From: Oceanithermus profundus DSM 14977
GTDB taxonomy: Bacteria > Deinococcota > Deinococci > Deinococcales > Marinithermaceae
DNA length: 64,000 bases
Direction of reading: 5' to 3'
NCBI RefSeq assembly: GCF_000183745.1
Contig: NC_014761.1
Location: 744,001 to 808,000 of the forward strand
Shown here: piece by piece, positions 1-64,000 of the stretch
Layout: each line of letters starts with the position of its first letter
Position numbering within the stretch: the stretch's first letter is position 1
The notes under the pieces: generated by a model
What the model was told of the DNA's origin: nothing
The model's input: only the letters and a program-made list of their open reading frames with translations
Databases searched by the model: none
Made by a program: the position numbers and the translations under genes

Positions 1-591
1 GGGATCATGGTCTGGATGTTCCTCTTTGGACGGCTGGCCGTCGACGTGGACGACCTGATCATGCGCACGACCGAGATCCTCGCGGCGATTCCCGGCCTCT
101 TCCTGCTGATCATCCTCTCGGGCATGCTGGCGCAATACGACATGCCCTCCTCGACGCGCTTCCTGCTCGTGCTCACCATCCTGGCCTTCGTGGGCTGGGG
201 CGGCCTGGCGCGCAACATCCGCGGCTTCGTGCTGCAGCTGCGGGAGATGGAATACGCCCAGGCGGCCAAGGCCCTGGGGGCGGGCGACGCGCGCATCCTC
301 TTCCGCCACATCATTCCAGGCACCCTCGGCTACCTGATCGTCGTCGCCTCGCTCGCCATCCCCGGGTACATCCTCGCGGAGTCGGGACTTTCGTTCCTTG
401 GCCTGGGCATCCAGGAACCCTCCTCCTCGTGGGGGCTCTTGCTCTCGAAGGCCCAGCAGATCGGCATTAGCGCCATCAAGGAACGGCCTTGGCTGTTTAT
501 CCCCGGGTTCTTTATCTTTGTTAGCATATTGACGTATAACTATCTAGGAGATGCCTTGCGCGACGCGCTCGATCCCCGCGCAGAGCACTAG
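1..591 (+). CDS. Peptide/nickel-type ABC transporter permease (DppC-like), 5' truncated by window edge
   Basis: Inner-membrane permease subunit of a dipeptide/oligopeptide ABC importer. The reading frame is open to base 1, so the true start lies upstream; about 196 residues are visible. Several hydrophobic membrane segments are present, and the cytoplasmic EAA loop that docks on the ATPase is seen as EYAQAAKALGAGDARILFRH near residues 80-99, typical of the DppC/OppC family. It is followed 17 nt later by two ATPase genes in the same orientation, so this is the end of a five-gene transporter operon. Substrate (peptide, nickel or other) cannot be told from this fragment. Confidence 0.9.
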   Translation, partial: GIMVWMFLFGRLAVDVDDLIMRTTEILAAIPGLFLLIILSGMLAQYDMPSSTRFLLVLTILAFVGWGGLARNIRGFVLQLREMEYAQAAKALGAGDARILFRHIIPGTLGYLIVVASLAIPGYILAESGLSFLGLGIQEPSSSWGLLLSKAQQIGISAIKERPWLFIPGFFIFVSILTYNYLGDALRDALDPRAEH

Positions 592-608
592 CGACCAAAG
601 GAGCTTAG

Positions 609-1631
609 ATGAACGACAAGCGTCTATTAGAGGTCAAGGGCCTGAAGGTGCACTTCAAGACCGACGAAGGCATCGTCAAGGCCGTTGACGGCGTTTCCTA
701 TCACATCGATAAAGGTGAAACGCTCGCCGTCGTAGGGGAGTCGGGTTCGGGCAAATCGGTTTCGGCGCTGGCGATGATGCGCCTGATCCCCATGCCTCCC
801 GGGATGATCGCGGGGGGCGAGATCCACTTCCGCGGCAAGGACGGCGAGGTCAAGGAGCTGCTCTCGCTGCCCGAACACGAGATGCGCCGCATCCGCGGCA
901 ACGACATCGCCATGATCTTCCAGGAGCCGATGACCTCGCTCAACCCCGTCTACACCGTGGGCGATCAGATTGCCGAGGCCATCGTGCTGCACCAGGGCAA
1001 GAGCAAGAAGGAAGCGCTCGAGCTGGCCGCCGACATGCTCGACCTGGTGGGCATTCCCGAACCCCACAAGCGCCTGAAGAACTACCCGCACCAGATGTCG
1101 GGCGGGATGCGCCAGCGCGTGATGATCGCGATGGCGCTTTCCTGCAACCCCAGCCTGCTCATCGCCGACGAGCCCACCACCGCGCTCGACGTCACGATTC
1201 AGGCGCAGATCCTGGAGCTGATGAAGAAGCTGCAGGAAGAGATCGGCATGTCGATCATGTTCATCACCCACGACCTGGGCGTGGTGGCCGAAATGGCCGA
1301 CCGCGTCGTGGTGATGTACGCGGGCCGGGCGGTCGAAGAGGCCGACGTGGTCAACACCTACAAGGATCCGCTGCACCCCTACACGATGGGGCTCCTGAAC
1401 TCGGTGCCGCGCGTCGACGAAAGCGCCGTCAACCAGCAGCGGCTCGAGGCCATCCCCGGGAACGTGCCCAACCCGCTCTTCCTGCCGCCCGGATGCGCCT
1501 TCCACCCCCGCTGCAAGTACGCGGTCCCCGGGGTGTGCGACCAGGAGATTCCGCCCCTCGAGGATGCCGGTAACGGGCACATGGTGCGCTGCGTGCGCTG
1601 GCGGGAGATCAGGGAGGAGGCCCACGCATGA
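609..1631 (+). CDS. Peptide ABC transporter ATPase, DppD/OppD type
   Basis: Cytoplasmic ATPase subunit that powers the importer together with the next gene product. 340 residues, normal for DppD/OppD. Walker A GESGSGKS at residues 43-50, ABC signature in MSGGMRQRV, Walker B followed by DEPTTALD, and switch histidine in ITHDLG are all intact. The C-terminal oligopeptide-transporter extension contains the cysteine-bearing [12 protein letters not shown] region and further cysteines typical of this subfamily. The ATG has a purine-rich AAAGGAGC sequence upstream. Its stop overlaps the start of the next gene by 4 nt (ATGA), indicating translational coupling. Confidence 0.95.
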
Positions 1632-2614
1632 ACAGGGACGCCACGCCCCTCATGGAAGTCAACCACCTCAAGAAGTGGTTCCCGATTCGCGGCGGTATCC
1701 TCTCGCGCACCGTGGGGCACGTCAAAGCGGTGAACGACGTCAGCTTCTACGTCAACCGCGGCGAAGTGCTCGGGCTGGTGGGCGAGTCGGGTTCGGGCAA
1801 GACCACCGTGGGCCGCACCATCCTGCGCCTCATCGAGCCCACCGACGGCGAGGTCATCTTCGACGGCACCGACGTGGTGGGGCTGTCCAAGCCCGAGCTG
1901 CGGCCCTTCCGCCGCCGCATGCAGATCATCTTCCAGGACCCGTTCGCCTCGCTCAACCCGCGCATGACCGTGGGCGACATCATTGCCGAGCCGCTGATCA
2001 TCCACCGGCTCGTCAAGACGGCCCAGGAGCGTACCGACCGGGTGGCCGAGCTGCTCAAGCTCGTGGGCCTCTCGCCGGACCACATGCGCCGCTACCCCCA
2101 CGAGTTCTCCGGCGGGCAGCGCCAGCGCATCGGCATCGCCCGCGCCCTCGCGGTGGATCCCGAGTTCATCGTCGCCGACGAGCCCGTTTCCGCGCTCGAC
2201 GTCTCCATTCAGGCCCAGGTCGTCAACCTGCTGCAGGACCTCAAGGACGAGCTGGGGCTGACCCTGCTCTTCATCGCCCACGACCTCGCGGTCGTCGAAT
2301 ACGTTTCCGATCGCATCGCGGTGATGTACCTGGGCAAGATCATGGAGATGGCGCCGGCCAACGAGCTCTACACCAACCCGAAGCACCCCTACTCCGAGGC
2401 CCTGCTCTCGGCGGTGCCGGTGCCCGACCCCACGATCAAGCGCGAACGCATCGTGCTCGAGGGCGACATCCCCAGCCCCATCAACCCGCCTTCGGGCTGC
2501 GTCTTCCGCACCCGCTGCCGCTACGCCATTCCCGAGTGCGCCGAGACCGTGCCCGAGCTGCGCGAGGTTTCCCCGGGGCACTACAAGGCCTGCATCCGCG
2601 ACGACATCTTCTGA
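1628..2614 (+). CDS. Peptide ABC transporter ATPase, DppF/OppF type
   Basis: Second ATPase of the heterodimeric nucleotide-binding pair of the peptide importer. 328 residues. Walker [10 protein letters not shown] at residues 52-60, signature [15 protein letters not shown], Walker B then DEPVSALD, and H-loop AHDLA are all present, as is the C-terminal cysteine motif [10 protein letters not shown]. The N-terminal stretch before the first strand is longer than in DppD, as usual for DppF. It begins inside the end of the upstream ATPase gene and is the last gene of the operon, followed by an inverted repeat that probably ends transcription. Confidence 0.95.
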
Positions 2615-2629
2615 GCCCCGCACCCGGCC

Positions 2630-2664
2630 GCACCCGCCCGTGAGCGCCTCTCATGGGCGGGTGC
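2630..2664 (+). terminator. Inverted repeat after peptide transporter operon
   Basis: A 10-bp perfect stem, GCACCCGCCC at 2630-2639 and GGGCGGGTGC at 2655-2664, with a 15-nt loop, lies 16 nt past the stop of the last ATPase gene. There is no clear T run, so efficiency is uncertain. It sits immediately before the next gene, whose -10-like box TAGTCT overlaps the downstream flank. Confidence 0.6.
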
Positions 2665-2678
2665 GTTAGTCTGGTCCT

Positions 2679-3737
2679 ATGAAAACCAAAAGTTGGACGG
2701 TCCTCCTGGCGGTGTTGGGGCTGGGCTTCGCGGCGGCCCAGCAGGCCTTCGTCTACACCGGATTCGCCGAGATTCACGAACCCATCCGGCTTCCCGCCGC
2801 GAGCTGGACCTGGTTCCCCGACGCCGAGCTGTCCGGTTCGCTGGTGGACGGAACCGTGCGGCTGCTCGGGGTGGAGGAGACCCGGCGCGTCTGGCGCGGC
2901 GGCGCCGTAATCTTCTTCTACGAAGGCGCGGGGGCGGCGCAGCTCGCCTACCTGACCCGCAACCTGGGGTACAGCCTCTACTACGACCTGGACGCCGACC
3001 GCGGCCGCTTCGTGGGGTGGAGCAAGATCGAAAACCGTCTGGGGCGCCCGCTCGCCTTCGAGCGCCTGACCTTCGTGGCCGGGGAGGTGCCGTTGCGCTC
3101 GGGCGGCGCTCCGGTTATGTCCAAGTCGGCGCGCGGCCTGGCCCTGGACGCCGTCGCCGAAGCGGCGCCGATGCCGAGCTACGCGGGTAGCGGCGGCGGG
3201 GTCTACCGCTACGTCCTCGAGAACCCCCCGACGCTGGAGGTCGGGGTCAACGAGCTGCCCTTCTTGAAGGCCGATCTCGACCCCGTCTACACCTGGCGCT
3301 ACCAAGGGAGCTTCGCCCCCGTCGAGCGCATCGCCTTTACGCGGGGGTACACCTTTACCGCGCCCGCGGCGCTCGCGGGCGGGATGGTCAACGTGCGCGC
3401 GGACGGCGTCTTGCTGGGGCAGGCGTACATGCAGGACGCCGCCAAGGGGAGCCGGGTCCAGGTCTGGTTGGGCGCCGATCCCGAGGGGCGCGCCGAGCGC
3501 CGCATCGACGTGTTGAAGGACGAGCGTAAGGAGAAGGCCTACCGCGTTCGCACCACGCTCCGCAACCCGCGGAGCCGGCCGGTGCGGGTGGAGTTGGTCG
3601 AGGGCTTCAGCGCCCGCGAGCTGGTGCTCAAGCTGCCGCCGGGGGCCGAACGCACGCCCCAGGGCTACCGCTACGTGGTCACGCTGAAGCCGGGAGAGGC
3701 GCGCGAGTTCGTCTACACGGTGACCTTGCGCTACTGA
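2679..3737 (+). CDS. Secreted beta-rich protein, DUF4139-like
   Basis: Function unknown. 352 residues with an N-terminal signal peptide (Lys-rich start, hydrophobic core, cleavage near AAAQ at about residue 21), so it is exported. The body is predicted all-beta from alternating hydrophobic residues, with a repeated style of segment ending in a C-terminal domain (arrangement of ELVLKLPPGAE and EAREFVYTVTL) that resembles DUF4139-type domains; this assignment is by eye and weak. A -10-like TAGTCT ends 6 nt before the ATG and there is no Shine-Dalgarno, suggesting a leaderless mRNA. It lies 23 nt before the peptidase gene but that gene has its own -10 box. Confidence 0.7.
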   Translation: MKTKSWTVLLAVLGLGFAAAQQAFVYTGFAEIHEPIRLPAASWTWFPDAELSGSLVDGTVRLLGVEETRRVWRGGAVIFFYEGAGAAQLAYLTRNLGYSLYYDLDADRGRFVGWSKIENRLGRPLAFERLTFVAGEVPLRSGGAPVMSKSARGLALDAVAEAAPMPSYAGSGGGVYRYVLENPPTLEVGVNELPFLKADLDPVYTWRYQGSFAPVERIAFTRGYTFTAPAALAGGMVNVRADGVLLGQAYMQDAAKGSRVQVWLGADPEGRAERRIDVLKDERKEKAYRVRTTLRNPRSRPVRVELVEGFSARELVLKLPPGAERTPQGYRYVVTLKPGEAREFVYTVTLRY

Positions 3738-3760
3738 CCCGCGGGTCAGTAGCATGAGGC

Positions 3761-5653
3761 ATGCCCGATCCGAACCCGCAAGACTTCCACCGGCTGCGCT
3801 TCCTCTCGGACCTCACGCCCGGTCCCGGAGGGGGCGCGCTCTTCCTGGAGACTTCCGTCGAAGCGCCGGAGCAGGAAGGCGATCCGCCCCGCTACCTGTC
3901 CCGCCTCTGGCTCCAGCGCGACGGTAAACGCCGCGCGCTCACCCAGGAGGACACGGCCCGCCCCCGCTGGGACGGGGGGCGCTACGTCTACTTCCTGCGC
4001 AAGTACGACCAGGTCAAGCAGCTGTACCGGCTCGACCTCGCCGGGGGGGAGGCCGAACGGCTGACCTCGTTCAAGGCCGGCGTGGAAGGCTACGTGCTGG
4101 GCCCCGAGGGGGCGCTGGCGGTCCTCACCCGGGGCGACGAGGCGCCGGCAAAGCCCGGCACGCCCCGGGTCTACGACCGGTTGCCCTTCAAGTTCGACGG
4201 CGTCGGACTGCTTCCCGAGCGCAGCCGCCAGGTGCGGGTACGCCGCAGCGACGGCGGGTGGAGCGAACCCAGCGAGCTGCCCACCGACGTGGACGCGGCC
4301 GCCTGGGACGAACGGGGCGACGAGCTCGTGCTGGTCGCGAGCGGGGATTTCGAGGAGCGACGACGCTGGATCCAGCGGTTGTACCGCTGGCGCCCGGGCG
4401 GGGAGGCGCGCGAGATCGGGGGCGGTTTCGGCCCCGTGAGCGACCCCGTCTTCTCCGAGGACGGCGGGTCGATCTACTTCGTGGGGTACGACTGGGCCGC
4501 GGGCATCGGCGCGAGCCCGGGCGTTTGGCGGCTGCCGCGGTCGGGCGGCGAGGCCGATCGCCTGACGCCCGAGGCGTTGTACGTGGGGCTCTCGCTCGTC
4601 TCCGACGTGCACTACGGCGACTACGGTCGGGCGCTCGAGCCCGACGGCGAGGGCGGCTTCTGGTTCAGCGTCACCGAGGCGGGCGAGGGGCGCCTCTACC
4701 GCCTGCGCGCGGACGGCGGGGTCGAAGGGCCGCTGCCGCTGCCGGGCAGCCTGGCCGCCTTCGCGGTGATCGAGGGGGAGGTGCGCCACACCCTGCTCGA
4801 GGACTACCACCGTCCGCCGGTCCTCTACACCGGAGGCGAGGCGGTGCACGATCCCAACGCCGATTTCCTGGAGGGCTGGCCCGCGCCCGAGGCTTTCCGC
4901 TGGCGCTCCTCCGAGGGCCATGACGTCCACGGCTGGGTGCTCCTGCCCGAAGGCGAGGGGCCGCACCCGACGGTGCTCTACGTCCACGGCGGTCCCCACG
5001 CCGCCTACGGCCGGGCAATGCTCTTCGAGTTCTACCTGTTGCGGTCGCGCGGTTTGGCGGTCGTCTACGCCAACCCCCGCGGCTCGGTGGGCTACGGTCA
5101 GGACTACGCCCAGATCAAGGGTCGCTGGGGCGAGGCCGACGCCGCCGACGTGCTGGGCTTCCTCGACGCCGCCGTGGAGCGGTTCGGCCTCGACGGCGAC
5201 CGCCTGGGCGTGGCCGGCGGCTCTTACGGCGGCTTCATGACCAACTGGCTCACCGCGCGTTACCCCGACAAGTTCAAGGCCGCGGCCACCCAGCGCTCGA
5301 TCTGCAACTGGACGAGCTTCTGGGGGGCTTCGGACATCGGGATTCGCTTTTCCGAGCTCGAGCTGGGGGCGGGCCTGTGGGAAGCGCCGGAGCTCTACTG
5401 GCAGAAGAGCCCGCTGGCCCACGCCCACGCCCTCAAGACCCCCACCCTCGTCGTCCACGCCGAGCAGGACCACCGCTGCCCCATCGACCAGGGCGAGACC
5501 TGGTTCGCCGCCCTGGTGAACCGCGGCGTCCCCGCCCGCTTCCTGCGGGTGCCCGAGGAAGGGCACGAGCTCTCCCGCTCCGGCCGCCCCGACCGGCGGG
5601 TGAAGCGGCTTGAGGAGATCGTGGACTGGCTCACTCAATATCTATTGCCATGA
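3761..5653 (+). CDS. S9 family serine peptidase (prolyl oligopeptidase / acylaminoacyl peptidase type)
   Basis: Cytoplasmic serine peptidase that cleaves short peptides. 630 residues: an N-terminal seven-bladed-propeller-like region (about residues 1-370) of repeated beta motifs, then an alpha/beta-hydrolase domain. The nucleophile is Ser488 in GGSYGGFMTNW, with Asp570 in HAEQDHRCP and His602 in EEGHEL completing the triad at the spacing normal for S9 enzymes. No signal peptide. A box TAGCAT ends 5 nt before the ATG at 3761, consistent with leaderless transcription. Location after a peptide importer suggests, but does not prove, a role in using imported peptides. Confidence 0.93.
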   Translation: MPDPNPQDFHRLRFLSDLTPGPGGGALFLETSVEAPEQEGDPPRYLSRLWLQRDGKRRALTQEDTARPRWDGGRYVYFLRKYDQVKQLYRLDLAGGEAERLTSFKAGVEGYVLGPEGALAVLTRGDEAPAKPGTPRVYDRLPFKFDGVGLLPERSRQVRVRRSDGGWSEPSELPTDVDAAAWDERGDELVLVASGDFEERRRWIQRLYRWRPGGEAREIGGGFGPVSDPVFSEDGGSIYFVGYDWAAGIGASPGVWRLPRSGGEADRLTPEALYVGLSLVSDVHYGDYGRALEPDGEGGFWFSVTEAGEGRLYRLRADGGVEGPLPLPGSLAAFAVIEGEVRHTLLEDYHRPPVLYTGGEAVHDPNADFLEGWPAPEAFRWRSSEGHDVHGWVLLPEGEGPHPTVLYVHGGPHAAYGRAMLFEFYLLRSRGLAVVYANPRGSVGYGQDYAQIKGRWGEADAADVLGFLDAAVERFGLDGDRLGVAGGSYGGFMTNWLTARYPDKFKAAATQRSICNWTSFWGASDIGIRFSELELGAGLWEAPELYWQKSPLAHAHALKTPTLVVHAEQDHRCPIDQGETWFAALVNRGVPARFLRVPEEGHELSRSGRPDRRVKRLEEIVDWLTQYLLP

Positions 5654-5663
5654 GCCAGCATAG

Positions 5664-5693
5664 CAACCGCACGGTGTGATAACCGTGCGGTTG
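5664..5693. terminator. Bidirectional hairpin between S9 peptidase and peptide precursor genes
   Basis: A 12-bp perfect stem CAACCGCACGGT at 5664-5675 with ACCGTGCGGTTG at 5682-5693 and a 6-nt loop lies between two convergent genes. On the plus strand it is followed by TTGTTGT. It probably terminates the peptidase transcript and may also serve the minus-strand precursor operon. Confidence 0.75.
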
Positions 5694-5710
5694 TTGTCCC
5701 AGCTGTTGAG

Positions 5711-5905
5711 CTAACAGTTGGCGTTGCAGTTTGTATTGCAACCGACGTTAGGAACGAACCGCACGAAACCTTCCTCTTCCTCGAGCGACTGCGCTTCAGC
5801 GAGCGCCTCCGCCAGATGAGGGTCGTTGATCAGGAGCGTACCGTCGGGCTGGACGTGGATGACGTCGCTGTCGTTCTCGATGATAATCGTGTTTTCTTCC
5901 GGCAT
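5711..5905 (-). CDS. Putative RiPP precursor peptide A, Cys-rich C terminus (C-x3-C-x3-C)
   Basis: Candidate substrate of the radical SAM enzyme encoded divergently. 64 residues, acidic, with an N-terminal leader (residues 1-45) and a short tail VGCNTNCNANC in which Cys56, Cys60 and Cys64 are spaced by three residues and Cys64 is the last residue. The start at 5905 is chosen because the strong Shine-Dalgarno AAAGGAGG lies 7 nt away, whereas the ATG at 5911 is only 1 nt from it; this start also makes residues 1-40 align without gaps to precursor B (shared Glu4, Ile9, Asp21-Gly22, Leu25-Ile26, Leu31-Ala32, Ala36-Glu37, Ser40). Second gene of a two-gene minus-strand operon. Role as precursor is inference from size, tail and neighbours. 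Confidence 0.8.
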   Translation of the reverse strand: MPEENTIIIENDSDVIHVQPDGTLLINDPHLAEALAEAQSLEEEEGFVRFVPNVGCNTNCNANC

Positions 5906-5918
5906 GCGCATTCCTCCT

Positions 5919-6107
5919 TTACAAGACGACCGGGCACAGGAAGTCCATGTTAGCGGGCTCCGCGTTCTTGACGCCGCTTTCCGCTACAGAAAGACTTTCC
6001 GCAATGTACTTGGCCAACTCTTCGTTGTGGATCAGGACCTTGCCGTCGCTGGTGATCGTGTAGTCCTCGGGCCTAATCTGGATGCGCTTCCTTTCCTCTT
6101 TTCCCAT
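5919..6107 (-). CDS. Putative RiPP precursor peptide B (paralogous leader, single-Cys core)
   Basis: 62 residues. Its first 40 residues align gap-free with precursor A but the tail is different: NMDFLCPVVL with one cysteine (Cys58). The start at 6107 is set by an exact GGAGGT Shine-Dalgarno 6 nt upstream; an in-frame ATG at 6179 lacks one and would add 24 unlike residues. The stop codon TAA forms part of the Shine-Dalgarno of precursor A (TAAAGGAGG), so the two peptides are translationally linked. The 111-bp gap to the divergent radical SAM gene must hold promoters for both directions; no convincing -35/-10 pair could be picked by eye. Confidence 0.75.
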   Translation of the reverse strand: MGKEERKRIQIRPEDYTITSDGKVLIHNEELAKYIAESLSVAESGVKNAEPANMDFLCPVVL

Positions 6108-6218
6108 AAACAACCTCCACGCGCTCAGCCTAGTGTTGGCCAGGTTGTTTCGAGGCTGAAAGAAAAAGGGAGCGTCCATAAACCTTCATCCAACGTCCGG
6201 AGCCCTAAAAAGTGATGT

Positions 6219-7433
6219 ATGAGCGCAAAGCCCCAACCCTACCTGATCAAGGTCAAGAACTCGGACGGCGGCGATCCGCGTTTCTTCGACACGTTGAAGG
6301 GTCGCTGGGTTGTCAGCGCGAGCACCGATGAAGTGGCTACGTTCGAGGCCGCGCTTCAGAAAGCGCGGCTGCAGCACCTGGCGCGCCATTTTCGCAACGA
6401 CCACTTGCAGCTCATCCTTCTTCCCACGGAGGATTGCAACTTCCGCTGCGTTTACTGCTACGAAGACTTCCAGCTTGGCCGCATGCGCCCTGAGGTTCAA
6501 CAAGGAATCCGCAGATTGGTCCGGAAGCGCGCTCCTGGTTTGAAGGCGCTTGAAATCGGGTGGTTCGGAGGAGAGCCGCTCACAGCCTACGACGTCGTCC
6601 TTGACCTAACGCGCTATTTCGTGCGCACGGCCAAAGAGCACGATGTGTTGCTCCTGCAGCGCATGACCACCAACGGCTACCTCTTGACGCCCGATCGCTT
6701 CGAGGAGTTGCACGGTCTGGGTTTGCGCAACTACCAGGTCACACTGGACGGCAGCGAGGAGGAGCACGACAAAAAGAGGATCGGGAAGGGAGGGTTTCGC
6801 ACGTTCGGGGTTATCTGGAACAACCTGGAGTTCATGAAGGACAGCCGTTTCGATTACGTTGTTACCATTCGAGTAAATATTGATCGGGAAAACCTTACGC
6901 ATATGCCGGCGTTCATAGAACGCTTAGCGTCCACATTCGGCCCTGATCGGCGTTTCCGGCTTCATTTGCACAAGGTCGGGCGCTGGGGAGGTGCGAACGA
7001 CGCCAGCCTGGAAACCATTGACGACGAACGGGCTTTATTGCGCTTGTACCGCCTGGCGCGGGATGCGGGCGTGCGGCTTGACCTGGACATGAAGCCGGGT
7101 AGCAAGGTCTGCTACGCGGCCTTGCCTTACTCTTTCGTCGTGCGCGCGGATGGGAGGATCAACAAGTGCACGGTCGCGCTCGAGGAAGCCGAGAACCAGG
7201 TGGGGAGAATCCTGGCCGACGGCTCCTTGTTGCTCAACAGCGAGCGTCTGCGCCCGTGGATACTGGACGGATCGCTCGCCGACCCGGTCTGCCAGACCTG
7301 TGCGATCCGGCCGCTGTGCGAGGGAAACGCATGTCCGTGGGTACGTATCCGCGACGGCAAGCGACCATGCCCGCCGCTGCGGGGGCTGGCGCAGGACTAC
7401 CTTGAGCTACAGGCTTCGGGTCCACCGGTATAG
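6219..7433 (+). CDS. Radical SAM/SPASM peptide maturase
   Basis: Probably installs a crosslink or other radical modification on the divergently encoded precursors. 404 residues. Radical SAM cluster motif C73-x3-C77-x2-C80 in CNFRCVYC, the SAM-binding GGEP motif at 117-120, and a C-terminal SPASM region with Cys298, Gly312-x4-Cys317, C358-x2-C361-x5-C367, Cys372 and Cys384 for auxiliary Fe-S clusters; the C367-x4-C372 step is one residue longer than the usual x3. Residues 1-60 form a small N-terminal domain that may hold the leader peptide. No strong Shine-Dalgarno precedes the ATG. Family assignment is firm; the chemistry is not known. Confidence 0.92.
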   Translation: MSAKPQPYLIKVKNSDGGDPRFFDTLKGRWVVSASTDEVATFEAALQKARLQHLARHFRNDHLQLILLPTEDCNFRCVYCYEDFQLGRMRPEVQQGIRRLVRKRAPGLKALEIGWFGGEPLTAYDVVLDLTRYFVRTAKEHDVLLLQRMTTNGYLLTPDRFEELHGLGLRNYQVTLDGSEEEHDKKRIGKGGFRTFGVIWNNLEFMKDSRFDYVVTIRVNIDRENLTHMPAFIERLASTFGPDRRFRLHLHKVGRWGGANDASLETIDDERALLRLYRLARDAGVRLDLDMKPGSKVCYAALPYSFVVRADGRINKCTVALEEAENQVGRILADGSLLLNSERLRPWILDGSLADPVCQTCAIRPLCEGNACPWVRIRDGKRPCPPLRGLAQDYLELQASGPPV

Positions 7434-7468
7434 GAGTTTGCGATGCAATGTGAAGGGGGTGCTGTGGT

Positions 7469-7732
7469 GTGAGAAGGTTATGGCTATACACAATATGGAT
7501 AACTATCGCGTTGTTCGGTGGTGTTCTGGCAGATGATCACGACGACGGGCTGCTAACCAATCCCATAGTCCCTCTGCAGGCGTCGCACCTGCGCTTCGGC
7601 GATGACCCTGCGCGAATCGCCGGGAAGCAGGCGGTCACGGGCGGCTTCCCATACTTCCAGGTCGTCGCCAAGGCGCTCGGCCAGGTTGAAGACCTGGGGG
7701 CCGTCTTCTTGGTCCAGCACCGCAGCCCTTAG
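7469..7732 (+). CDS. Possible small secreted protein downstream of the radical SAM gene
   Basis: Doubtful but notable. A GTG at 7469 lies 7 nt after GAAGGGGGT, a good Shine-Dalgarno match. The first 21 residues read as a signal peptide (Arg-Arg, then LWLYTIWITIALFGGVLA) followed by an acidic ADDHDDG stretch, and this part lies in otherwise empty sequence (7469-7552). From 7553 on the frame runs antisense to the end of the regulator gene and gives 87 residues in total, which is suspicious. It could be a real short exported factor of the RiPP locus, or a chance frame. Confidence 0.35.
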   Translation: MRRLWLYTIWITIALFGGVLADDHDDGLLTNPIVPLQASHLRFGDDPARIAGKQAVTGGFPYFQVVAKALGQVEDLGAVFLVQHRSP

Positions 7733-9979
7733 CGTTTCTTCGATGATGGTCCGGTGTTCTTCGATGCCGGGGGCCGCACTCTTTGGTAGTAAAGGGCCCT
7801 GGTACAAATCCAGGGCCTGGGACACCATTCCGTTGCGCACGAGTTCCAGGAGGCGCGCGAAGTCTGCGTCCCATTCGACGGCGATGCGGTAAGGCTTGGA
7901 AGCCAGCGGGACGATTTCGCGCAGCCGCGAAAGGGTCGACTTGACGGTGCTCGGGCTCACCGAATCGCGGTACTGCGCCGCCAGCTCGCCCAGACTGAGG
8001 CCCCTCGGGTGCAAGGCCAGCAGGGCGAGCATTTCCGCATGGCTCAGGCGCAGCTCGAGGGGCGCGCCTTCCAGAGTGGCATGGCAACCGCCCAGAAAGT
8101 TAAGGGACAGCTTGCTGCCCCAGCCGAGCAACGGCAGGGCCTCGGGCGGCATAAAGAGCTGCAGGGCGCTGTCGTGCAGCGCAGCCGTCAGCGGCGACAC
8201 CTCGCGCATGATGCCCCGCGCTTCCTCGCGCTGCCCCAGGGCGTGCAGGGCGGCGGCGAGGTAAAACCTGAGTTTGTAAGGGGGCTCGATCGATATCTTT
8301 GAGAAAGTACTGCGCGCCCTTTCCAGGTGCTCAAGCGACGCCTCTTCCTGCTCCCCAAGTTGTGCGATGCCCAGGGCCGTTTCAGCCTGGGCGCGCGCAA
8401 ACCCGCCACCTTCGCGCGAAAAGGTGAGGGCCTCGCGGGCCAGGTCCAAAGCTCGCCGGGGCTCGCCCCAGCTGCGCAGGGCGTGGGCGGCGAACGGTGC
8501 GAGTAGAGCACGGTCTTTTCTCGCTGTTCGGTGCCAAAGTCGATCCAGTTTGTTTCGCGCCTCTTCGAGGTCGCCCTTCGTCCATGAATATTGAATCAGC
8601 GTGGTCATGGCGGCGCGCCACCAGCCGCCCAGGGTGTGCTGGTTCACGAAAGCCGTCAGCTCTTCGAAAAGCCCCGGTTCGGGGTTTCCCAGCAGCAACC
8701 CCGAGTAAAGGTAGCTGTTCACCTTGGTGATGCGGGCGATCGGATCGACTAGGTGCTCGCTTTGCAAGAGCGTATAAGCGTACCGTTTGTAATGATGGGC
8801 CTCTAACAAATGGCCTTTCCTGGAGAAGGCTATACCGAGCGCGTTGGCGTTCCGTATGGCGGCGTACGCGCTCCCGTCCTTTTCCGCCAGGCGCAGCGCT
8901 TTGAGGAGAAGATCGGTGTCGCGCAGCTCTCTGCCCAGGAAATAAAGCGTCAGCTCGTCTTCCCGCGCCGCTGCGGCCCGGCGCGCTTCTCGAAGCCGGA
9001 GTTCATGGGGAGCCAAAGAGCCCGCATAGACGGCGCGCAGACGGGGCGCTTCGTATTCTTCGAGGTGGGCTTCCACGGCGTCGCGCAGCCCTTCGTGCTT
9101 GCCCAGACGTTGCGCGGCGCCTACGAGCCACAGCAGAACTTCTTCGTCGGCGTGTCCACTCTCGATCAGGTTCAGCAAGATCTTGTACAGCTGCAACGAT
9201 TCACCGCGCCCGAGGAAGTAATAGCCCGCACCCGCGGCAAGCACCTCGCCTGTCCTTTCCTTGACATGAGAGGCGGCCATCTCGAGCGCCTCCTTCCAAA
9301 ACCCCTTCTCGAGGAGGTGCGAAAGGGCCTCTTCTGGATTTACAGCCACGGGTTGGGGTACCAGCAGCCTCGGTCCTCGCGGGCCCGGGCGCACGGGTTC
9401 GGGGATGGCGCTTTCTTGGTGCAGCCGGATTAATATTCGCTCGAAAACGCCCTCTGATTCTTCTATTACCCGATTCAGCACCTCCTGCCCGACCTTTTCG
9501 ACAAAGGTGAGAGAAAAATCTTCTACGCTCAAATGCAGGTCGCTGGCGCGTAAGAGACGTTCCGCTTTCTGTAAATCAAACTCATCCAGGTTTTCGCCGG
9601 CCAGGAACCAGCGGTCCTCTACCGAGGAGCAGTCCATCAGCCGCGCGACAAAATCGGGTGCCCGGTCAGCTCCCGTGATCGCGATGGTCATCGGCCGGAA
9701 GAGGTGCGCCTGTTTGGACCAAAGCTCGGTCAAAACCTGCCACTCCATCCCCAAAGGGAGGAGTAACCCCAACGCCGTCTGCACGGCGTCGGAGAAGGCG
9801 TTCCCGACGGTGACCGGATGATCCTGAGCTTCCCTACCAAGTTCAATCCAGACGCGGTGGTGCCCTTCGGGAGCGCGCATGAGGAAGGTGTCGGCTAGAT
9901 GGGCTGTGCCGTACTCTACAGGCGCTTCGACCTTGATGCTGCGTGCTCCCTCGAGCAGTCGCACCTTGGGATGCTCCAT
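7553..9979 (-). CDS. Large MalT/SARP-like transcriptional regulator with degenerate P-loop
   Basis: 808 residues from the ATG at 9979. The N-terminal part follows the MalT/STAND layout, but the Walker A that should read APxGYGKTTL is APVEYGTAHL (residues 19-28), lacking the lysine and Thr/Ser; RVWIELG and SDLHLSVEDFSLT match later MalT-type landmarks. The middle (about 250-610) is helical, TPR-like. The last about 195 residues resemble a SARP-type DNA-binding/BTAD region with a winged-helix segment (GLSLGELAAQY...STVKSTLSRLREIV). It runs opposite to, and only 12 nt from, the M16 peptidase gene. Likely a dedicated regulator that no longer binds ATP; alternative in-frame starts up to 10198 overlap the peptidase gene and are unlikely. 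Confidence 0.8.
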   Translation of the reverse strand: MEHPKVRLLEGARSIKVEAPVEYGTAHLADTFLMRAPEGHHRVWIELGREAQDHPVTVGNAFSDAVQTALGLLLPLGMEWQVLTELWSKQAHLFRPMTIAITGADRAPDFVARLMDCSSVEDRWFLAGENLDEFDLQKAERLLRASDLHLSVEDFSLTFVEKVGQEVLNRVIEESEGVFERILIRLHQESAIPEPVRPGPRGPRLLVPQPVAVNPEEALSHLLEKGFWKEALEMAASHVKERTGEVLAAGAGYYFLGRGESLQLYKILLNLIESGHADEEVLLWLVGAAQRLGKHEGLRDAVEAHLEEYEAPRLRAVYAGSLAPHELRLREARRAAAAREDELTLYFLGRELRDTDLLLKALRLAEKDGSAYAAIRNANALGIAFSRKGHLLEAHHYKRYAYTLLQSEHLVDPIARITKVNSYLYSGLLLGNPEPGLFEELTAFVNQHTLGGWWRAAMTTLIQYSWTKGDLEEARNKLDRLWHRTARKDRALLAPFAAHALRSWGEPRRALDLAREALTFSREGGGFARAQAETALGIAQLGEQEEASLEHLERARSTFSKISIEPPYKLRFYLAAALHALGQREEARGIMREVSPLTAALHDSALQLFMPPEALPLLGWGSKLSLNFLGGCHATLEGAPLELRLSHAEMLALLALHPRGLSLGELAAQYRDSVSPSTVKSTLSRLREIVPLASKPYRIAVEWDADFARLLELVRNGMVSQALDLYQGPLLPKSAAPGIEEHRTIIEETLRAAVLDQEDGPQVFNLAERLGDDLEVWEAARDRLLPGDSRRVIAEAQVRRLQRDYGIG

Positions 9980-9991
9980 GTTGGACTCATT

Positions 9992-11290
9992 ATGCTTAGT
10001 ACGACAACCCCCGGTCAACCTTATCCATCGCAAGATAACCCTGTGGAACGGTACACGGCTGGATACCTCAGCAACGGGGTGGGTTACCTGCTCGCACCCC
10101 GCATCCATGCGCACGTCACGCACGTGGACGTTTTCTTGCGAGCCGGGCCGAGGTACGAACGCGAGGCGATCAACGGCGTCACCCACTACCTCGAGCACTT
10201 ACTCGTCAACCCAGCCTACTTTCGTGGTGCGCTAAAGAAGCTGTGGGGCGCACTCGAAAATCAGGGGGCCACTTTGGGCGCATGGACCGGCAAAGAATTC
10301 TTGATGCTCAGGATCGTGGTTCCCGCCGAAGCTGCTACAAAGGCGCTGGACTTCGCCAGAGCGATGCTCGAACCTGCACGCATACGGAAGGCCGACGTTG
10401 AAGCCGAGCGTCCCGTGATCCTCGACGAGCTGATGCGGCGGCGGTACTCCGCGCAGCAGGCGTTCCTCATCGTTGAAGAGGCGCTGTTCCGCGGTGGCTA
10501 CGGGCGGCCCATCCTCGGCAAGGAGGCCACCGTGCGCGAACTAACCTACAAGGAGATCAAAGACTGGGCCGAACGCGCGACCGCCGCCGACTCCATACGC
10601 GTCGTCGTGTCGGGGAGTGTAGGGGAGGGTGCCATAGCCGGGGTCGAGCGCCTTGGAGACCTGGAAAAAGGGGAACCTTTGTACGACGAAGGGTATGTGG
10701 AGGTCGCACCTCGGTTCGTTGCAATCCCGGGCGATTCTCCCAGGGTGCGGTTGCTTCTTGCCTTCCCCGGTCCTGGAATGAACCGGGAGGACCGCTTTGC
10801 CAGCGAAGTGCTCGCTTACCTGTCCGGTGCCGGACTGAGGTCACGGATATTCCAGGACCTGCGGCAAAAGCGCGGTCTCGCGTACGAGGTATTCGGTGGA
10901 TCCATACACTACGAAAACGCCGGCTTGCTGTTCTTCAATGTCGAGCTTGCGAGGGAGCGTTTGCTTGATGGTTTCCGGGTCCTCATTGGCAGCGTCCGCT
11001 CCATTTCCGATTTGGATTTGAGTAGCGAAGATACGACCCGTGCCGTTGAGGGGCTCGTGATGAGTCTACTGCAGCAGACCGAAACCGCCCAGGTATCGCA
11101 AAAGCTCGGCATGAACTGGCTTCATGACAACTTATTTTTCCCGTCACGTGAGGCCATGAGGTACCGGCGCGTTTCGCCCGCCGACGTGCGCGGAATCGCC
11201 GAAAAATACCTGAAAACCGAGACGATGGCCATGGCGGCCGTCGGCGTTGGGGCAGGGGAGCTTACCGAAATGATGGAGGTGATGCAATGA
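9992..11290 (+). CDS. M16 family zinc metallopeptidase (single-domain pair, PqqF/AlbF-like role)
   Basis: Candidate leader peptidase of the RiPP locus. 432 residues. The inverted zinc motif HYLEH (His65, Glu68, His69) is followed after exactly 76 residues by Glu146 (in ILDELMRRR), matching the HxxEH-x76-E signature, so it should be catalytically active. A second M16 half follows, with the substrate-site RGLAYEVFGG motif near 300. The start at 9992 leaves 12 nt to the divergent regulator; an in-frame upstream start at 9899 would overlap that gene. The stop overlaps the next gene by 4 nt. M16 enzymes process PQQ and subtilosin precursors, which supports the role by analogy only. Confidence 0.88.
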   Translation: MLSTTTPGQPYPSQDNPVERYTAGYLSNGVGYLLAPRIHAHVTHVDVFLRAGPRYEREAINGVTHYLEHLLVNPAYFRGALKKLWGALENQGATLGAWTGKEFLMLRIVVPAEAATKALDFARAMLEPARIRKADVEAERPVILDELMRRRYSAQQAFLIVEEALFRGGYGRPILGKEATVRELTYKEIKDWAERATAADSIRVVVSGSVGEGAIAGVERLGDLEKGEPLYDEGYVEVAPRFVAIPGDSPRVRLLLAFPGPGMNREDRFASEVLAYLSGAGLRSRIFQDLRQKRGLAYEVFGGSIHYENAGLLFFNVELARERLLDGFRVLIGSVRSISDLDLSSEDTTRAVEGLVMSLLQQTETAQVSQKLGMNWLHDNLFFPSREAMRYRRVSPADVRGIAEKYLKTETMAMAAVGVGAGELTEMMEVMQ

Positions 11291-11775
11291 CGCACTCCCA
11301 GGATGCGATCGGGAAGACGAGCTGGCCGGTGATCCGCGCTTTGTTGGAAACCCCTGCGACCGTTCGTGAGCTCTCCATGCGTACGCGTCTGCCCATGGCG
11401 TTGATTCACGAGGAGCTTGCACATCTGCAGCGCCACGGCCTTCTCGAGGAGGTCGGGGTGCGCCATGTAGGAGGCTTTCGCGAGCGCGTCTACAGGCTGG
11501 CCGACGAAGCCGCCTCCCTTTCCGCGACGGGGTTGAAAGGGGCGCTGGAGACCGTCGAACAGGGAATGTTGAGGGTGGCGGCGACGAAGGGGCAGGGCTT
11601 CTTTACGCTGGTGATGAAGCGAACGAGCCGCGAGACGGCCAACGAGGCGTACCGGAGCCTCGTGGACCTCCGCAGCCGCCTAAACAAGATTCCCGAAGCC
11701 TATGACCTGGAAGACGGTGTTCTGCTCTACGTAGCCCTGAGTCCATGGGTGGAAGAGTTGGAGGGTGGCCGGTGA
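11287..11775 (+). CDS. Winged-helix DNA-binding protein
   Basis: 162 residues. Residues about 12-70 form an ArsR/MarR-like winged helix: ATVRELSMRTRLPMALIHEE (helix-turn-helix) then LQRHGLLEEVG and a wing ending in RVYRLAD. The C-terminal half is helical with a last strand DGVLLYVALS and may bind a ligand or dimerise. It is translationally coupled to the M16 gene (ATGA overlap) and to the exporter gene (GTGA overlap), so the three form one operon. It may regulate the locus or sense the peptide product; no ligand can be inferred. Confidence 0.75.
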   Translation: MTHSQDAIGKTSWPVIRALLETPATVRELSMRTRLPMALIHEELAHLQRHGLLEEVGVRHVGGFRERVYRLADEAASLSATGLKGALETVEQGMLRVAATKGQGFFTLVMKRTSRETANEAYRSLVDLRSRLNKIPEAYDLEDGVLLYVALSPWVEELEGGR

Positions 11776-13087
11776 ACCACCCGCTCAAAAACCCCAATTT
11801 CCGCACCTACCTCGTCGCTCGCCTGTTTGGTGCGCTGGGTTCGTACATGATGGAAGTGGCCTTGATGTGGTGGGCGCTGGAGGCCACCGGCCGGAACGAT
11901 TCGGTGGCCTGGGTGGCGCTTACCATGTCGATCGTTGGTATGGCGGCGTCTCCGTTCGGTGGGGTGCTTGCCGACCGCACCCACAAAGTAGGGCTGGCTT
12001 CGATGGGCTATGCGCTTGGCATGCTGGCGCCCGCCACTGCGGCGGCGCTGCTGCTTTCCGGTCACCTTACTTTCGGCCTCGTAGTGGCGATTGTGGCGGT
12101 GGACAATCTCATTTCATCGTTCTTCGCTCCTGCCAACCATGCCCTAGGTCCGCTTCTTCTCACCAAAGAGCAGTACTCGCAGGGAACGGCAATGGCCCAG
12201 GGGATGTCCAAGCTGTTGCGCATGGCTTCGATGCCGCTAGGGGGGATGCTGGTCGCCGTGCTCGGCGTGGCGGCGACGTTGCTCATCACCGCGTCGGTCT
12301 ACCTGATCGCCGCTTTGATCGTTCGATTCGTCGAGGAGCCACGAGCGGCCCGCGTAGTCTCAGCTTCGACGCCCGCCAGCGAGGGGGATGCGGCCGGGTC
12401 GGCTGCGGAGCAGCCGCATGCGTCGCTGCGGCAGCGATGGATCGACCCGCTGACTGCGACAGCGAAGATGCTTTTCGGCGTACCGCTTCTTGCCGCGGCC
12501 CTGTTCATGGTGGGGCTGCTCAACTTCATCCTTTCGCCCATAGGCGTCATGATGGCGCCGTACGCCAAGTCGCTTGGGGGCGGAGCAGAAGGATACGGAC
12601 TGCTCCTTGCCGGGGTTACCGCCGGTGAACTGTTGGGATACGCCGTGTTCACAACGTTTCGTAGCCCTCGATCGCTCCCGCTTATCTTGGGGGGCAGTAT
12701 GATGATGGGCCTGTCCATCGGGGTGCTGGCGTGGGTGACGAGCCTTTGGCTTGCCGTCGTTGCACTGGCGATTTCGGGGTTTGGGGCGGTGGCCGTGGGG
12801 GTGCACCTCGACGCGCTCGCGATCAAGCTGATTCCAAGGGAGTTCATGGGGCGTGCGTTGAGCATGATCGGCGTCCTGTTGAATGGCCTGGGCCCGCTAG
12901 GGCTCGTCGTGGCGGGATTCGCCCTCAAGACCCTGTCGTTCCCCGTGATTTTCAACGTCATTTCCGGGCTTCTAATCGTGGCTTCGTTGCTATGGCTGTG
13001 GCCTTCGATCGTGCGAGCCATTCAGGACGCCGAGTCGGAGCCGGCAGTGACCGATGATGCCGCCGAAGCCGCCGTTGGAGAAACGGC

Positions 13088-13091
<4 letters not shown>
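11772..13091 (+). CDS. MFS-family exporter
   Basis: Major facilitator transporter, probable efflux pump for the peptide product. 439 residues with about 12 hydrophobic segments and a charged central loop around residues 195-225 (SASTPASEGDAAGSAAEQPH). The loop between segments 2 and 3 carries GGVLADRTHK, the MFS motif A region. The GTG at 11772 is chosen because it overlaps the upstream stop (GTGA) and starts a typical MFS N terminus (NHPLKNPNFRTYL). Last gene of the operon; its stop overlaps the convergent acyl-CoA dehydrogenase gene by 4 nt. Substrate inferred from context only. Confidence 0.85.
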
Positions 13092-14209
<1,118 letters not shown>

Positions 14210-14330
14210 CACCGCCAGCGTATCACGGAAACGACACCTTGCGGCGAAAAAGCGTAGGACGAACGGCGGCCGTACCGCGCGGCGCGGCCGCTTCCCGGCA
14301 GCGCGCGGCGCGTGGTGTACGATGGTGCTG

Positions 14331-14981
14331 GTGAAAGCGCCGGTGCTCCTCAAGTACAAACTCAGCTACGCCGGACGCGAAGCGGGGGAGCAGCAGCTCC
14401 GCTACGAGCGCACCCGTTCGGGCGCGCGCATGACCCTGACCGCCGACGTGGCCTTGCCGCTGCCGCGCACCAAACAGCGCTGGGTCAGCGAGATGGACGC
14501 CCGCGGCGTGCCCCTGAAGTTCAGCGAACGCGTCGAGGGCCGCCAGAACAAGGTCTACGAGGTGGAGTTCCTGCGCGAGGACGGCGTCGTCGTCACGCGG
14601 GGCGAGCCCGAGTTCGTGCTGCCCTACACGGTCGATTACCACGATCCGCTCTCGCTCATCCTGGCCCTGGGCCAGAGCGAAGCTGCGGTGGTCACCCTGC
14701 CGCTTTTGGGCGGGCGGGTGCACGCCGAGCGCGTGGGCGAGGAGACGCTCGCGCTGCCCTGGGGCGAGGTCCAGGCGCGCGCCTGGCGGCTGCGCCCGGG
14801 CGTGAGCCTGATCTACTACGACCCCGAGGGTTACCCGCTGCGGTTCTCGCAGCAGGTGGGCGGGCACGTCTTCGAAGCCGAGCTCACCGAGGTCGTGCAC
14901 GAGCCCGAACCCGAAGAGCGCCCCGAAAAGAAGAAGAAGTCGCGCCGCCGCGGCGGTCGCCGCCGGCGCCGCCGGAGGTGA
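14331..14981 (+). CDS. DUF3108-like protein with Lys/Arg-rich tail
   Basis: Function unknown. About 216 residues of mostly beta structure in the manner of DUF3108 proteins (strand pairs such as [14 protein letters not shown] and VYEVEFL). The last 18 residues are almost all Lys and Arg ([18 protein letters not shown]), suggesting nucleic acid or membrane binding. A box TACGAT ends exactly 7 nt before the GTG at 14331, arguing for a leaderless start there; the in-frame ATG at 14322 lies inside that -10 box. The stop lies just before hisD, so the pair is co-transcribed. Confidence 0.72.
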
Positions 14982-14983
14982 AC

Positions 14984-16282
<1,299 letters not shown>

Positions 16283-16294
<12 letters not shown>

Positions 16295-16828
16295 ATACTT
16301 CAGGTGCGCGAAAAACAGCAGGCCGCCGGTGGCCAGCGCCGCGAGCGTGACCTCGGCGTCGCCCGTGAGCCAGAAGGCCACCGGCGCCAGGAAGAGCGCC
16401 GCCACGGCGAAGCTCTTGTAGGCGTCGCGGCTCAGGAGCCAGCCCCCGGCCCAGGCCAGGGCAAGGACGAACACCGCGCCGGGTTGCACGGCCAGCCAGA
16501 CGCCAGCGGCGGTGGCCACCCCCTTGCCGCCGCGGCAGCGGATCCAGATCGAGCAAAGGTGGCCCGCCACCGCGGCCACGCCCCCGGCCAGCGCGCCGGC
16601 GGTGCCGCCCAGGAGCGCCCCGTAGAAGACGGCCAGGAACCCCTTGAAGACGTCGAGCAGCAACACCATCAGGCCGGGCACCACGCCCAGCACCCGGATG
16701 GCGTTGATCGCGCCGGGGTTGCCCGAGCCCTCGGCGAGCAGGTTCTTCTTCTGGATCCAGCCGAACCACACCGCAAAGGGCAGGCTGCCCAGAAGGTAGC
16801 CCACGGCCACGGCGTAGAGGACGTCCAA
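16283..16828 (-). CDS. plsY: Acyl-phosphate glycerol-3-phosphate acyltransferase
   Basis: Integral membrane enzyme that moves an acyl group from acyl phosphate to glycerol 3-phosphate, the first step of phospholipid synthesis. 181 residues with several membrane spans. The three PlsY motifs are present: [14 protein letters not shown], the [18 protein letters not shown] phosphate loop, and a downstream conserved segment. The apparent start is a TTG at 16828, 2 nt after the stop of the upstream B12-binding gene; a GTG a few codons later (before GYLLGSLPF) is an alternative. Cotranscribed with the upstream gene. Confidence 0.93.
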
Positions 16829-16830
16829 GG

Positions 16831-17241
<411 letters not shown>

Positions 17242-17262
17242 TGCCCCCATTGTAGCAGCCGC

Positions 17263-19056
17263 CTAGGAGCGGGCGGCGGCCTCGTTCAGGTGGCGCAGCA
17301 CCGCCTCCGCGGCGCGGCGGTTCATGCCCGGAAGTTCAGCGAGCCGCTCCGGGGGGGTGGCCCGCAGCTCTTCCAGGGTGGAGAAGCGTTCGAGCAGCAC
17401 CTTCTTGCGCGCCGGGCCGATGCCGGGAATGTCGTCGAAGACGCTCTTCAGCGTTTTCTTTCCCCGCAGCTGGCGGTTGTAGGCGAGGCCGAAACGGTGG
17501 GTCTCGTCGCGCAGGTGGATCAGCAGACGCAGCCCCGGGTCGTCGAGCGGCCGCATCACCCGCTCGCCGCTGGGCAGCACCAGCACCTCCTCGCGCTTGG
17601 CCAGCCCCACCAGCGGCAGGCTGACGCCGGCGCGCTCGAGCGCCTTCTGGGCGGCGCGCACCTGACCCAAGCCGCCGTCGATGAGCAGCAGGTCGGGGCT
17701 TTCCATCTTGGTCTGGAGGCTGCCGGTGAAGCGGCGGTAGACGGCCTCCTCCATGGCCTTGTAGTCGTCCGGCTTGCCCGCCAGGCCGCGGATGCGCATC
17801 CGCCGGTACTGGCTCTTCTTGGGCCGGCCGCCTTCGAAGACCGCGATCGCCGCCACCACCGCGGTTCCGAAGAGGTTGGAGACGTCGTAGCCTTCGATCC
17901 GCCAGGGCCGGCGGGCGAGCCCCAGGGCCCGCTGCAGGCTGGCGAGCGCCGGGTGGTCGCCGCGCTTCTCCAGCCGCGCCAGCTCCACCTCGAGCCCGGC
18001 GCGGGCGTTCTCGCTGGCGAACTGCACCAGCCGCACTTTCTCGCCGCGTTTGGGGACCCGCAATTCCACCTTGCGCCCGGCGCGCTCCGCCAGCGCCCGG
18101 GCGAAGACCTCCTGCCCCTCGGTCGCCAGCGGCAGCAGCACCAGCGGCGGCAGCGGCGAGGCCACCAGGTAGTAGTCGCGCAGGAAGGCCTCGAGTACCT
18201 CGGCGTCCGTGGCCTCGCCGGCGTTTTCGACGAAACGGCTGGTGCGCCCCAACATGCGGCCGCCGCGGATCTGGAAGAGCTGGACCATGGCGTAGGCCCC
18301 GCTGCGGGCCAGCCCCACCGCGTCCAGATCGCCCAGCCCGACGGCGTAGGCCTGCTGGCCGGAGGCGAAGAAGCGCTCGAGCGCCCGGATCTGGTCGCGC
18401 AGCTCGGCGGCCAGCTCGAAGTGCTGCGCCCGCGCCGCCTCCTCCATGCGCACCGCCAGCTCCTCCAGCAGGTCGTCCACCCGGCCGTCGAGCAGCTGCT
18501 CCACCCGCCGCACCACCCGGGCGTATGCCTCGGGGTCGGCCCGGCCTACGCAGGGGGCGAGGCAGCGGCCCATGGCGTGGTTCAGGCAGGGACGCCGCCG
18601 TTTCTTCATGGGCACGCCCGAGTTCTTGCGCAGCGGGAAGACCCGGTCCACCAGCCGCTTGATCCGCCGCACCGCCCCGGCGTCGGGGAAGGGGCCCCAG
18701 TAGCGGGCGCCGTCGTCCTCGACCCGGCGGGTGACGACGAGCGTCGGGAAGGTTTCGTTCGTCAGCTTGAGGAAGGGGTAGTGCTTGTCGTCCTTCATCA
18801 GGACGTTGAACTCGGGCCGGTGGGCCTTGATCAGGTTGGCCTCGAGCAAGAGCGCCTCGACCTCGTCGCGGGTGACGATGAACTCGAGCGCGTCGGCTTC
18901 CGCGAAGATGCGCCCGGCCTTGTCCTCGCCGTGGGCGTAGTGGTTCACCCGCGCGCGCAGGTTCTTGGCCTTGCCCACGTAGATCACCCGCCCGTCCCGT
19001 TTCCACAGGTAGACGCCGGGCCGGGACGGCAGGCGGGGGAGGTCGCTCGCCTTCAC
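17263..19056 (-). CDS. uvrC: Excinuclease ABC subunit C
   Basis: Makes both incisions in nucleotide excision repair with UvrA and UvrB. 597 residues, normal length. An N-terminal GIY-YIG nuclease (GVYLWKRDGRVIYVGKAKNL, residues 14-33) makes the 3' cut, a UvrB-binding UVR motif lies near 200, a RNase H-like 5' nuclease domain follows (YDVSNLFGTAVVA, LLIDGGLGQV), and C-terminal helix-hairpin-helix motifs (DIPGIGPARKKVLLERF) bind DNA. The start is a GTG at 19056 with TAAACT ending 6 nt upstream. A cysteine cluster near CLNHAMGRCLAPC may hold the Fe-S site reported for UvrC. Confidence 0.97.
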   Translation of the reverse strand: MKASDLPRLPSRPGVYLWKRDGRVIYVGKAKNLRARVNHYAHGEDKAGRIFAEADALEFIVTRDEVEALLLEANLIKAHRPEFNVLMKDDKHYPFLKLTNETFPTLVVTRRVEDDGARYWGPFPDAGAVRRIKRLVDRVFPLRKNSGVPMKKRRRPCLNHAMGRCLAPCVGRADPEAYARVVRRVEQLLDGRVDDLLEELAVRMEEAARAQHFELAAELRDQIRALERFFASGQQAYAVGLGDLDAVGLARSGAYAMVQLFQIRGGRMLGRTSRFVENAGEATDAEVLEAFLRDYYLVASPLPPLVLLPLATEGQEVFARALAERAGRKVELRVPKRGEKVRLVQFASENARAGLEVELARLEKRGDHPALASLQRALGLARRPWRIEGYDVSNLFGTAVVAAIAVFEGGRPKKSQYRRMRIRGLAGKPDDYKAMEEAVYRRFTGSLQTKMESPDLLLIDGGLGQVRAAQKALERAGVSLPLVGLAKREEVLVLPSGERVMRPLDDPGLRLLIHLRDETHRFGLAYNRQLRGKKTLKSVFDDIPGIGPARKKVLLERFSTLEELRATPPERLAELPGMNRRAAEAVLRHLNEAAARS

Positions 19057-19429
19057 GGCCCTAGTTTATGCGGAGGGGGGATGAAACGGATGCAAGACCC
19101 GGCCTCGCGGTCTGCGCCCCTAGGCCAGAAACACGGGTTGCTTGAGATTCGGGATGTGGGGTGTAGGGGTGGTGCGTGGGCCGGTCATGCATCGGCGATA
19201 GACGTTTGTATCACATCGCACCAACAACCCCCGTCCCGGCCGGAGGGCGAGAAAACAGCCGGACAACATAAAACCGGCCACGGCTTGACGACCCGGTCTG
19301 GACCCCAGCTTCCGCTGGGGTGACGAGGTTTCGTCGTGAGTGTTTTTGCCATGGGCGTTTTGTCGAGAACCGATGAATTCGTTATCGCGAGCACTGCGAA
19401 TCGACTTTATCATTCCAATCAATCCCGTC

Positions 19430-19469
19430 ATTCCAGCCAAGCAGGCCCCTGGCCTGCGCGAGCTGGAAT
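19430..19469. repeat. 40-nt hairpin repeat, copy 1
   Basis: Two nested perfect stems: ATTCCAGC pairs with GCTGGAAT and CAGGCC with GGCCTG, loop CCT. The same 40-nt unit with the same flanks (GTC before, CCAGAGC after, then GGTGAGCGCT) occurs at 59910-59949 with 1-2 base changes. Confidence 0.85.
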
Positions 19470-19742
19470 CCAGAGCCTAAAGCATGGTGAGCGCTACGCT
19501 GCTGTCTCAACGGTCCTGTACACGACGACTTAACCGTGGATTCTGAGCCCGGCACGGGCCCGATGGGCCGGCTACGCCGGGGTGTGGGATGCGGGGTGTA
19601 GGGGGCAGGAAAACCCAACATCGTGTTCTGATGCGTTGCGTCCAAGCCCGTTCGTGTGCTTCTGAAAAACAAACCCCACCCCCTACATCCTGCCTTTCCT
19701 GTATCCCCGGGCGGGCGAGCTATTAGCGAACGAGACCCGGGT

Positions 19743-19827
19743 GCCCGCCCTGAACTTGATTCAGGGCCTGCCCCTGCGAAAGCAGGGGTCCATACTGTAC
19801 GAACAGCCGAGGTTTCGTTGCCGTTGA
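19743..19827 (+). repeat. 85-nt repeat module, copy 1
   Basis: Begins GCCCGCCCTGAACTTGATTC and ends GAGGTTTCGTTGCCGTTGAC. It matches 60410-60494 almost base for base except that the second internal hairpin is CCCCTGCGAAAGCAGGGG here and CCCCGGACTTGATCCGGGG there. Confidence 0.85.
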
Positions 19828-20051
19828 CGGCCCCGCCACAGGCCGCAGGCTACTTGCCACAGGCCTTGCCGTTACCATGCACTACGAACTACGCGCCACG
19901 AACTGATCGGGCGGACACATTGGTCCGCCCCTACTACGTACTACGTACCGATTTTCCACATGCCCCAGGCCACAAGTCGGCTCTGATACTGCGCGCCCCG
20001 CGCTACGCAGATCAATGACTTTCGCCCCGGGCCCTGCGCTATTATGGGCCC

Positions 20052-20432
20052 ATGAGCCACGCGATCTACGACGCCTGGGTCCAGCTGATGGGCTGGCTCG
20101 AAGAGTACGCAGCGGAGCACGACCTCGTCTTCGACCGCGAGGCCGACTTCCCCGAGTTCATCTACCGCATGCACAAGCCCTGGGAGCTGCCCACGCGGAC
20201 GATGACGGTCTCGCTCTCGCGCGCGAACGACGAGCCCTTCTTCGTCGCCTCGGTTTCCCAGCCGTCCGACGAGCAGAAGCACGTCAGCCTGCGTTCGCCG
20301 GGGGCCCACCTGCACTGGCACGCGCACGAGCACGGGGGCGGGCTCGAGCTCTCCGGCGGCATCAAGCTCGACAAGACGAAACTCTTCGCGCTGCTGGACC
20401 AGGCGCGGCGCGACTGGATGACCGCGGTTTAG
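20052..20432 (+). CDS. Small conserved-looking protein of unknown function
   Basis: 126 residues, acidic to neutral, no signal peptide or membrane span. It contains a central run HLHWHAHEHGGGLELSGG with four histidines in seven residues, which could bind metal, flanked by helices (AIYDAWVQLMGWLEEYAAEH and TKLFALLDQARRDW). I do not recognise the family. A TATTAT box ends 6 nt before the ATG, supporting a real leaderless gene. Followed by a hairpin shared with convergent dsbB. Confidence 0.75.
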   Translation: MSHAIYDAWVQLMGWLEEYAAEHDLVFDREADFPEFIYRMHKPWELPTRTMTVSLSRANDEPFFVASVSQPSDEQKHVSLRSPGAHLHWHAHEHGGGLELSGGIKLDKTKLFALLDQARRDWMTAV

Positions 20433-20454
20433 CGCGAAAGGTCGGTTTGCGCGG

Positions 20455-20472
20455 GCGCCCCGTCAGGGGCGC
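20455..20472. terminator. Convergent hairpin with dsbB stop codon in its loop
   Basis: Stem GCGCCCC at 20455-20461 and GGGGCGC at 20466-20472 with the 4-nt loop GTCA, which on the minus strand contains the TGA stop of the dsbB-like gene. On the plus strand it is followed by TCTTCCCTT. It probably ends the upstream plus-strand gene and may act in both directions. Confidence 0.65.
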
Positions 20473-20885
20473 TCTTCCCTTACGGCGGCGAGTGCCAGTG
20501 CGATGAGCACGAAAGCCGTGAGGGCCATGAAGGCGATGGTGACGAAACCAAAGTAGTTGACGTACTCGATGTTGCAGGGGATCGGCGTGGCGGCGCAGCT
20601 GGTGGGGGCGAAGCCGGGGATCTTCTGCTCGGCGTAGTGGAGCACGCTGATCGAACCGCCCACCAGCGCCATCGGCAGGGCGTAGCGGCGGATGCGGGCG
20701 TCGCCGTAGAAGGTGGCGATGCCCAGGATGAGCACCAGCGGGTACATGAAGATGCGCTGGTACCAGCAGAGCTCGCAGGGGATGAAGTGGCGGATCTGCG
20801 AGTAGTACAGGCTTCCGGCGGTGGCGGCGATGGCCACCAACCAGGCGAAGGCCAGCAGCAGCGTGTTGCGGTCGCGCGTGCTCAT
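20463..20885 (-). CDS. Disulfide bond formation protein, DsbB/BdbC family
   Basis: Membrane protein that reoxidises periplasmic/extracytoplasmic DsbA-type oxidases by passing electrons to quinone. 140 residues with four membrane segments. The first redox pair is CELC in HFIPCELCWYQR and the second is the pair in TSCAATPIPCNIE, both in extracytoplasmic loops, the usual BdbC arrangement. The start ATG at 20885 precedes a short charged N terminus and first span. Located just downstream of ftsY on the same strand with a 10-nt gap. Confidence 0.92.
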   Translation of the reverse strand: MSTRDRNTLLLAFAWLVAIAATAGSLYYSQIRHFIPCELCWYQRIFMYPLVLILGIATFYGDARIRRYALPMALVGGSISVLHYAEQKIPGFAPTSCAATPIPCNIEYVNYFGFVTIAFMALTAFVLIALALAAVREERP

Positions 20886-20894
20886 GGCTCCATC

Positions 20895-21812
20895 CTACGC
20901 GCTCAGCAGCGCCTCCACGTACTCGCCGGCGTCAAAGGGTTGCAGGTCCTCGGCGCTCTCGCCCACGCCGATGAACCTGATGGGCACCCCCAGCTCGCGC
21001 ACGATGGGCACGAGCACCCCGCCCTTGGCGGTGCCGTCGAGCTTGGTGACGATCACGCCGGTGAGCCCGACCGCCTCGTCGAACTTCTTGGCCTGCTCCA
21101 GGCCGTTCTGCCCGGTGGTGGCGTCGAGCACCAGCCAGACCTCGCCCGGCTCGCCCGGATCGGCCTTAGCGATGGAGCGCTTCACCTTCTTGAGTTCTTC
21201 CATCAGGTTGTGCTTGGTGTGGAGGCGGCCGGCGGTGTCCACGAAGAGCAGGTCCATCCCGCGGGCGGCGCGGGCCTTGGCGGCGTCGAAGGCCAGGGCG
21301 GCCGGGTCGGAGCCCTCGGGGGCGCTGATCACCGGGATGCCGGTGCGCTCGCCCCAGAGCTCGAGCTGGGCCCCGCCGGCGGCCCGGAAGGTGTCGCCGG
21401 CGGCGAAGAGGACGCTCTTGCCCCGCTCCTTGTAGTACCGCCCCAGCTTGGCGATGGTGGTGGTCTTGCCCACGCCGTTGACGCCGACCATCAGGACGAC
21501 GTGCCCCTTCGGCTCGACGGTGCTCTTCTTGGCGTCGGGCTTGAAGCCCAGCTTGCGCAGCTTGGCGCGGCGGGCGTCGGGCTCGAGCTGCAGCACCAGC
21601 GCCTGCTTGACCGCTTCGCGCAGGTCGCGCTTGCCGCTCTCGCGCACCTCCTTCAGGATTTCCTGGGTGGCCTCGAGCCCCACGTCGGCGGCGATGAGGG
21701 CGAACTCGAGCTCCTCGAGCACCTCCTCCGGGTCGCCGCCCCAGGGGACCGCCTTGGTGAGCGTCTGGCTCGTCTTCTTGAGCCCCTGCTTCAGTCGGTC
21801 GAACCAGCTCAT
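20895..21812 (-). CDS. ftsY: Signal recognition particle receptor FtsY
   Basis: SRP receptor GTPase that docks ribosome-SRP complexes at the membrane. 305 residues, the short NG form without a long acidic A domain. N domain residues 1-95; G domain with P-loop GVNGVGKTTTIAKLG, DTFRAAGGAQLE, DTAGRLH, and TKLDGTAKGG. Its ATG overlaps the stop of gltX (ATGA), so it is co-expressed with the tRNA synthetase. Confidence 0.97.
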   Translation of the reverse strand: MSWFDRLKQGLKKTSQTLTKAVPWGGDPEEVLEELEFALIAADVGLEATQEILKEVRESGKRDLREAVKQALVLQLEPDARRAKLRKLGFKPDAKKSTVEPKGHVVLMVGVNGVGKTTTIAKLGRYYKERGKSVLFAAGDTFRAAGGAQLELWGERTGIPVISAPEGSDPAALAFDAAKARAARGMDLLFVDTAGRLHTKHNLMEELKKVKRSIAKADPGEPGEVWLVLDATTGQNGLEQAKKFDEAVGLTGVIVTKLDGTAKGGVLVPIVRELGVPIRFIGVGESAEDLQPFDAGEYVEALLSA

Positions 21813-23260
21813 GCGTTACCTTCCCGCTCCTCGGCGTGCGCCAGGGCACGCTCGATCCGCGCCAGGACGCGCTCCTTGCCCAGAATCTCCAAAAGCTCGT
21901 ACATCCCCGGCGTGGCCAGGGTGCCGGTGATCGCCGCCCGCAAGGGCTGCATCACCTTGCGCAGCTTCAGCTCCTTCGCTTCGGCGTAGCCCACGAGCGC
22001 CGGCTCGGTGCGCTCGGGGGCGAAGTCGGAAAGCCCCGCGAGCACCTCCTTCAGCTCGCGCAAAATCTCGAGCCCCTTTTTGAGCTCCTTTTCGGCTTTG
22101 GGTTCGAAGGGGTAGTCCTCGGTGAAGAAGTAGCGCGCCTTCTCCACGAACTCGGCCAGCGTCTCGAAGCGGGGGCGCATCGCCTCTACCACCTGGCACA
22201 GGTAGGCGTCGCTCTCCCAGGAAAGGCCGGCGGCCTCCAGGAAGGGCTTCAGCCGCTCGCAGACCTCCTCGAGGCTCAGCACCTCGCGGATGTACTTGCC
22301 GTTCATCCAGCGCAGCTTCTCCTCGTCGAAGACGGGCCCACCCAGGCTGACGCGGTCCCAGCTGAAGGCTTCGATCATCTCCTCCATGGTGAAGATCTCG
22401 CGCCCGTCGGGCATGGAAAAGCCCATCGTCGAGAGGTAGTTGCGCAGGGCCTCGGGCAGGTAGCCGGCCTCGCGGTAGTAGTCGATGCTGGTGTGGCCGG
22501 TGCGCTTGGAGAGCTTGGCGCCGCCGGGCGCACGCAAGAGCGGCAGGTGGTACCACTTGGGCTCGTCCCAGCCGAAGGCCTGGTAGAGCAGCTTCTGGAT
22601 GGGCGTGCTCACCAGCCAGTCCTCGCCGCGGATCACGTCGGTGACCTCCATCAGGTGGTCGTCCACCACCACCGCCAGGTGGTAGGTGGGGAAGCCGTCC
22701 GACTTGAGCAGAACCACGTCGGGGATCTCCCGGTTGTCGAACTCGATGTTCCCCCGCAGCACGTCGTGGACCACGGTCACGCCGGTCTCCGGCGTCTTCA
22801 GCCGGATCACGTGGGGTTCGCCGGCGGTGGCGCGGGCCTCGGCCTCCTCGCGCGGAATCTTGCGGGCGCGGCCGTCGTAGCCGTAGCCCAGGCCCTTCCT
22901 TTGCAGCTCCTCGCGGATGGCGGCCAGCTCCTCCGGGGTCTCGAAGGCGCGGTAGGCCAGCCCCTCGTCGAGCAGCTGCTGGGCGTAGCGGCGGTAGAGC
23001 TCGAGCCGCTCCGACTGGCGGTAGGGGCCGTTGGGTCCGCCCACGTCGGGCCCCTCGTCGTAGTCGAGACCCAGCCATTTGAGGGCGCGCAAGATGCCCT
23101 CCTCGGCCCCCTCGACGTAGCGGTTCTGGTCGGTGTCTTCGATGCGCACGATGAACTTCCCGCCGTTCTTGCGGGCCCAGACGTAGCTGAAGATGCCGAT
23201 GTAGGCGGTGCCGACGTGCGGGTAACCGGTGGGGCTGGGGGCGATGCGGGTCTTGACCAT
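21809..23260 (-). CDS. gltX: Glutamyl-tRNA synthetase
   Basis: Class I synthetase charging tRNA-Glu (and possibly tRNA-Gln). 483 residues. HIGH-like motif PHVGTAY at residues 14-20, IEDTDQNR, and KMSKS-like KLSKRTG in the second half. The C-terminal anticodon-binding helical domain ends in ALAHAEEREGN. First gene of a gltX-ftsY(-dsbB) unit; TAGAAT lies 9 nt upstream of the ATG. Whether it is discriminating cannot be told here. Confidence 0.97.
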   Translation of the reverse strand: MVKTRIAPSPTGYPHVGTAYIGIFSYVWARKNGGKFIVRIEDTDQNRYVEGAEEGILRALKWLGLDYDEGPDVGGPNGPYRQSERLELYRRYAQQLLDEGLAYRAFETPEELAAIREELQRKGLGYGYDGRARKIPREEAEARATAGEPHVIRLKTPETGVTVVHDVLRGNIEFDNREIPDVVLLKSDGFPTYHLAVVVDDHLMEVTDVIRGEDWLVSTPIQKLLYQAFGWDEPKWYHLPLLRAPGGAKLSKRTGHTSIDYYREAGYLPEALRNYLSTMGFSMPDGREIFTMEEMIEAFSWDRVSLGGPVFDEEKLRWMNGKYIREVLSLEEVCERLKPFLEAAGLSWESDAYLCQVVEAMRPRFETLAEFVEKARYFFTEDYPFEPKAEKELKKGLEILRELKEVLAGLSDFAPERTEPALVGYAEAKELKLRKVMQPLRAAITGTLATPGMYELLEILGKERVLARIERALAHAEEREGNA

Positions 23261-23404
23261 ACCGCAGGTATTCTACAAGGCCGCCGCATGCTCCGGTGCC
23301 CGCCGGTCGGGGCGGCGGGCGGTCCGCCCGTCCGGGTGCGTCGCCCAGGGGGTGCGCCGGGATTCGTCTGTCCAGGGGCGGAAAAATGCCCCGGCCGGCG
23401 GGAT

Positions 23405-23440
23405 TTGCCGTGCTATGCTGATTTTTGTTAAACAACCCAG
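23405..23440 (+). promoter_or_regulatory. Candidate promoter of the sugar ABC operon
   Basis: In the 235-bp GC-rich gap after gltX, TTGCCG is separated by 17 nt from TTAAAC (about 23405-23433). TTGTTAAACAA there is a near-palindrome that could be an operator. The rest of the gap holds GC-rich short inverted repeats and no gene. Weak prediction. Confidence 0.4.
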
Positions 23441-23495
23441 CCCGGTTCGTATTGACCGCTCTCCCGTAGTGCGGGCAGGGGAAAGGAGATTCTAC

Positions 23496-24785
23496 ATGTC
23501 GAAACGTTGGATCAAGGTATTCGCGGTCGTCGCATTGCTGGCGGCCACGCTCCTGGGGGGCGCCTTCGCGCAGAAACTGGTCATCGAGAGCTGGCGCACC
23601 GACGACCTGAAGCTCTGGAAAGACGTGATCATCCCCGCGTTCAACAAACACTATCCGGACATCGAGGTCGTCTTCGCGCCCACCGCGCCGGCCGAATACA
23701 ACGCCGTGCTCGACAGCAAATTGCAGGCGGGCACCGCGGGCGACCTGATCACCTGCCGGCCCTTCGGCAAGTCGCTCGAGCTCTTCAACAAGGGCCACCT
23801 GGCGCCGCTGAACGACCTGCCGGGCATGGAGAACTTTACCGACTTCGCCAAGGTGGCCTGGACCACCGACGACGGCAAGACCACCTACTGCGTGCCCATG
23901 GCCTCGGTGATCCACGGCTTCCTCTACAACAAGGACCTCTTCGACAAGTACGGCTTCCAGCCGCCTAAGACCTACGAAGAGTTCATGGACCTGCTGGCCC
24001 GGATGAAGAAGAAGGCCCCGGCGCTGGCGCCGCTGGTGATGGGCACCAAGGACCAGTGGGAGGCCGCCACCATGGGCTGGCACAACATCGCGCCCAACTA
24101 CTACGGGGGCGAGGCCGGCCGCCGCGCCTTCCTGGAGGGCAAGGAAGGCTTTCACACCGACGGCTTCCTCGAGGCTTACAAGGCGCTGGCCCAGTGGGCG
24201 CCCTACCTGCCGCGCGGCTACAAGGCCGTTAGCTACTCCGACGCCCAGCAACTCTTCACCCAGGGCCGCGGCTTCATCTACCCCGCGGGTTCTTGGGACA
24301 TCGGCGTCTTCCGCCAGATGAACCCCAAGCTCAACATGGGCGCCTTCAAGGCCCCGCCGCCCGCGGGCGCGACCAAGAGCTACATCAGCGACCACCAGGA
24401 CATCGCCCTGGGGCTCAACCCCGCGAGCAAGAACCCGGAGGCGGCCAGGAAGTTCCTCTCGTGGCTGACCACCCGCGAGTTCGCCGAGCTCTACGGCAAC
24501 GCCCTGCCCGGCTTCTTCCCGCTCCACAACTACGACATCACGATCAGCGACCCCGTCGCCAACGAGTTCCTCTCCTGGCGTCAGACCAGCGAGGGCACCT
24601 TCCGCATGACCTACTACAAGCTCTCGGACCAGAAGCCCGACGCCGAGACCGACCTCTGGACCGCCTCGGTCAACATCCTGAACGGCAAGATGCAGCCGGA
24701 GGAAGCGGCGGTGTGGATGGAGTGCCGCCTGGCCTCCTGGTACGGGCCGCACAAGCACTTCGCCAGCGAGCTGAACTGCAAGTAG
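23496..24785 (+). CDS. Extracellular sugar-binding protein of ABC importer (family 1)
   Basis: Exported solute-binding protein that delivers a carbohydrate to the two permeases downstream. 429 residues. Signal peptide: KRWIKVFAVVALLAATLLGG then cleavage near AFAQ. The mature part has the family-1 fold order (IESWRTDDLKLWKDVIIPAF, then YNKDLFDKYGFQPPKTYEEF, and GRGFIYPAGSWD). Start at 23496 follows AAGGAGA. Four or so cysteines in the mature part (for example LNCK at the end) are unusual but could form disulfides. Sugar unknown; no ATPase gene follows, so a shared MsmK/MalK-type ATPase elsewhere is likely. Confidence 0.9.
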   Translation: MSKRWIKVFAVVALLAATLLGGAFAQKLVIESWRTDDLKLWKDVIIPAFNKHYPDIEVVFAPTAPAEYNAVLDSKLQAGTAGDLITCRPFGKSLELFNKGHLAPLNDLPGMENFTDFAKVAWTTDDGKTTYCVPMASVIHGFLYNKDLFDKYGFQPPKTYEEFMDLLARMKKKAPALAPLVMGTKDQWEAATMGWHNIAPNYYGGEAGRRAFLEGKEGFHTDGFLEAYKALAQWAPYLPRGYKAVSYSDAQQLFTQGRGFIYPAGSWDIGVFRQMNPKLNMGAFKAPPPAGATKSYISDHQDIALGLNPASKNPEAARKFLSWLTTREFAELYGNALPGFFPLHNYDITISDPVANEFLSWRQTSEGTFRMTYYKLSDQKPDAETDLWTASVNILNGKMQPEEAAVWMECRLASWYGPHKHFASELNCK

Positions 24786-24794
24786 ACCCACGCG

Positions 24795-24818
24795 GCGGGG
24801 AGGCTTCGGCCTCCCCGC
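24795..24818 (+). terminator. UUCG hairpin between binding protein and permease genes
   Basis: A 10-bp perfect stem GCGGGGAGGC and GCCTCCCCGC capped by the stable loop TTCG, followed by GCCTTTTCG. It lies between the binding-protein stop and the first permease start, so it is probably a partial terminator or 3' stabiliser that keeps binding-protein mRNA more abundant. Confidence 0.7.
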
Positions 24819-24846
24819 GCCTTTTCGAAGGTTCGGAGCCCCGAGC

Positions 24847-25767
24847 ATGAGGCGAAAACCGTTTCCCTGGCACATCACCGTCTTTCTCGCCCCGGCGGTC
24901 GTCGTCTACACCGTCTTCATGATCTACCCCATGCTGGCGTCGCTGAAGTTTTCGCTCTACCAAACCGCAGAAGGGGGTCGGCAGGTCTTCGTGGGCCTGG
25001 GCAACTACGTGCGCCTGCTCACCGACCCCATTTGGAACGAACCCTTTTGGAACGCGTTTTGGAACAACGTCGTCTTCTTCGTCATCCACATGCTGCTGCA
25101 AAACCCGATCGGCCTCTTCCTGGCCGTGCTGCTGGCCGCGAACATCCGCGGGGCCTGGATCTACCGCACCATCATCTTCACCCCCACCATCCTCTCGGTG
25201 GTGCTGATCGGCTTTGCCTGGAAGCTGATCCTCAGCCCCACCTGGGGCATCTGGTTTCCGCTGCTCGACCGGCTGGGCCTCGGGGACAACGAAGTCGCCA
25301 TCGCCCTCCTGGGCAACGAGTCCTCGGCGCTGATCACGCTCTCGCTCATCTCGGTCTGGCAGAACATCGGCATTCCCATGATGCTCTTCCTGGCCGCGCT
25401 CATCCGCATCCCCCACGAGCTCATCGAGGCCGCCCAGGTGGACGGCGCCGGCAGCTGGCGCATCTTCTGGCGCATCCAGTTCCCCCTGATCGTGCCCACG
25501 GTGGGCATCGTCGCCATCCTCACCTTCATCGGCAACTTCAACGCCTTCGACCTGATCTACGCCACCCAGGGGGCGCTCGCGGGCCCCGACTTCTCCACCG
25601 ACATCATGGGCACCTTCTTCTTCCGAACCTTCTTCGGCTTCCAGTTGCGCCCGGGCGACCCCAACATGGGGGCGACGGTCGCGGGGATGATGCTGCTCAT
25701 CATCCTGGCCGGCGTGCTCCTCTACCTCTACGGCTGGCAGCGGCGCATGGAGGAGGTGCAGTTCTGA
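24847..25767 (+). CDS. Sugar ABC transporter permease 1 (MalF-like)
   Basis: Inner-membrane permease. 306 residues, six membrane spans; EAA loop EAAQVDGAGSWRIFWRIQFPL. A short N-terminal positively charged segment precedes span 1. Follows the binding protein by 61 nt and its stop shares one base with the next ATG (TGATG). Works as a heterodimer with permease 2. Confidence 0.93.
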   Translation: MRRKPFPWHITVFLAPAVVVYTVFMIYPMLASLKFSLYQTAEGGRQVFVGLGNYVRLLTDPIWNEPFWNAFWNNVVFFVIHMLLQNPIGLFLAVLLAANIRGAWIYRTIIFTPTILSVVLIGFAWKLILSPTWGIWFPLLDRLGLGDNEVAIALLGNESSALITLSLISVWQNIGIPMMLFLAALIRIPHELIEAAQVDGAGSWRIFWRIQFPLIVPTVGIVAILTFIGNFNAFDLIYATQGALAGPDFSTDIMGTFFFRTFFGFQLRPGDPNMGATVAGMMLLIILAGVLLYLYGWQRRMEEVQF

Positions 25768-26612
25768 TGACCGGCACCCGCTACCGCTGGCTCCGCTTCT
25801 TCAAGGTGGGCGGCATCCACGCCACCCTGCTCGCCTACAGCGCGCTCGTGCTCTTCCCGATCCTGCTCGTCTTCATGAACTCGTTCAAGGACCAGATGGC
25901 CATCTTCGGCGAGCCGCTCAAGCCCCCCACCCCCGCGACCTTCTCGGTGGACGGCTACAAGACCCTGTTCGAGATCGCCAACTTCCAGCACTACTTCCTC
26001 AACAGCCTGATCGTCACCGTGATCTCGCTGCTGCTCATCGTCTTCCTGGGCGCGATGGCGGGTTGGGCCCTGGCCGAGTACACCTTCAAGCTCAACACCT
26101 TCATGGCCATCTACCTGGCGCTGGGCATCATGGTGCCGATCCGGCTGGGTACGGTGGGCATCTTGCGGCTCATGGCCGACTGGAACCTGGTCAACACCCT
26201 GGCGGCGCTGATCTTCGTCTATACCGCGATGGGGCTGCCGCTCTCGGTCTTCATCCTCAGCCGCTTCTTCGCGCAGCTGCCGCCCGACTTCAAGGACGCC
26301 GCCCGCATCGACGGGGCCAGCGAGTACCGCATCTTCACGCTGGTGCTGCCGCTGGTGCGGCCGGCGCTGGGCACGGTGGCGGCGATCAGCATGATCCCGG
26401 TCTGGAACGACCTGTGGTTCCCGCTCATCCTGGCGCCGTCGGAAGAGACCAAGACGATCGTGCTGGGGGCGCAGGTCTTCCTGGGTCAGTTCCTCAACGA
26501 CTGGCAGGCGGTGCTGGCGGCGCTCAGCCTGGCCATGATCCCGGCGGTGCTCCTGTACATGCTCTTTTCCAAGCAGCTCATCCGCGGGCTGACCGCGGGT
26601 GCCGTGAAGTAA
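25767..26612 (+). CDS. Sugar ABC transporter permease 2 (MalG-like)
   Basis: Second permease of the importer. 281 residues, six spans, EAA loop DAARIDGASEYRIFTLVLPL. The ATG at 25767 overlaps the permease 1 stop. Ends with the typical MalG-type FSKQLIRGLTAGAVK. Followed 12 nt later by an oxidoreductase gene with a strong AAGGAGGTG ribosome site, so the operon continues. Confidence 0.94.
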   Translation: MTGTRYRWLRFFKVGGIHATLLAYSALVLFPILLVFMNSFKDQMAIFGEPLKPPTPATFSVDGYKTLFEIANFQHYFLNSLIVTVISLLLIVFLGAMAGWALAEYTFKLNTFMAIYLALGIMVPIRLGTVGILRLMADWNLVNTLAALIFVYTAMGLPLSVFILSRFFAQLPPDFKDAARIDGASEYRIFTLVLPLVRPALGTVAAISMIPVWNDLWFPLILAPSEETKTIVLGAQVFLGQFLNDWQAVLAALSLAMIPAVLLYMLFSKQLIRGLTAGAVK

Positions 26613-26624
26613 GGAGGTGCAGCG

Positions 26625-27596
26625 GTGAAGATTGGCATCGTGGGCGTGGGAACCATGGGGCGGGTGCACGCGGACGCCTACCGGCGCATCGGCGCGGAGC
26701 TGGTGGGCGCGTACGACCCGAACCCCGAGAAGTTGGCCGAATTCGTGTCCCGGTTCACCGTGGACCCGTTTCGAAGTTACGATGAGCTCCTCCTGCGCGT
26801 GGACCTGGTGGACGTGACCGCGCCGACGTTCGCGCACGAGGAGCTGACCGTACGGGCGCTGGAGGCGGGCAAGGACGTGATCCTGGAAAAACCGCTGGCG
26901 CTCGACGCGGCGTCGGGGAGGCGGATCCTGGAGGCGGCGCGCAAGAGCGGCCGTCGGCTCTTCGTCGCCATGGTGGTGCGCTTCTTTCCGCAGTACCGCC
27001 GCGCCGCAGAGCTGGCGAAGAGCGGCCAGCTGGGCCGCGTCGGGGTGGTGCGGCTGAAGCGGGTGCTCTTTCCGCCGGGGCCCGGCTGGTACCGGGATCC
27101 CGAAAAATCGGGGGGCATGCCGGTGGACCTGATGATTCACGACCTCGACTACGTTCGCTGGCTGCTCGGTGACCCGGTGCGCGTCTTCGCCCGCCGCAGT
27201 CCGCCTGTGGAGGGGGAGGTCCTCGAGCACGTCCAGGCCGTGCTGGGCTACGCGGACGGCCGCATGGCCATCGTGGAGGGGGGCTGGGCCTACCCCGCGG
27301 GGTACTTCCGCACCGCCCTCGACCTGGCGGGGGATCGCGGCCTGGTGGAGTGGAGTTCGGACCAGTCGCCGCCGCTCGGCACCCTGTTCCCCGCGGACGA
27401 GCCGGCGCCTGAGGTGGGGCTGCCGATGGCGGGACTCGAGGAGGATCCCTACGAACTCGAGCTGCGGCACGCGCTCGAAGCCCTCGGGCGCGGCAAACCC
27501 TTCGACGTGACTCCGGAGGACGCGCTGGCGGCGCTCGAGCTGGCGCTCGCGGTGCGCGCGAGCGCGGACAGCGGGCGCGTGGTGGAGGTGGCCTGA
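26625..27596 (+). CDS. Gfo/Idh/MocA family oxidoreductase 1
   Basis: NAD(P)-dependent sugar or inositol dehydrogenase. 323 residues. Rossmann GIVGVGTMGRVH at the N terminus, the EKPLA motif near residue 89, and the C-terminal catalytic-type DLMIHDLDY. Its place directly behind the permeases suggests it oxidises the imported sugar or a derivative. A TGATG overlap couples it to a second family member, which is common in inositol or uncommon-sugar pathways; the exact substrate is unknown. Confidence 0.92.
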   Translation: MKIGIVGVGTMGRVHADAYRRIGAELVGAYDPNPEKLAEFVSRFTVDPFRSYDELLLRVDLVDVTAPTFAHEELTVRALEAGKDVILEKPLALDAASGRRILEAARKSGRRLFVAMVVRFFPQYRRAAELAKSGQLGRVGVVRLKRVLFPPGPGWYRDPEKSGGMPVDLMIHDLDYVRWLLGDPVRVFARRSPPVEGEVLEHVQAVLGYADGRMAIVEGGWAYPAGYFRTALDLAGDRGLVEWSSDQSPPLGTLFPADEPAPEVGLPMAGLEEDPYELELRHALEALGRGKPFDVTPEDALAALELALAVRASADSGRVVEVA

Positions 27597-28594
27597 TGCG
27601 GATCGGTATCCTGAGTTTTGCGCACCTGCACGCCGAGGGGTACGTGCAAAACCTGCGGCGCATCTCGGGGGTGGAGGTGATCGGTTTCTCCGATACCGAC
27701 CCCGAGCGCGGCCGCCGCTTCAGCCAGGCCTACGGTCTGCGCTGGTTCTGGACCCACGAGGACCTGCTCGCCGAGCACCCCGACGCGGTGATCGTGACCT
27801 CGGAGAACGCGCGCCACCGCGAGCTCGTAGAGCTCGCGGTCCGGTCGGGGGCGCACGTGCTCTGCGAGAAGCCCATCGCCACCCGCACCGAAGACGCCTT
27901 GGCGATGAAGGCGGCGGTGGAGGCGGCCGGGGTGACCTTCATGACCGCTTTCCCCATGCGCTTCTCGCCGGCCGTCCAGGCCGCGCGGGCGATGGTGGGG
28001 GAGGGGGCGCTCGGCCGGATCCTGGCCGTCGTGGGCGTCAACCATAGCGAAAACCCCAAGCGTCACCGCGCCTGGTTCGCCGAGAAGGCGCTGGCCGGGG
28101 GCGGGGCGACGATCGACCACACCGTCCACCTGGCCGACCTCTACCGCTGGATCTTCGGCGTCGAGGTGGCCGAGGTGGTGGCCGAGGTCTCCAACCCCTT
28201 CGACCCCGAGGTGGACGTGGACACCGCCGGGCTGCTGTTGCTCAAGCTGGAAAACGGCGTGCCGGCGAGCATCGACGCAAGCTGGAGCCGCCCGGCGAGT
28301 TACCCGCGTTGGGGCCACCTCAAGATGGAGATCGTCGGTGAGAAGGGCACGGTCGTGCTCGACGCCTTCGCGGGCCACCTGCACGTCTGGCGCCGGGGTC
28401 AGGAGCGGGCCTACGAATGGCTGGGCTACCACCCCGACCCCAACCAGGGCATGCTCGAGGCCTTCGTGAGCAGCGTCCGCAACGGAACGCGGCCTCCGGT
28501 GACCTGGCGCGACGGTTACGAGGCCCTGCGGGTGGTCCTGGCGGCCTACCGTTCCGCGGAGCGGCACGCCCCGGTCGCGCCCGCCGATCTTTAG
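27596..28594 (+). CDS. Gfo/Idh/MocA family oxidoreductase 2
   Basis: 332 residues. Same fold as the upstream protein but from a different subgroup: the nucleotide loop reads GILSFAHLHAEGY instead of GxGxxG, the cis-proline motif is CEKPIA, and TIDHTVHLADLYRW carries the catalytic-type histidine. The altered loop may change cofactor binding, yet is shared by some family members, so loss of function should not be assumed. Last gene of the importer operon; 56 nt before ppsA. Confidence 0.88.
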   Translation: MRIGILSFAHLHAEGYVQNLRRISGVEVIGFSDTDPERGRRFSQAYGLRWFWTHEDLLAEHPDAVIVTSENARHRELVELAVRSGAHVLCEKPIATRTEDALAMKAAVEAAGVTFMTAFPMRFSPAVQAARAMVGEGALGRILAVVGVNHSENPKRHRAWFAEKALAGGGATIDHTVHLADLYRWIFGVEVAEVVAEVSNPFDPEVDVDTAGLLLLKLENGVPASIDASWSRPASYPRWGHLKMEIVGEKGTVVLDAFAGHLHVWRRGQERAYEWLGYHPDPNQGMLEAFVSSVRNGTRPPVTWRDGYEALRVVLAAYRSAERHAPVAPADL

Positions 28595-28650
28595 TCGGCT
28601 TAGGACATTATTCTTGCTTGCGCCCTACTAAAATTAGGGTGGAGGTCGAG

Positions 28651-31059
<2,409 letters not shown>

Positions 31060-31095
31060 CCGCGCGCCTTAAGCGAACGGACGCGGCTCGTTCGG

Positions 31096-31890
31096 CTAGC
31101 GCAGGGTAAATAGCGTCCAGGCGGCCAGCACCCAGACGTAGGGCGCGAACCAGCGGAACTGTCCGCGCCGCAGGATGCCGAAGAGCCAGAGCATGGCCAG
31201 GTAGCCGCTTACGAAGGCCGCGGCGATCATCGCCAGTACCGGTCCCGCGTGCACGCCGTCGGGCAGCCCGTCCTTCAGGCCCAGCAGCATCACCCCAAAG
31301 CTCGCCACGCTGTACATCAAGAAGCTCAGCTTGGCGGCCAGGACCGGCGAGAGGCCCAGGTGCAGGAAGGCCGCGATCGTGCTGCCGCTGCGGGAGACGC
31401 CGGGCAGGATGGCCAGGCTCTGGGCCAGCCCGCCCAGAAAGGCGTCCTTGTAGGTCACGCGCCCCACGACGTCCTTCGCTCCGCCGCGGGGCGTCGTCCA
31501 GAGGATCCACCCGGTCAGGAAGAGCCCGAAGCTGACGAAGACGGGGTTGTTGATGCTTTCGAAGACGCCCTTGAGTGCCAGGCCCACGATCAGCGCCGGC
31601 AGGCTGGCCACTAGAATGAGCAGCGCCAGCTTCCACCCCTCGCGCCGCCGGGCTTCCCGCCGCACCAGCCCCGCGAAAAAGCCGGTGAGCGCTTGGGCGA
31701 TCTCACGGCGCATCAGCAGGAGCGCCGCCAGGAAGGTGCCGGTGTTCGAGGCGATGTCCACCCACAGGGGCAGGGCCTGGCCGCCGAAGAGGTAGTAGTC
31801 CGCGAGCACCAGATGGCCGGAGCTCGAGACCGGAAGAAACTCCGTGAGCCCCTGCACGACGCCCAGGACGATGGCGCGAAAAAGATCCAT
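31096..31890 (-). CDS. uppP: Undecaprenyl-diphosphate phosphatase (BacA/UppP)
   Basis: Membrane phosphatase that recycles the C55 lipid carrier for cell-wall synthesis and can give bacitracin resistance. 264 residues, about eight spans. Both BacA motifs are seen: LTEFLPVSSSGHL and PGVSRSGSTI. The ATG at 31890 is chosen over 31938 because it starts the conserved MDLFRAIVLGVVQG and has TAGACT 8 nt upstream. Confidence 0.96.
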   Translation of the reverse strand: MDLFRAIVLGVVQGLTEFLPVSSSGHLVLADYYLFGGQALPLWVDIASNTGTFLAALLLMRREIAQALTGFFAGLVRREARRREGWKLALLILVASLPALIVGLALKGVFESINNPVFVSFGLFLTGWILWTTPRGGAKDVVGRVTYKDAFLGGLAQSLAILPGVSRSGSTIAAFLHLGLSPVLAAKLSFLMYSVASFGVMLLGLKDGLPDGVHAGPVLAMIAAAFVSGYLAMLWLFGILRRGQFRWFAPYVWVLAAWTLFTLR

Positions 31891-31941
31891 ACCCACGCAG
31901 TCTATCAGGAGCGCAGGTCCCGGCGCCCTGGCCCACAAGCG

Positions 31942-31965
31942 AAGGCCGCCCGGTGGGGCGGCCTT
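31942..31965 (-). terminator. Terminator of rplM-rpsI
   Basis: Stem AAGGCCGCCC (31942-31951) and GGGCGGCCTT (31956-31965) with a 4-nt loop lies 18 nt past the rpsI stop. On the plus strand it is followed by TCG. Typical ribosomal operon terminator. Confidence 0.8.
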
Positions 31966-31982
31966 TCGTGTGCGTAAGCGGT

Positions 31983-32375
31983 CTAGCGCTTGGAGTACTG
32001 CGGGGCCTTGCGGGCCTTGTGCTTGCCGTACTTCTTCCGCTCGACCTCGCGGGCGTCGCGGGTGAGGAAGCCGGCCTTCTTGAGGCTTACGCGCAGCTCG
32101 TCGTCGTACTGTACGAGGGCGCGGGCGATGCCCATCTTGATGGCGTCGACCTGGGCCGACTTGCCGCTGCCCTTGACGGTGATGAGCAGGTCGAACTGCC
32201 CCTCCTTGTTCACGTGGCGCAGCGGGTCGAGGGCGGAAGCGGCCTTGATCAGCCCGCTGAAGTAGTCCTCGAAGGGCTGGCCGTTGACGGTGATCTGCCC
32301 CTTGCCCGGGCGCAGGAAGACGCGGGCCACGGCGGTCTTGCGACGACCGGTGCCGTAGAACTGTTCGATCGCCAT
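31983..32375 (-). CDS. rpsI: 30S ribosomal protein S9
   Basis: Small-subunit protein whose C-terminal tail reaches the P-site tRNA. 130 residues. YGTGRRKTAVARVFLRPG at the N terminus and the invariant end QYSKR are present. Start overlaps the rplM stop by one base (TAATG), and its ribosome site GGAGG is inside the end of rplM. Confidence 0.98.
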   Translation of the reverse strand: MAIEQFYGTGRRKTAVARVFLRPGKGQITVNGQPFEDYFSGLIKAASALDPLRHVNKEGQFDLLITVKGSGKSAQVDAIKMGIARALVQYDDELRVSLKKAGFLTRDAREVERKKYGKHKARKAPQYSKR

Positions 32376-32809
32376 TACTTAACCTCCAACTCGATGGGCT
32401 CGGGCTTCTGCGCCGCGTGGGGATGCTGCGCGCCGGCGTAGATCTTGAGCCTCTTGAGCATGCGGCGGCCCAGCGGGCCCTTGGGCAGCATGCCCTTGAC
32501 GGCGTGCTGAAGCACGCGTTCGGGGTGGCGTTTCAGCATCTCCGCCACCGGGATGCGCTTGAGGCCGCTGGGGTAGCCCGAGTAGCGGGTGTAGGTCTTC
32601 TGCTGCAGCTTGTTGCCGGTGAGGTGCACCTTCTCGGCGTTGATCACGACCACGAAGTCGCCGCTGAGCATGTTGGGCGTGTACTCCGGCCGGTGCTTGC
32701 CGCGCAGAATCTTGGCGATCTCGCTGGCCAGTCGCCCCAGCGTTTTCCCCTGGGCATCGACCAGAACCCACTTGGGTTCGATTTCTTTGGGTACGTACGT
32801 CTTGTGCAC
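32375..32809 (-). CDS. rplM: 50S ribosomal protein L13
   Basis: Early-assembly large-subunit protein. 144 residues from the GTG at 32809, which begins [18 protein letters not shown] and has GGAGGAG upstream; longer in-frame starts run into the promoter. LLRGKHRP-like [14 protein letters not shown] and [14 protein letters not shown] are diagnostic. First gene of rplM-rpsI. Confidence 0.97.
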
Positions 32810-32891
32810 GCCTCTCCTCCAGATTGGCTCTTGCGGAATTCGCTGCACAGGGGGGATCGGGGCGGGGCCCCCTTGCAGGATGCCAGCGAGC

Positions 32892-32920
32892 AGTATAGCA
32901 CAGGCGCGGGGGGCGTACAA
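32892..32920 (-). promoter_or_regulatory. rplM promoter, overlapping the divergent dehydratase -10 box
   Basis: Read on the minus strand: -35 TTGTAC (32920-32915), 17-nt spacer, -10 TATACT (32897-32892). On the plus strand the same bases 32916-32921 read TACAAT, the likely -10 of the divergent gene that starts 7 nt later. The two promoters cannot be occupied at once. Confidence 0.8.
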
Positions 32921-32928
32921 TGGTGCTC

Positions 32929-33228
32929 ATGGAGAAGCGCTGGTCGGAAGAACAGATTCGCCACGCCCTCGAGGGGTTGGAAGGGTGGCGGTACGACGAC
33001 GGGCGGATCGAGCGCGTCTTCGAGTTCGCCACCTACGCCGACGGGGTGGCCTTCGCCACCCGCATCTTCCTGCTTTCCGAGAAGCAGAACCACCACCCCG
33101 ACGCGGTCTGCGTGCTCTGGAAAAAGGTAGGGGTGGCCTACACCACCCACGACGTCGGAGGGGTCACGGAGCGCGACCTCAAGGCCGCGACGATGATCAA
33201 CCTGCTCTACCAGCGCTTTACTGACTGA
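32929..33228 (+). CDS. 4a-hydroxytetrahydrobiopterin (pterin-4a-carbinolamine) dehydratase
   Basis: Recycles oxidised pterin cofactor by dehydrating 4a-hydroxy-tetrahydropterin. 99 residues. The family motif around KQNHHPDAVCVLWKKVGVAY and TTHDVGGVTERD includes the active-site His-His pair and the second His/Asp. Start at 32929 rather than 32920 because TACAAT ends 7 nt before it and the ATG at 32920 overlaps that box. No aromatic amino acid hydroxylase gene lies nearby. Confidence 0.9.
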   Translation: MEKRWSEEQIRHALEGLEGWRYDDGRIERVFEFATYADGVAFATRIFLLSEKQNHHPDAVCVLWKKVGVAYTTHDVGGVTERDLKAATMINLLYQRFTD

Positions 33229-33258
33229 GCCCCCGGAAGCGGCTTCCTGAGCCGGCGG

Positions 33259-33287
33259 TTGACGCGCTGCCGGCCCCCACGTATACT
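33259..33287 (+). promoter_or_regulatory. Promoter of the arginine operon
   Basis: TTGACG at 33259-33264, 17-nt spacer, TATACT at 33282-33287. Near-consensus sigma-A-type promoter. The transcript would start about at the leader-peptide ATG. Confidence 0.85.
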
Positions 33288-33297
33288 TATGCACGAG

Positions 33298-33327
33298 ATG
33301 AAGCGCCGCGCTCGACGACTGCACTAG
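33298..33327 (+). CDS. Arginine-rich leader peptide (attenuator) of argG
   Basis: Nine-residue open frame MKRRARRLH starting 10 nt after the -10 box: four of nine residues are Arg, encoded CGC CGC and CGA CGA (CGA is rare in this GC-rich genome). An in-frame ATG also lies 9 nt earlier. It is followed 24 nt later by a terminator hairpin before argG. Ribosome stalling here when Arg-tRNA is scarce would be expected to permit read-through. Inference from layout; no experiment known to me. Confidence 0.7.
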   Translation: MKRRARRLH

Positions 33328-33351
33328 TGTAAACGGGGACAAGCGCCTTTG

Positions 33352-33378
33352 GGTGGGGCTTGGCCCCACCTTTCTTCT
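33352..33378 (+). terminator. Attenuator terminator upstream of argG
   Basis: Perfect 8-bp stem GGTGGGGC (33352-33359) and GCCCCACC (33363-33370), loop TTG, followed by TTTCTTCT. It lies between the Arg-rich leader and argG, whose own ribosome site GAGGTGA is at about 33397. I could not see an obvious alternative antiterminator stem. Confidence 0.8.
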
Positions 33379-33408
33379 GCGGGCGCGGCGTGAATCGAGG
33401 TGACGTGA

Positions 33409-34599
33409 ATGAAAGTTGTTTTGGCCTACTCCGGCGGTTTGGACACCAGCATCATCCTGAAGTGGCTCATCGAGGAATACGGGGCCGAGGTCATCGCTTT
33501 CACGGCCGACATCGGCCAGGGCGACGAGGTGGAGGAAGCCCGCGAAAAGGCCCTGGCCACCGGTGCGAGCAAGGCCATCGCCCTCGACCTGCGCGAGGAG
33601 TTCGTGCGTGACTTCGTATTTCCCATGTTCCGCGCCGCCCCGCTCTACGAGGGCTACTACCTGCTCGGCACCTCGATCGCCCGACCCCTGATCGCCAAGT
33701 ACCTGGTGCAGATCGCCGAACAGGAGGGGGCCGAGGCCATCAGCCACGGCGCCACCGGGAAGGGCAACGACCAGGTGCGCTTCGAGGTGTCCGCCTACGC
33801 CCTCAAGCCCGACATCAAGGTCATCGCCCCCTGGCGCGAGTGGGCGTTCACCGGCCGCACCGAGATGATCGACTTCGCCGAGAAGCACGGCATCCCCGTG
33901 GTCCAGACCCACGCCAAGCCCTACTCGATGGACGCCAACATGCTGCACGTTTCCTACGAGGGCGGCATCCTCGAAGACCCCTGGGCCGAGCCGCCGGCTG
34001 ACATGTTCCTCTTCACCCGGAACCCGGAGGAGGCGCCCGACGAGCCCGAATACGTCGAGATCGAGTTCGAGAACGGCGACGCGGTGGCGGTGAACGGCGA
34101 GCGGCTCTCGCCGGCGGCGCTGCTGACCCGGCTCAACGAGATCGCCGGCCGCCACGGCGTGGGCCGGGTGGACCTGGTGGAGAACCGCTTCGTGGGCATG
34201 AAATCGCGCGGCGTCTACGAGACCCCGGGCGGCACCCTGCTCTACCACGGCCGCCGGGCGGTGGAGAGCCTGACGCTCGACCGCGAGGCGCTGCACCTGT
34301 GCGACCAGCTTTCGCCGAAGTACGCCGAGATCGTCTACAACGGCTTCTGGTTCTCGCCCGAGCGCGAGGCGCTCCAGGCCCTCTTCGACGAGGTGGCCCG
34401 GTCGGTCACCGGAACCGCCCGCCTCAAGCTCTACAAGGGCGGCGTGACCGTCGCCGGCCGCAAGTCGCCGGTCAGCCTCTACGACCAGAAGCTGGTCAGC
34501 TTCGACGAAGAAGGCGGCTACGACCAGCACGACGCCGAGGGCTTCATCAAACTCAACGCCCTGCGGCTCAAAGCCCGGGCGCGGGCGCAGAAAGGCTAG
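33409..34599 (+). CDS. argG: Argininosuccinate synthase
   Basis: Joins citrulline and aspartate with ATP in arginine synthesis; cytoplasmic tetramer. 396 residues. N-terminal PP-loop [27 protein letters not shown], and the EGGILEDPW region are intact. First structural gene behind the arginine attenuator; argH starts 2 nt after its stop, so the pair is tightly coupled. Confidence 0.98.
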
Positions 34600-34601
34600 C
34601 G

Positions 34602-36008
34602 ATGGCGGGGGAGGGTTCGAAAAAGCTCTGGGGCGGTCGCTTCGCCGGCGAGACCGACAAGCTGGCCGAGGCGTTCAACAACTCGCTCGACTTCGACCGG
34701 CGGCTCTGGCGCGAGGATCTGGACGGCAGCCGCGCCCACGCCCGCATGCTGGCCAGGCAGGGCATCCTGACCGAGGAGGAGGCCCGGGCGATTCTAGCGG
34801 GCCTCGACCGGATCGAAAAAGAAATCGAGGCCGGCGCCTTCCCCTGGCGCGACGAGTACGAAGACGTGCACATGAACGTCGAGGCGCGGCTAACTGAGCT
34901 GGTGGGCGAGGTCGGCGGCAAGCTGCACACCGCCCGCAGCCGCAACGACCAGGTGGCCACCGACCTGCGGCTCTGGCTCAGGCGGTCGCTGGCGGGGATC
35001 GTGGAGGCGCAGCAGGAGCTGGCGCGGGTGCTGGTGGCCGAGGCGGAGCGCCACCTGGAGCCGCCCGTCGTCCTGCCCGGTTACACCCACCTGCAGCGGG
35101 CGCAGCCGGTGCTGCTCTCGCACTGGTTCATGGCCTACTACGAGATGCTTTCGCGCGACACCACCCGGGTGCTCGACGCCCTCTTCCGCATGGACGAATC
35201 GCCCCTGGGGGCGGCGGCGCTGGCGGGGACGAGCTTCCCCATCGACCGCCACTACACCGCCGAGCAACTGGGCTTCCTGGAGCCGATGCGCAACAGCCTG
35301 GACGCCGTCGCCAGCCGCGACTTCGTACTGGAGGCGCTTTCCGCGATTGCCATCGGCCAGCTGACGCTCTCGCGCCTGGCCGAGGAGCTGGTGCTCTACT
35401 CGAGCTTCGAGTTCGGCTTCGTCACCCTGCCCGACGCTTTCGCTACCGGCAGCTCGATCATGCCGCAAAAGAAGAACCCCGACATCCCCGAGCTGATCCG
35501 CGCCAAGGCGGGGCGGGCGATCGGCGACCTGGTGACGCTGCTTACGGTGGTCAAGGGCCTGCCGCTGGCCTACAACAAAGATCTGCAGGAGGACAAGGAG
35601 CCGGTCTTCGATGCGGTGGATACTTATACATCGTCCCTCAAGCTTATGGCGGCGCTGCTTCCGGGGCTCACGTGGCACCCGGAGGTTACGAAGCGGGCGG
35701 CGACGGGCGGCTTCGCCCTGGCCACCGACCTGGCCGACTACCTGAGCCGGAAGGGCCTGCCCTTCCGCCGGGCGCACGCGGTGGTGGGTCGGATCGTCCG
35801 CAAGCTGCAGGAAGAGGGCCGCGACCTCGACGACCTTGACCTCGACGAGCTGCGTTCCTTCAGCGAACTGTTCGACGAGGACGCGCTGGCGTTGCTCTCG
35901 GTCGAGGGGTCGGTGAGCAGCCGAAACGTCTACGGCGGCACCGCGCCCGAGCAGGTGCGGGCGCGGATCGCCGAAGCCAAGAAGGAGTTGGAGGAGGACG
36001 GGTCATGA
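34602..36008 (+). CDS. argH: Argininosuccinate lyase
   Basis: Splits argininosuccinate to arginine and fumarate. 468 residues. Fumarase/aspartase superfamily signature [12 protein letters not shown] (with catalytic Ser) near residue 285, [13 protein letters not shown] near 107, and TAEQLGF are present. The ATG at 34602 begins [13 protein letters not shown], typical for ArgH. Its stop overlaps the next gene start by 4 nt. Confidence 0.97.
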
Positions 36009-36544
36009 TGAAGCTGGAGCTCAAGTCCGCCGAGTTGCCCGAGGTGGACCCGACGCTCGAAACCAACCTGCGTAAGGCGCGGCTCAGCGACGTGGACCAG
36101 ATCTTCGAACTCATCAAGTACTGGGCCGAACAGGGGTTCATGCTGGTGCGCAGCCGCAGCCAGCTCTACGAGAACATCCGCGACTTCTACGTGGTCGAGG
36201 ACGTCGAGGGCCACATCGTCGGCACCGTGGCCCTGCACGTGCTCTGGGCCGACCTGGCCGAGATCCGAAGCCTGGCGGTGCACCCCGCCCGCCAGGGTCA
36301 GGGGCTGGGGCGCTGGCTGGTGCTCGCCAGCGAGCGCGAGGCGCGCGACCTGCACGTGCCCAAGGTCTTTACCTTTACCTTGCAGGACGGGTTCTTTCGC
36401 AAGCTCGGCTACCAGGACATCCCCCGCGAGGACCTGCCCCCCAAGGTCTGGGTCGAATGCGCCGACTGCCCCTTCCAGGACAACTGCCACGAAATCCCCC
36501 TGATCAAGCACTTGTCCGGAGTGAACGGAAAAGGTAGCGTGTAG
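36005..36544 (+). CDS. GNAT acetyltransferase, probable short N-acetylglutamate synthase (ArgA type)
   Basis: 179 residues. GNAT core with acetyl-CoA loop [18 protein letters not shown]. The C terminus has [18 protein letters not shown], a C-x2-C-x5-C cluster found in short ArgA-type enzymes of this lineage and able to bind metal. Placed between argH and carA and coupled to argH (ATGA), it most likely makes N-acetylglutamate, the first step of arginine synthesis; substrate is inferred from position, not proved by the fold. Confidence 0.82.
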
Positions 36545-36547
36545 CCA

Positions 36548-37714
<1,167 letters not shown>

Positions 37715-37735
37715 GGGGCGGGCGGCCGGTGAGCG

Positions 37736-37930
37736 GTAGGCGGTACGCAGTACGCCGCAGGGGCGGCTCCGTGTGCCCGCCCGATCAGTTCGTGGTGCAG
37801 AGTACGTAGTACGTAGTAACAGCATGGTTTATGGCCTGTAGCCCGTGGCTTGTGGTTTGTGGTGGGGCAGTCAACGGCAACGGAATCTTGGTACCCGTCA
37901 TGCCCCCCACCTCCTATCCCCGCATTGGTG
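37736..37930. repeat. Intergenic repeat island 2 (inverted relative to island 1)
   Basis: Reverse complement of 37742-37800 matches 19893-19950 (CACGAACTGATCGGGCGG followed by a CGCCCC arm), and reverse complement of 37861-37885 matches 19813-19837 and 60481-60505. Between lie degenerate short words such as GTACGTAGTACGTAGTA. No gene seen in this 256-nt gap. Confidence 0.75.
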
Positions 37931-37970
37931 GCCGTGCTACGGGTAAGGGATACTGGTGGGGGAGGGCTCC

Positions 37971-38270
37971 ATGGAAATCATCGATGCGAGCGAAGCCACA
38001 GGCGCGCCGGCGCGCAAGGTGTACGACCACCCGCAGGGTCAGGCGCTCATGGTGGTGCTGAAGCCGGGGGAGACGCTGCGGAGGCACACCGCGCCGGTGG
38101 ACATCTTCATCTACGTGTTGGAGGGCGAGGGCGTGGTGCACGTCGGCGAAGCGTCGGCCCGGGTCCGCCCCGATCTGCTGGTCCCTTGCGCCGCCGGCGT
38201 GCCGCACGCGCTCGAGAACACCGGCGAGGCGGTGCTGCGCGCCCTCGTGGTGAAGCTGGGCGCCGGCTAG
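37971..38270 (+). CDS. Small cupin-domain protein
   Basis: 99 residues, a single cupin barrel. First motif around GETLRRHTAPVDIFIYVLEGEG and second around VRPDLLVPCAAGVPHALEN; the metal-type histidines are His in RRHT and HALEN, fewer than in enzymatic cupins. Start ATG at 37971 follows GGGGGAGGG; an earlier in-frame GTG at 37956 overlaps it. Could be a sugar or metal sensor or a small isomerase-like protein; function unknown. Confidence 0.78.
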   Translation: MEIIDASEATGAPARKVYDHPQGQALMVVLKPGETLRRHTAPVDIFIYVLEGEGVVHVGEASARVRPDLLVPCAAGVPHALENTGEAVLRALVVKLGAG

Positions 38271-38273
38271 CCA

Positions 38274-38298
38274 GGGCGCGGGGCCCGGCCCCGCGCCC
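38274..38298. terminator. Hairpin between convergent cupin and fhs genes
   Basis: Perfect 10-bp stem GGGCGCGGGG (38274-38283) and CCCCGCGCCC (38289-38298), loop CCCGG, just after the cupin stop and before the end of fhs. Probably bidirectional. Confidence 0.7.
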
Positions 38299-38312
38299 GG
38301 AAGGCACCTTCG

Positions 38313-39956
38313 TCAGAACAGCCCGACGATCCGGCCGTCCTCGGTCACGTCCACCCGCTCGGCCGCGGGCACCTTGGGCAGGCCCGGCATCGTCATCACG
38401 TCGCCCATGTAGACCACCACGAACCCCGCTCCGCAGCGGGCCTTGAGATCGGTCACGGTCACGGTGAAGTCGCCGGGGCGGCCGCGCAGCTTGGGGTCGT
38501 CCGAGAGGCTGGCGGGCGTCTTGGCCATGACCACGGGCAGCCGGTCGCAGCCGTCCCGCTCGATGCGGCGCAGCGCGTTGCGGGCCTTCTTGGTGTAGGT
38601 CACGCCCGCGGCGCCGTAGACCTCGGTGGCGATGCGGCGGATCTTCTCCTTGAGCTCTTCGTTCGGGTCGTAGAGCGGCTGCAGCTGGCCCGGCGTCTCG
38701 AGCGCCGCCAGCACCTCCTCGGCCAGCGCCCGGCCGCCCTCGCCGCCCTTGGCCCAGACCTCGGCCACGGCGAAGCGCAGGCGGTATTCGCGGGCGAAGG
38801 CGCGCACCAGCTCGATTTCTTCTTCGGTGTCGCTCGCGAAGTGGTTGAGCGCGATCACGGGGTCGAAGCCATGCTGGCGGATGTTGCCCGCGTGCTGGGC
38901 CAGGTTGGCGAGGCCCTGCTTGACGGCCTCGGGGTTGGGGACGTTGTAGTCGTCGGCGCCGCCGTGGTAGCGCAGCGCGCGAACGGTGGCGACGAGGACC
39001 ACCGCCTCGGGCGCGAAGCCGGCGGCGCGGCTGACCACGTTGAAGAACTTCTCGGCGCCTAGGTCGGAGCCGAATCCGGCCTCGGTGACCACGTAGTCGG
39101 CGTAGCCAAGCGCCATCTCGGTGGCGCGCACCGAGTTGGTGCCGTGGGCGATGTTGGCGAAGGGGCCCATGTGCACGAAGGCGGGCTGGCCCTCGAGCGT
39201 CTGCACCAGGTTGGGCTTGAGCGCCTGGACCAGCAGCGCGGTCATGGCGCCGTTGGCCTTCAGCTGGTAGGCGTAGACGGGCTTGCGGTCGAAGGTGTAG
39301 CCGATGCGGATCCGGCCCAGGCGCTCCTTGAGCTCGGGCACGGTGCGGGCCAGGGCCATGACGGCCATTACCTCGGAGGCCACGGTGATCTCGAAGCCCG
39401 ACTCGGCGGGCACCCCGTTTATGGGCCCGCCCAGCCCGGTGACCACGTGGCGCAGGGCGCGGTCGTTCATGTCGAGGACGCGCTTGTACTCGACGCGGCG
39501 CGGCTCGATCCCCAGGGCGTTGCCCTGGTGGATGTGGTTGTCGACCATCGCCGCCAGCAGGTTGACCGCGCTGGTGACGGCGTGGAAGTCGCCGGTGAAG
39601 TGGAGGTTAATCTCCTCCATGGGGAGCACCTGGCTGTAGCCGCCGCCGGTGGCCCCGCCCTTGACGCCGAAGACCGGACCCAGGCTGGGTTCGCGCAGGG
39701 CCACCGCGGCCCTTTTGCCAAGTTTGCCGAGGCCCTGGGTAAGGCCGATGGAGACGGTGGTCTTGCCCTCGCCCGCGGGCGTGGGCGTGAGGGCGGTGAC
39801 GAGGATGAGCCGCCCTCGCTTGGGGGGCGGCTCGCCTTCGACCTTGGCCATGTAGGGGCCGTAGTGGAAGAGCTTGTCCTCGGGAATGCCGATGGCGCCG
39901 GCGATCTCGCGGATCGGACGCAAAGTCGCCTTCTGGGCGATTTCGAGGTCGGTCAT
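38313..39956 (-). CDS. fhs: Formate-tetrahydrofolate ligase
   Basis: Makes 10-formyl-tetrahydrofolate from formate, ATP and THF for one-carbon metabolism. 547 residues. P-loop TPTPAGEGKTTVSIGLTQGL near residue 60, EPSLGPVFGVKGGATGGGYSQ, and the formate/THF region PALRKLNDRALRHV-like NDRALRHVVTGLGG. Leaderless: TAAGCT ends 6 nt before the ATG at 39956. Confidence 0.97.
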   Translation of the reverse strand: MTDLEIAQKATLRPIREIAGAIGIPEDKLFHYGPYMAKVEGEPPPKRGRLILVTALTPTPAGEGKTTVSIGLTQGLGKLGKRAAVALREPSLGPVFGVKGGATGGGYSQVLPMEEINLHFTGDFHAVTSAVNLLAAMVDNHIHQGNALGIEPRRVEYKRVLDMNDRALRHVVTGLGGPINGVPAESGFEITVASEVMAVMALARTVPELKERLGRIRIGYTFDRKPVYAYQLKANGAMTALLVQALKPNLVQTLEGQPAFVHMGPFANIAHGTNSVRATEMALGYADYVVTEAGFGSDLGAEKFFNVVSRAAGFAPEAVVLVATVRALRYHGGADDYNVPNPEAVKQGLANLAQHAGNIRQHGFDPVIALNHFASDTEEEIELVRAFAREYRLRFAVAEVWAKGGEGGRALAEEVLAALETPGQLQPLYDPNEELKEKIRRIATEVYGAAGVTYTKKARNALRRIERDGCDRLPVVMAKTPASLSDDPKLRGRPGDFTVTVTDLKARCGAGFVVVYMGDVMTMPGLPKVPAAERVDVTEDGRIVGLF

Positions 39957-40049
39957 GACTCCAGCTTAATCCCTGGGTATGCAGGCAACCGTCCCCCTAT
40001 GCAACCCCGCGCCTTGACGGAGGTCCGGGCGGCGGCCAGAATGGTACGG

Positions 40050-41336
40050 ATGCGGATCGCGGTGCGCACTTTGGGGTGCAAGGTCAACCAGGTGGAGTCG
40101 GATGCGCTGGTGGGGATGCTGGCGGCGCTCGAGCCCGAGGTGGTCGCGCTCGAAGAGGGCGCCGACCTCGTGGTGATCAACACCTGCAGCGTGACCACGA
40201 CCGCCGAGTCCACCGCCCGCAAGGAGATCCGCCGCGCCCGCCGCGCCAACCCGGACGCCTTCGTGGTCGTGACCGGCTGCTACGCCGAGCTCGCCCCCGA
40301 GCAGATCGCCGAGCTGGGGGCCGACGCGGTGGTGCCCAACCGCAGCAAGGCCGAGCTGCCTCGCGTCATCCTCGAGCACTTCGGCCTGCCCGCCGACCCC
40401 GTCACCGCCCCGCCCAACGAGTTCTGGGGCGCGGGCGAGCGGGGGCTCTACTCGGACCGGGTGCGGGCCTTCGTCAAGATCCAGGACGGCTGCAACGCCG
40501 GCTGCGCCTACTGCATCATCCCCCGCACCCGCGGCCGCGAGCGCCACCGCGACTGGCGCAGCGTGCTGGAGGAGGCCGAGGCCCTGGCGGCGGCGGGTTA
40601 CCGCGAGCTGGTGCTCACCGGGGTGCGGCTGGGCTCGTACGCCGGGCACCCGCGCGGGGTGGCGGGGCTGCTGGAGGAGCTCGCGGCCGTCGGCGTGCCC
40701 CTCAGGCTCAGCTCGATCGAGCCCGAGGACACCGGTCCGGAGCTGCTCGAGGTGATCGGCCGGTACGCCCCCTTCGTCCGCCCCCACCTGCACCTGAGCC
40801 TGCAGACGGGCGCCGACCGGCTGCTCGCGCTCATGGGCCGGCGCTACGACACCGCCTACTACCGTGAGCTGGTCGCCGCCGCCCGCGCGCGCATCCCCGG
40901 CTTCGCCCTCACCACCGACGTGATCGCCGGCCTGCCCACCGAGACCGAGGACGAGCACCGCGCCACGCTGGCCTTCCTGCGCGAGGTCCACCCCAGCCGG
41001 GTGCACGTCTTCACCTACACTCCGCGGCCGGGCACCCGCGCCGCGCGCCTGCCCCAGGTGCCCCACGCCGAGCGCAAGCGCCGCACCCACGAGCTCATCG
41101 CCCTGGCCGGGGAGCTGGCCGAGGCGCGCATGCGCCCGCTCCTGGGCCGCCGCACCGCCGTGTTGGTGGAGCGGGTGCGTTCGGGTGTGGCCTACGGTCA
41201 CACCCCCGATTACTACGAGGTCGAGCTCCGTGGCGAAGGGCTCGCTGCGGGCGAGGAGGTCCAGGCCGTGATCGAGCGGGTGGAGGGCTACACGCTGGCC
41301 GCGCGCCGGGCCGAACCGGTAGACTCGAGGGCATGA
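40050..41336 (+). CDS. mtaB: tRNA t6A methylthiotransferase MtaB-like (radical SAM)
   Basis: Adds a methylthio group to t6A37 of tRNAs that read ANN codons. 428 residues. UPF0004 N-terminal domain with Cys residues in TLGCKVN, INTCSVT and VVTGCYAE for the auxiliary cluster, radical SAM motif GCNAGCAYCIIP, and a C-terminal TRAM domain. The layout TLGCKVNQVES (as in MtaB/YqeV) favours MtaB over MiaB or RimO. The start at 40050 has CAGAAT ending 7 nt before it. Its stop overlaps the HIT gene start. Confidence 0.9.
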   Translation: MRIAVRTLGCKVNQVESDALVGMLAALEPEVVALEEGADLVVINTCSVTTTAESTARKEIRRARRANPDAFVVVTGCYAELAPEQIAELGADAVVPNRSKAELPRVILEHFGLPADPVTAPPNEFWGAGERGLYSDRVRAFVKIQDGCNAGCAYCIIPRTRGRERHRDWRSVLEEAEALAAAGYRELVLTGVRLGSYAGHPRGVAGLLEELAAVGVPLRLSSIEPEDTGPELLEVIGRYAPFVRPHLHLSLQTGADRLLALMGRRYDTAYYRELVAAARARIPGFALTTDVIAGLPTETEDEHRATLAFLREVHPSRVHVFTYTPRPGTRAARLPQVPHAERKRRTHELIALAGELAEARMRPLLGRRTAVLVERVRSGVAYGHTPDYYEVELRGEGLAAGEEVQAVIERVEGYTLAARRAEPVDSRA

Positions 41337-41662
41337 GCGACTGCGTCTTCTGCCGCATCATCGCGGGGGAACTGCCGGCCGACATCGTCTACCAAGACGA
41401 ACACTTCGTGGCCTTCCGCGACATCCGGCCCAAGGCCAGGGTGCACGTGCTGGTGGTGCCGCGCGAGCACGTGCCCAAGCTCTCCGACTACCCCGACAGC
41501 GAGGAGGGCGAGCGCAAGCTGGGCGCGCTCTTCCGCACCGTCAACCGCGTGGCCACCCGGGCCCTGGGGCTCGAGCACTACAAGATCCAGGCCCACGTGG
41601 GCGAGCGCGGCGGACAGGAGATCTTCCACGTGCACGTGCACGTGATGAGCAACGCGGTTTGA
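41333..41662 (+). CDS. HIT family nucleotide hydrolase/transferase (HINT-like)
   Basis: 109 residues. Cys-Cys N terminus DCVFCRIIAGELPADIVYQD and the histidine triad HVHVHVM preceded by QEIFHV. Hint-type enzymes hydrolyse AMP-lysine or adenosine phosphoramidates. Coupled to mtaB by an ATGA overlap; there is no known functional link between them. Confidence 0.94.
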   Translation: MSDCVFCRIIAGELPADIVYQDEHFVAFRDIRPKARVHVLVVPREHVPKLSDYPDSEEGERKLGALFRTVNRVATRALGLEHYKIQAHVGERGGQEIFHVHVHVMSNAV

Positions 41663-41669
41663 GGGCGGG

Positions 41670-42101
41670 TCAGGCTTCGGGCGTGGGGCCGTGGGGCTCG
41701 AAGTTGGCCTCGTCGATCTTCCCCTCCGCCAGCACCTTCTCGTCCACGAGGATCTCGGCGCCGGTGCGCACGGCCAGCGCCATGGCGTCGGAGGGGCGGG
41801 CGTCGATCTCGTATTCGATGCCGCGGTGGTCGATGACCAGCCGGGCGAAGTAGGTGCCGTCCTTCAGCTCGGTGATCTCGACGCGCTCGAGTTTGCCGCC
41901 GAGCATCTCGAGCACCGAGAGCAGCAGGTCCGGCGTCAGCGGTCTGGGGGGCTTTTCGCCGGCCAGGGCGACCGCGATGTTCTGGGCCTCGAGCGGGCCG
42001 ATCCAAATCGGCAGCAGTTCGCCCGTCTCGGCGCGCAGCAGAGCGACCACGTTTCCGCTCTGGGCTTCGACCCCCAGGTTTTCTAGTTTTGCCTTAACCA
42101 T
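41670..42101 (-). CDS. Bifunctional nuclease domain protein (DUF151)
   Basis: 143 residues. BFN/DUF151 core: [23 protein letters not shown] and the conserved [18 protein letters not shown]. Members have DNase/RNase activity in plants and relate to Thermotoga TM0160. A perfect -10 TATAAT lies 6 nt before the ATG (leaderless). Function in this bacterium is unknown. Confidence 0.9.
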
Positions 42102-42137
42102 GGCCTTATTATAGCGCTCGGGGTGTACACTAAAGCC

Positions 42138-42680
42138 ATGAAGAGCTATCCCATCGAGATCGGCGGGGTGAAGCGCGAACTGCCCGTGGTGCAGGTGGGC
42201 GACGGCGTGGCGGTCGCCCTGCTCAACCTGCTCGGGGACACCGAACTGACCGAAGCGGTGGCCGAAGAGATGGCGAAACGGCTGCCGGAACAGGTCGAGG
42301 TGCTCGTCACCCCCGAGGTCAAAGCGGTCCCCCTGGCCCACGCGCTTTCCCGCCGAACGGGTCTGCCGTACATCGTCGCGCGCAAGACCGCCAAACCCTA
42401 CATGATCCAGCCGGTCACCCGCGAGGTGCTCTCGATCACCACCGGCAAGCCGCAGCTGCTGGTGCTCGACGGCGCGGACATCGCCAAGATCAAGGGCAAG
42501 AAGGTGGCCATCGTGGACGACGTGGTCTCGACCGGCAGCACCCTCAAGGGGTTGCGCGAGCTGATCGAGAGCGTCGGCGGCGAGGTGGCCGCGGTGATGG
42601 CCGTCTTCACCGAGGGCACCCCCCGCGACGACGTGATCGCCTTAGGCCATCTGCCTCTGTTCAGCCCCGAGGAGGCCTGA
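42138..42680 (+). CDS. Phosphoribosyltransferase, adenine-PRT-like (copy 1)
   Basis: 180 residues. Type I PRTase with PRPP loop [14 protein letters not shown] (both acidic residues present) and the [13 protein letters not shown] segment as in APRT. Start at 42138 is fixed by TACACT 6 nt upstream; the ORF start 15 nt earlier lacks support. The nucleobase is not certain. Tandem with a diverged copy 6 nt downstream. Confidence 0.85.
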
Positions 42681-42685
42681 GGAGC

Positions 42686-43222
42686 ATGGTGACCATGGAC
42701 ACCTACCCCATCCAGATCGGCGGCGTGACCCGGCACGTCCCCCTGCACGAACCCTTCCCGGGCGTGCGCATCCCGCTCGTCGACTTCCTGGGTGACATCG
42801 AGTTCGTCCGTGCGGTGATGGGGGAGCTCGAGCCCAAGATGCCCGGCGACGCCGACCTGATCGTGACCGTCGAAACCTCCTCGATTCCGCTGGCGCACGA
42901 ACTGGCCGCGGCGCGCGATCTGAACTACATCGTGGTGCGCAAGCGCCGCCGCCCCTACATGGTCGACCCCATCATCCAGGAGGTCGAGTCGCTCACCCTG
43001 GGGGCCGGCGAGGTCCTTTGGCTCGACCGCCGCTACACCGAGCACATCCTCAACAAGAACATCGTCCTGGTCATGGACGTCGTGGCTTCGGGTGGGACGA
43101 TGCGCGCGCTCGAGCGCGTGGTGCACCGGGCCGGGGGCAAGGTGGCCGCGCGCATGGCCGGCTTCCACCAGGGCAACGGGGCCGAGGGCATCCTCACGGC
43201 CGGCGAACTGCCCCTGCTCTAG
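42686..43222 (+). CDS. Phosphoribosyltransferase-like paralogue (copy 2, altered PRPP loop)
   Basis: 178 residues, homologous along its length to copy 1 (YPIEIGGV versus YPIQIGGV, SIPLAHEL versus [13 protein letters not shown] versus RPYMV). The PRPP loop reads VLVMDVVASGGTM, so the first acidic residue of the normal DD pair is Met. It may be inactive, bind a different ligand or serve a regulatory role. Stop codon shares CTAG with the convergent ATPase gene. Confidence 0.8.
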   Translation: MVTMDTYPIQIGGVTRHVPLHEPFPGVRIPLVDFLGDIEFVRAVMGELEPKMPGDADLIVTVETSSIPLAHELAAARDLNYIVVRKRRRPYMVDPIIQEVESLTLGAGEVLWLDRRYTEHILNKNIVLVMDVVASGGTMRALERVVHRAGGKVAARMAGFHQGNGAEGILTAGELPLL

Positions 43223-43869
43223 CCATCCACCAGGCGCCCGTCTTCGAGGCGCCAGGCCGGCAGCCCCTCCACCAGGGCCTCGTCGTGGGTCGCCAGCAGC
43301 ACGGCGGCCCCGTTTTCTTCGGCCAGCTCGAGCAACAGGTCCTTGACCTTGCGGGCGTTGGCGCGGTCGAGGGCGCCGGTGGGTTCGTCGGCGAGGACGA
43401 CCCGCGGCCGTGGGTAGAGGGCCCGGGCCACGGCCACCCGTTGCCGCTCACCGCCCGAGAGGGTGTCGGGCCGCTGGTGGGCGTGCCCCGCCAGGCCGAC
43501 CCGTTCGATCAGGCGCCGCGCCCGTTCGGGGTCGGGCCGGCCGGCGATCATGCCGGGCACCAGCACGTTCTCCAGGGCGGTGAGCTCGTCCAGCAGGTAG
43601 TGGTGCTGGAAGACCAGGCCCACCCGGTCCCGCCGCAGCCGTGCCAGCTCCTCCTCGCTGCGCCGGCTGACCTCGACCTCGCCCCACCACAACCGCCCCG
43701 ACGGCAGGGGCAGGATGCCCGCGAGCAGGTGCACCAGCGTCGTCTTGCCGGAGCCGCTGGGCCCCAGAACCGCCCGCACCGCGCCCGGCTCCAGTTCCAG
43801 GTCGAGGCCCTCGAAAAGCTCGAGCTCGGCGTAGCGAAAGGTCAGCCCCTCGGCTTTGAGCGCCCACAC
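43219..43869 (-). CDS. ABC transporter ATPase, LolD/MacB type
   Basis: About 216 residues. Walker A GPSGSGKTT, signature LSGGERQRVAVARAL, Walker B and DEPTGALD, H-loop ATHDEAL. This class drives lipoprotein release or MacB-type export with an FtsX-like permease, which is not adjacent here. Start uncertain: a TAGGAT box ends 7 nt before the GTG at 43869, while in-frame ATGs at 43878 and 43887 overlap or precede the box. Confidence 0.85.
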   Translation of the reverse strand: MWALKAEGLTFRYAELELFEGLDLELEPGAVRAVLGPSGSGKTTLVHLLAGILPLPSGRLWWGEVEVSRRSEEELARLRRDRVGLVFQHHYLLDELTALENVLVPGMIAGRPDPERARRLIERVGLAGHAHQRPDTLSGGERQRVAVARALYPRPRVVLADEPTGALDRANARKVKDLLLELAEENGAAVLLATHDEALVEGLPAWRLEDGRLVDG

Positions 43870-43934
43870 GTCCACCATCCTACCCACAAACCGGGGTAGG
43901 CCCGGAGGGCCGGTTTCGTATAGATTATGGGGTA

Positions 43935-44624
43935 ATGAAGCTCGACGTGTCCGACATCATCAGCCGCTCCCCGTTGTTCGAGGGCGTTCCTCCCGAAGGC
44001 TACGAGATCGCCGAGCAGGCCTTCCGCACGATCGCGCTGCGCCCCCGGCAGACCGTCTTCGAGGCCGGGGACCCCGGGCACGCGCTCTACCTGATCCGCT
44101 CCGGCAAGGTTAAGATCTCGCACCGCAACCTGGACGGCCGCGAGAAGGTGCTCGCCTACCTGAACCCCGGCGAGATCTTCGGCGAGATGAGCCTGGTGGA
44201 CGACGAGCCCCGTTCGGCCACGGCCACGGCCGTCGAGGACACGGTCATCCACGCCCTCTACCTGGAGGAGTACTGGGGGCTGGTGCGGCGCTTCCCGCAG
44301 GTGGCCCACAACCTGGCGCGCATCATCGCCCGCCGCCTGCGCGAGATGAACCACGAGGTCGAGGTGCTCACCTTCGAAGAGGCGCGAGGCAAGGTGGCTT
44401 ACGCCCTGCTCAAGCTCTACCGCCACCGCTACGGCGAGGAGACCCCGCGCGGGCGCAGCATGCCGCTCACCCACCGCGAGCTCGCCGACCTGGCGGGCAC
44501 CAGCCGCGAGACGGCCACCCGCGTCCTCGGGCAGTTTCAGGAGCTCGGCCTCGTCGCCTTCGAGTCGCGCCTGATCGAGGTGCGGGATCCGGCAGGCCTC
44601 GAGAACGTGCTGTACGATTTGTAG
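43935..44624 (+). CDS. Crp/Fnr family transcription factor 1
   Basis: 229 residues. N-terminal cyclic-nucleotide-type beta barrel (LYLIRSGKVKISHRNLDGREKVLAYLNPGEIFGEMSL) and C-terminal helix-turn-helix LTHRELADLAGTSRETATRVLGQFQELGLV. No cysteine cluster of Fnr type. GATTAT ends 6 nt before the ATG. Divergent from an ABC ATPase; followed by rpe after 3 nt. Confidence 0.93.
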   Translation: MKLDVSDIISRSPLFEGVPPEGYEIAEQAFRTIALRPRQTVFEAGDPGHALYLIRSGKVKISHRNLDGREKVLAYLNPGEIFGEMSLVDDEPRSATATAVEDTVIHALYLEEYWGLVRRFPQVAHNLARIIARRLREMNHEVEVLTFEEARGKVAYALLKLYRHRYGEETPRGRSMPLTHRELADLAGTSRETATRVLGQFQELGLVAFESRLIEVRDPAGLENVLYDL

Positions 44625-44627
44625 GAA

Positions 44628-45287
44628 ATGCCCCTTATCGCACCTTCCATCCTATCCGCCGACTTCGCCCGTCTGGCCGACCAGGTTCGCGCGGCCGAGG
44701 CGGCCGGCGCCGACTGGATCCACGTCGACGTGATGGACGGGCGCTTCGTGCCCAACATCACAATGGGCTTCGTCGTCGTCGAAGCGTTGCGCCCGGTCAC
44801 CCGCCTGCCCCTGGACGTCCACCTGATGATCGTGGAGCCCGAGCGCTACGTCGAGCGCTTCGTCGCCGCCGGCGCCGACGTGGTGACCGTCCACGTCGAG
44901 GCGACGGCGCACGTCCACCGGACGCTGCAGCTGATTCGTTCCGCGGGCGCCCGGGCGGGGCTGGCCGTGAACCCCGCCACGCCCCTCGACTGGTTCGAGG
45001 ACGTGCTGGGCGAGCTCGACCTGGCGCTTCTGATGAGCGTCAACCCCGGCTTCGGGGGGCAGAGGTTCATCCCCCGCAGCCTCGAGCGGCTCGAGCGGCT
45101 GGCCGCGCTGCGCGACCGCGTCAACCCCGAAGCGCGCATCGAGGTGGACGGCGGGGTCGGCCCCGGCAACGCCGCCGAGTTGGTGCGGCGGGGGGCCGAC
45201 GTGCTGGTCGCGGGTTCGGCCGTCTTCGGCGGCGACGGCACGGTCGCCGAAAACCTGAGCGCGCTCCGCGATGCCGCGCAGGCTTAG
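44628..45287 (+). CDS. rpe: Ribulose-phosphate 3-epimerase
   Basis: Interconverts ribulose 5-phosphate and xylulose 5-phosphate. 219 residues, TIM barrel with metal ligands in [21 protein letters not shown] (His-Asp), DVHLMI (His) and the IEVDGGV aspartate; phosphate loop [12 protein letters not shown]. Ends overlapping comB by 17 nt. Confidence 0.96.
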
Positions 45288-46008
45288 CGCCGTCCTCTCG
45301 CCGGCCGAGGCGCTGCCGCCGGTGGCGACGGCGCTGGTGGTGGACGTGATCCGGGCGACCACGACCGCGGCCTTCCTGCTGGCCGCGGGGGCGCGCGAAC
45401 TCGTGCTTACCGCGGAGGTCGCGCAGGCCCGGGCCGAGGCCCGCCGGCGCGGCGCGCTCCTCGCCGGCGAACGCGGCGGCCTGCCCCCCGAAGGCTTCGA
45501 CCTTGGCAACAGCCCGCGCGAGGCCGACCCCGAGCGGGTGCGCGGCCGTGCGGTGGTGATGACGACGACGAACGGCACCCGGGCGGCGCTGCGCGCGGCC
45601 GGAGCCGCACAGCGGGTGGGGCTCGCGGCCCTGGTCAACGCCGGGGCGGCGGTGCGCTGGGCCGCCGCCCGGGAAGGCGACCTGGTCCTGGTGGCGGCGG
45701 GGCGTGAGGGGCGGGCGGCGCTTGACGACGCCTACGTCCTGGGGGCGCTGGTGGCGGGCTTCCGCGTCCTCGAGCCCGGGGTCCGGCTCGACGACGGGGC
45801 CAGGCTGGCGCAGGCCCTCTTCCTGGCCCACCCCGAGCCGCGCCCCTTGCTGGCCGCCAGCGCCGCCGCCGAGGCGCTGGCGGCGGTCGGCCTCGCCGCC
45901 GATGTGGAGGCCTGCGCCCGCATCGACGCGCTCGCGCTGGTGCCCGAGCTCGCCGCCCGCGAGGGCGCGGCGCTGCGTTTCCGGCCCGTGTATCCTAAGG
46001 GCGTATGA
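45271..46008 (+). CDS. comB: 2-phosphosulfolactate phosphatase-family protein
   Basis: 245 residues. ComB landmarks are present: [38 protein letters not shown] and [10 protein letters not shown]. In methanogens ComB acts in coenzyme M synthesis; bacteria use homologues in sulfolactate or unknown paths, and no other com genes are nearby. Starts inside rpe and overlaps the nucleoside phosphorylase start by 4 nt, so it is co-translated. Confidence 0.88.
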
Positions 46009-46724
46009 GCCCACTGCACGTTCGCGCCAAGACCGGCGAGGTCGCCCCCTTCGTCCTCCTGCCCGGAGATCCCGGCCGGGCCGAGTACATCGCCGAGACC
46101 TTCCTGGAAGACGTCACCACCTACAACACCTACCGATCGCTGCTCGGCTTCACCGGCACCTACAAGGGGCTGCCGGTCAGCGTGCAGACCACCGGCATGG
46201 GCTGCCCCTCGGCTTCGATCGTGGCCGAGGAGCTCGTGCAGCTGGGCGCCCGCGTCCTCGTGCGGGTCGGCACCAGCGGCGCGGTGGACCCCGCATTGTC
46301 GGCGGCCGACCTGCTCGTCGTCCAGGGGGCGGTGCCGCTCGACGGCACCACCCGCCAGTACCTGGAGAACCGTCCCTACGCGCCGATCCCCAGCTGGCCG
46401 GTTTTGAAGGCGCTGGAGCGGGCGGCGGCCGCCTCGGGCGAGCCCTACCACGTGGGGCTCGTCGCCACCGAGGACGCCTTCTACGCCACCAACCCCGAGA
46501 ACGCGCGCGCCTGGCACCGCTACGGCGTCATGGCCTTCGAGATGGAGGCCGCGGCCCTCTTCCTCGTCGCCAAGATGCGCGGCGTCCACGCCGGGGCGCT
46601 GCTGACGGTCTCGAACCAGATCGGCGACACCGAGTTCGTCGAGGAGAGCCTGCTGCGGCGGGGCGTGCACCGCATGATCGAAACCGCCCTGGAGGGGCTC
46701 GTCCTTCTGGAAGGAGAGGTGTAG
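46005..46724 (+). CDS. Purine nucleoside phosphorylase / uridine phosphorylase family
   Basis: 239 residues. Hexameric NP-I family: LLPGDPGRAEYIAE, GTSGAVDP, and FEMEAAALF with active-site Glu. The sequence near the nucleobase site cannot decide between DeoD-type and Udp-type. TATCCT ends 8 nt before the ATG and the gene overlaps comB by 4 nt. Ends 2 nt before the next ATG. Confidence 0.9.
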   Translation: MSPLHVRAKTGEVAPFVLLPGDPGRAEYIAETFLEDVTTYNTYRSLLGFTGTYKGLPVSVQTTGMGCPSASIVAEELVQLGARVLVRVGTSGAVDPALSAADLLVVQGAVPLDGTTRQYLENRPYAPIPSWPVLKALERAAAASGEPYHVGLVATEDAFYATNPENARAWHRYGVMAFEMEAAALFLVAKMRGVHAGALLTVSNQIGDTEFVEESLLRRGVHRMIETALEGLVLLEGEV

Positions 46725-46726
46725 GC

Positions 46727-47560
46727 ATGGCTCACGAACACGACCATTCGCACGAAGAGGTACCCGCGTTCGCGCTGGAAGTGCCCGAGTTCGAGTTCCT
46801 GCGCTACGAGGTCGCGGAGGGGATCGCCTGGGTGACCTTCACCCGACCCAAAGCGCTCAACGCCCTGGCGGCGGACGTGCTGCGCGAGATCGCCGAAGTG
46901 ACCGAGGTCATCGCCGAGGACCCCGAGGTCAAGGTGGCCGTCTTCACCGGCGAGGGCAAGGCCTTCGTGGCGGGGGCCGACATCAGCGAGATCAACGCCC
47001 TCAAGGACGTCTTTATCGGCCGCGAGTTCGCCCTGGCGGGTCAGGAGGTCATGAACCACATCGCCGCGCTGCCGGTGCCTACGATCGCTGCGATCAACGG
47101 CTACGCGCTCGGCGGTGGGCTCGAGCTGGCGCTGGCCTGCGACCTGCGCGTGGCCGCGAAGAAGGCCAAACTGGGCCTGCCCGAAGTGGGCCTGGGCCTC
47201 ATCCCCGGATTCGGCGGCACCCAGCGGCTGCCGCGGCTCGTGGGCGTGGGCCGCGCCTTCGACCTCATCCTCACCGGTCGCCACGTCCCCGCGGAGGAGG
47301 CGCTCGCGCTCGGCCTGGTCAACCGCGTGGCCGACGACGCGGCGGCCGCGGCCCGCGAGCTGGCGCAGCAGATCATGAAGAACAGCCCGGTGGCGCTGGC
47401 GCTGGCCAAGGAAGCGGTGGCGCGCGGGGCCGACGTGCCCCTCCCCGAGGCGCTCGAGATCGAGGCCGACCTCTTCGGCATGACCGTGACCACCCACGAC
47501 ATGCGCGAGGGCACCGCGGCCTTCCTGGAAAAACGGGCGCCCGAGTTCAAGGGCGAGTAG
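46727..47560 (+). CDS. Enoyl-CoA hydratase/isomerase family protein
   Basis: 277 residues. Crotonase fold with CoA motif FVAGADISEINAL and the oxyanion region ALGGGLELALACDLRVA, then the Glu-bearing GLPEVGLGLIPGFGGTQRL, so both catalytic glutamates are likely there. The N terminus has a short His/Glu-rich extension AHEHDHSHEEVP that most crotonases lack. Start follows AAGGAGAGG. Confidence 0.92.
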   Translation: MAHEHDHSHEEVPAFALEVPEFEFLRYEVAEGIAWVTFTRPKALNALAADVLREIAEVTEVIAEDPEVKVAVFTGEGKAFVAGADISEINALKDVFIGREFALAGQEVMNHIAALPVPTIAAINGYALGGGLELALACDLRVAAKKAKLGLPEVGLGLIPGFGGTQRLPRLVGVGRAFDLILTGRHVPAEEALALGLVNRVADDAAAAARELAQQIMKNSPVALALAKEAVARGADVPLPEALEIEADLFGMTVTTHDMREGTAAFLEKRAPEFKGE

Positions 47561-47624
47561 TCCGCGTCCGCCGGGAAAAGCGGTAGAATGAGCTTTCTGG
47601 GGCCGGTCCCCATGGAGGTCGCCA

Positions 47625-48509
47625 TTGTCTGACCAGAGGGAACGCATCATCCACATCGCGAGCCCCAAGTCGCGGCTCTACGTCGAGGCGGACCAGTCGA
47701 TCCGCAAGGGGCTCGAGCCCTACCCCAAGGCTCTGGCCGCCTACGAGATGCTTTCCAAGGACCCGGAGGCGCGCGGCCACTGGGACATGGCCAACTACAT
47801 CACCATGCACAAGCTGGGGTACAACGACCACGGCCGCGTGCACGCGCTGCTCACCGGGGCCGCCTCGGTGGCCATCCTGCAGCTGCTCGTCGACGCCGGG
47901 GTGCGCCCCGACACCGTCGAGTCGGGGGTCGGGGACCTCGAGGACGCCTTCGTCGTCGTCATCCTCTCCACGATGCTGCACGACATCGGCAACCAGGTGC
48001 ACCGGGAGCACCACGAGGCCTTCGGCGTCACCCTGGCGCTGCCGATCCTGAACCGCATCCTGGGCGAGCTCTACCCCAAGCCCGAGCAGCGCATCGAGCT
48101 GCGGGCGCTGATGCTGCACTCCATCTACAGCCACGACCTGCACCCCGAGCCGCTGACCATCGAGGCGGGCGTGACCGCGGTGGCCGACGGCACCGACATC
48201 ACCAAGGGGCGCGGCCGCAAGGCCTTCAGCCTGGGCTCGATCGACATCCACTCGATCTCGGCGCTGGCGGTGGACGAGGTGATCATCATGCGCGGCGACG
48301 CCATTCCCATCGAGATCCGGGTGCGCATGAACAACGCCGCCGGCATCTTCCAGGTGGAGGAGACCCTGACGAAGAAGGTGCTCCGCAGCCCCATCCGCGA
48401 CTACGTCACCGTGGTGGCCACCTCCGACACCAACAACGACCACGACCACCGCATCATCCAACGGGTTCGCCTGCACGACCGCGAAGACCGTTTCGTGCTC
48501 GAGGAATGA
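47625..48509 (+). CDS. HD-domain phosphohydrolase
   Basis: 294 residues. HD motif with RVHALLTGAAS and STMLHDIGNQVHREHHE, plus a later VADGTDITKGRGR. Likely a nucleotide or phospho-signal hydrolase. The start is TTG at 47625: GGAGGT sits 5 nt upstream and the nearby ATG at 47612 leads to a stop. TAGAAT about 24 nt further upstream may be its -10. The stop overlaps the next gene by 4 nt. Confidence 0.85.
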   Translation: MSDQRERIIHIASPKSRLYVEADQSIRKGLEPYPKALAAYEMLSKDPEARGHWDMANYITMHKLGYNDHGRVHALLTGAASVAILQLLVDAGVRPDTVESGVGDLEDAFVVVILSTMLHDIGNQVHREHHEAFGVTLALPILNRILGELYPKPEQRIELRALMLHSIYSHDLHPEPLTIEAGVTAVADGTDITKGRGRKAFSLGSIDIHSISALAVDEVIIMRGDAIPIEIRVRMNNAAGIFQVEETLTKKVLRSPIRDYVTVVATSDTNNDHDHRIIQRVRLHDREDRFVLEE

Positions 48510-49168
48510 CCGCCGAAGCCACCCTCCTGGGCCTGTTCAGCATCGTCCTGATCGATCTCGTGCTTTCGGGCGACAACGCGGTGGTGATCGGCATGGCCGT
48601 GCGCGACCTTCCCGGCCGCCTGCGGCGCCGGGCCATCCTGATGGGCACGCTCGGCGCCATCGGCCTGCGCGTCACCTTTACCATCCTGGCGGCGTTGCTG
48701 CTTTCCGTGCCCTTCCTGCGCGCCCTGGGCGGCGTGGCGTTGTTTTGGATCGCCGCCAAGCTGCTGGGCGGCGAGGAAGAAGAGGCCCGGGTGGGGAGCG
48801 CCGCCTCGTTTTGGCAGGCGGTGACGCTGATCATCGTCGCCGATTTCACCCTGAGCCTCGACAACGTGCTGGCCGTGGCGGGGGCGGCGGGGGGGCACCT
48901 GGGGCTCTTGGTCTTCGGCCTGATGCTCTCGATTCCCATCCTGATGCTGGGCTCCGCCGCGATCGCGCAACTGCTCAACCGCTGGCCCTGGCTGAGCCTC
49001 CTGGGTTCGCTCGTCATCGTCTGGGCCGGGGCGCAGCTCATCTCCCACGACCCGCGGGTGCACGCCTGGCTGGCCTGGCCGCTCTGGGCCTGGTTCGCCC
49101 TGGGGCTGGCGACGATGGCGGCCCTGCGCGGGCTCAACCGCTGGCAGGCCCGGCGCACCGTCCCTTAG
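48506..49168 (+). CDS. TerC family (YjbE-like) membrane protein, probable metal exporter
   Basis: 220 residues, about seven membrane spans. TerC signature acidic motifs LSGDNAVVIG in span 1 and LSLDNVLAVAG later. Relatives export manganese or load metal onto secreted proteins. Coupled to the HD gene. Its end overlaps the convergent Crp gene by 4 nt. Confidence 0.9.
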   Translation: MTAEATLLGLFSIVLIDLVLSGDNAVVIGMAVRDLPGRLRRRAILMGTLGAIGLRVTFTILAALLLSVPFLRALGGVALFWIAAKLLGGEEEEARVGSAASFWQAVTLIIVADFTLSLDNVLAVAGAAGGHLGLLVFGLMLSIPILMLGSAAIAQLLNRWPWLSLLGSLVIVWAGAQLISHDPRVHAWLAWPLWAWFALGLATMAALRGLNRWQARRTVP

Positions 49169-49857
49169 CTCTCCCAGAGCAGGTCCTCGATCATGCGTTC
49201 CAGGGGCTCGAGCCGGACGCGGTACCGTCCGCGGGTCCCCTCCACCAGGCCCAGGTCGCGCAGCTGCCCCAGGGTGTGGGTGATCGTCACCCGGGTGCTC
49301 CCCGACATGGCGGCGAGGTCTTCCTGGCGCAGCTCGCTCTCGATGCGCACCCAACCCTCGGGTTCCTGCTTTCCGAAACGGCGCGCGGTCCAGGTGAGCA
49401 CCCGGCCCAGGCGCACGATCACCGGCGCGGTCGCCGATTCGATCTGGTCTTCCAGGTGCGAAAGGTGCGCCGCCAGGCTGCCCGCGAGGCTGAGGGTCAC
49501 CCGCGGCAGCTCGCGCGCCACCTGGACGAACTGTTCGCGGTTGATGGGGCAGGTGACCACCCCGTCCGAAGTGCAGACCGCGTCGGCCTTGTAGACGGCG
49601 CCGTCTTCCAGGAACTCCGCGCCCAGGATGTCGCCCGGCCCCGCGAGGTGGAGGATGCGCTCCTTGCCCGAGGGGCCCTGGCGAACGATCTTGAGCATAC
49701 CGTCGAGGACGACGGTCAGTTCGTCGCAGGCGTCGCCGCTCATGAAGACGGCCTCGTCCTTGCGGTAGCTGCGGGGCGGGCAGATCTGGCCCAGCCGCAT
49801 CTTTTCCTCTTCGCTGAGCCGCTCGAGGAACCCGGCCCGGGGGATGAACCACGACAT
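49165..49857 (-). CDS. Crp/Fnr family transcription factor 2
   Basis: 230 residues. Cyclic-nucleotide-like barrel (VVLDGMLKIVRQGPSGKERILHLAGPGDILG) and C-terminal helix-turn-helix LRQEDLAAMSGSTRVTITHTLGQLRDLGLV. It has scattered cysteines (CPPRSY, GDACDE, AVCTSDGVVTCPI) that are not the Fnr pattern. Convergent with the TerC gene and divergent from the phosphoribosyltransferase. Confidence 0.92.
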   Translation of the reverse strand: MSWFIPRAGFLERLSEEEKMRLGQICPPRSYRKDEAVFMSGDACDELTVVLDGMLKIVRQGPSGKERILHLAGPGDILGAEFLEDGAVYKADAVCTSDGVVTCPINREQFVQVARELPRVTLSLAGSLAAHLSHLEDQIESATAPVIVRLGRVLTWTARRFGKQEPEGWVRIESELRQEDLAAMSGSTRVTITHTLGQLRDLGLVEGTRGRYRVRLEPLERMIEDLLWES

Positions 49858-49911
49858 ACGGCCTCCTTCGTGCCTTCAGCCTAAGCGTTGGGAGTACAAT
49901 AAACGTGAGCC

Positions 49912-50550
49912 ATGTCGGTATTGTTTTTCGAAGACCGGACGGAAGCCGCGGGGTTGCTGGCCGAGGCGCTCCGCCCGCTGAACCTACGGAAGCCCGTGGT
50001 GCTGGGCATTCCCCGCGGCGGGGTGGTGCTGGCCGACGTGCTGGCGCGGGAGCTGGGGGGCACGATGGACGTGGTCCTGGCCCGCAAGATCGGCGCGCCC
50101 GGCAACCCCGAGTACGCGCTTGGGGCCGTGGGCGAGGACGGCCAGGTCTTCCTGCAGCCCTACGCCTCGAGCATCGCCGACGAGGGCTACCTCAAGGCCG
50201 AGATCGGGCGGCAGATGCAGGTGATCCGCGAGCGCCGGCGGCGTTACCGGGCCGTGCGCCCCAAGGAGCCCCTCGCGGGCCGCGACGTGGTCCTCACCGA
50301 CGACGGCATCGCCACCGGCAGCACCATGGAGGCCGCCCTCACCGCGGTGCTGGCCGAGGCGCCCGCGCGGGTGGTGGTGGCCGTGCCCGTGGGTCCGCCG
50401 GAGGCGGTGGAACGCCTGCGCCGCCGGGCCGAGGTGGTGGCGCTCAGCACCCCGCCCGACTTCGTCGCCGTGGGCGCCTACTACCGACGCTTCCCCCAGG
50501 TGAGCGACGAGGACGTGGTGCGGCTGCTCTCCGCCTGGGCGATAGAATAA
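49912..50550 (+). CDS. Phosphoribosyltransferase domain protein
   Basis: 212 residues. PRPP loop VVLTDDGIATGSTMEAAL and GIPRGGVVLADVLARELG, as in the class fused or linked to dienelactone hydrolase-like genes. TACAAT lies 11 nt upstream of the ATG with GTGAG between, so it may have a short leader. The stop overlaps the -10 box (TAGAAT) of the next gene. Confidence 0.85.
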   Translation: MSVLFFEDRTEAAGLLAEALRPLNLRKPVVLGIPRGGVVLADVLARELGGTMDVVLARKIGAPGNPEYALGAVGEDGQVFLQPYASSIADEGYLKAEIGRQMQVIRERRRRYRAVRPKEPLAGRDVVLTDDGIATGSTMEAALTAVLAEAPARVVVAVPVGPPEAVERLRRRAEVVALSTPPDFVAVGAYYRRFPQVSDEDVVRLLSAWAIE

Positions 50551-50554
50551 CGCC

Positions 50555-50929
50555 ATGGAGATCCAGGCGTTGGTGCGCCCCGCCGATGGGGCGCCAAAGA
50601 AACCGGTGGCCAAAGGGAAGGGGGCCTTTCTGCAGGTACTGATCGGTCCCGAGGACGGCGCGCCCAATTTCATCCTGCGGCGCTTCACGCTCGAGCCCGG
50701 CGGCCGCATCCCCGCCCACCGTCACCCGACGATCGAGCACGAGCAGTTCGTGCTGAAAGGCAGGATGACGATCGGCCTGGACGGCGAGGAGCGCGAGGTC
50801 GGCCCCGGCGACGCCGTCTTCATCCCTGCGGGGGTGGCCCACTGGTACGAAAACCGCGGCGATGAGGCCGTCGAGTTTATCTGCGTGATCCCCAAGACCA
50901 AGGAATACGAGACCGAGTGGTTGGCCTAG
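50555..50929 (+). CDS. Cupin-domain protein
   Basis: 124 residues. Single cupin with full metal ligand set: GRIPAHRHPTIEHEQFVLKG (His, His, Glu) and AGVAHWYEN (His). Likely a small metallo-enzyme or binding protein of unknown substrate. TAGAAT ends 6 nt before the ATG. Ends in a hairpin shared with the next convergent gene. Confidence 0.85.
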   Translation: MEIQALVRPADGAPKKPVAKGKGAFLQVLIGPEDGAPNFILRRFTLEPGGRIPAHRHPTIEHEQFVLKGRMTIGLDGEEREVGPGDAVFIPAGVAHWYENRGDEAVEFICVIPKTKEYETEWLA

Positions 50930-50951
50930 GGGGCACGCGGCCCCCTAGGCC
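50923..50951. terminator. Bidirectional hairpin containing both stop codons
   Basis: 12-bp perfect stem GGCCTAGGGGGC and GCCCCCTAGGCC, 5-nt loop ACGCG. The left arm carries the TAG of the cupin gene and the right arm the stop (CTA on this strand) of the ABC permease gene. Confidence 0.75.
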
Positions 50952-51904
50952 CGGATCTCGGCCCGCTGGAAGAACACGTAGGCGAGGGTGAAGAAGAGGA
51001 CGCTCGCCGCAACGAGGCCGGCGAATTGCGGCCAGACGAGCAGCAGCGACTGGCCCAGCGGCAGCGGCGTGCCGAGGACCATGCCCTCGAGCTGCGCCGG
51101 AAGCACGGGGCCGAGCGAGCGCACCTCGGGCCGCAGCAACGCCAGGGTGGCCTCGGCGTAGAGCGTGTTGGGGGCGACCCGGGCGAGCATCAGCTCCGTC
51201 TGCGCCTGCCGGTAGAGCTCCTCTTGGAAGCCGTAGCGTACGGGGCTCAGCGCCGGCGCGAGCAGCCCCGCGATCATCCCCCAGAAGACGGTGAGGAAGA
51301 GCCAGAGGCCGATCGCGGCCAGCGCGCTGGTGGTGGGGCTTTTGAACACCGTCGAGAAGAAGAGGGCCACCGCGAGCCAGACGCCGCCGTAGGCCAGGGT
51401 CGCCGCCAGGTAGAGGAGGCTGCGCGCCACCTCCTCGCCCGAGGGGGCGAGGCCGGTCAGCAGCACGCCCAGCCCCGTGATCAGCAGCCAGGTCGCCAGC
51501 AGCACCAGGCCCAGCGTCGCGAGCCCCGCCAGGTACTTGCCGAAGAGGAGGGCGTCGCGGTAGATCGGCTGGGCGAGCACCCGCCCCAGGGTGCGCCGCT
51601 GGTGTTCGCCGTTGACCGCGTCGAAACCCAACGCGATGGCCAGGAGCGGCACCAGGAAACCGGCGAAGGCGACGAACGAGGGAAGCGGGTCCTTGGCCGT
51701 GGTAAAGAGCCGGAGGAAGAGGAAGACGTCCTCGCCGACGGTGGACTTGATCGTCTGGATGGCGGCGTAGATCGTCCCCGCCGCGGTCAACACGATCAGG
51801 AGCTCGAGCAGCCGCATGCGGGCCCCCGAAAGCTGGTCCGCGAACTCCTTCAGAAACACCGGGCCCAGACCGGCGAACGCCGAACCCTCACGCCGCGTCG
51901 CCAT
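50945..51904 (-). CDS. ABC-2 type permease
   Basis: 319 residues, about six membrane spans. The region [32 protein letters not shown] is typical of ABC-2 exporters acting next to a CcmA-like ATPase. Start ATG at 51904 follows GAGGTG and overlaps the ATPase end by 17 nt. Probably exports or displays the product of the secreted-protein gene upstream or another envelope factor. Confidence 0.88.
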
Positions 51905-52826
51905 GGGACACCTCCTCGAAGTAGGCGCGGTAGACCTCGTCGAGATCGGGCTCTTCCAGATCCAGCCGCAGCAGCCGGCCTCCCCGCCGCACCACGGCGC
52001 GGGCGGCGTCGTCGCGCAGGTCGCGCTCGGCCTCCAGCAGGTAGCGGGCGCCGTCGCGCCGCACCCGCAGCACGCCGGACAGGCCGCCGAGGGCGGCCTC
52101 GAGGTCCTCGCCCTCGGCTTCCAGATGAATCCGGTAAGCGCCGCCCAGCACCTGCCGGGCCAGCTCCGGAACGCTGCCGACGAGCGCCATGCGGCCCTTG
52201 CGGAAGAGGCCGACACGGTCGGTGACCGTCTGCACCTGATGGAGCAGGTGCGAGGAGAGCAGCACCGTCAGCCCCCGGTCCCCCAGCGCACGGATCAAGC
52301 CGAGGAACTCGTGCGCGGCCTGGGGGTCGAGGCCCAGGGTGGGTTCGTCGAGGATCACCAGCTGCGGCTCCTTGAGCAGCACGTCGGCCAGGCCGAGCCG
52401 CTGCTTCATCCCCCGGGAGTAGGTGCGCACCGGACGGTCGGCGGCGTCGGTCAGGCCCATCGAGTCGAGCGCCTCGTCGATGCGCGCGTCGACGCCGGGA
52501 CCGCGCATCCCGTTGAGCGCCGCGGTGTACCGCAGGTTCTCCCGGCCCGAGAGGTCGTCGTAGAAGCCCACGGTGTCGGGCAGGTAGCCGACCCGCCGCT
52601 TGACCGAGAGCGGTTCGCGCACGGGGTCGTGCCCCAGCACCCGCACGCGGCCCGAGGTCGGCTCGGTGAGGCCCAGGAGCATCAGGATCGTCGTCGTCTT
52701 CCCGGACCCGTTGGGGCCCAGCAGACCGAAGACCTCCCCCTGTTCGACGTGCAGGTCGAGCCCGTCGACGGCGACCAGGTCGCCGTAGCGTTTGCTGAGG
52801 CCTTGGGTTTCGATGGCCGTCATCAT
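51888..52826 (-). CDS. ABC transporter ATPase (CcmA/NatA type)
   Basis: 312 residues. Walker [11 protein letters not shown], signature [15 protein letters not shown], Walker [13 protein letters not shown]-loop SSHLL. The C-terminal 100 residues are the extra domain of DrrA/CcmA proteins. Start at 52826 (ATGATG) overlaps the upstream stop. Operates with the ABC-2 permease. Confidence 0.92.
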
Positions 52827-53971
52827 CGCCTTCCGAAGCGCGCCACCGCCAGCGCCAGGACCCCCAGGGCCACCGCGATCAGGCCGACGCCCACGACGCC
52901 CCAGACCGTCGAGGTCAGCACCGTGATGCGGAAGTCGGCGTTTTCGGGCGTGCCGTTCTTCGGGCGTGCGGTGAGGGTGACCATGTAATCGCCGGCGATG
53001 GCCTTGGACGAGGGCTTGATCTTGACCGTGACCTCGGCCTGTTCCCCGGCGGGTATCGCGTCGATGCGTTTGGGTTCGAAGCTTAGCTCCCAGCCGGAGG
53101 GTTCGTACGAGGAGAACTCCACCTGTTTGGCCTCGGCGCTGCCCCGGTTCTTGACGACGATCTTCAGGGGCGACGTGCGCCCGGCGTAGGCGCGGCCCGA
53201 AAGGCGCCCGTCGGGGGTGGTGAGGCTCAGCTCGGGCCGTCCGGTGATCACGGCGGTCAGCTCCAGGCCCGCCCTGGCGGCTCCGCTCCTCGCGGCCACC
53301 TCGATCTTGTATTCGCCCGCCTGCACCCGCGGGGGCGGGCTCACCTCGATGTCGACGTTCTTGGTCTCGCCCGCCTTGATGGGCAGTGTGGTCACTTCCT
53401 GCCCCGAGAACTGCGGCTTGAACACGACTTCGAAGCCCTGGGGGGCGTCGGCCTCGAGGCCGACGAGAAGGTCTTGATCCGATTCGTTCTTGAGGGTGGC
53501 CCGGTAGCGGAAGGTGGTCTTGGGGGTGCCCTTGAGCACGGGTAGTTCCACCTCGAGCCGCAGCGAAGGCGGCAGCACCTTGCCTACGGTGAGGGTGAGG
53601 GGGAGGCGGGCCCGGGCGCTCGCCCCCTCGGCGAGAACGGTCATCGTGTAGCGGCCTTCCCCGACCTCCTTGGGCACCTCGACGCGGAGGGTGAGGTTCT
53701 GCGTAGCGTCGGGCGCCAGGAAAGCGGCCTCGACCACCCTTCCGCTGCCCAGGAAGGCGACCGTCCAGCCCGCGGGCGCGCCCTCGACGCGCAAGCGCGT
53801 GAGCTGGGGTGGGAGGCCGTAGTTCCTCAGCGTCAGGGGAAGGTTGACCACCTCGCCCGCCTTGACGGTGAGCGCGGGGTAGGGGGTGGAGAGCACGAGT
53901 CCTTTGTAGGTGGTCTGCCCTTGTGCGAACGTTACGGCCAACGCCAACAGGAAGCCTGCGAGTCTCCGCAT
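52823..53971 (-). CDS. Secreted NEW3-like protein with C-terminal membrane anchor
   Basis: 382 residues. Signal peptide ([18 protein letters not shown]), three or so Ig-like NEW3/alpha-galactosidase-type repeats that each end in a segment like [15 protein letters not shown] or [11 protein letters not shown], and a C-terminal membrane span followed by RFGRR. Probably sits on the outside surface. First gene of a three-gene ABC-2 unit; ribosome site GGAGGTGA. Could be a co-factor or substrate of the exporter. Confidence 0.8.
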
Positions 53972-54020
53972 CGTTCACCTCCAACGCACCAATTTTCCAG
54001 CAATAGGGGATAAAAAATAT

Positions 54021-54048
54021 GAACCGCAGGGACGCAACCCTGCGGTTC
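54021..54048 (-). terminator. Terminator of the leu-ilvD operon
   Basis: Stem GAACCGCAGGG (54021-54031) and CCCTGCGGTTC (54038-54048). On the minus strand it is followed by ATATTTTTTATCC, a good T run. It follows the ilvD stop. Confidence 0.9.
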
Positions 54049-54063
54049 GGCGCACGGCGGCGG

Positions 54064-55764
54064 CTACTCGGGTTCGCGCAGCACCGCGCCGTGGGCGGCG
54101 TTGGTGACGAGCGCCCGGTAGCGCTTGAGCCAGGAGCCGTTCACCGGTTTGACCTTGGGTTTGAAGCGGGCGCGCCGGCGCGCGAGCTCGGCCTCGTCCA
54201 CCCGCAGCTCGATCCGCCCTTCGATCAGGTCCAGGGCGATGACGTCGCCTTCCTGAACCAGGCCGATCGGCCCGCCCTCGGCGGCCTCGGGGCTGACGTG
54301 GCCCACCGCGGCGCCCCGGGTGCCCCCCGAGAAGCGGCCGTCGGTGACCAGGGCCACGCTCTCGCCCAGGCCGCGGCCGACGATGGCGCTGGTGGGGGCC
54401 AGCATCTCGCGCATGCCGGGGCCGCCCTTGGGGCCCTCGTAGCGCACCACCACCACGTCGCCCGGCCGGATCCGGCCGGCGTCGATGGCCGCTTGGGCCT
54501 CCTCTTCGCTGTCGAAGACGCGGGCCGGGCCCTCGTGGCGCATCATCTCGGGCACCACCCCCGCGGTCTTGACCACCGCCCCTTCGGGGGCGAGGCTGCC
54601 GAAGAGGATCCGCAGCCCCCCCTGGGCGTCGTAGGGGTTTTCCAGCCGGCGGATCACGCGCTCGTCGCGGATCTCGTAGCCCTCCGCGAGCTGCTCGCCC
54701 AGGGTGCGGCCGCTGGCGGTGCGCGCCTCCAGGTTCAGATAACCGCCGCGGGCGAGCTCGCCCAGGATGGCGAAGACGCCGCCGGCGCGGTCGAGGTCTT
54801 CCATGTGGTAGGCGCTCGAAGGCGCGATCTTGCACAGCGTGGGCGTGGTGCGGCCGATGGCGTCGAGCTTTTCGAGCGCGAAGGGGATGCCCGCCTCCTC
54901 GGCCACGGCCAGGGTGTGGAGCACGGTGTTGGTGGAGCCGCCCATGGCCACGTCGAGGCGGAAGGCGTTTTCGAAGCTCTGCTCGTTCACGAAGTCGAGC
55001 GGCTTCACGTCCTCCTCCACCATGCGCATCAGCCAGTTCACCGCGGTCTTCTTCAGCTCCTCGCGCCGCGGGTCGGTGGCCAGGATCGAGCCGTTGCCGG
55101 GCACGGCCAGGCCCAGGGCCTCGAGCAGGCAGTTCATCGAGTTGGCGGTGAACATGCCCGAGCAGCTCCCGCAGCTGGGGCAGGCGAGCTGTTCGATCTG
55201 CTCGAGCCGCTCGGGGCTCATCGTACCCTCCTTGACCGCCCCCACGCCCTCGAAGACGCTGATCAGGTCCAGCGCCTCGCCGTCGAGGTAGCCCGCCTTC
55301 ATCGGTCCGCCCGAGACGAAGACGCTGGGCAGGTTGACCCGCACCGCGGCCATCAGCATGCCGGGCACGATCTTGTCGCAGTTGGGGATGAAGATCGCCC
55401 CGTCGAAGGCGTGGGCCCGCAGCATCGTCTCCACGCTGTCGGCGATCAGCTCGCGGCTGGGCAGGCTCCACTTCATGCCCTCGTGGCCCATGGCGATGCC
55501 GTCGTCCACGCCGATGGTGTTGAACTCGAAGGGCACCCCGCCGGCCTCGCGGACGTAGCGTTTGATGCTGCGCACGAACTCCTGCAGGTGGGCGTGCCCC
55601 GGGACGATGTCCACGTAGCTGTTGACCACCGCGATGAAGGGTTTGTCGAAGTCGGACTCGCGCTCGATCACGCCGGTGGCGCGCAAAAGCGAGCGGTGGG
55701 GCGCGCGTTCGAGCCCCTTCTTGATGACGTCGCTGCGAAGACGCTTATTCTTTTCGCCAGTCAT
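54064..55764 (-). CDS. ilvD: Dihydroxy-acid dehydratase
   Basis: Third step of valine and isoleucine synthesis. 566 residues. Fe-S cysteines in [10 protein letters not shown] and [11 protein letters not shown], typical of IlvD. Overlaps the SDR gene by 20 nt and is the last gene of the leu cluster; a terminator follows. Confidence 0.97.
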
Positions 55765-56494
55765 AGACCGTTCCCGTGTAGCGGTGGGGGTCGGCCTCGA
55801 GGACGCGAACCAGGTAGTTCGCCGCCTGCTCGGGGCTGATCAGCACCCCCTTTTCCTTGTAACCGCCAAAGATTTCGTGCAGCTGCTCGGCCGCGCCGCC
55901 GGTGGCGCTGCGGGCCTGTTCCTGCATGCCGGTGTCCACCACCCCGGGGCGGTAGGCGAAGCTGGCCACCATCGGGGCTTCGGCTGCGACCTGACGCGCC
56001 AGGTGCTCCTCGGCCGCTTTGGCGATGGCGTAGGCGCCGATGCCGGGCAGGTTGTACTCGGCCGCGCCCGAGCCGACGTAGACGGCCACGCCGTCGCCAG
56101 CGGCGATCAGGTCGGGCAGGGCGAATCGGGTGAGCTGGTAGGCGCCGGTGAGGCTCGCCCCCAGCACCTCGTTCCAGTGGCGCTCGGGAAGCTCCCACAG
56201 GAGCGGTCCCGCGTGCAGCACCCCGGCGTTGTGCACGAAGCCGTAGAAGCGGCCCAGCTCGCGCGCCAGCTCCACCAGCCGGCGGGCGGTTTCGGCGGCG
56301 GCCACGTCGCCCGCGTGGTGGCGCACCTGCACCCCCTTCGCTTCGACTTCCCGCGCCACTTCCGCCAGGGCCTCCTCGCCGCGGGCGGTGAGCACCAGGT
56401 GGGCCCCGCGCTCGGCCAGCCCCAGCGCCAGGGCCCGGCCGATGCCGCGCGAGGCTCCGGTCAGGATCAGGGTTCTTCCTCTCAGGCTCGGCAT
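55745..56494 (-). CDS. Short-chain dehydrogenase/reductase in the leu-ilvD operon
   Basis: 249 residues. NAD(P) motif [10 protein letters not shown] near residue 12, NAG at [10 protein letters not shown], and Tyr-x3-Lys in [10 protein letters not shown]; Ser in VGSGAAEYN. Function unknown. It lies between leuB and ilvD with 8-nt spacing upstream and overlapping ilvD, so is co-transcribed with branched-chain amino acid genes without an obvious role there. Confidence 0.9.
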
Positions 56495-56502
56495 ACTCCA
56501 GT

Positions 56503-57567
<1,065 letters not shown>

Positions 57568-58188
57568 TCAGGCCCGGCCGCGGTAACCGCCGCGTTTGCC
57601 CGGCCCCGGCCGAGCGGCGTCAAGCTTCTTGATCTCGTCCATCGCCTCCAGCAGCTCGGCCAGCGGGTCCCAGCGCCCGCTGACGAGGGCCTCGCGGGCC
57701 GCCTCGCGGATGGCCAGCGGCGCCACCCGCCCGCCGAAGCGCACCTCGCGCGCCTCCAGGTCCACCTCCACCTCGCCCTCGGGATGGGCCTCCACCCACT
57801 CGGCCAGCACCCCCAGGTCTTCGGGGTCGAGGGTCACGCAGACCAGGCCGATCTGGGTGGCGTTGCCGAAGAAGATCTCGGCGAAGCTCTCGCCGATGAT
57901 CGCTTGGAAGCCGGCCCGCTTGATGGCCTGGGGGGCGTGCTCGCGGCTGGAGCCGGAGCCGAAGCCGGCCCCCACCACCAAGACGCGCGCCCCCCGGCGC
58001 TCGGGGCGGTTGAGGGGGTGGTCCTTGGGGTTGCCGGCCTCGTCGTAGCGCTCGTCGTAGAAGAGCGCCTCGCCCAGCCCGTCGAAGGTGACGGCCTTGA
58101 GGAAACGCGCGGGGACGATGCGGTCGGTGTCGATCTCGTCGCCGGGGATCACCACGGCGCGCCCGCGTACTTGTTTGATGGCTTCCAT
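57568..58188 (-). CDS. leuD: 3-isopropylmalate dehydratase small subunit
   Basis: Swivelling domain of isopropylmalate isomerase. 206 residues. GDEIDTDRIVPARFL and GAGFGSGSSREHAPQA are diagnostic. The ATG at 58188 overlaps the leuC stop (TGATG). A Pro/Gly/Arg-rich tail of about 20 residues follows the domain. Confidence 0.96.
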   Translation of the reverse strand: MEAIKQVRGRAVVIPGDEIDTDRIVPARFLKAVTFDGLGEALFYDERYDEAGNPKDHPLNRPERRGARVLVVGAGFGSGSSREHAPQAIKRAGFQAIIGESFAEIFFGNATQIGLVCVTLDPEDLGVLAEWVEAHPEGEVEVDLEAREVRFGGRVAPLAIREAAREALVSGRWDPLAELLEAMDEIKKLDAARPGPGKRGGYRGRA

Positions 58189-59609
58189 CAGGCCTTCACC
58201 CCCAAGACCTCGCGCACGTCCACGACCTCGCCGGTCAGGGCCGCTGCGGCGACCATCGCCGGGCTGGCCAGCAGGGTGCGACCCTGGGGCGAGCCCTGCC
58301 GCCCCTTGAAGTTGCGGTTCGAGCTGCTGATCGAGATCTCGTCGCCCACCAGCTTGTCGGGGTTCATCGCCAGGCACATGCTGCAGCCGGCGTAGCGCCA
58401 CTCGAAGCCGGCGTCGCGGAAGATTTGGTCGAGCCCCTCGGCCTCGGCCTGGCGGGCCACCTGCTCGCTGCCGGGCACGACGATGGCCCGCACGCCCGCG
58501 GGCACCCGGCCGCCCGCGGCGCGCACCACCCGCGCGGCCTCGCGCAGGTCGCTCAGGCGGCCGTTGGTGCAGCTGCCCACGAAGGCGACGTCGATCTTCT
58601 GCCCCTTGATGGGCCGGCCGGGCTCGAGCTTCATGTATTCCAGCGCCTCGCGCACCAGCGCCGCCTCCTCGTCCGGGACACCTTCCGGATCCGGCACCCG
58701 TTCCTCCACGGTGATCGCCTGCCCGGGGTTGATGCCCCAGGTGACGTAGGGGGCGATCCGCGAGCCGTCGATTTCCACCACGTCGTCGTACTCGGCGTCG
58801 GGGTCGGAGGCCAGGCCGCGCCAGTGGGCCACGGCCGCCTCCCACTCGTCTTCCGCGGGCGCGTAGGGGCGGCCTTTCAGGAAGGCGAAGGTGGTCTCGT
58901 CGGGGTTGACGTAGCCGATGCGGGCCCCGCCCTCGATGGACATGTTGCAGACGGTCATGCGTTCTTCCATGGTCATCCCGTCGATCACCGCACCGCCGTA
59001 CTCGTAGGCGTAGCCCTGGCCGCCCCCCACGCCCAGGGTGCGGATGACGTGCAGGATCACGTCCTTCGCGCCCACGCCGGGCCGCAGCCGGCCGTTGACG
59101 TTGATGCGCCGCACCTTGAGCCGGGGCATGGCCACCGTTTGGGTGGCCAGCACGTCGCGCACCTGGGTGGTGCCGATGCCGAAGGCGATGGCCCCAAAGG
59201 CGCCGTGGGTGGAGGTGTGGCTGTCGCCGCAGACGATGGTGAACCCCGGCTGGGTCAGGCCCTGCTCCGGTCCCACCACGTGGACGATGCCCTGCCTGCC
59301 GCTGCCCACGTCGAAGAGTTCGATGCCGTGCTCGCGGGTATTCTTGCGCAACTCCTCGATCATCGCCTGGGCCAGCGGATCGGCGAAGGGCTCGCTGCGG
59401 GCGTCGGTGGGGACGATGTGGTCCACCGTCGCAAAGGTGCGGTGCGGCATGGCTACCCCGAGCCCCAGTTCCCGCAGCATTCCGAAGGCCTGCGGGCTGG
59501 TGACCTCGTGGATGAGGTGCAGGTCGATGAAGAGCTGGCTCTGCCCGCTTGCGAGCCGGCGCACCTCGTGGGCTTCCCAGACCTTTTCGTAGAGCGTTTT
59601 CCCGGCCAC
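58188..59609 (-). CDS. leuC: 3-isopropylmalate dehydratase large subunit
   Basis: Fe-S hydrolyase for leucine synthesis. 473 residues. [26 protein letters not shown] and [14 protein letters not shown] supply the cluster cysteines. The start is GTG at 59609 with GGAGG upstream; earlier ATG would enter the attenuator. First structural gene of leuC-leuD-leuB-SDR-ilvD. Confidence 0.97.
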
Positions 59610-59632
59610 GTGTCCTCCTCGTTCCGACAACG

Positions 59633-59655
59633 AAAAACCGCCCGGCGGGGGCGGT
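59633..59655 (-). terminator. Attenuator terminator upstream of leuC
   Basis: On the minus strand ACCGCCC, 5-nt loop, GGGCGGT then TTTTTCG. It lies between the leader peptide and leuC. Confidence 0.8.
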
Positions 59656-59676
59656 GAGCGCAGTCCAAACGCCAAC

Positions 59677-59724
59677 CTACCCCCGTGGAGGCGGAATTAG
59701 CGTTAGGGCGCGCGCGTACGTCAT
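59677..59724 (-). CDS. Leader peptide upstream of leuC
   Basis: 15-residue frame [15 protein letters not shown] starting 10 nt after the -10 box. It contains two Leu encoded by rare CTA and one Ile (ATT). An in-frame ATG also occurs 9 nt earlier. Likely regulates leuC expression by attenuation. Confidence 0.65.
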
Positions 59725-59734
59725 CTTGCGCATG

Positions 59735-59763
59735 AGTATACGTTCGGCCCCGGGCGGCGTCAA
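59735..59763 (-). promoter_or_regulatory. Promoter of the leu operon
   Basis: Minus strand TTGACG (59763-59758), 17-nt spacer, TATACT (59740-59735); identical hexamers and spacing to the arg operon promoter. Confidence 0.85.
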
Positions 59764-59909
59764 CAGGGCCGAGTCGGGGTGTGGGTTGTCGGGGGTGGGA
59801 GGTGGGCCGGTTATGCATCGGCGATCGACGCTTGGCGTGCGTTGAGCCAACAACCCCCACCCCGGCCCTCCCCCAGGGGAGGGAGGTTTTTCGCAGCGAG
59901 TAATTCGTC

Positions 59910-59949
59910 ATTCCAGCCAAGCAGGCCCTTGGCCTGCGCGAGCTGGAAT
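59910..59949. repeat. 40-nt hairpin repeat, copy 2
   Basis: Matches 19430-19469: outer stem ATTCCAGC/GCTGGAAT and inner CAGGCC/GGCCTG with loop CTT. Confidence 0.85.
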
Positions 59950-60409
59950 CCAGAGCGGAAAGCACGGTGAGCGCTTCGTTTTTGTCTGATGACGACTCTT
60001 GAAAACCTCCCCCTTGGGGGAGGTGGCCGCAGGCCGGAGGGGGGTTGTTTTTTGAGGATGCAGGGGGTCGGGGGTGGGATGTGGGTTGGCCACGATTCGA
60101 ATGATGGGCGATGGCTTCGTTGGCGCCAACAACCCCCACCCCAACCCTCCCCCAGGGGAGGGAGCATTATTTCGCAGTGACCGAACCGCGTAGTTTGGGC
60201 GCGGCATGGGGCCCGATAGTCGGCTTCGCCGGGAAGTGGGTTGTAGGGGGTGGGAGGTAGGAAAATCAAGCTTCGTATCCGGCATACTGCCCCACGACCT
60301 CGTCGGCAAACTTCTTCGAATAAAAACCTACATCCCACACCCCACCTCCTACCTCCCGTTTTCCCGTTCCCCGGACGACCGAGGCGGATAGCCGGGGGGA
60401 GATCCGGGA

Positions 60410-60494
60410 GCCCGCCCTGAACTCGATTCAGGGCCTGCCCCGGACTTGATCCGGGGTCCATGCCGTACGAACAGCCGAGGTTTCGCTGCCGCTG
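60410..60494 (+). repeat. 85-nt repeat module, copy 2
   Basis: Matches 19743-19827 except that the second hairpin is CCCCGGACTTGATCCGGGG instead of CCCCTGCGAAAGCAGGGG. Confidence 0.85.
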
Positions 60495-60639
60495 ACTGGC
60501 CCACCACGAGCCACAAGCTAAACGCCACAGGGTGCGCAGTCCCGCTACCGCGAACAACGCACCGCGCACTATGCACCAAACGCCTCCCGGTAGTGCACGG
60601 TCCGCTTCCGCCACATTCAGCCGACTGCGCCGACTCCGC

Positions 60640-60668
60640 TTGACAGCCCGCGCGGCCGGGCATACAAT
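60640..60668 (+). promoter_or_regulatory. Promoter of the ilvBNC operon
   Basis: TTGACA at 60640-60645, 17-nt spacer, TACAAT at 60663-60668. Consensus-like. Confidence 0.9.
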
Positions 60669-60677
60669 CGCGGCAAG

Positions 60678-60758
60678 ATGCATGCGTTTGCGAGCATTAT
60701 TCTCCGCCCCGCGCTCGGCCTAGTACTAGGTCGGGGCGGGGGTGGCTTGCTGACGTAG
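60678..60758 (+). CDS. Leader peptide (attenuator) upstream of ilvB
   Basis: 26-residue frame starting 9 nt after the -10 box, MHAFASIILRPALGLVLG then Arg-Gly-rich and ending LLT. It has Ile-Ile-Leu, Leu-Val-Leu and Leu-Leu runs, including CTA codons. RNA strands 60704-60711 and 60732-60739 pair with each other; the G-rich strand 60735-60744 can instead pair with 60783-60791, which would block the terminator hairpin. Typical ilv attenuator logic; untested. Confidence 0.78.
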   Translation: MHAFASIILRPALGLVLGRGGGGLLT

Positions 60759-60782
60759 CGTCTGTTCGTTTTTAGCAAACCG

Positions 60783-60813
60783 CACCCCGCCGCTCATGGC
60801 GGGGTGTTCGTTT
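60783..60813 (+). terminator. Attenuator terminator upstream of ilvB
   Basis: Perfect 9-bp stem CACCCCGCC (60783-60791) and GGCGGGGTG (60798-60806), loop GCTCAT, followed by TTCGTTT. Ribosome site AGGAGG follows. Confidence 0.85.
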
Positions 60814-60832
60814 GGCAGGAGGGGGAAGAGGA

Positions 60833-62515
60833 ATGAACGGAGCGGAAGCGATACTCGAAGCCCTGGCGCGGGAAGGCGTGGAGGTGATCTTCGGGGTGCC
60901 GGGCGGGGCGAACATGCCCATCTACGACGCCATGTACGACCGCCCCGAGTTCAAGCACGTCCTGGGTCGCCACGAGCAAGGTTCGATCCATGCGGCCGAA
61001 GGCTATGCGAGCAGCTCGGGGCGGACCGGCGTCGTTTTCGCGACCAGCGGTCCGGGCGCGCTCAACCTGGTCACCGGGCTGGCCGACGCCCTCATGGACT
61101 CGGTGCCTATCGTGGCCATCACCGGCCAGGTGGCCCGGGCGGCCGTGGGCACCGACGCCTTCCAGGAGGCCGACGTGACCGGCGTGACCATGCCCATCAC
61201 CAAGCACAACTACCTGGTGCAGGACGTGAACGAGATCCCCCGCATCGTCAAGGAAGCCTTCCTCATCGCTTCCACGGGCCGGCCGGGCCCGGTGCTGATC
61301 GACGTGCCCAAGGACGTTCAGCTCGAAGAGTTCACCGGCAGTTTCGACGTGCAGCCGCGGCTCGCGGGCTACCGGCCCACGACCAAGGGGCACCCCCGCC
61401 AGCTGGAGAAGGCGTTGTCCGCGCTTCGCGACGCCGAGCGTCCGGTCATGATGGTCGGCGGCGGCGGGCACAATGCGGCCGAGGCGCTGCGGCGGTTCGC
61501 CGAGAAGTCGGGGATCCCGGTGATCACCACGCTCAAGGGGCTGGGCGTGCTGCCCGGCGACCATCCACAGGTGCTGGGCATGCCGGGCATGCATGGCACC
61601 GTGGCCGCCAACCGCGCGATCCAGCACGCCGATCTGATCCTGGCGATCGGCCTGCGCTTCGACGACCGCATCACCGGCAACATCGCCAAGTTCGCTCCCA
61701 ACGTCAAGACCTTGATCCACGTGGACATCGATCCGGCGGAGATCGGGAAGGTGGTGGAGACGCACGTCCCCATCGTGGGCGACGCCCGCTGGGTGGCGGA
61801 GAAGCTGGCCCAGGCCGCGGAGGCGCTGGCGCTCGAGCCCTGGTGGGAGCGGATCCGCGAATGGCAGCGCAAGCACCCGCTGCCCATGCCGCGCCGCGAA
61901 CGGCTTTCCTCGCAGGAGGTCATCCGCGCCTTCTGGGAGGCCACCGGCGGCGACGCCTACGTGACCACGGGGGTGGGGCAGCACCAGATGTTCGCCGCGC
62001 AGTTCTGGCGGCCGCAGCGTCCGCGCAGCTTCGTCACCTCCGGCGGACTGGGCACCATGGGGTTCGGCCTGCCCGCGGCCGTGGGGGTGCAGGTGGCCCA
62101 CCCCGGGGCCACGGTGCTCAACTTCGACGGCGACGGCTCCTTCCAGATGACGCTGCAGGAGCTGGCCACCCTCGTCAAGTACCGGCTGCCCGTCAAGACC
62201 GTGCTGCTCAACAACGGATACCTGGGCATGGTGCGCCAGTGGCAGGACCTGTTCAACGACAGGCGCTACGCCGAGGTGCACCTCGAGGACTCGAACCCCG
62301 ACTTCGCCAAACTGGCCGAGGCCTTCGGCGTCAAGGGCTTCACGGTCGAGCGCCGCGAGGACCTGAAGGAAGCGGTGGAGGCGACGCTGGCCCACGACGG
62401 ACCGGTGCTGGCCGAGTTCCGCGTCTTCCACGAGGAAGGCGTCTTCCCGATGATCCCCGCGGGCGGAAGCGCCGAGGACATGATCATCGAAAACCCCCGG
62501 GAGGTGCAGTCGTGA
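60833..62515 (+). CDS. ilvB: Acetolactate synthase large subunit
   Basis: TPP enzyme for the first common step of branched-chain synthesis. 560 residues. [19 protein letters not shown], catalytic-type Glu in [12 protein letters not shown], and TPP/Mg motif [17 protein letters not shown] at 60833 follows AGGAGG; a TTG at 60812 is not used. Coupled to ilvN by GTGA overlap. Confidence 0.98.
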
Positions 62516-63020
62516 GGCACATCGTGAGCGTGCTCGTCGAGGACCATCCGCGGGTGCTCACCCGCATCACCTCGCTCTTCGCCCGGCGCGGCTTCAACAT
62601 CGAGTCGCTGGCGGTGGGGAAGACCCACCTGCCCGGGCTTTCCCGCATCTCGATCGTGGTGCTCGGGGACGACCGCACGATCGAACAGGTGGAGAAGCAG
62701 CTGAACAAGCTGGTCGAGGTCATCAAGGTGACCGACCATACCGAACCCCACGTCGAGCGCGAGATGGCGCTGGTCAAGGTGCGCACCGAAGGCGTGGAGG
62801 AGCGGCTGCAGATCAAGGAGATCGTCGAGGCCTTCCGCGCCCGTCCGGTGGACGTGGGGCGCTCGAGCTCGATCTACGAGGTGACCGGCGACCCCGGCAA
62901 GATCGAGGGGTTCATCGCCGGGCTGGAACCCTACGGCGTGCTCGAGGTGATGCGCACCGGCGCGATCGCCATGAGCAGGGGCGAAGCTATACTGAAGCCC
63001 AGATTGAAAAAGGAGGCGGT

Positions 63021-63024
<4 letters not shown>
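62512..63024 (+). CDS. ilvN: Acetolactate synthase small (regulatory) subunit
   Basis: 170 residues. ACT domain at residues 3-75 ([20 protein letters not shown]) for valine feedback and a C-terminal ALS_ss domain ([15 protein letters not shown]). Start is GTG at 62512 overlapping ilvB. Overlaps ilvC by 4 nt. Confidence 0.96.

Positions 63025-64000
<976 letters not shown>

Follow-up and report, generated by a model that had tools for sequence, protein, structure and literature searches.

The window analysed here, a stretch of 64,000 nucleotides from Oceanithermus profundus DSM 14977 (genome of 2,439,291 bases in two contigs), carries argG, the gene of argininosuccinate synthase, followed with small gaps or overlaps by argH, a gene for an amino-acid N-acetyltransferase-like protein and carA, which are presumed to form one operon with it. 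Between 33259 and 33408 a promoter, a short leader open reading frame (ORF) and a GC-rich hairpin with a T-rich tail follow one another in this order before argG, which is directly preceded by the Shine-Dalgarno-like sequence GAGGTGA (table 1). An earlier note, made from the letters of this DNA, had described the region as an arginine attenuator, with a strong promoter and a stem-loop of loop TTG and T-rich tail lying in order before argG. These parts are all recovered: the promoter is the sole sigma-70-type match across the 1.3 kb scanned, where shuffled sequences are expected to give 0.2, the stem-loop and its tail occupy the place claimed for them, and the identity of the downstream gene is confirmed by its protein family. 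The hairpin has a predicted stability of -17.6 kcal/mol, reached by 5 of 200 shuffled sequences, and its T-rich tail is imperfect. The region gave no Rfam match up to an E value of 5, the T-box covariance model included.

Table 1. Features of the argG upstream region and of the presumed operon in the window.
Feature	Position	Strand	Basis or remark
Sigma-70-type promoter, -35 TTGACG (33259-33264), 17-bp spacer, -10 TATACT (33282-33287)	33259..33287	+	sequence match; kept in 6/6 genus genomes
ARG-box-like palindrome CGTATACTTATGCA, one mismatch to the pattern TGNATNNNNATNCA, lying over the -10	33280..33293		putative ArgR operator
Leader ORF ATGAAGCGCCGCGCTCGACGACTGCACTAG, MKRRARRLH-stop, 9 codons	33298..33327	+	frame kept in 6/6 genus genomes; silent changes; TAG/TGA/TAA stops
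Putative sensor codons CGA-CGA (Arg6-Arg7)	33313..33318	+	invariant in the genus and in the Marinithermus-like genus g3
Predicted antiterminator 5' arm GGGGACAAGC	33335..33344	+	complementarity to 33358-33367
Intrinsic-terminator-like hairpin GGGTGGGGC-TTG-GCCCCACCT with tail TTTCTTCT	33351..33378 (hairpin 33351-33371)	+	tail invariant in the genus
Predicted antiterminator 3' arm GCTTGGCCCC (terminator loop and 3' arm)	33358..33367	+	
argG, argininosuccinate synthase, first gene of the presumed controlled operon	33409..34599	+	NCBIfam TIGR00032
argH, amino-acid N-acetyltransferase-like gene and carA, presumed argG operon	34596..37714	+	TIGR00838, NF005840, TIGR01368

Given the end of the -10 element at 33287, transcription is predicted to start near 33294, and the AUG of the leader at 33298 would then be separated from the 5' end of the transcript by about 4 nt. 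No Shine-Dalgarno sequence precedes this AUG, so that translation of the leader would be leaderless or nearly so. A further in-frame ATG, at 33289, is upstream of the predicted start. Leaderless mRNAs are common in the phylum, where they account for up to 60% of the genes of Deinococcus deserti (PMC9031893).

All six genomes of the genus keep the nine-codon leader, with its frame preserved despite nucleotide changes: Ala5 is encoded by GCT, GCG or GCC, Leu8 varies silently or is replaced by Phe, and the three different stop codons are found at the same position, while the linker downstream of the stop is variable and the CGA-CGA pair is invariant. Leader peptides of the genus include MKRRARRLH, MKLRARRLK and MKCRARRFK. 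The leader with four Arg residues, two of them encoded by CGA, is present as the earlier note described it, but its Arg3 is replaced by Leu or Cys in two species of the genus, and only Arg4, Arg6 and Arg7 are kept.

For a broader view, argG was located in genomes of the phylum and the upstream DNA was aligned to the argG start, leading to 95 usable upstream regions, in which a leader was defined as an ATG-initiated ORF of 5-40 codons containing an in-frame CGA-Arg pair and lying no more than 230 nt from argG. Such ORFs are found in 45 of the 95 Deinococcota upstream regions, to be compared with an expectation of 3.5 based on dinucleotide shuffles, with 3 such ORFs on the reverse strand and with 1 among 69 argG upstream regions of other phyla, three controls that address the fact that Arg codons are common in this GC-rich lineage. 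Two isolated Thermus-like cases (L036 and L045) were rejected as true leaders, being probably due to chance, and were excluded from the codon counts, which leaves 43 leaders in 21 genera. Conservation of the leader frame in relatives, on which the earlier note had made its proposal depend, is therefore found in 21 genera, far above all controls. Examples outside the genus of the window are MWGEERRPQ (g3), MEGRVRRLCA (genus g20 of family f4), MPNPTRRVRR and MSDKKPVTRRVRRR (f3), MNPFTCRR (f2) and MTINRRPS (f5). No leader is found before argG in the Thermus-like (g6), Meiothermus-like (g12) and g21 genera of f4 or in genus g2 of f1. On the ArgG tree the trait requires six changes and it is found in all five families, so that the simplest reading is that of a leader ancestral to the phylum and later lost in some genera. 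In one genome of f5 (L029, genus g7), the position of the first Arg codon, some 200 nt before argG, reads TGA where relatives read CGA, and this leader was likely broken by that single change. Overall, the conservation of the leader is strong, and the predicted arginine leader-peptide attenuator is very probably real and conserved.

The conserved core of the leader is CGA-CGA. Among Arg codons, the share of CGA is 3.7% in 36 genes of the window and 4.2% in the argG genes of those genera that have a leader. All 43 leaders show CGA as the opening codon of the defining pair, which is partly an effect of the way the ORFs were selected; among the leader Arg codons outside the defining pair, hence unselected, 23 of 104 are CGA, and ORFs with two consecutive Arg codons but without the CGA-Arg pair occur only in Thermus- and Meiothermus-like genomes. 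CGA is read by inosine wobble of the tRNA-Arg with anticodon ACG. The tRNA-Arg anticodons of the genome are TCT, CCG, CCT and ACG, with no TCG among the typed tRNA genes, a few long genes of Leu/Ser size being left untyped; CGA should thus be decoded only through the inosine wobble. In a Salmonella his-leader assay, high de-attenuation was caused by Arg-Arg pairs containing CGA and was taken to reflect poor decoding of this codon (PMC4046918).

Downstream of the leader, a segment that had escaped the earlier note, GGGGACAAGC, can pair with GCTTGGCCCC, and this pairing and the terminator hairpin are mutually exclusive. Compared with shuffled spacers, the complementarity is better for the sequence of the window (p=0.004 at a scanning length of 10 nt) and, at the same length, for the genus sequences L002, L004 and L005 (p values of 0.0003-0.008), is not significant in L003, also of the genus, and reaches 0.014 with an 8-nt window in the Marinithermus-like L015; these values are not independent, the sequences being related. 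L015 shows one compensatory change in each helix, A-U to G-C in the antiterminator and U-A to C-G in the terminator, a number not beyond that of shuffles. With a standard ribosome footprint, the leading edge falls at about 33328 when the ribosome is at CGA-CGA and at about 33338 when it is at the stop codon, and only in the latter position is the start of the antiterminator arm covered. When the covered bases are removed, the sequence of the window folds as the antiterminator for a stall at CGA and as the terminator for a ribosome at the stop codon. The equilibrium folds favour the terminator even in the stall state in L002-L004, and the antiterminator in both states in L005 and L015, so that the switch would have to be kinetic or the footprint different, and the equilibrium folds fall short of a clean proof.

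The attenuator proposed in the earlier note is supported by the leader frame conserved across genera and, in the genus, by a predicted terminator/antiterminator switch of suitable ribosome geometry. We consider it likely, with a probability of about 0.8, that 33259-33408 is a ribosome-mediated attenuator sensing arginyl-tRNA, which controls argG, argH, the N-acetyltransferase-like gene and carA and is layered on an ArgR-type operator, a reading that rests on sequence and its comparison. Transcription would start near 33294 and the leader AUG, at the extreme 5' end, would be used in a leaderless type of initiation. When arginine is ample, the ribosome would rapidly pass CGA-CGA and arrive at the stop codon at 33325, with its leading edge over the start of GGGGACAAGC; with this arm partly covered, the hairpin would form and transcription would end within its T-rich tail. 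A shortage of charged tRNA-Arg would make the ribosome pause at CGA-CGA, leaving GGGGACAAGC free to pair with GCTTGGCCCC before the 3' arm of the terminator is complete, and the polymerase would continue into argG.

Different designs are met in the other families. In the Trueperaceae-like f3, a long hairpin takes its 5' arm from the leader ORF itself and a second hairpin follows the stop codon; in L027, L030, L071, L074, L087 and L095, the 3' arm runs into a T tract or stops close to one, and T tracts are perfect in several f3 genera. In this family, pausing at the terminal Arg codons may allow the ribosome to block the terminator directly. No T tract follows the hairpin in f3 g24 and in f4 g19/g20, so that termination is unsupported in these genera, and in f4 g19/g20 the antiterminator is not above chance when compared with shuffles. 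We would give even odds to a more general scheme, in which an ancestral, phylum-wide argG leader-peptide attenuator, acting together with ArgR, uses as its obligatory slow sensor the codon CGA, which only tRNA-Arg ACG would read, through inosine wobble; the Trueperaceae-like leader ORF would be the terminator 5' arm, with the pause blocking termination without an antiterminator, and in other families the device would have been remodelled into a compact pair of terminator and antiterminator, or lost.

Some further structures were observed before argG. In L023 (f2 g8), within the last 97 nt before the gene, the end of the leader, GATCCGACCGACG, forms a long and nearly perfect hairpin with CGTCGGTCGGATC, which lies near the start of argG. 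In the Thermus-like genus g6 (e.g. L033 and L037), a short hairpin that is conserved, CCCCC-TCGA-GGGGG, with TAGACTGGGA or TAGACTAGGGG after it, lies between the ARG-box/-10 and argG, in the place of the Arg leader. In the Meiothermus-like genus g12 (e.g. L054 and L058), the block TTGTAC-17-TACTGTATGGCTTTGTGTGGGG is strongly conserved before argG, and it is possibly a second promoter.

In the usual textbook view, the control of arginine synthesis in bacteria belongs to ArgR. The palindrome over the -10 element, likely an ArgR operator, would add to the locus a second, ArgR-based layer of control that is absent from the earlier note. ARG-box-like sites (TGNATNNNNATNCA with at most one mismatch) are present in 82 of the 95 argG upstream regions, and ArgR was found in 108 of the 111 genomes, with a match of 1.4e-28 in that of the window. 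Given this site over the -10 and the presence of ArgR, repression is probably the first control layer; the E. coli trp operon combines repression and attenuation, and argG would be a parallel case. At the promoter of the argF-argC-argJ operon of the genus there is an ARG-box-like site, TGAATAAACATGCG, but the leader is not repeated there. An attempt to list the ArgR regulon of the genome with the pattern GTATACTTATGCA was uninformative, with 10 matches at up to two mismatches and 4 control matches.

The same scan brought to light, on the minus strand of the window, a leucine leader peptide of 15 protein letters (59724-59677) ahead of leuC, which starts near 59609. It contains the rare CTA-ACG-CTA, lacks a Shine-Dalgarno sequence, shows the promoter layout seen at argG, is separated from leuC by a GC-rich hairpin with TTTTT, and is conserved in the three other genus genomes read.

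The near-universal occurrence of ArgR and of the site over the -10 raises the question of whether argG is controlled by nothing but ArgR repression, with a leader and hairpin that are neutral or do no more than tune basal expression. The Thermus-like and Meiothermus-like genera and f1 g2, which keep the operator without a leader, are in line with it, but a frame-preserving, phylum-wide Arg-Arg leader with an invariant CGA would be left unexplained, which makes ArgR control alone very unlikely. We also regard it as unlikely that the leader senses arginine but acts on the translation or stability of the argG mRNA, for example through pairing before the ribosome-binding site, and not on termination. 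Positions 33303-33314 can indeed pair with 33379-33390, the leader-bearing genera devoid of a T tract would fit, and the Salmonella orf34-speF leader acts largely via mRNA structure and decay (PMC6386406). That pairing, however, is not conserved, with 75% of cells paired and no compensatory change, and the hairpin with its T-rich tail, invariant in the genus, and the perfect T tracts of several f3 genera argue for termination. Finally, CGACG, the most constant string of the region, which pairs with a downstream CGTCG in some f3 and f2 genomes, might be kept as a nucleotide motif, i.e. a protein site or an RNA stem, and not as codons. Against this, the string shares its reading frame with an ATG upstream and a stop close by, it is surrounded by a cluster of further Arg codons, and no obvious pairing partner exists for it in the genus of the window. 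This explanation appears extremely improbable.

Ribosome-mediated leader-peptide attenuators are known for trp, his, leu and thr in Proteobacteria and for trp, cys and branched-chain elements in Actinobacteria. The argG region resembles them in that a short ORF rich in codons of the end product, a predicted terminator and a predicted alternative pairing precede the first biosynthetic gene, but differs from them in the amino acid (arginine), in the phylum (Deinococcota), in an AUG that lacks a Shine-Dalgarno sequence and coincides with the predicted 5' end and, in the genus of the window, in the lack of a strong 1:2 protector stem. Mycobacteria have leaderless short-ORF cysteine attenuators, in which, as would be the case here, a leaderless upstream ORF with codons of one amino acid controls an operon; amino acid, gene and phylum are different, and the argG region has an intrinsic-terminator-like switch. 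The arginine T-boxes of Firmicutes sense tRNA-Arg charging in cis by directly binding the tRNA, and the argG leader, at which no T-box match is found, would also sense it in cis. The argG attenuator, as read from sequence, is of a known kind, ribosome-mediated attenuation, and its novelty lies in its specificity, phylum and mode of initiation.

Two consecutive rare Arg codons in an upstream ORF sense arginine also in Salmonella orf34-speF, which, unlike the argG leader, controls polyamine synthesis via Rho, mRNA decay and the structure of the ribosome-binding site (PMC6386406); the orf34/DUF2618 core HIRR...HIMM present upstream of speF (PMC6386406) does not occur in MKRRARRLH, which is unrelated and lies upstream of argG. 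Similarly, rbfL of Staphylococcus aureus, a leader of eight residues with rare Arg codons, senses arginine limitation, but pausing on it represses translation of a biofilm regulator by occlusion of the ribosome-binding site, and does not attenuate a biosynthesis gene (PMC13009471). One study found no RNA element for arginine in Actinobacteria and names only T-boxes for this amino acid elsewhere (PMC1262725), and a 2010 statement considered leader-peptide systems as unshown outside Proteobacteria and Actinobacteria, ermC excepted, with Firmicutes added (PMC2965389). In the literature searched, limited to papers available free of subscription, no bacterial operon for arginine biosynthesis was found described as controlled by a leader-peptide attenuator.

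If true, a phylum-wide attenuator would mean that arginine operons, too, make use of sensing by the ribosome, with a leaderless type of initiation. The invariant CGA would offer a natural test of whether codons read by inosine wobble are selected as sensors, and the Thermus-like and Meiothermus-like genera, in which the leader was naturally lost, would serve as built-in comparisons.
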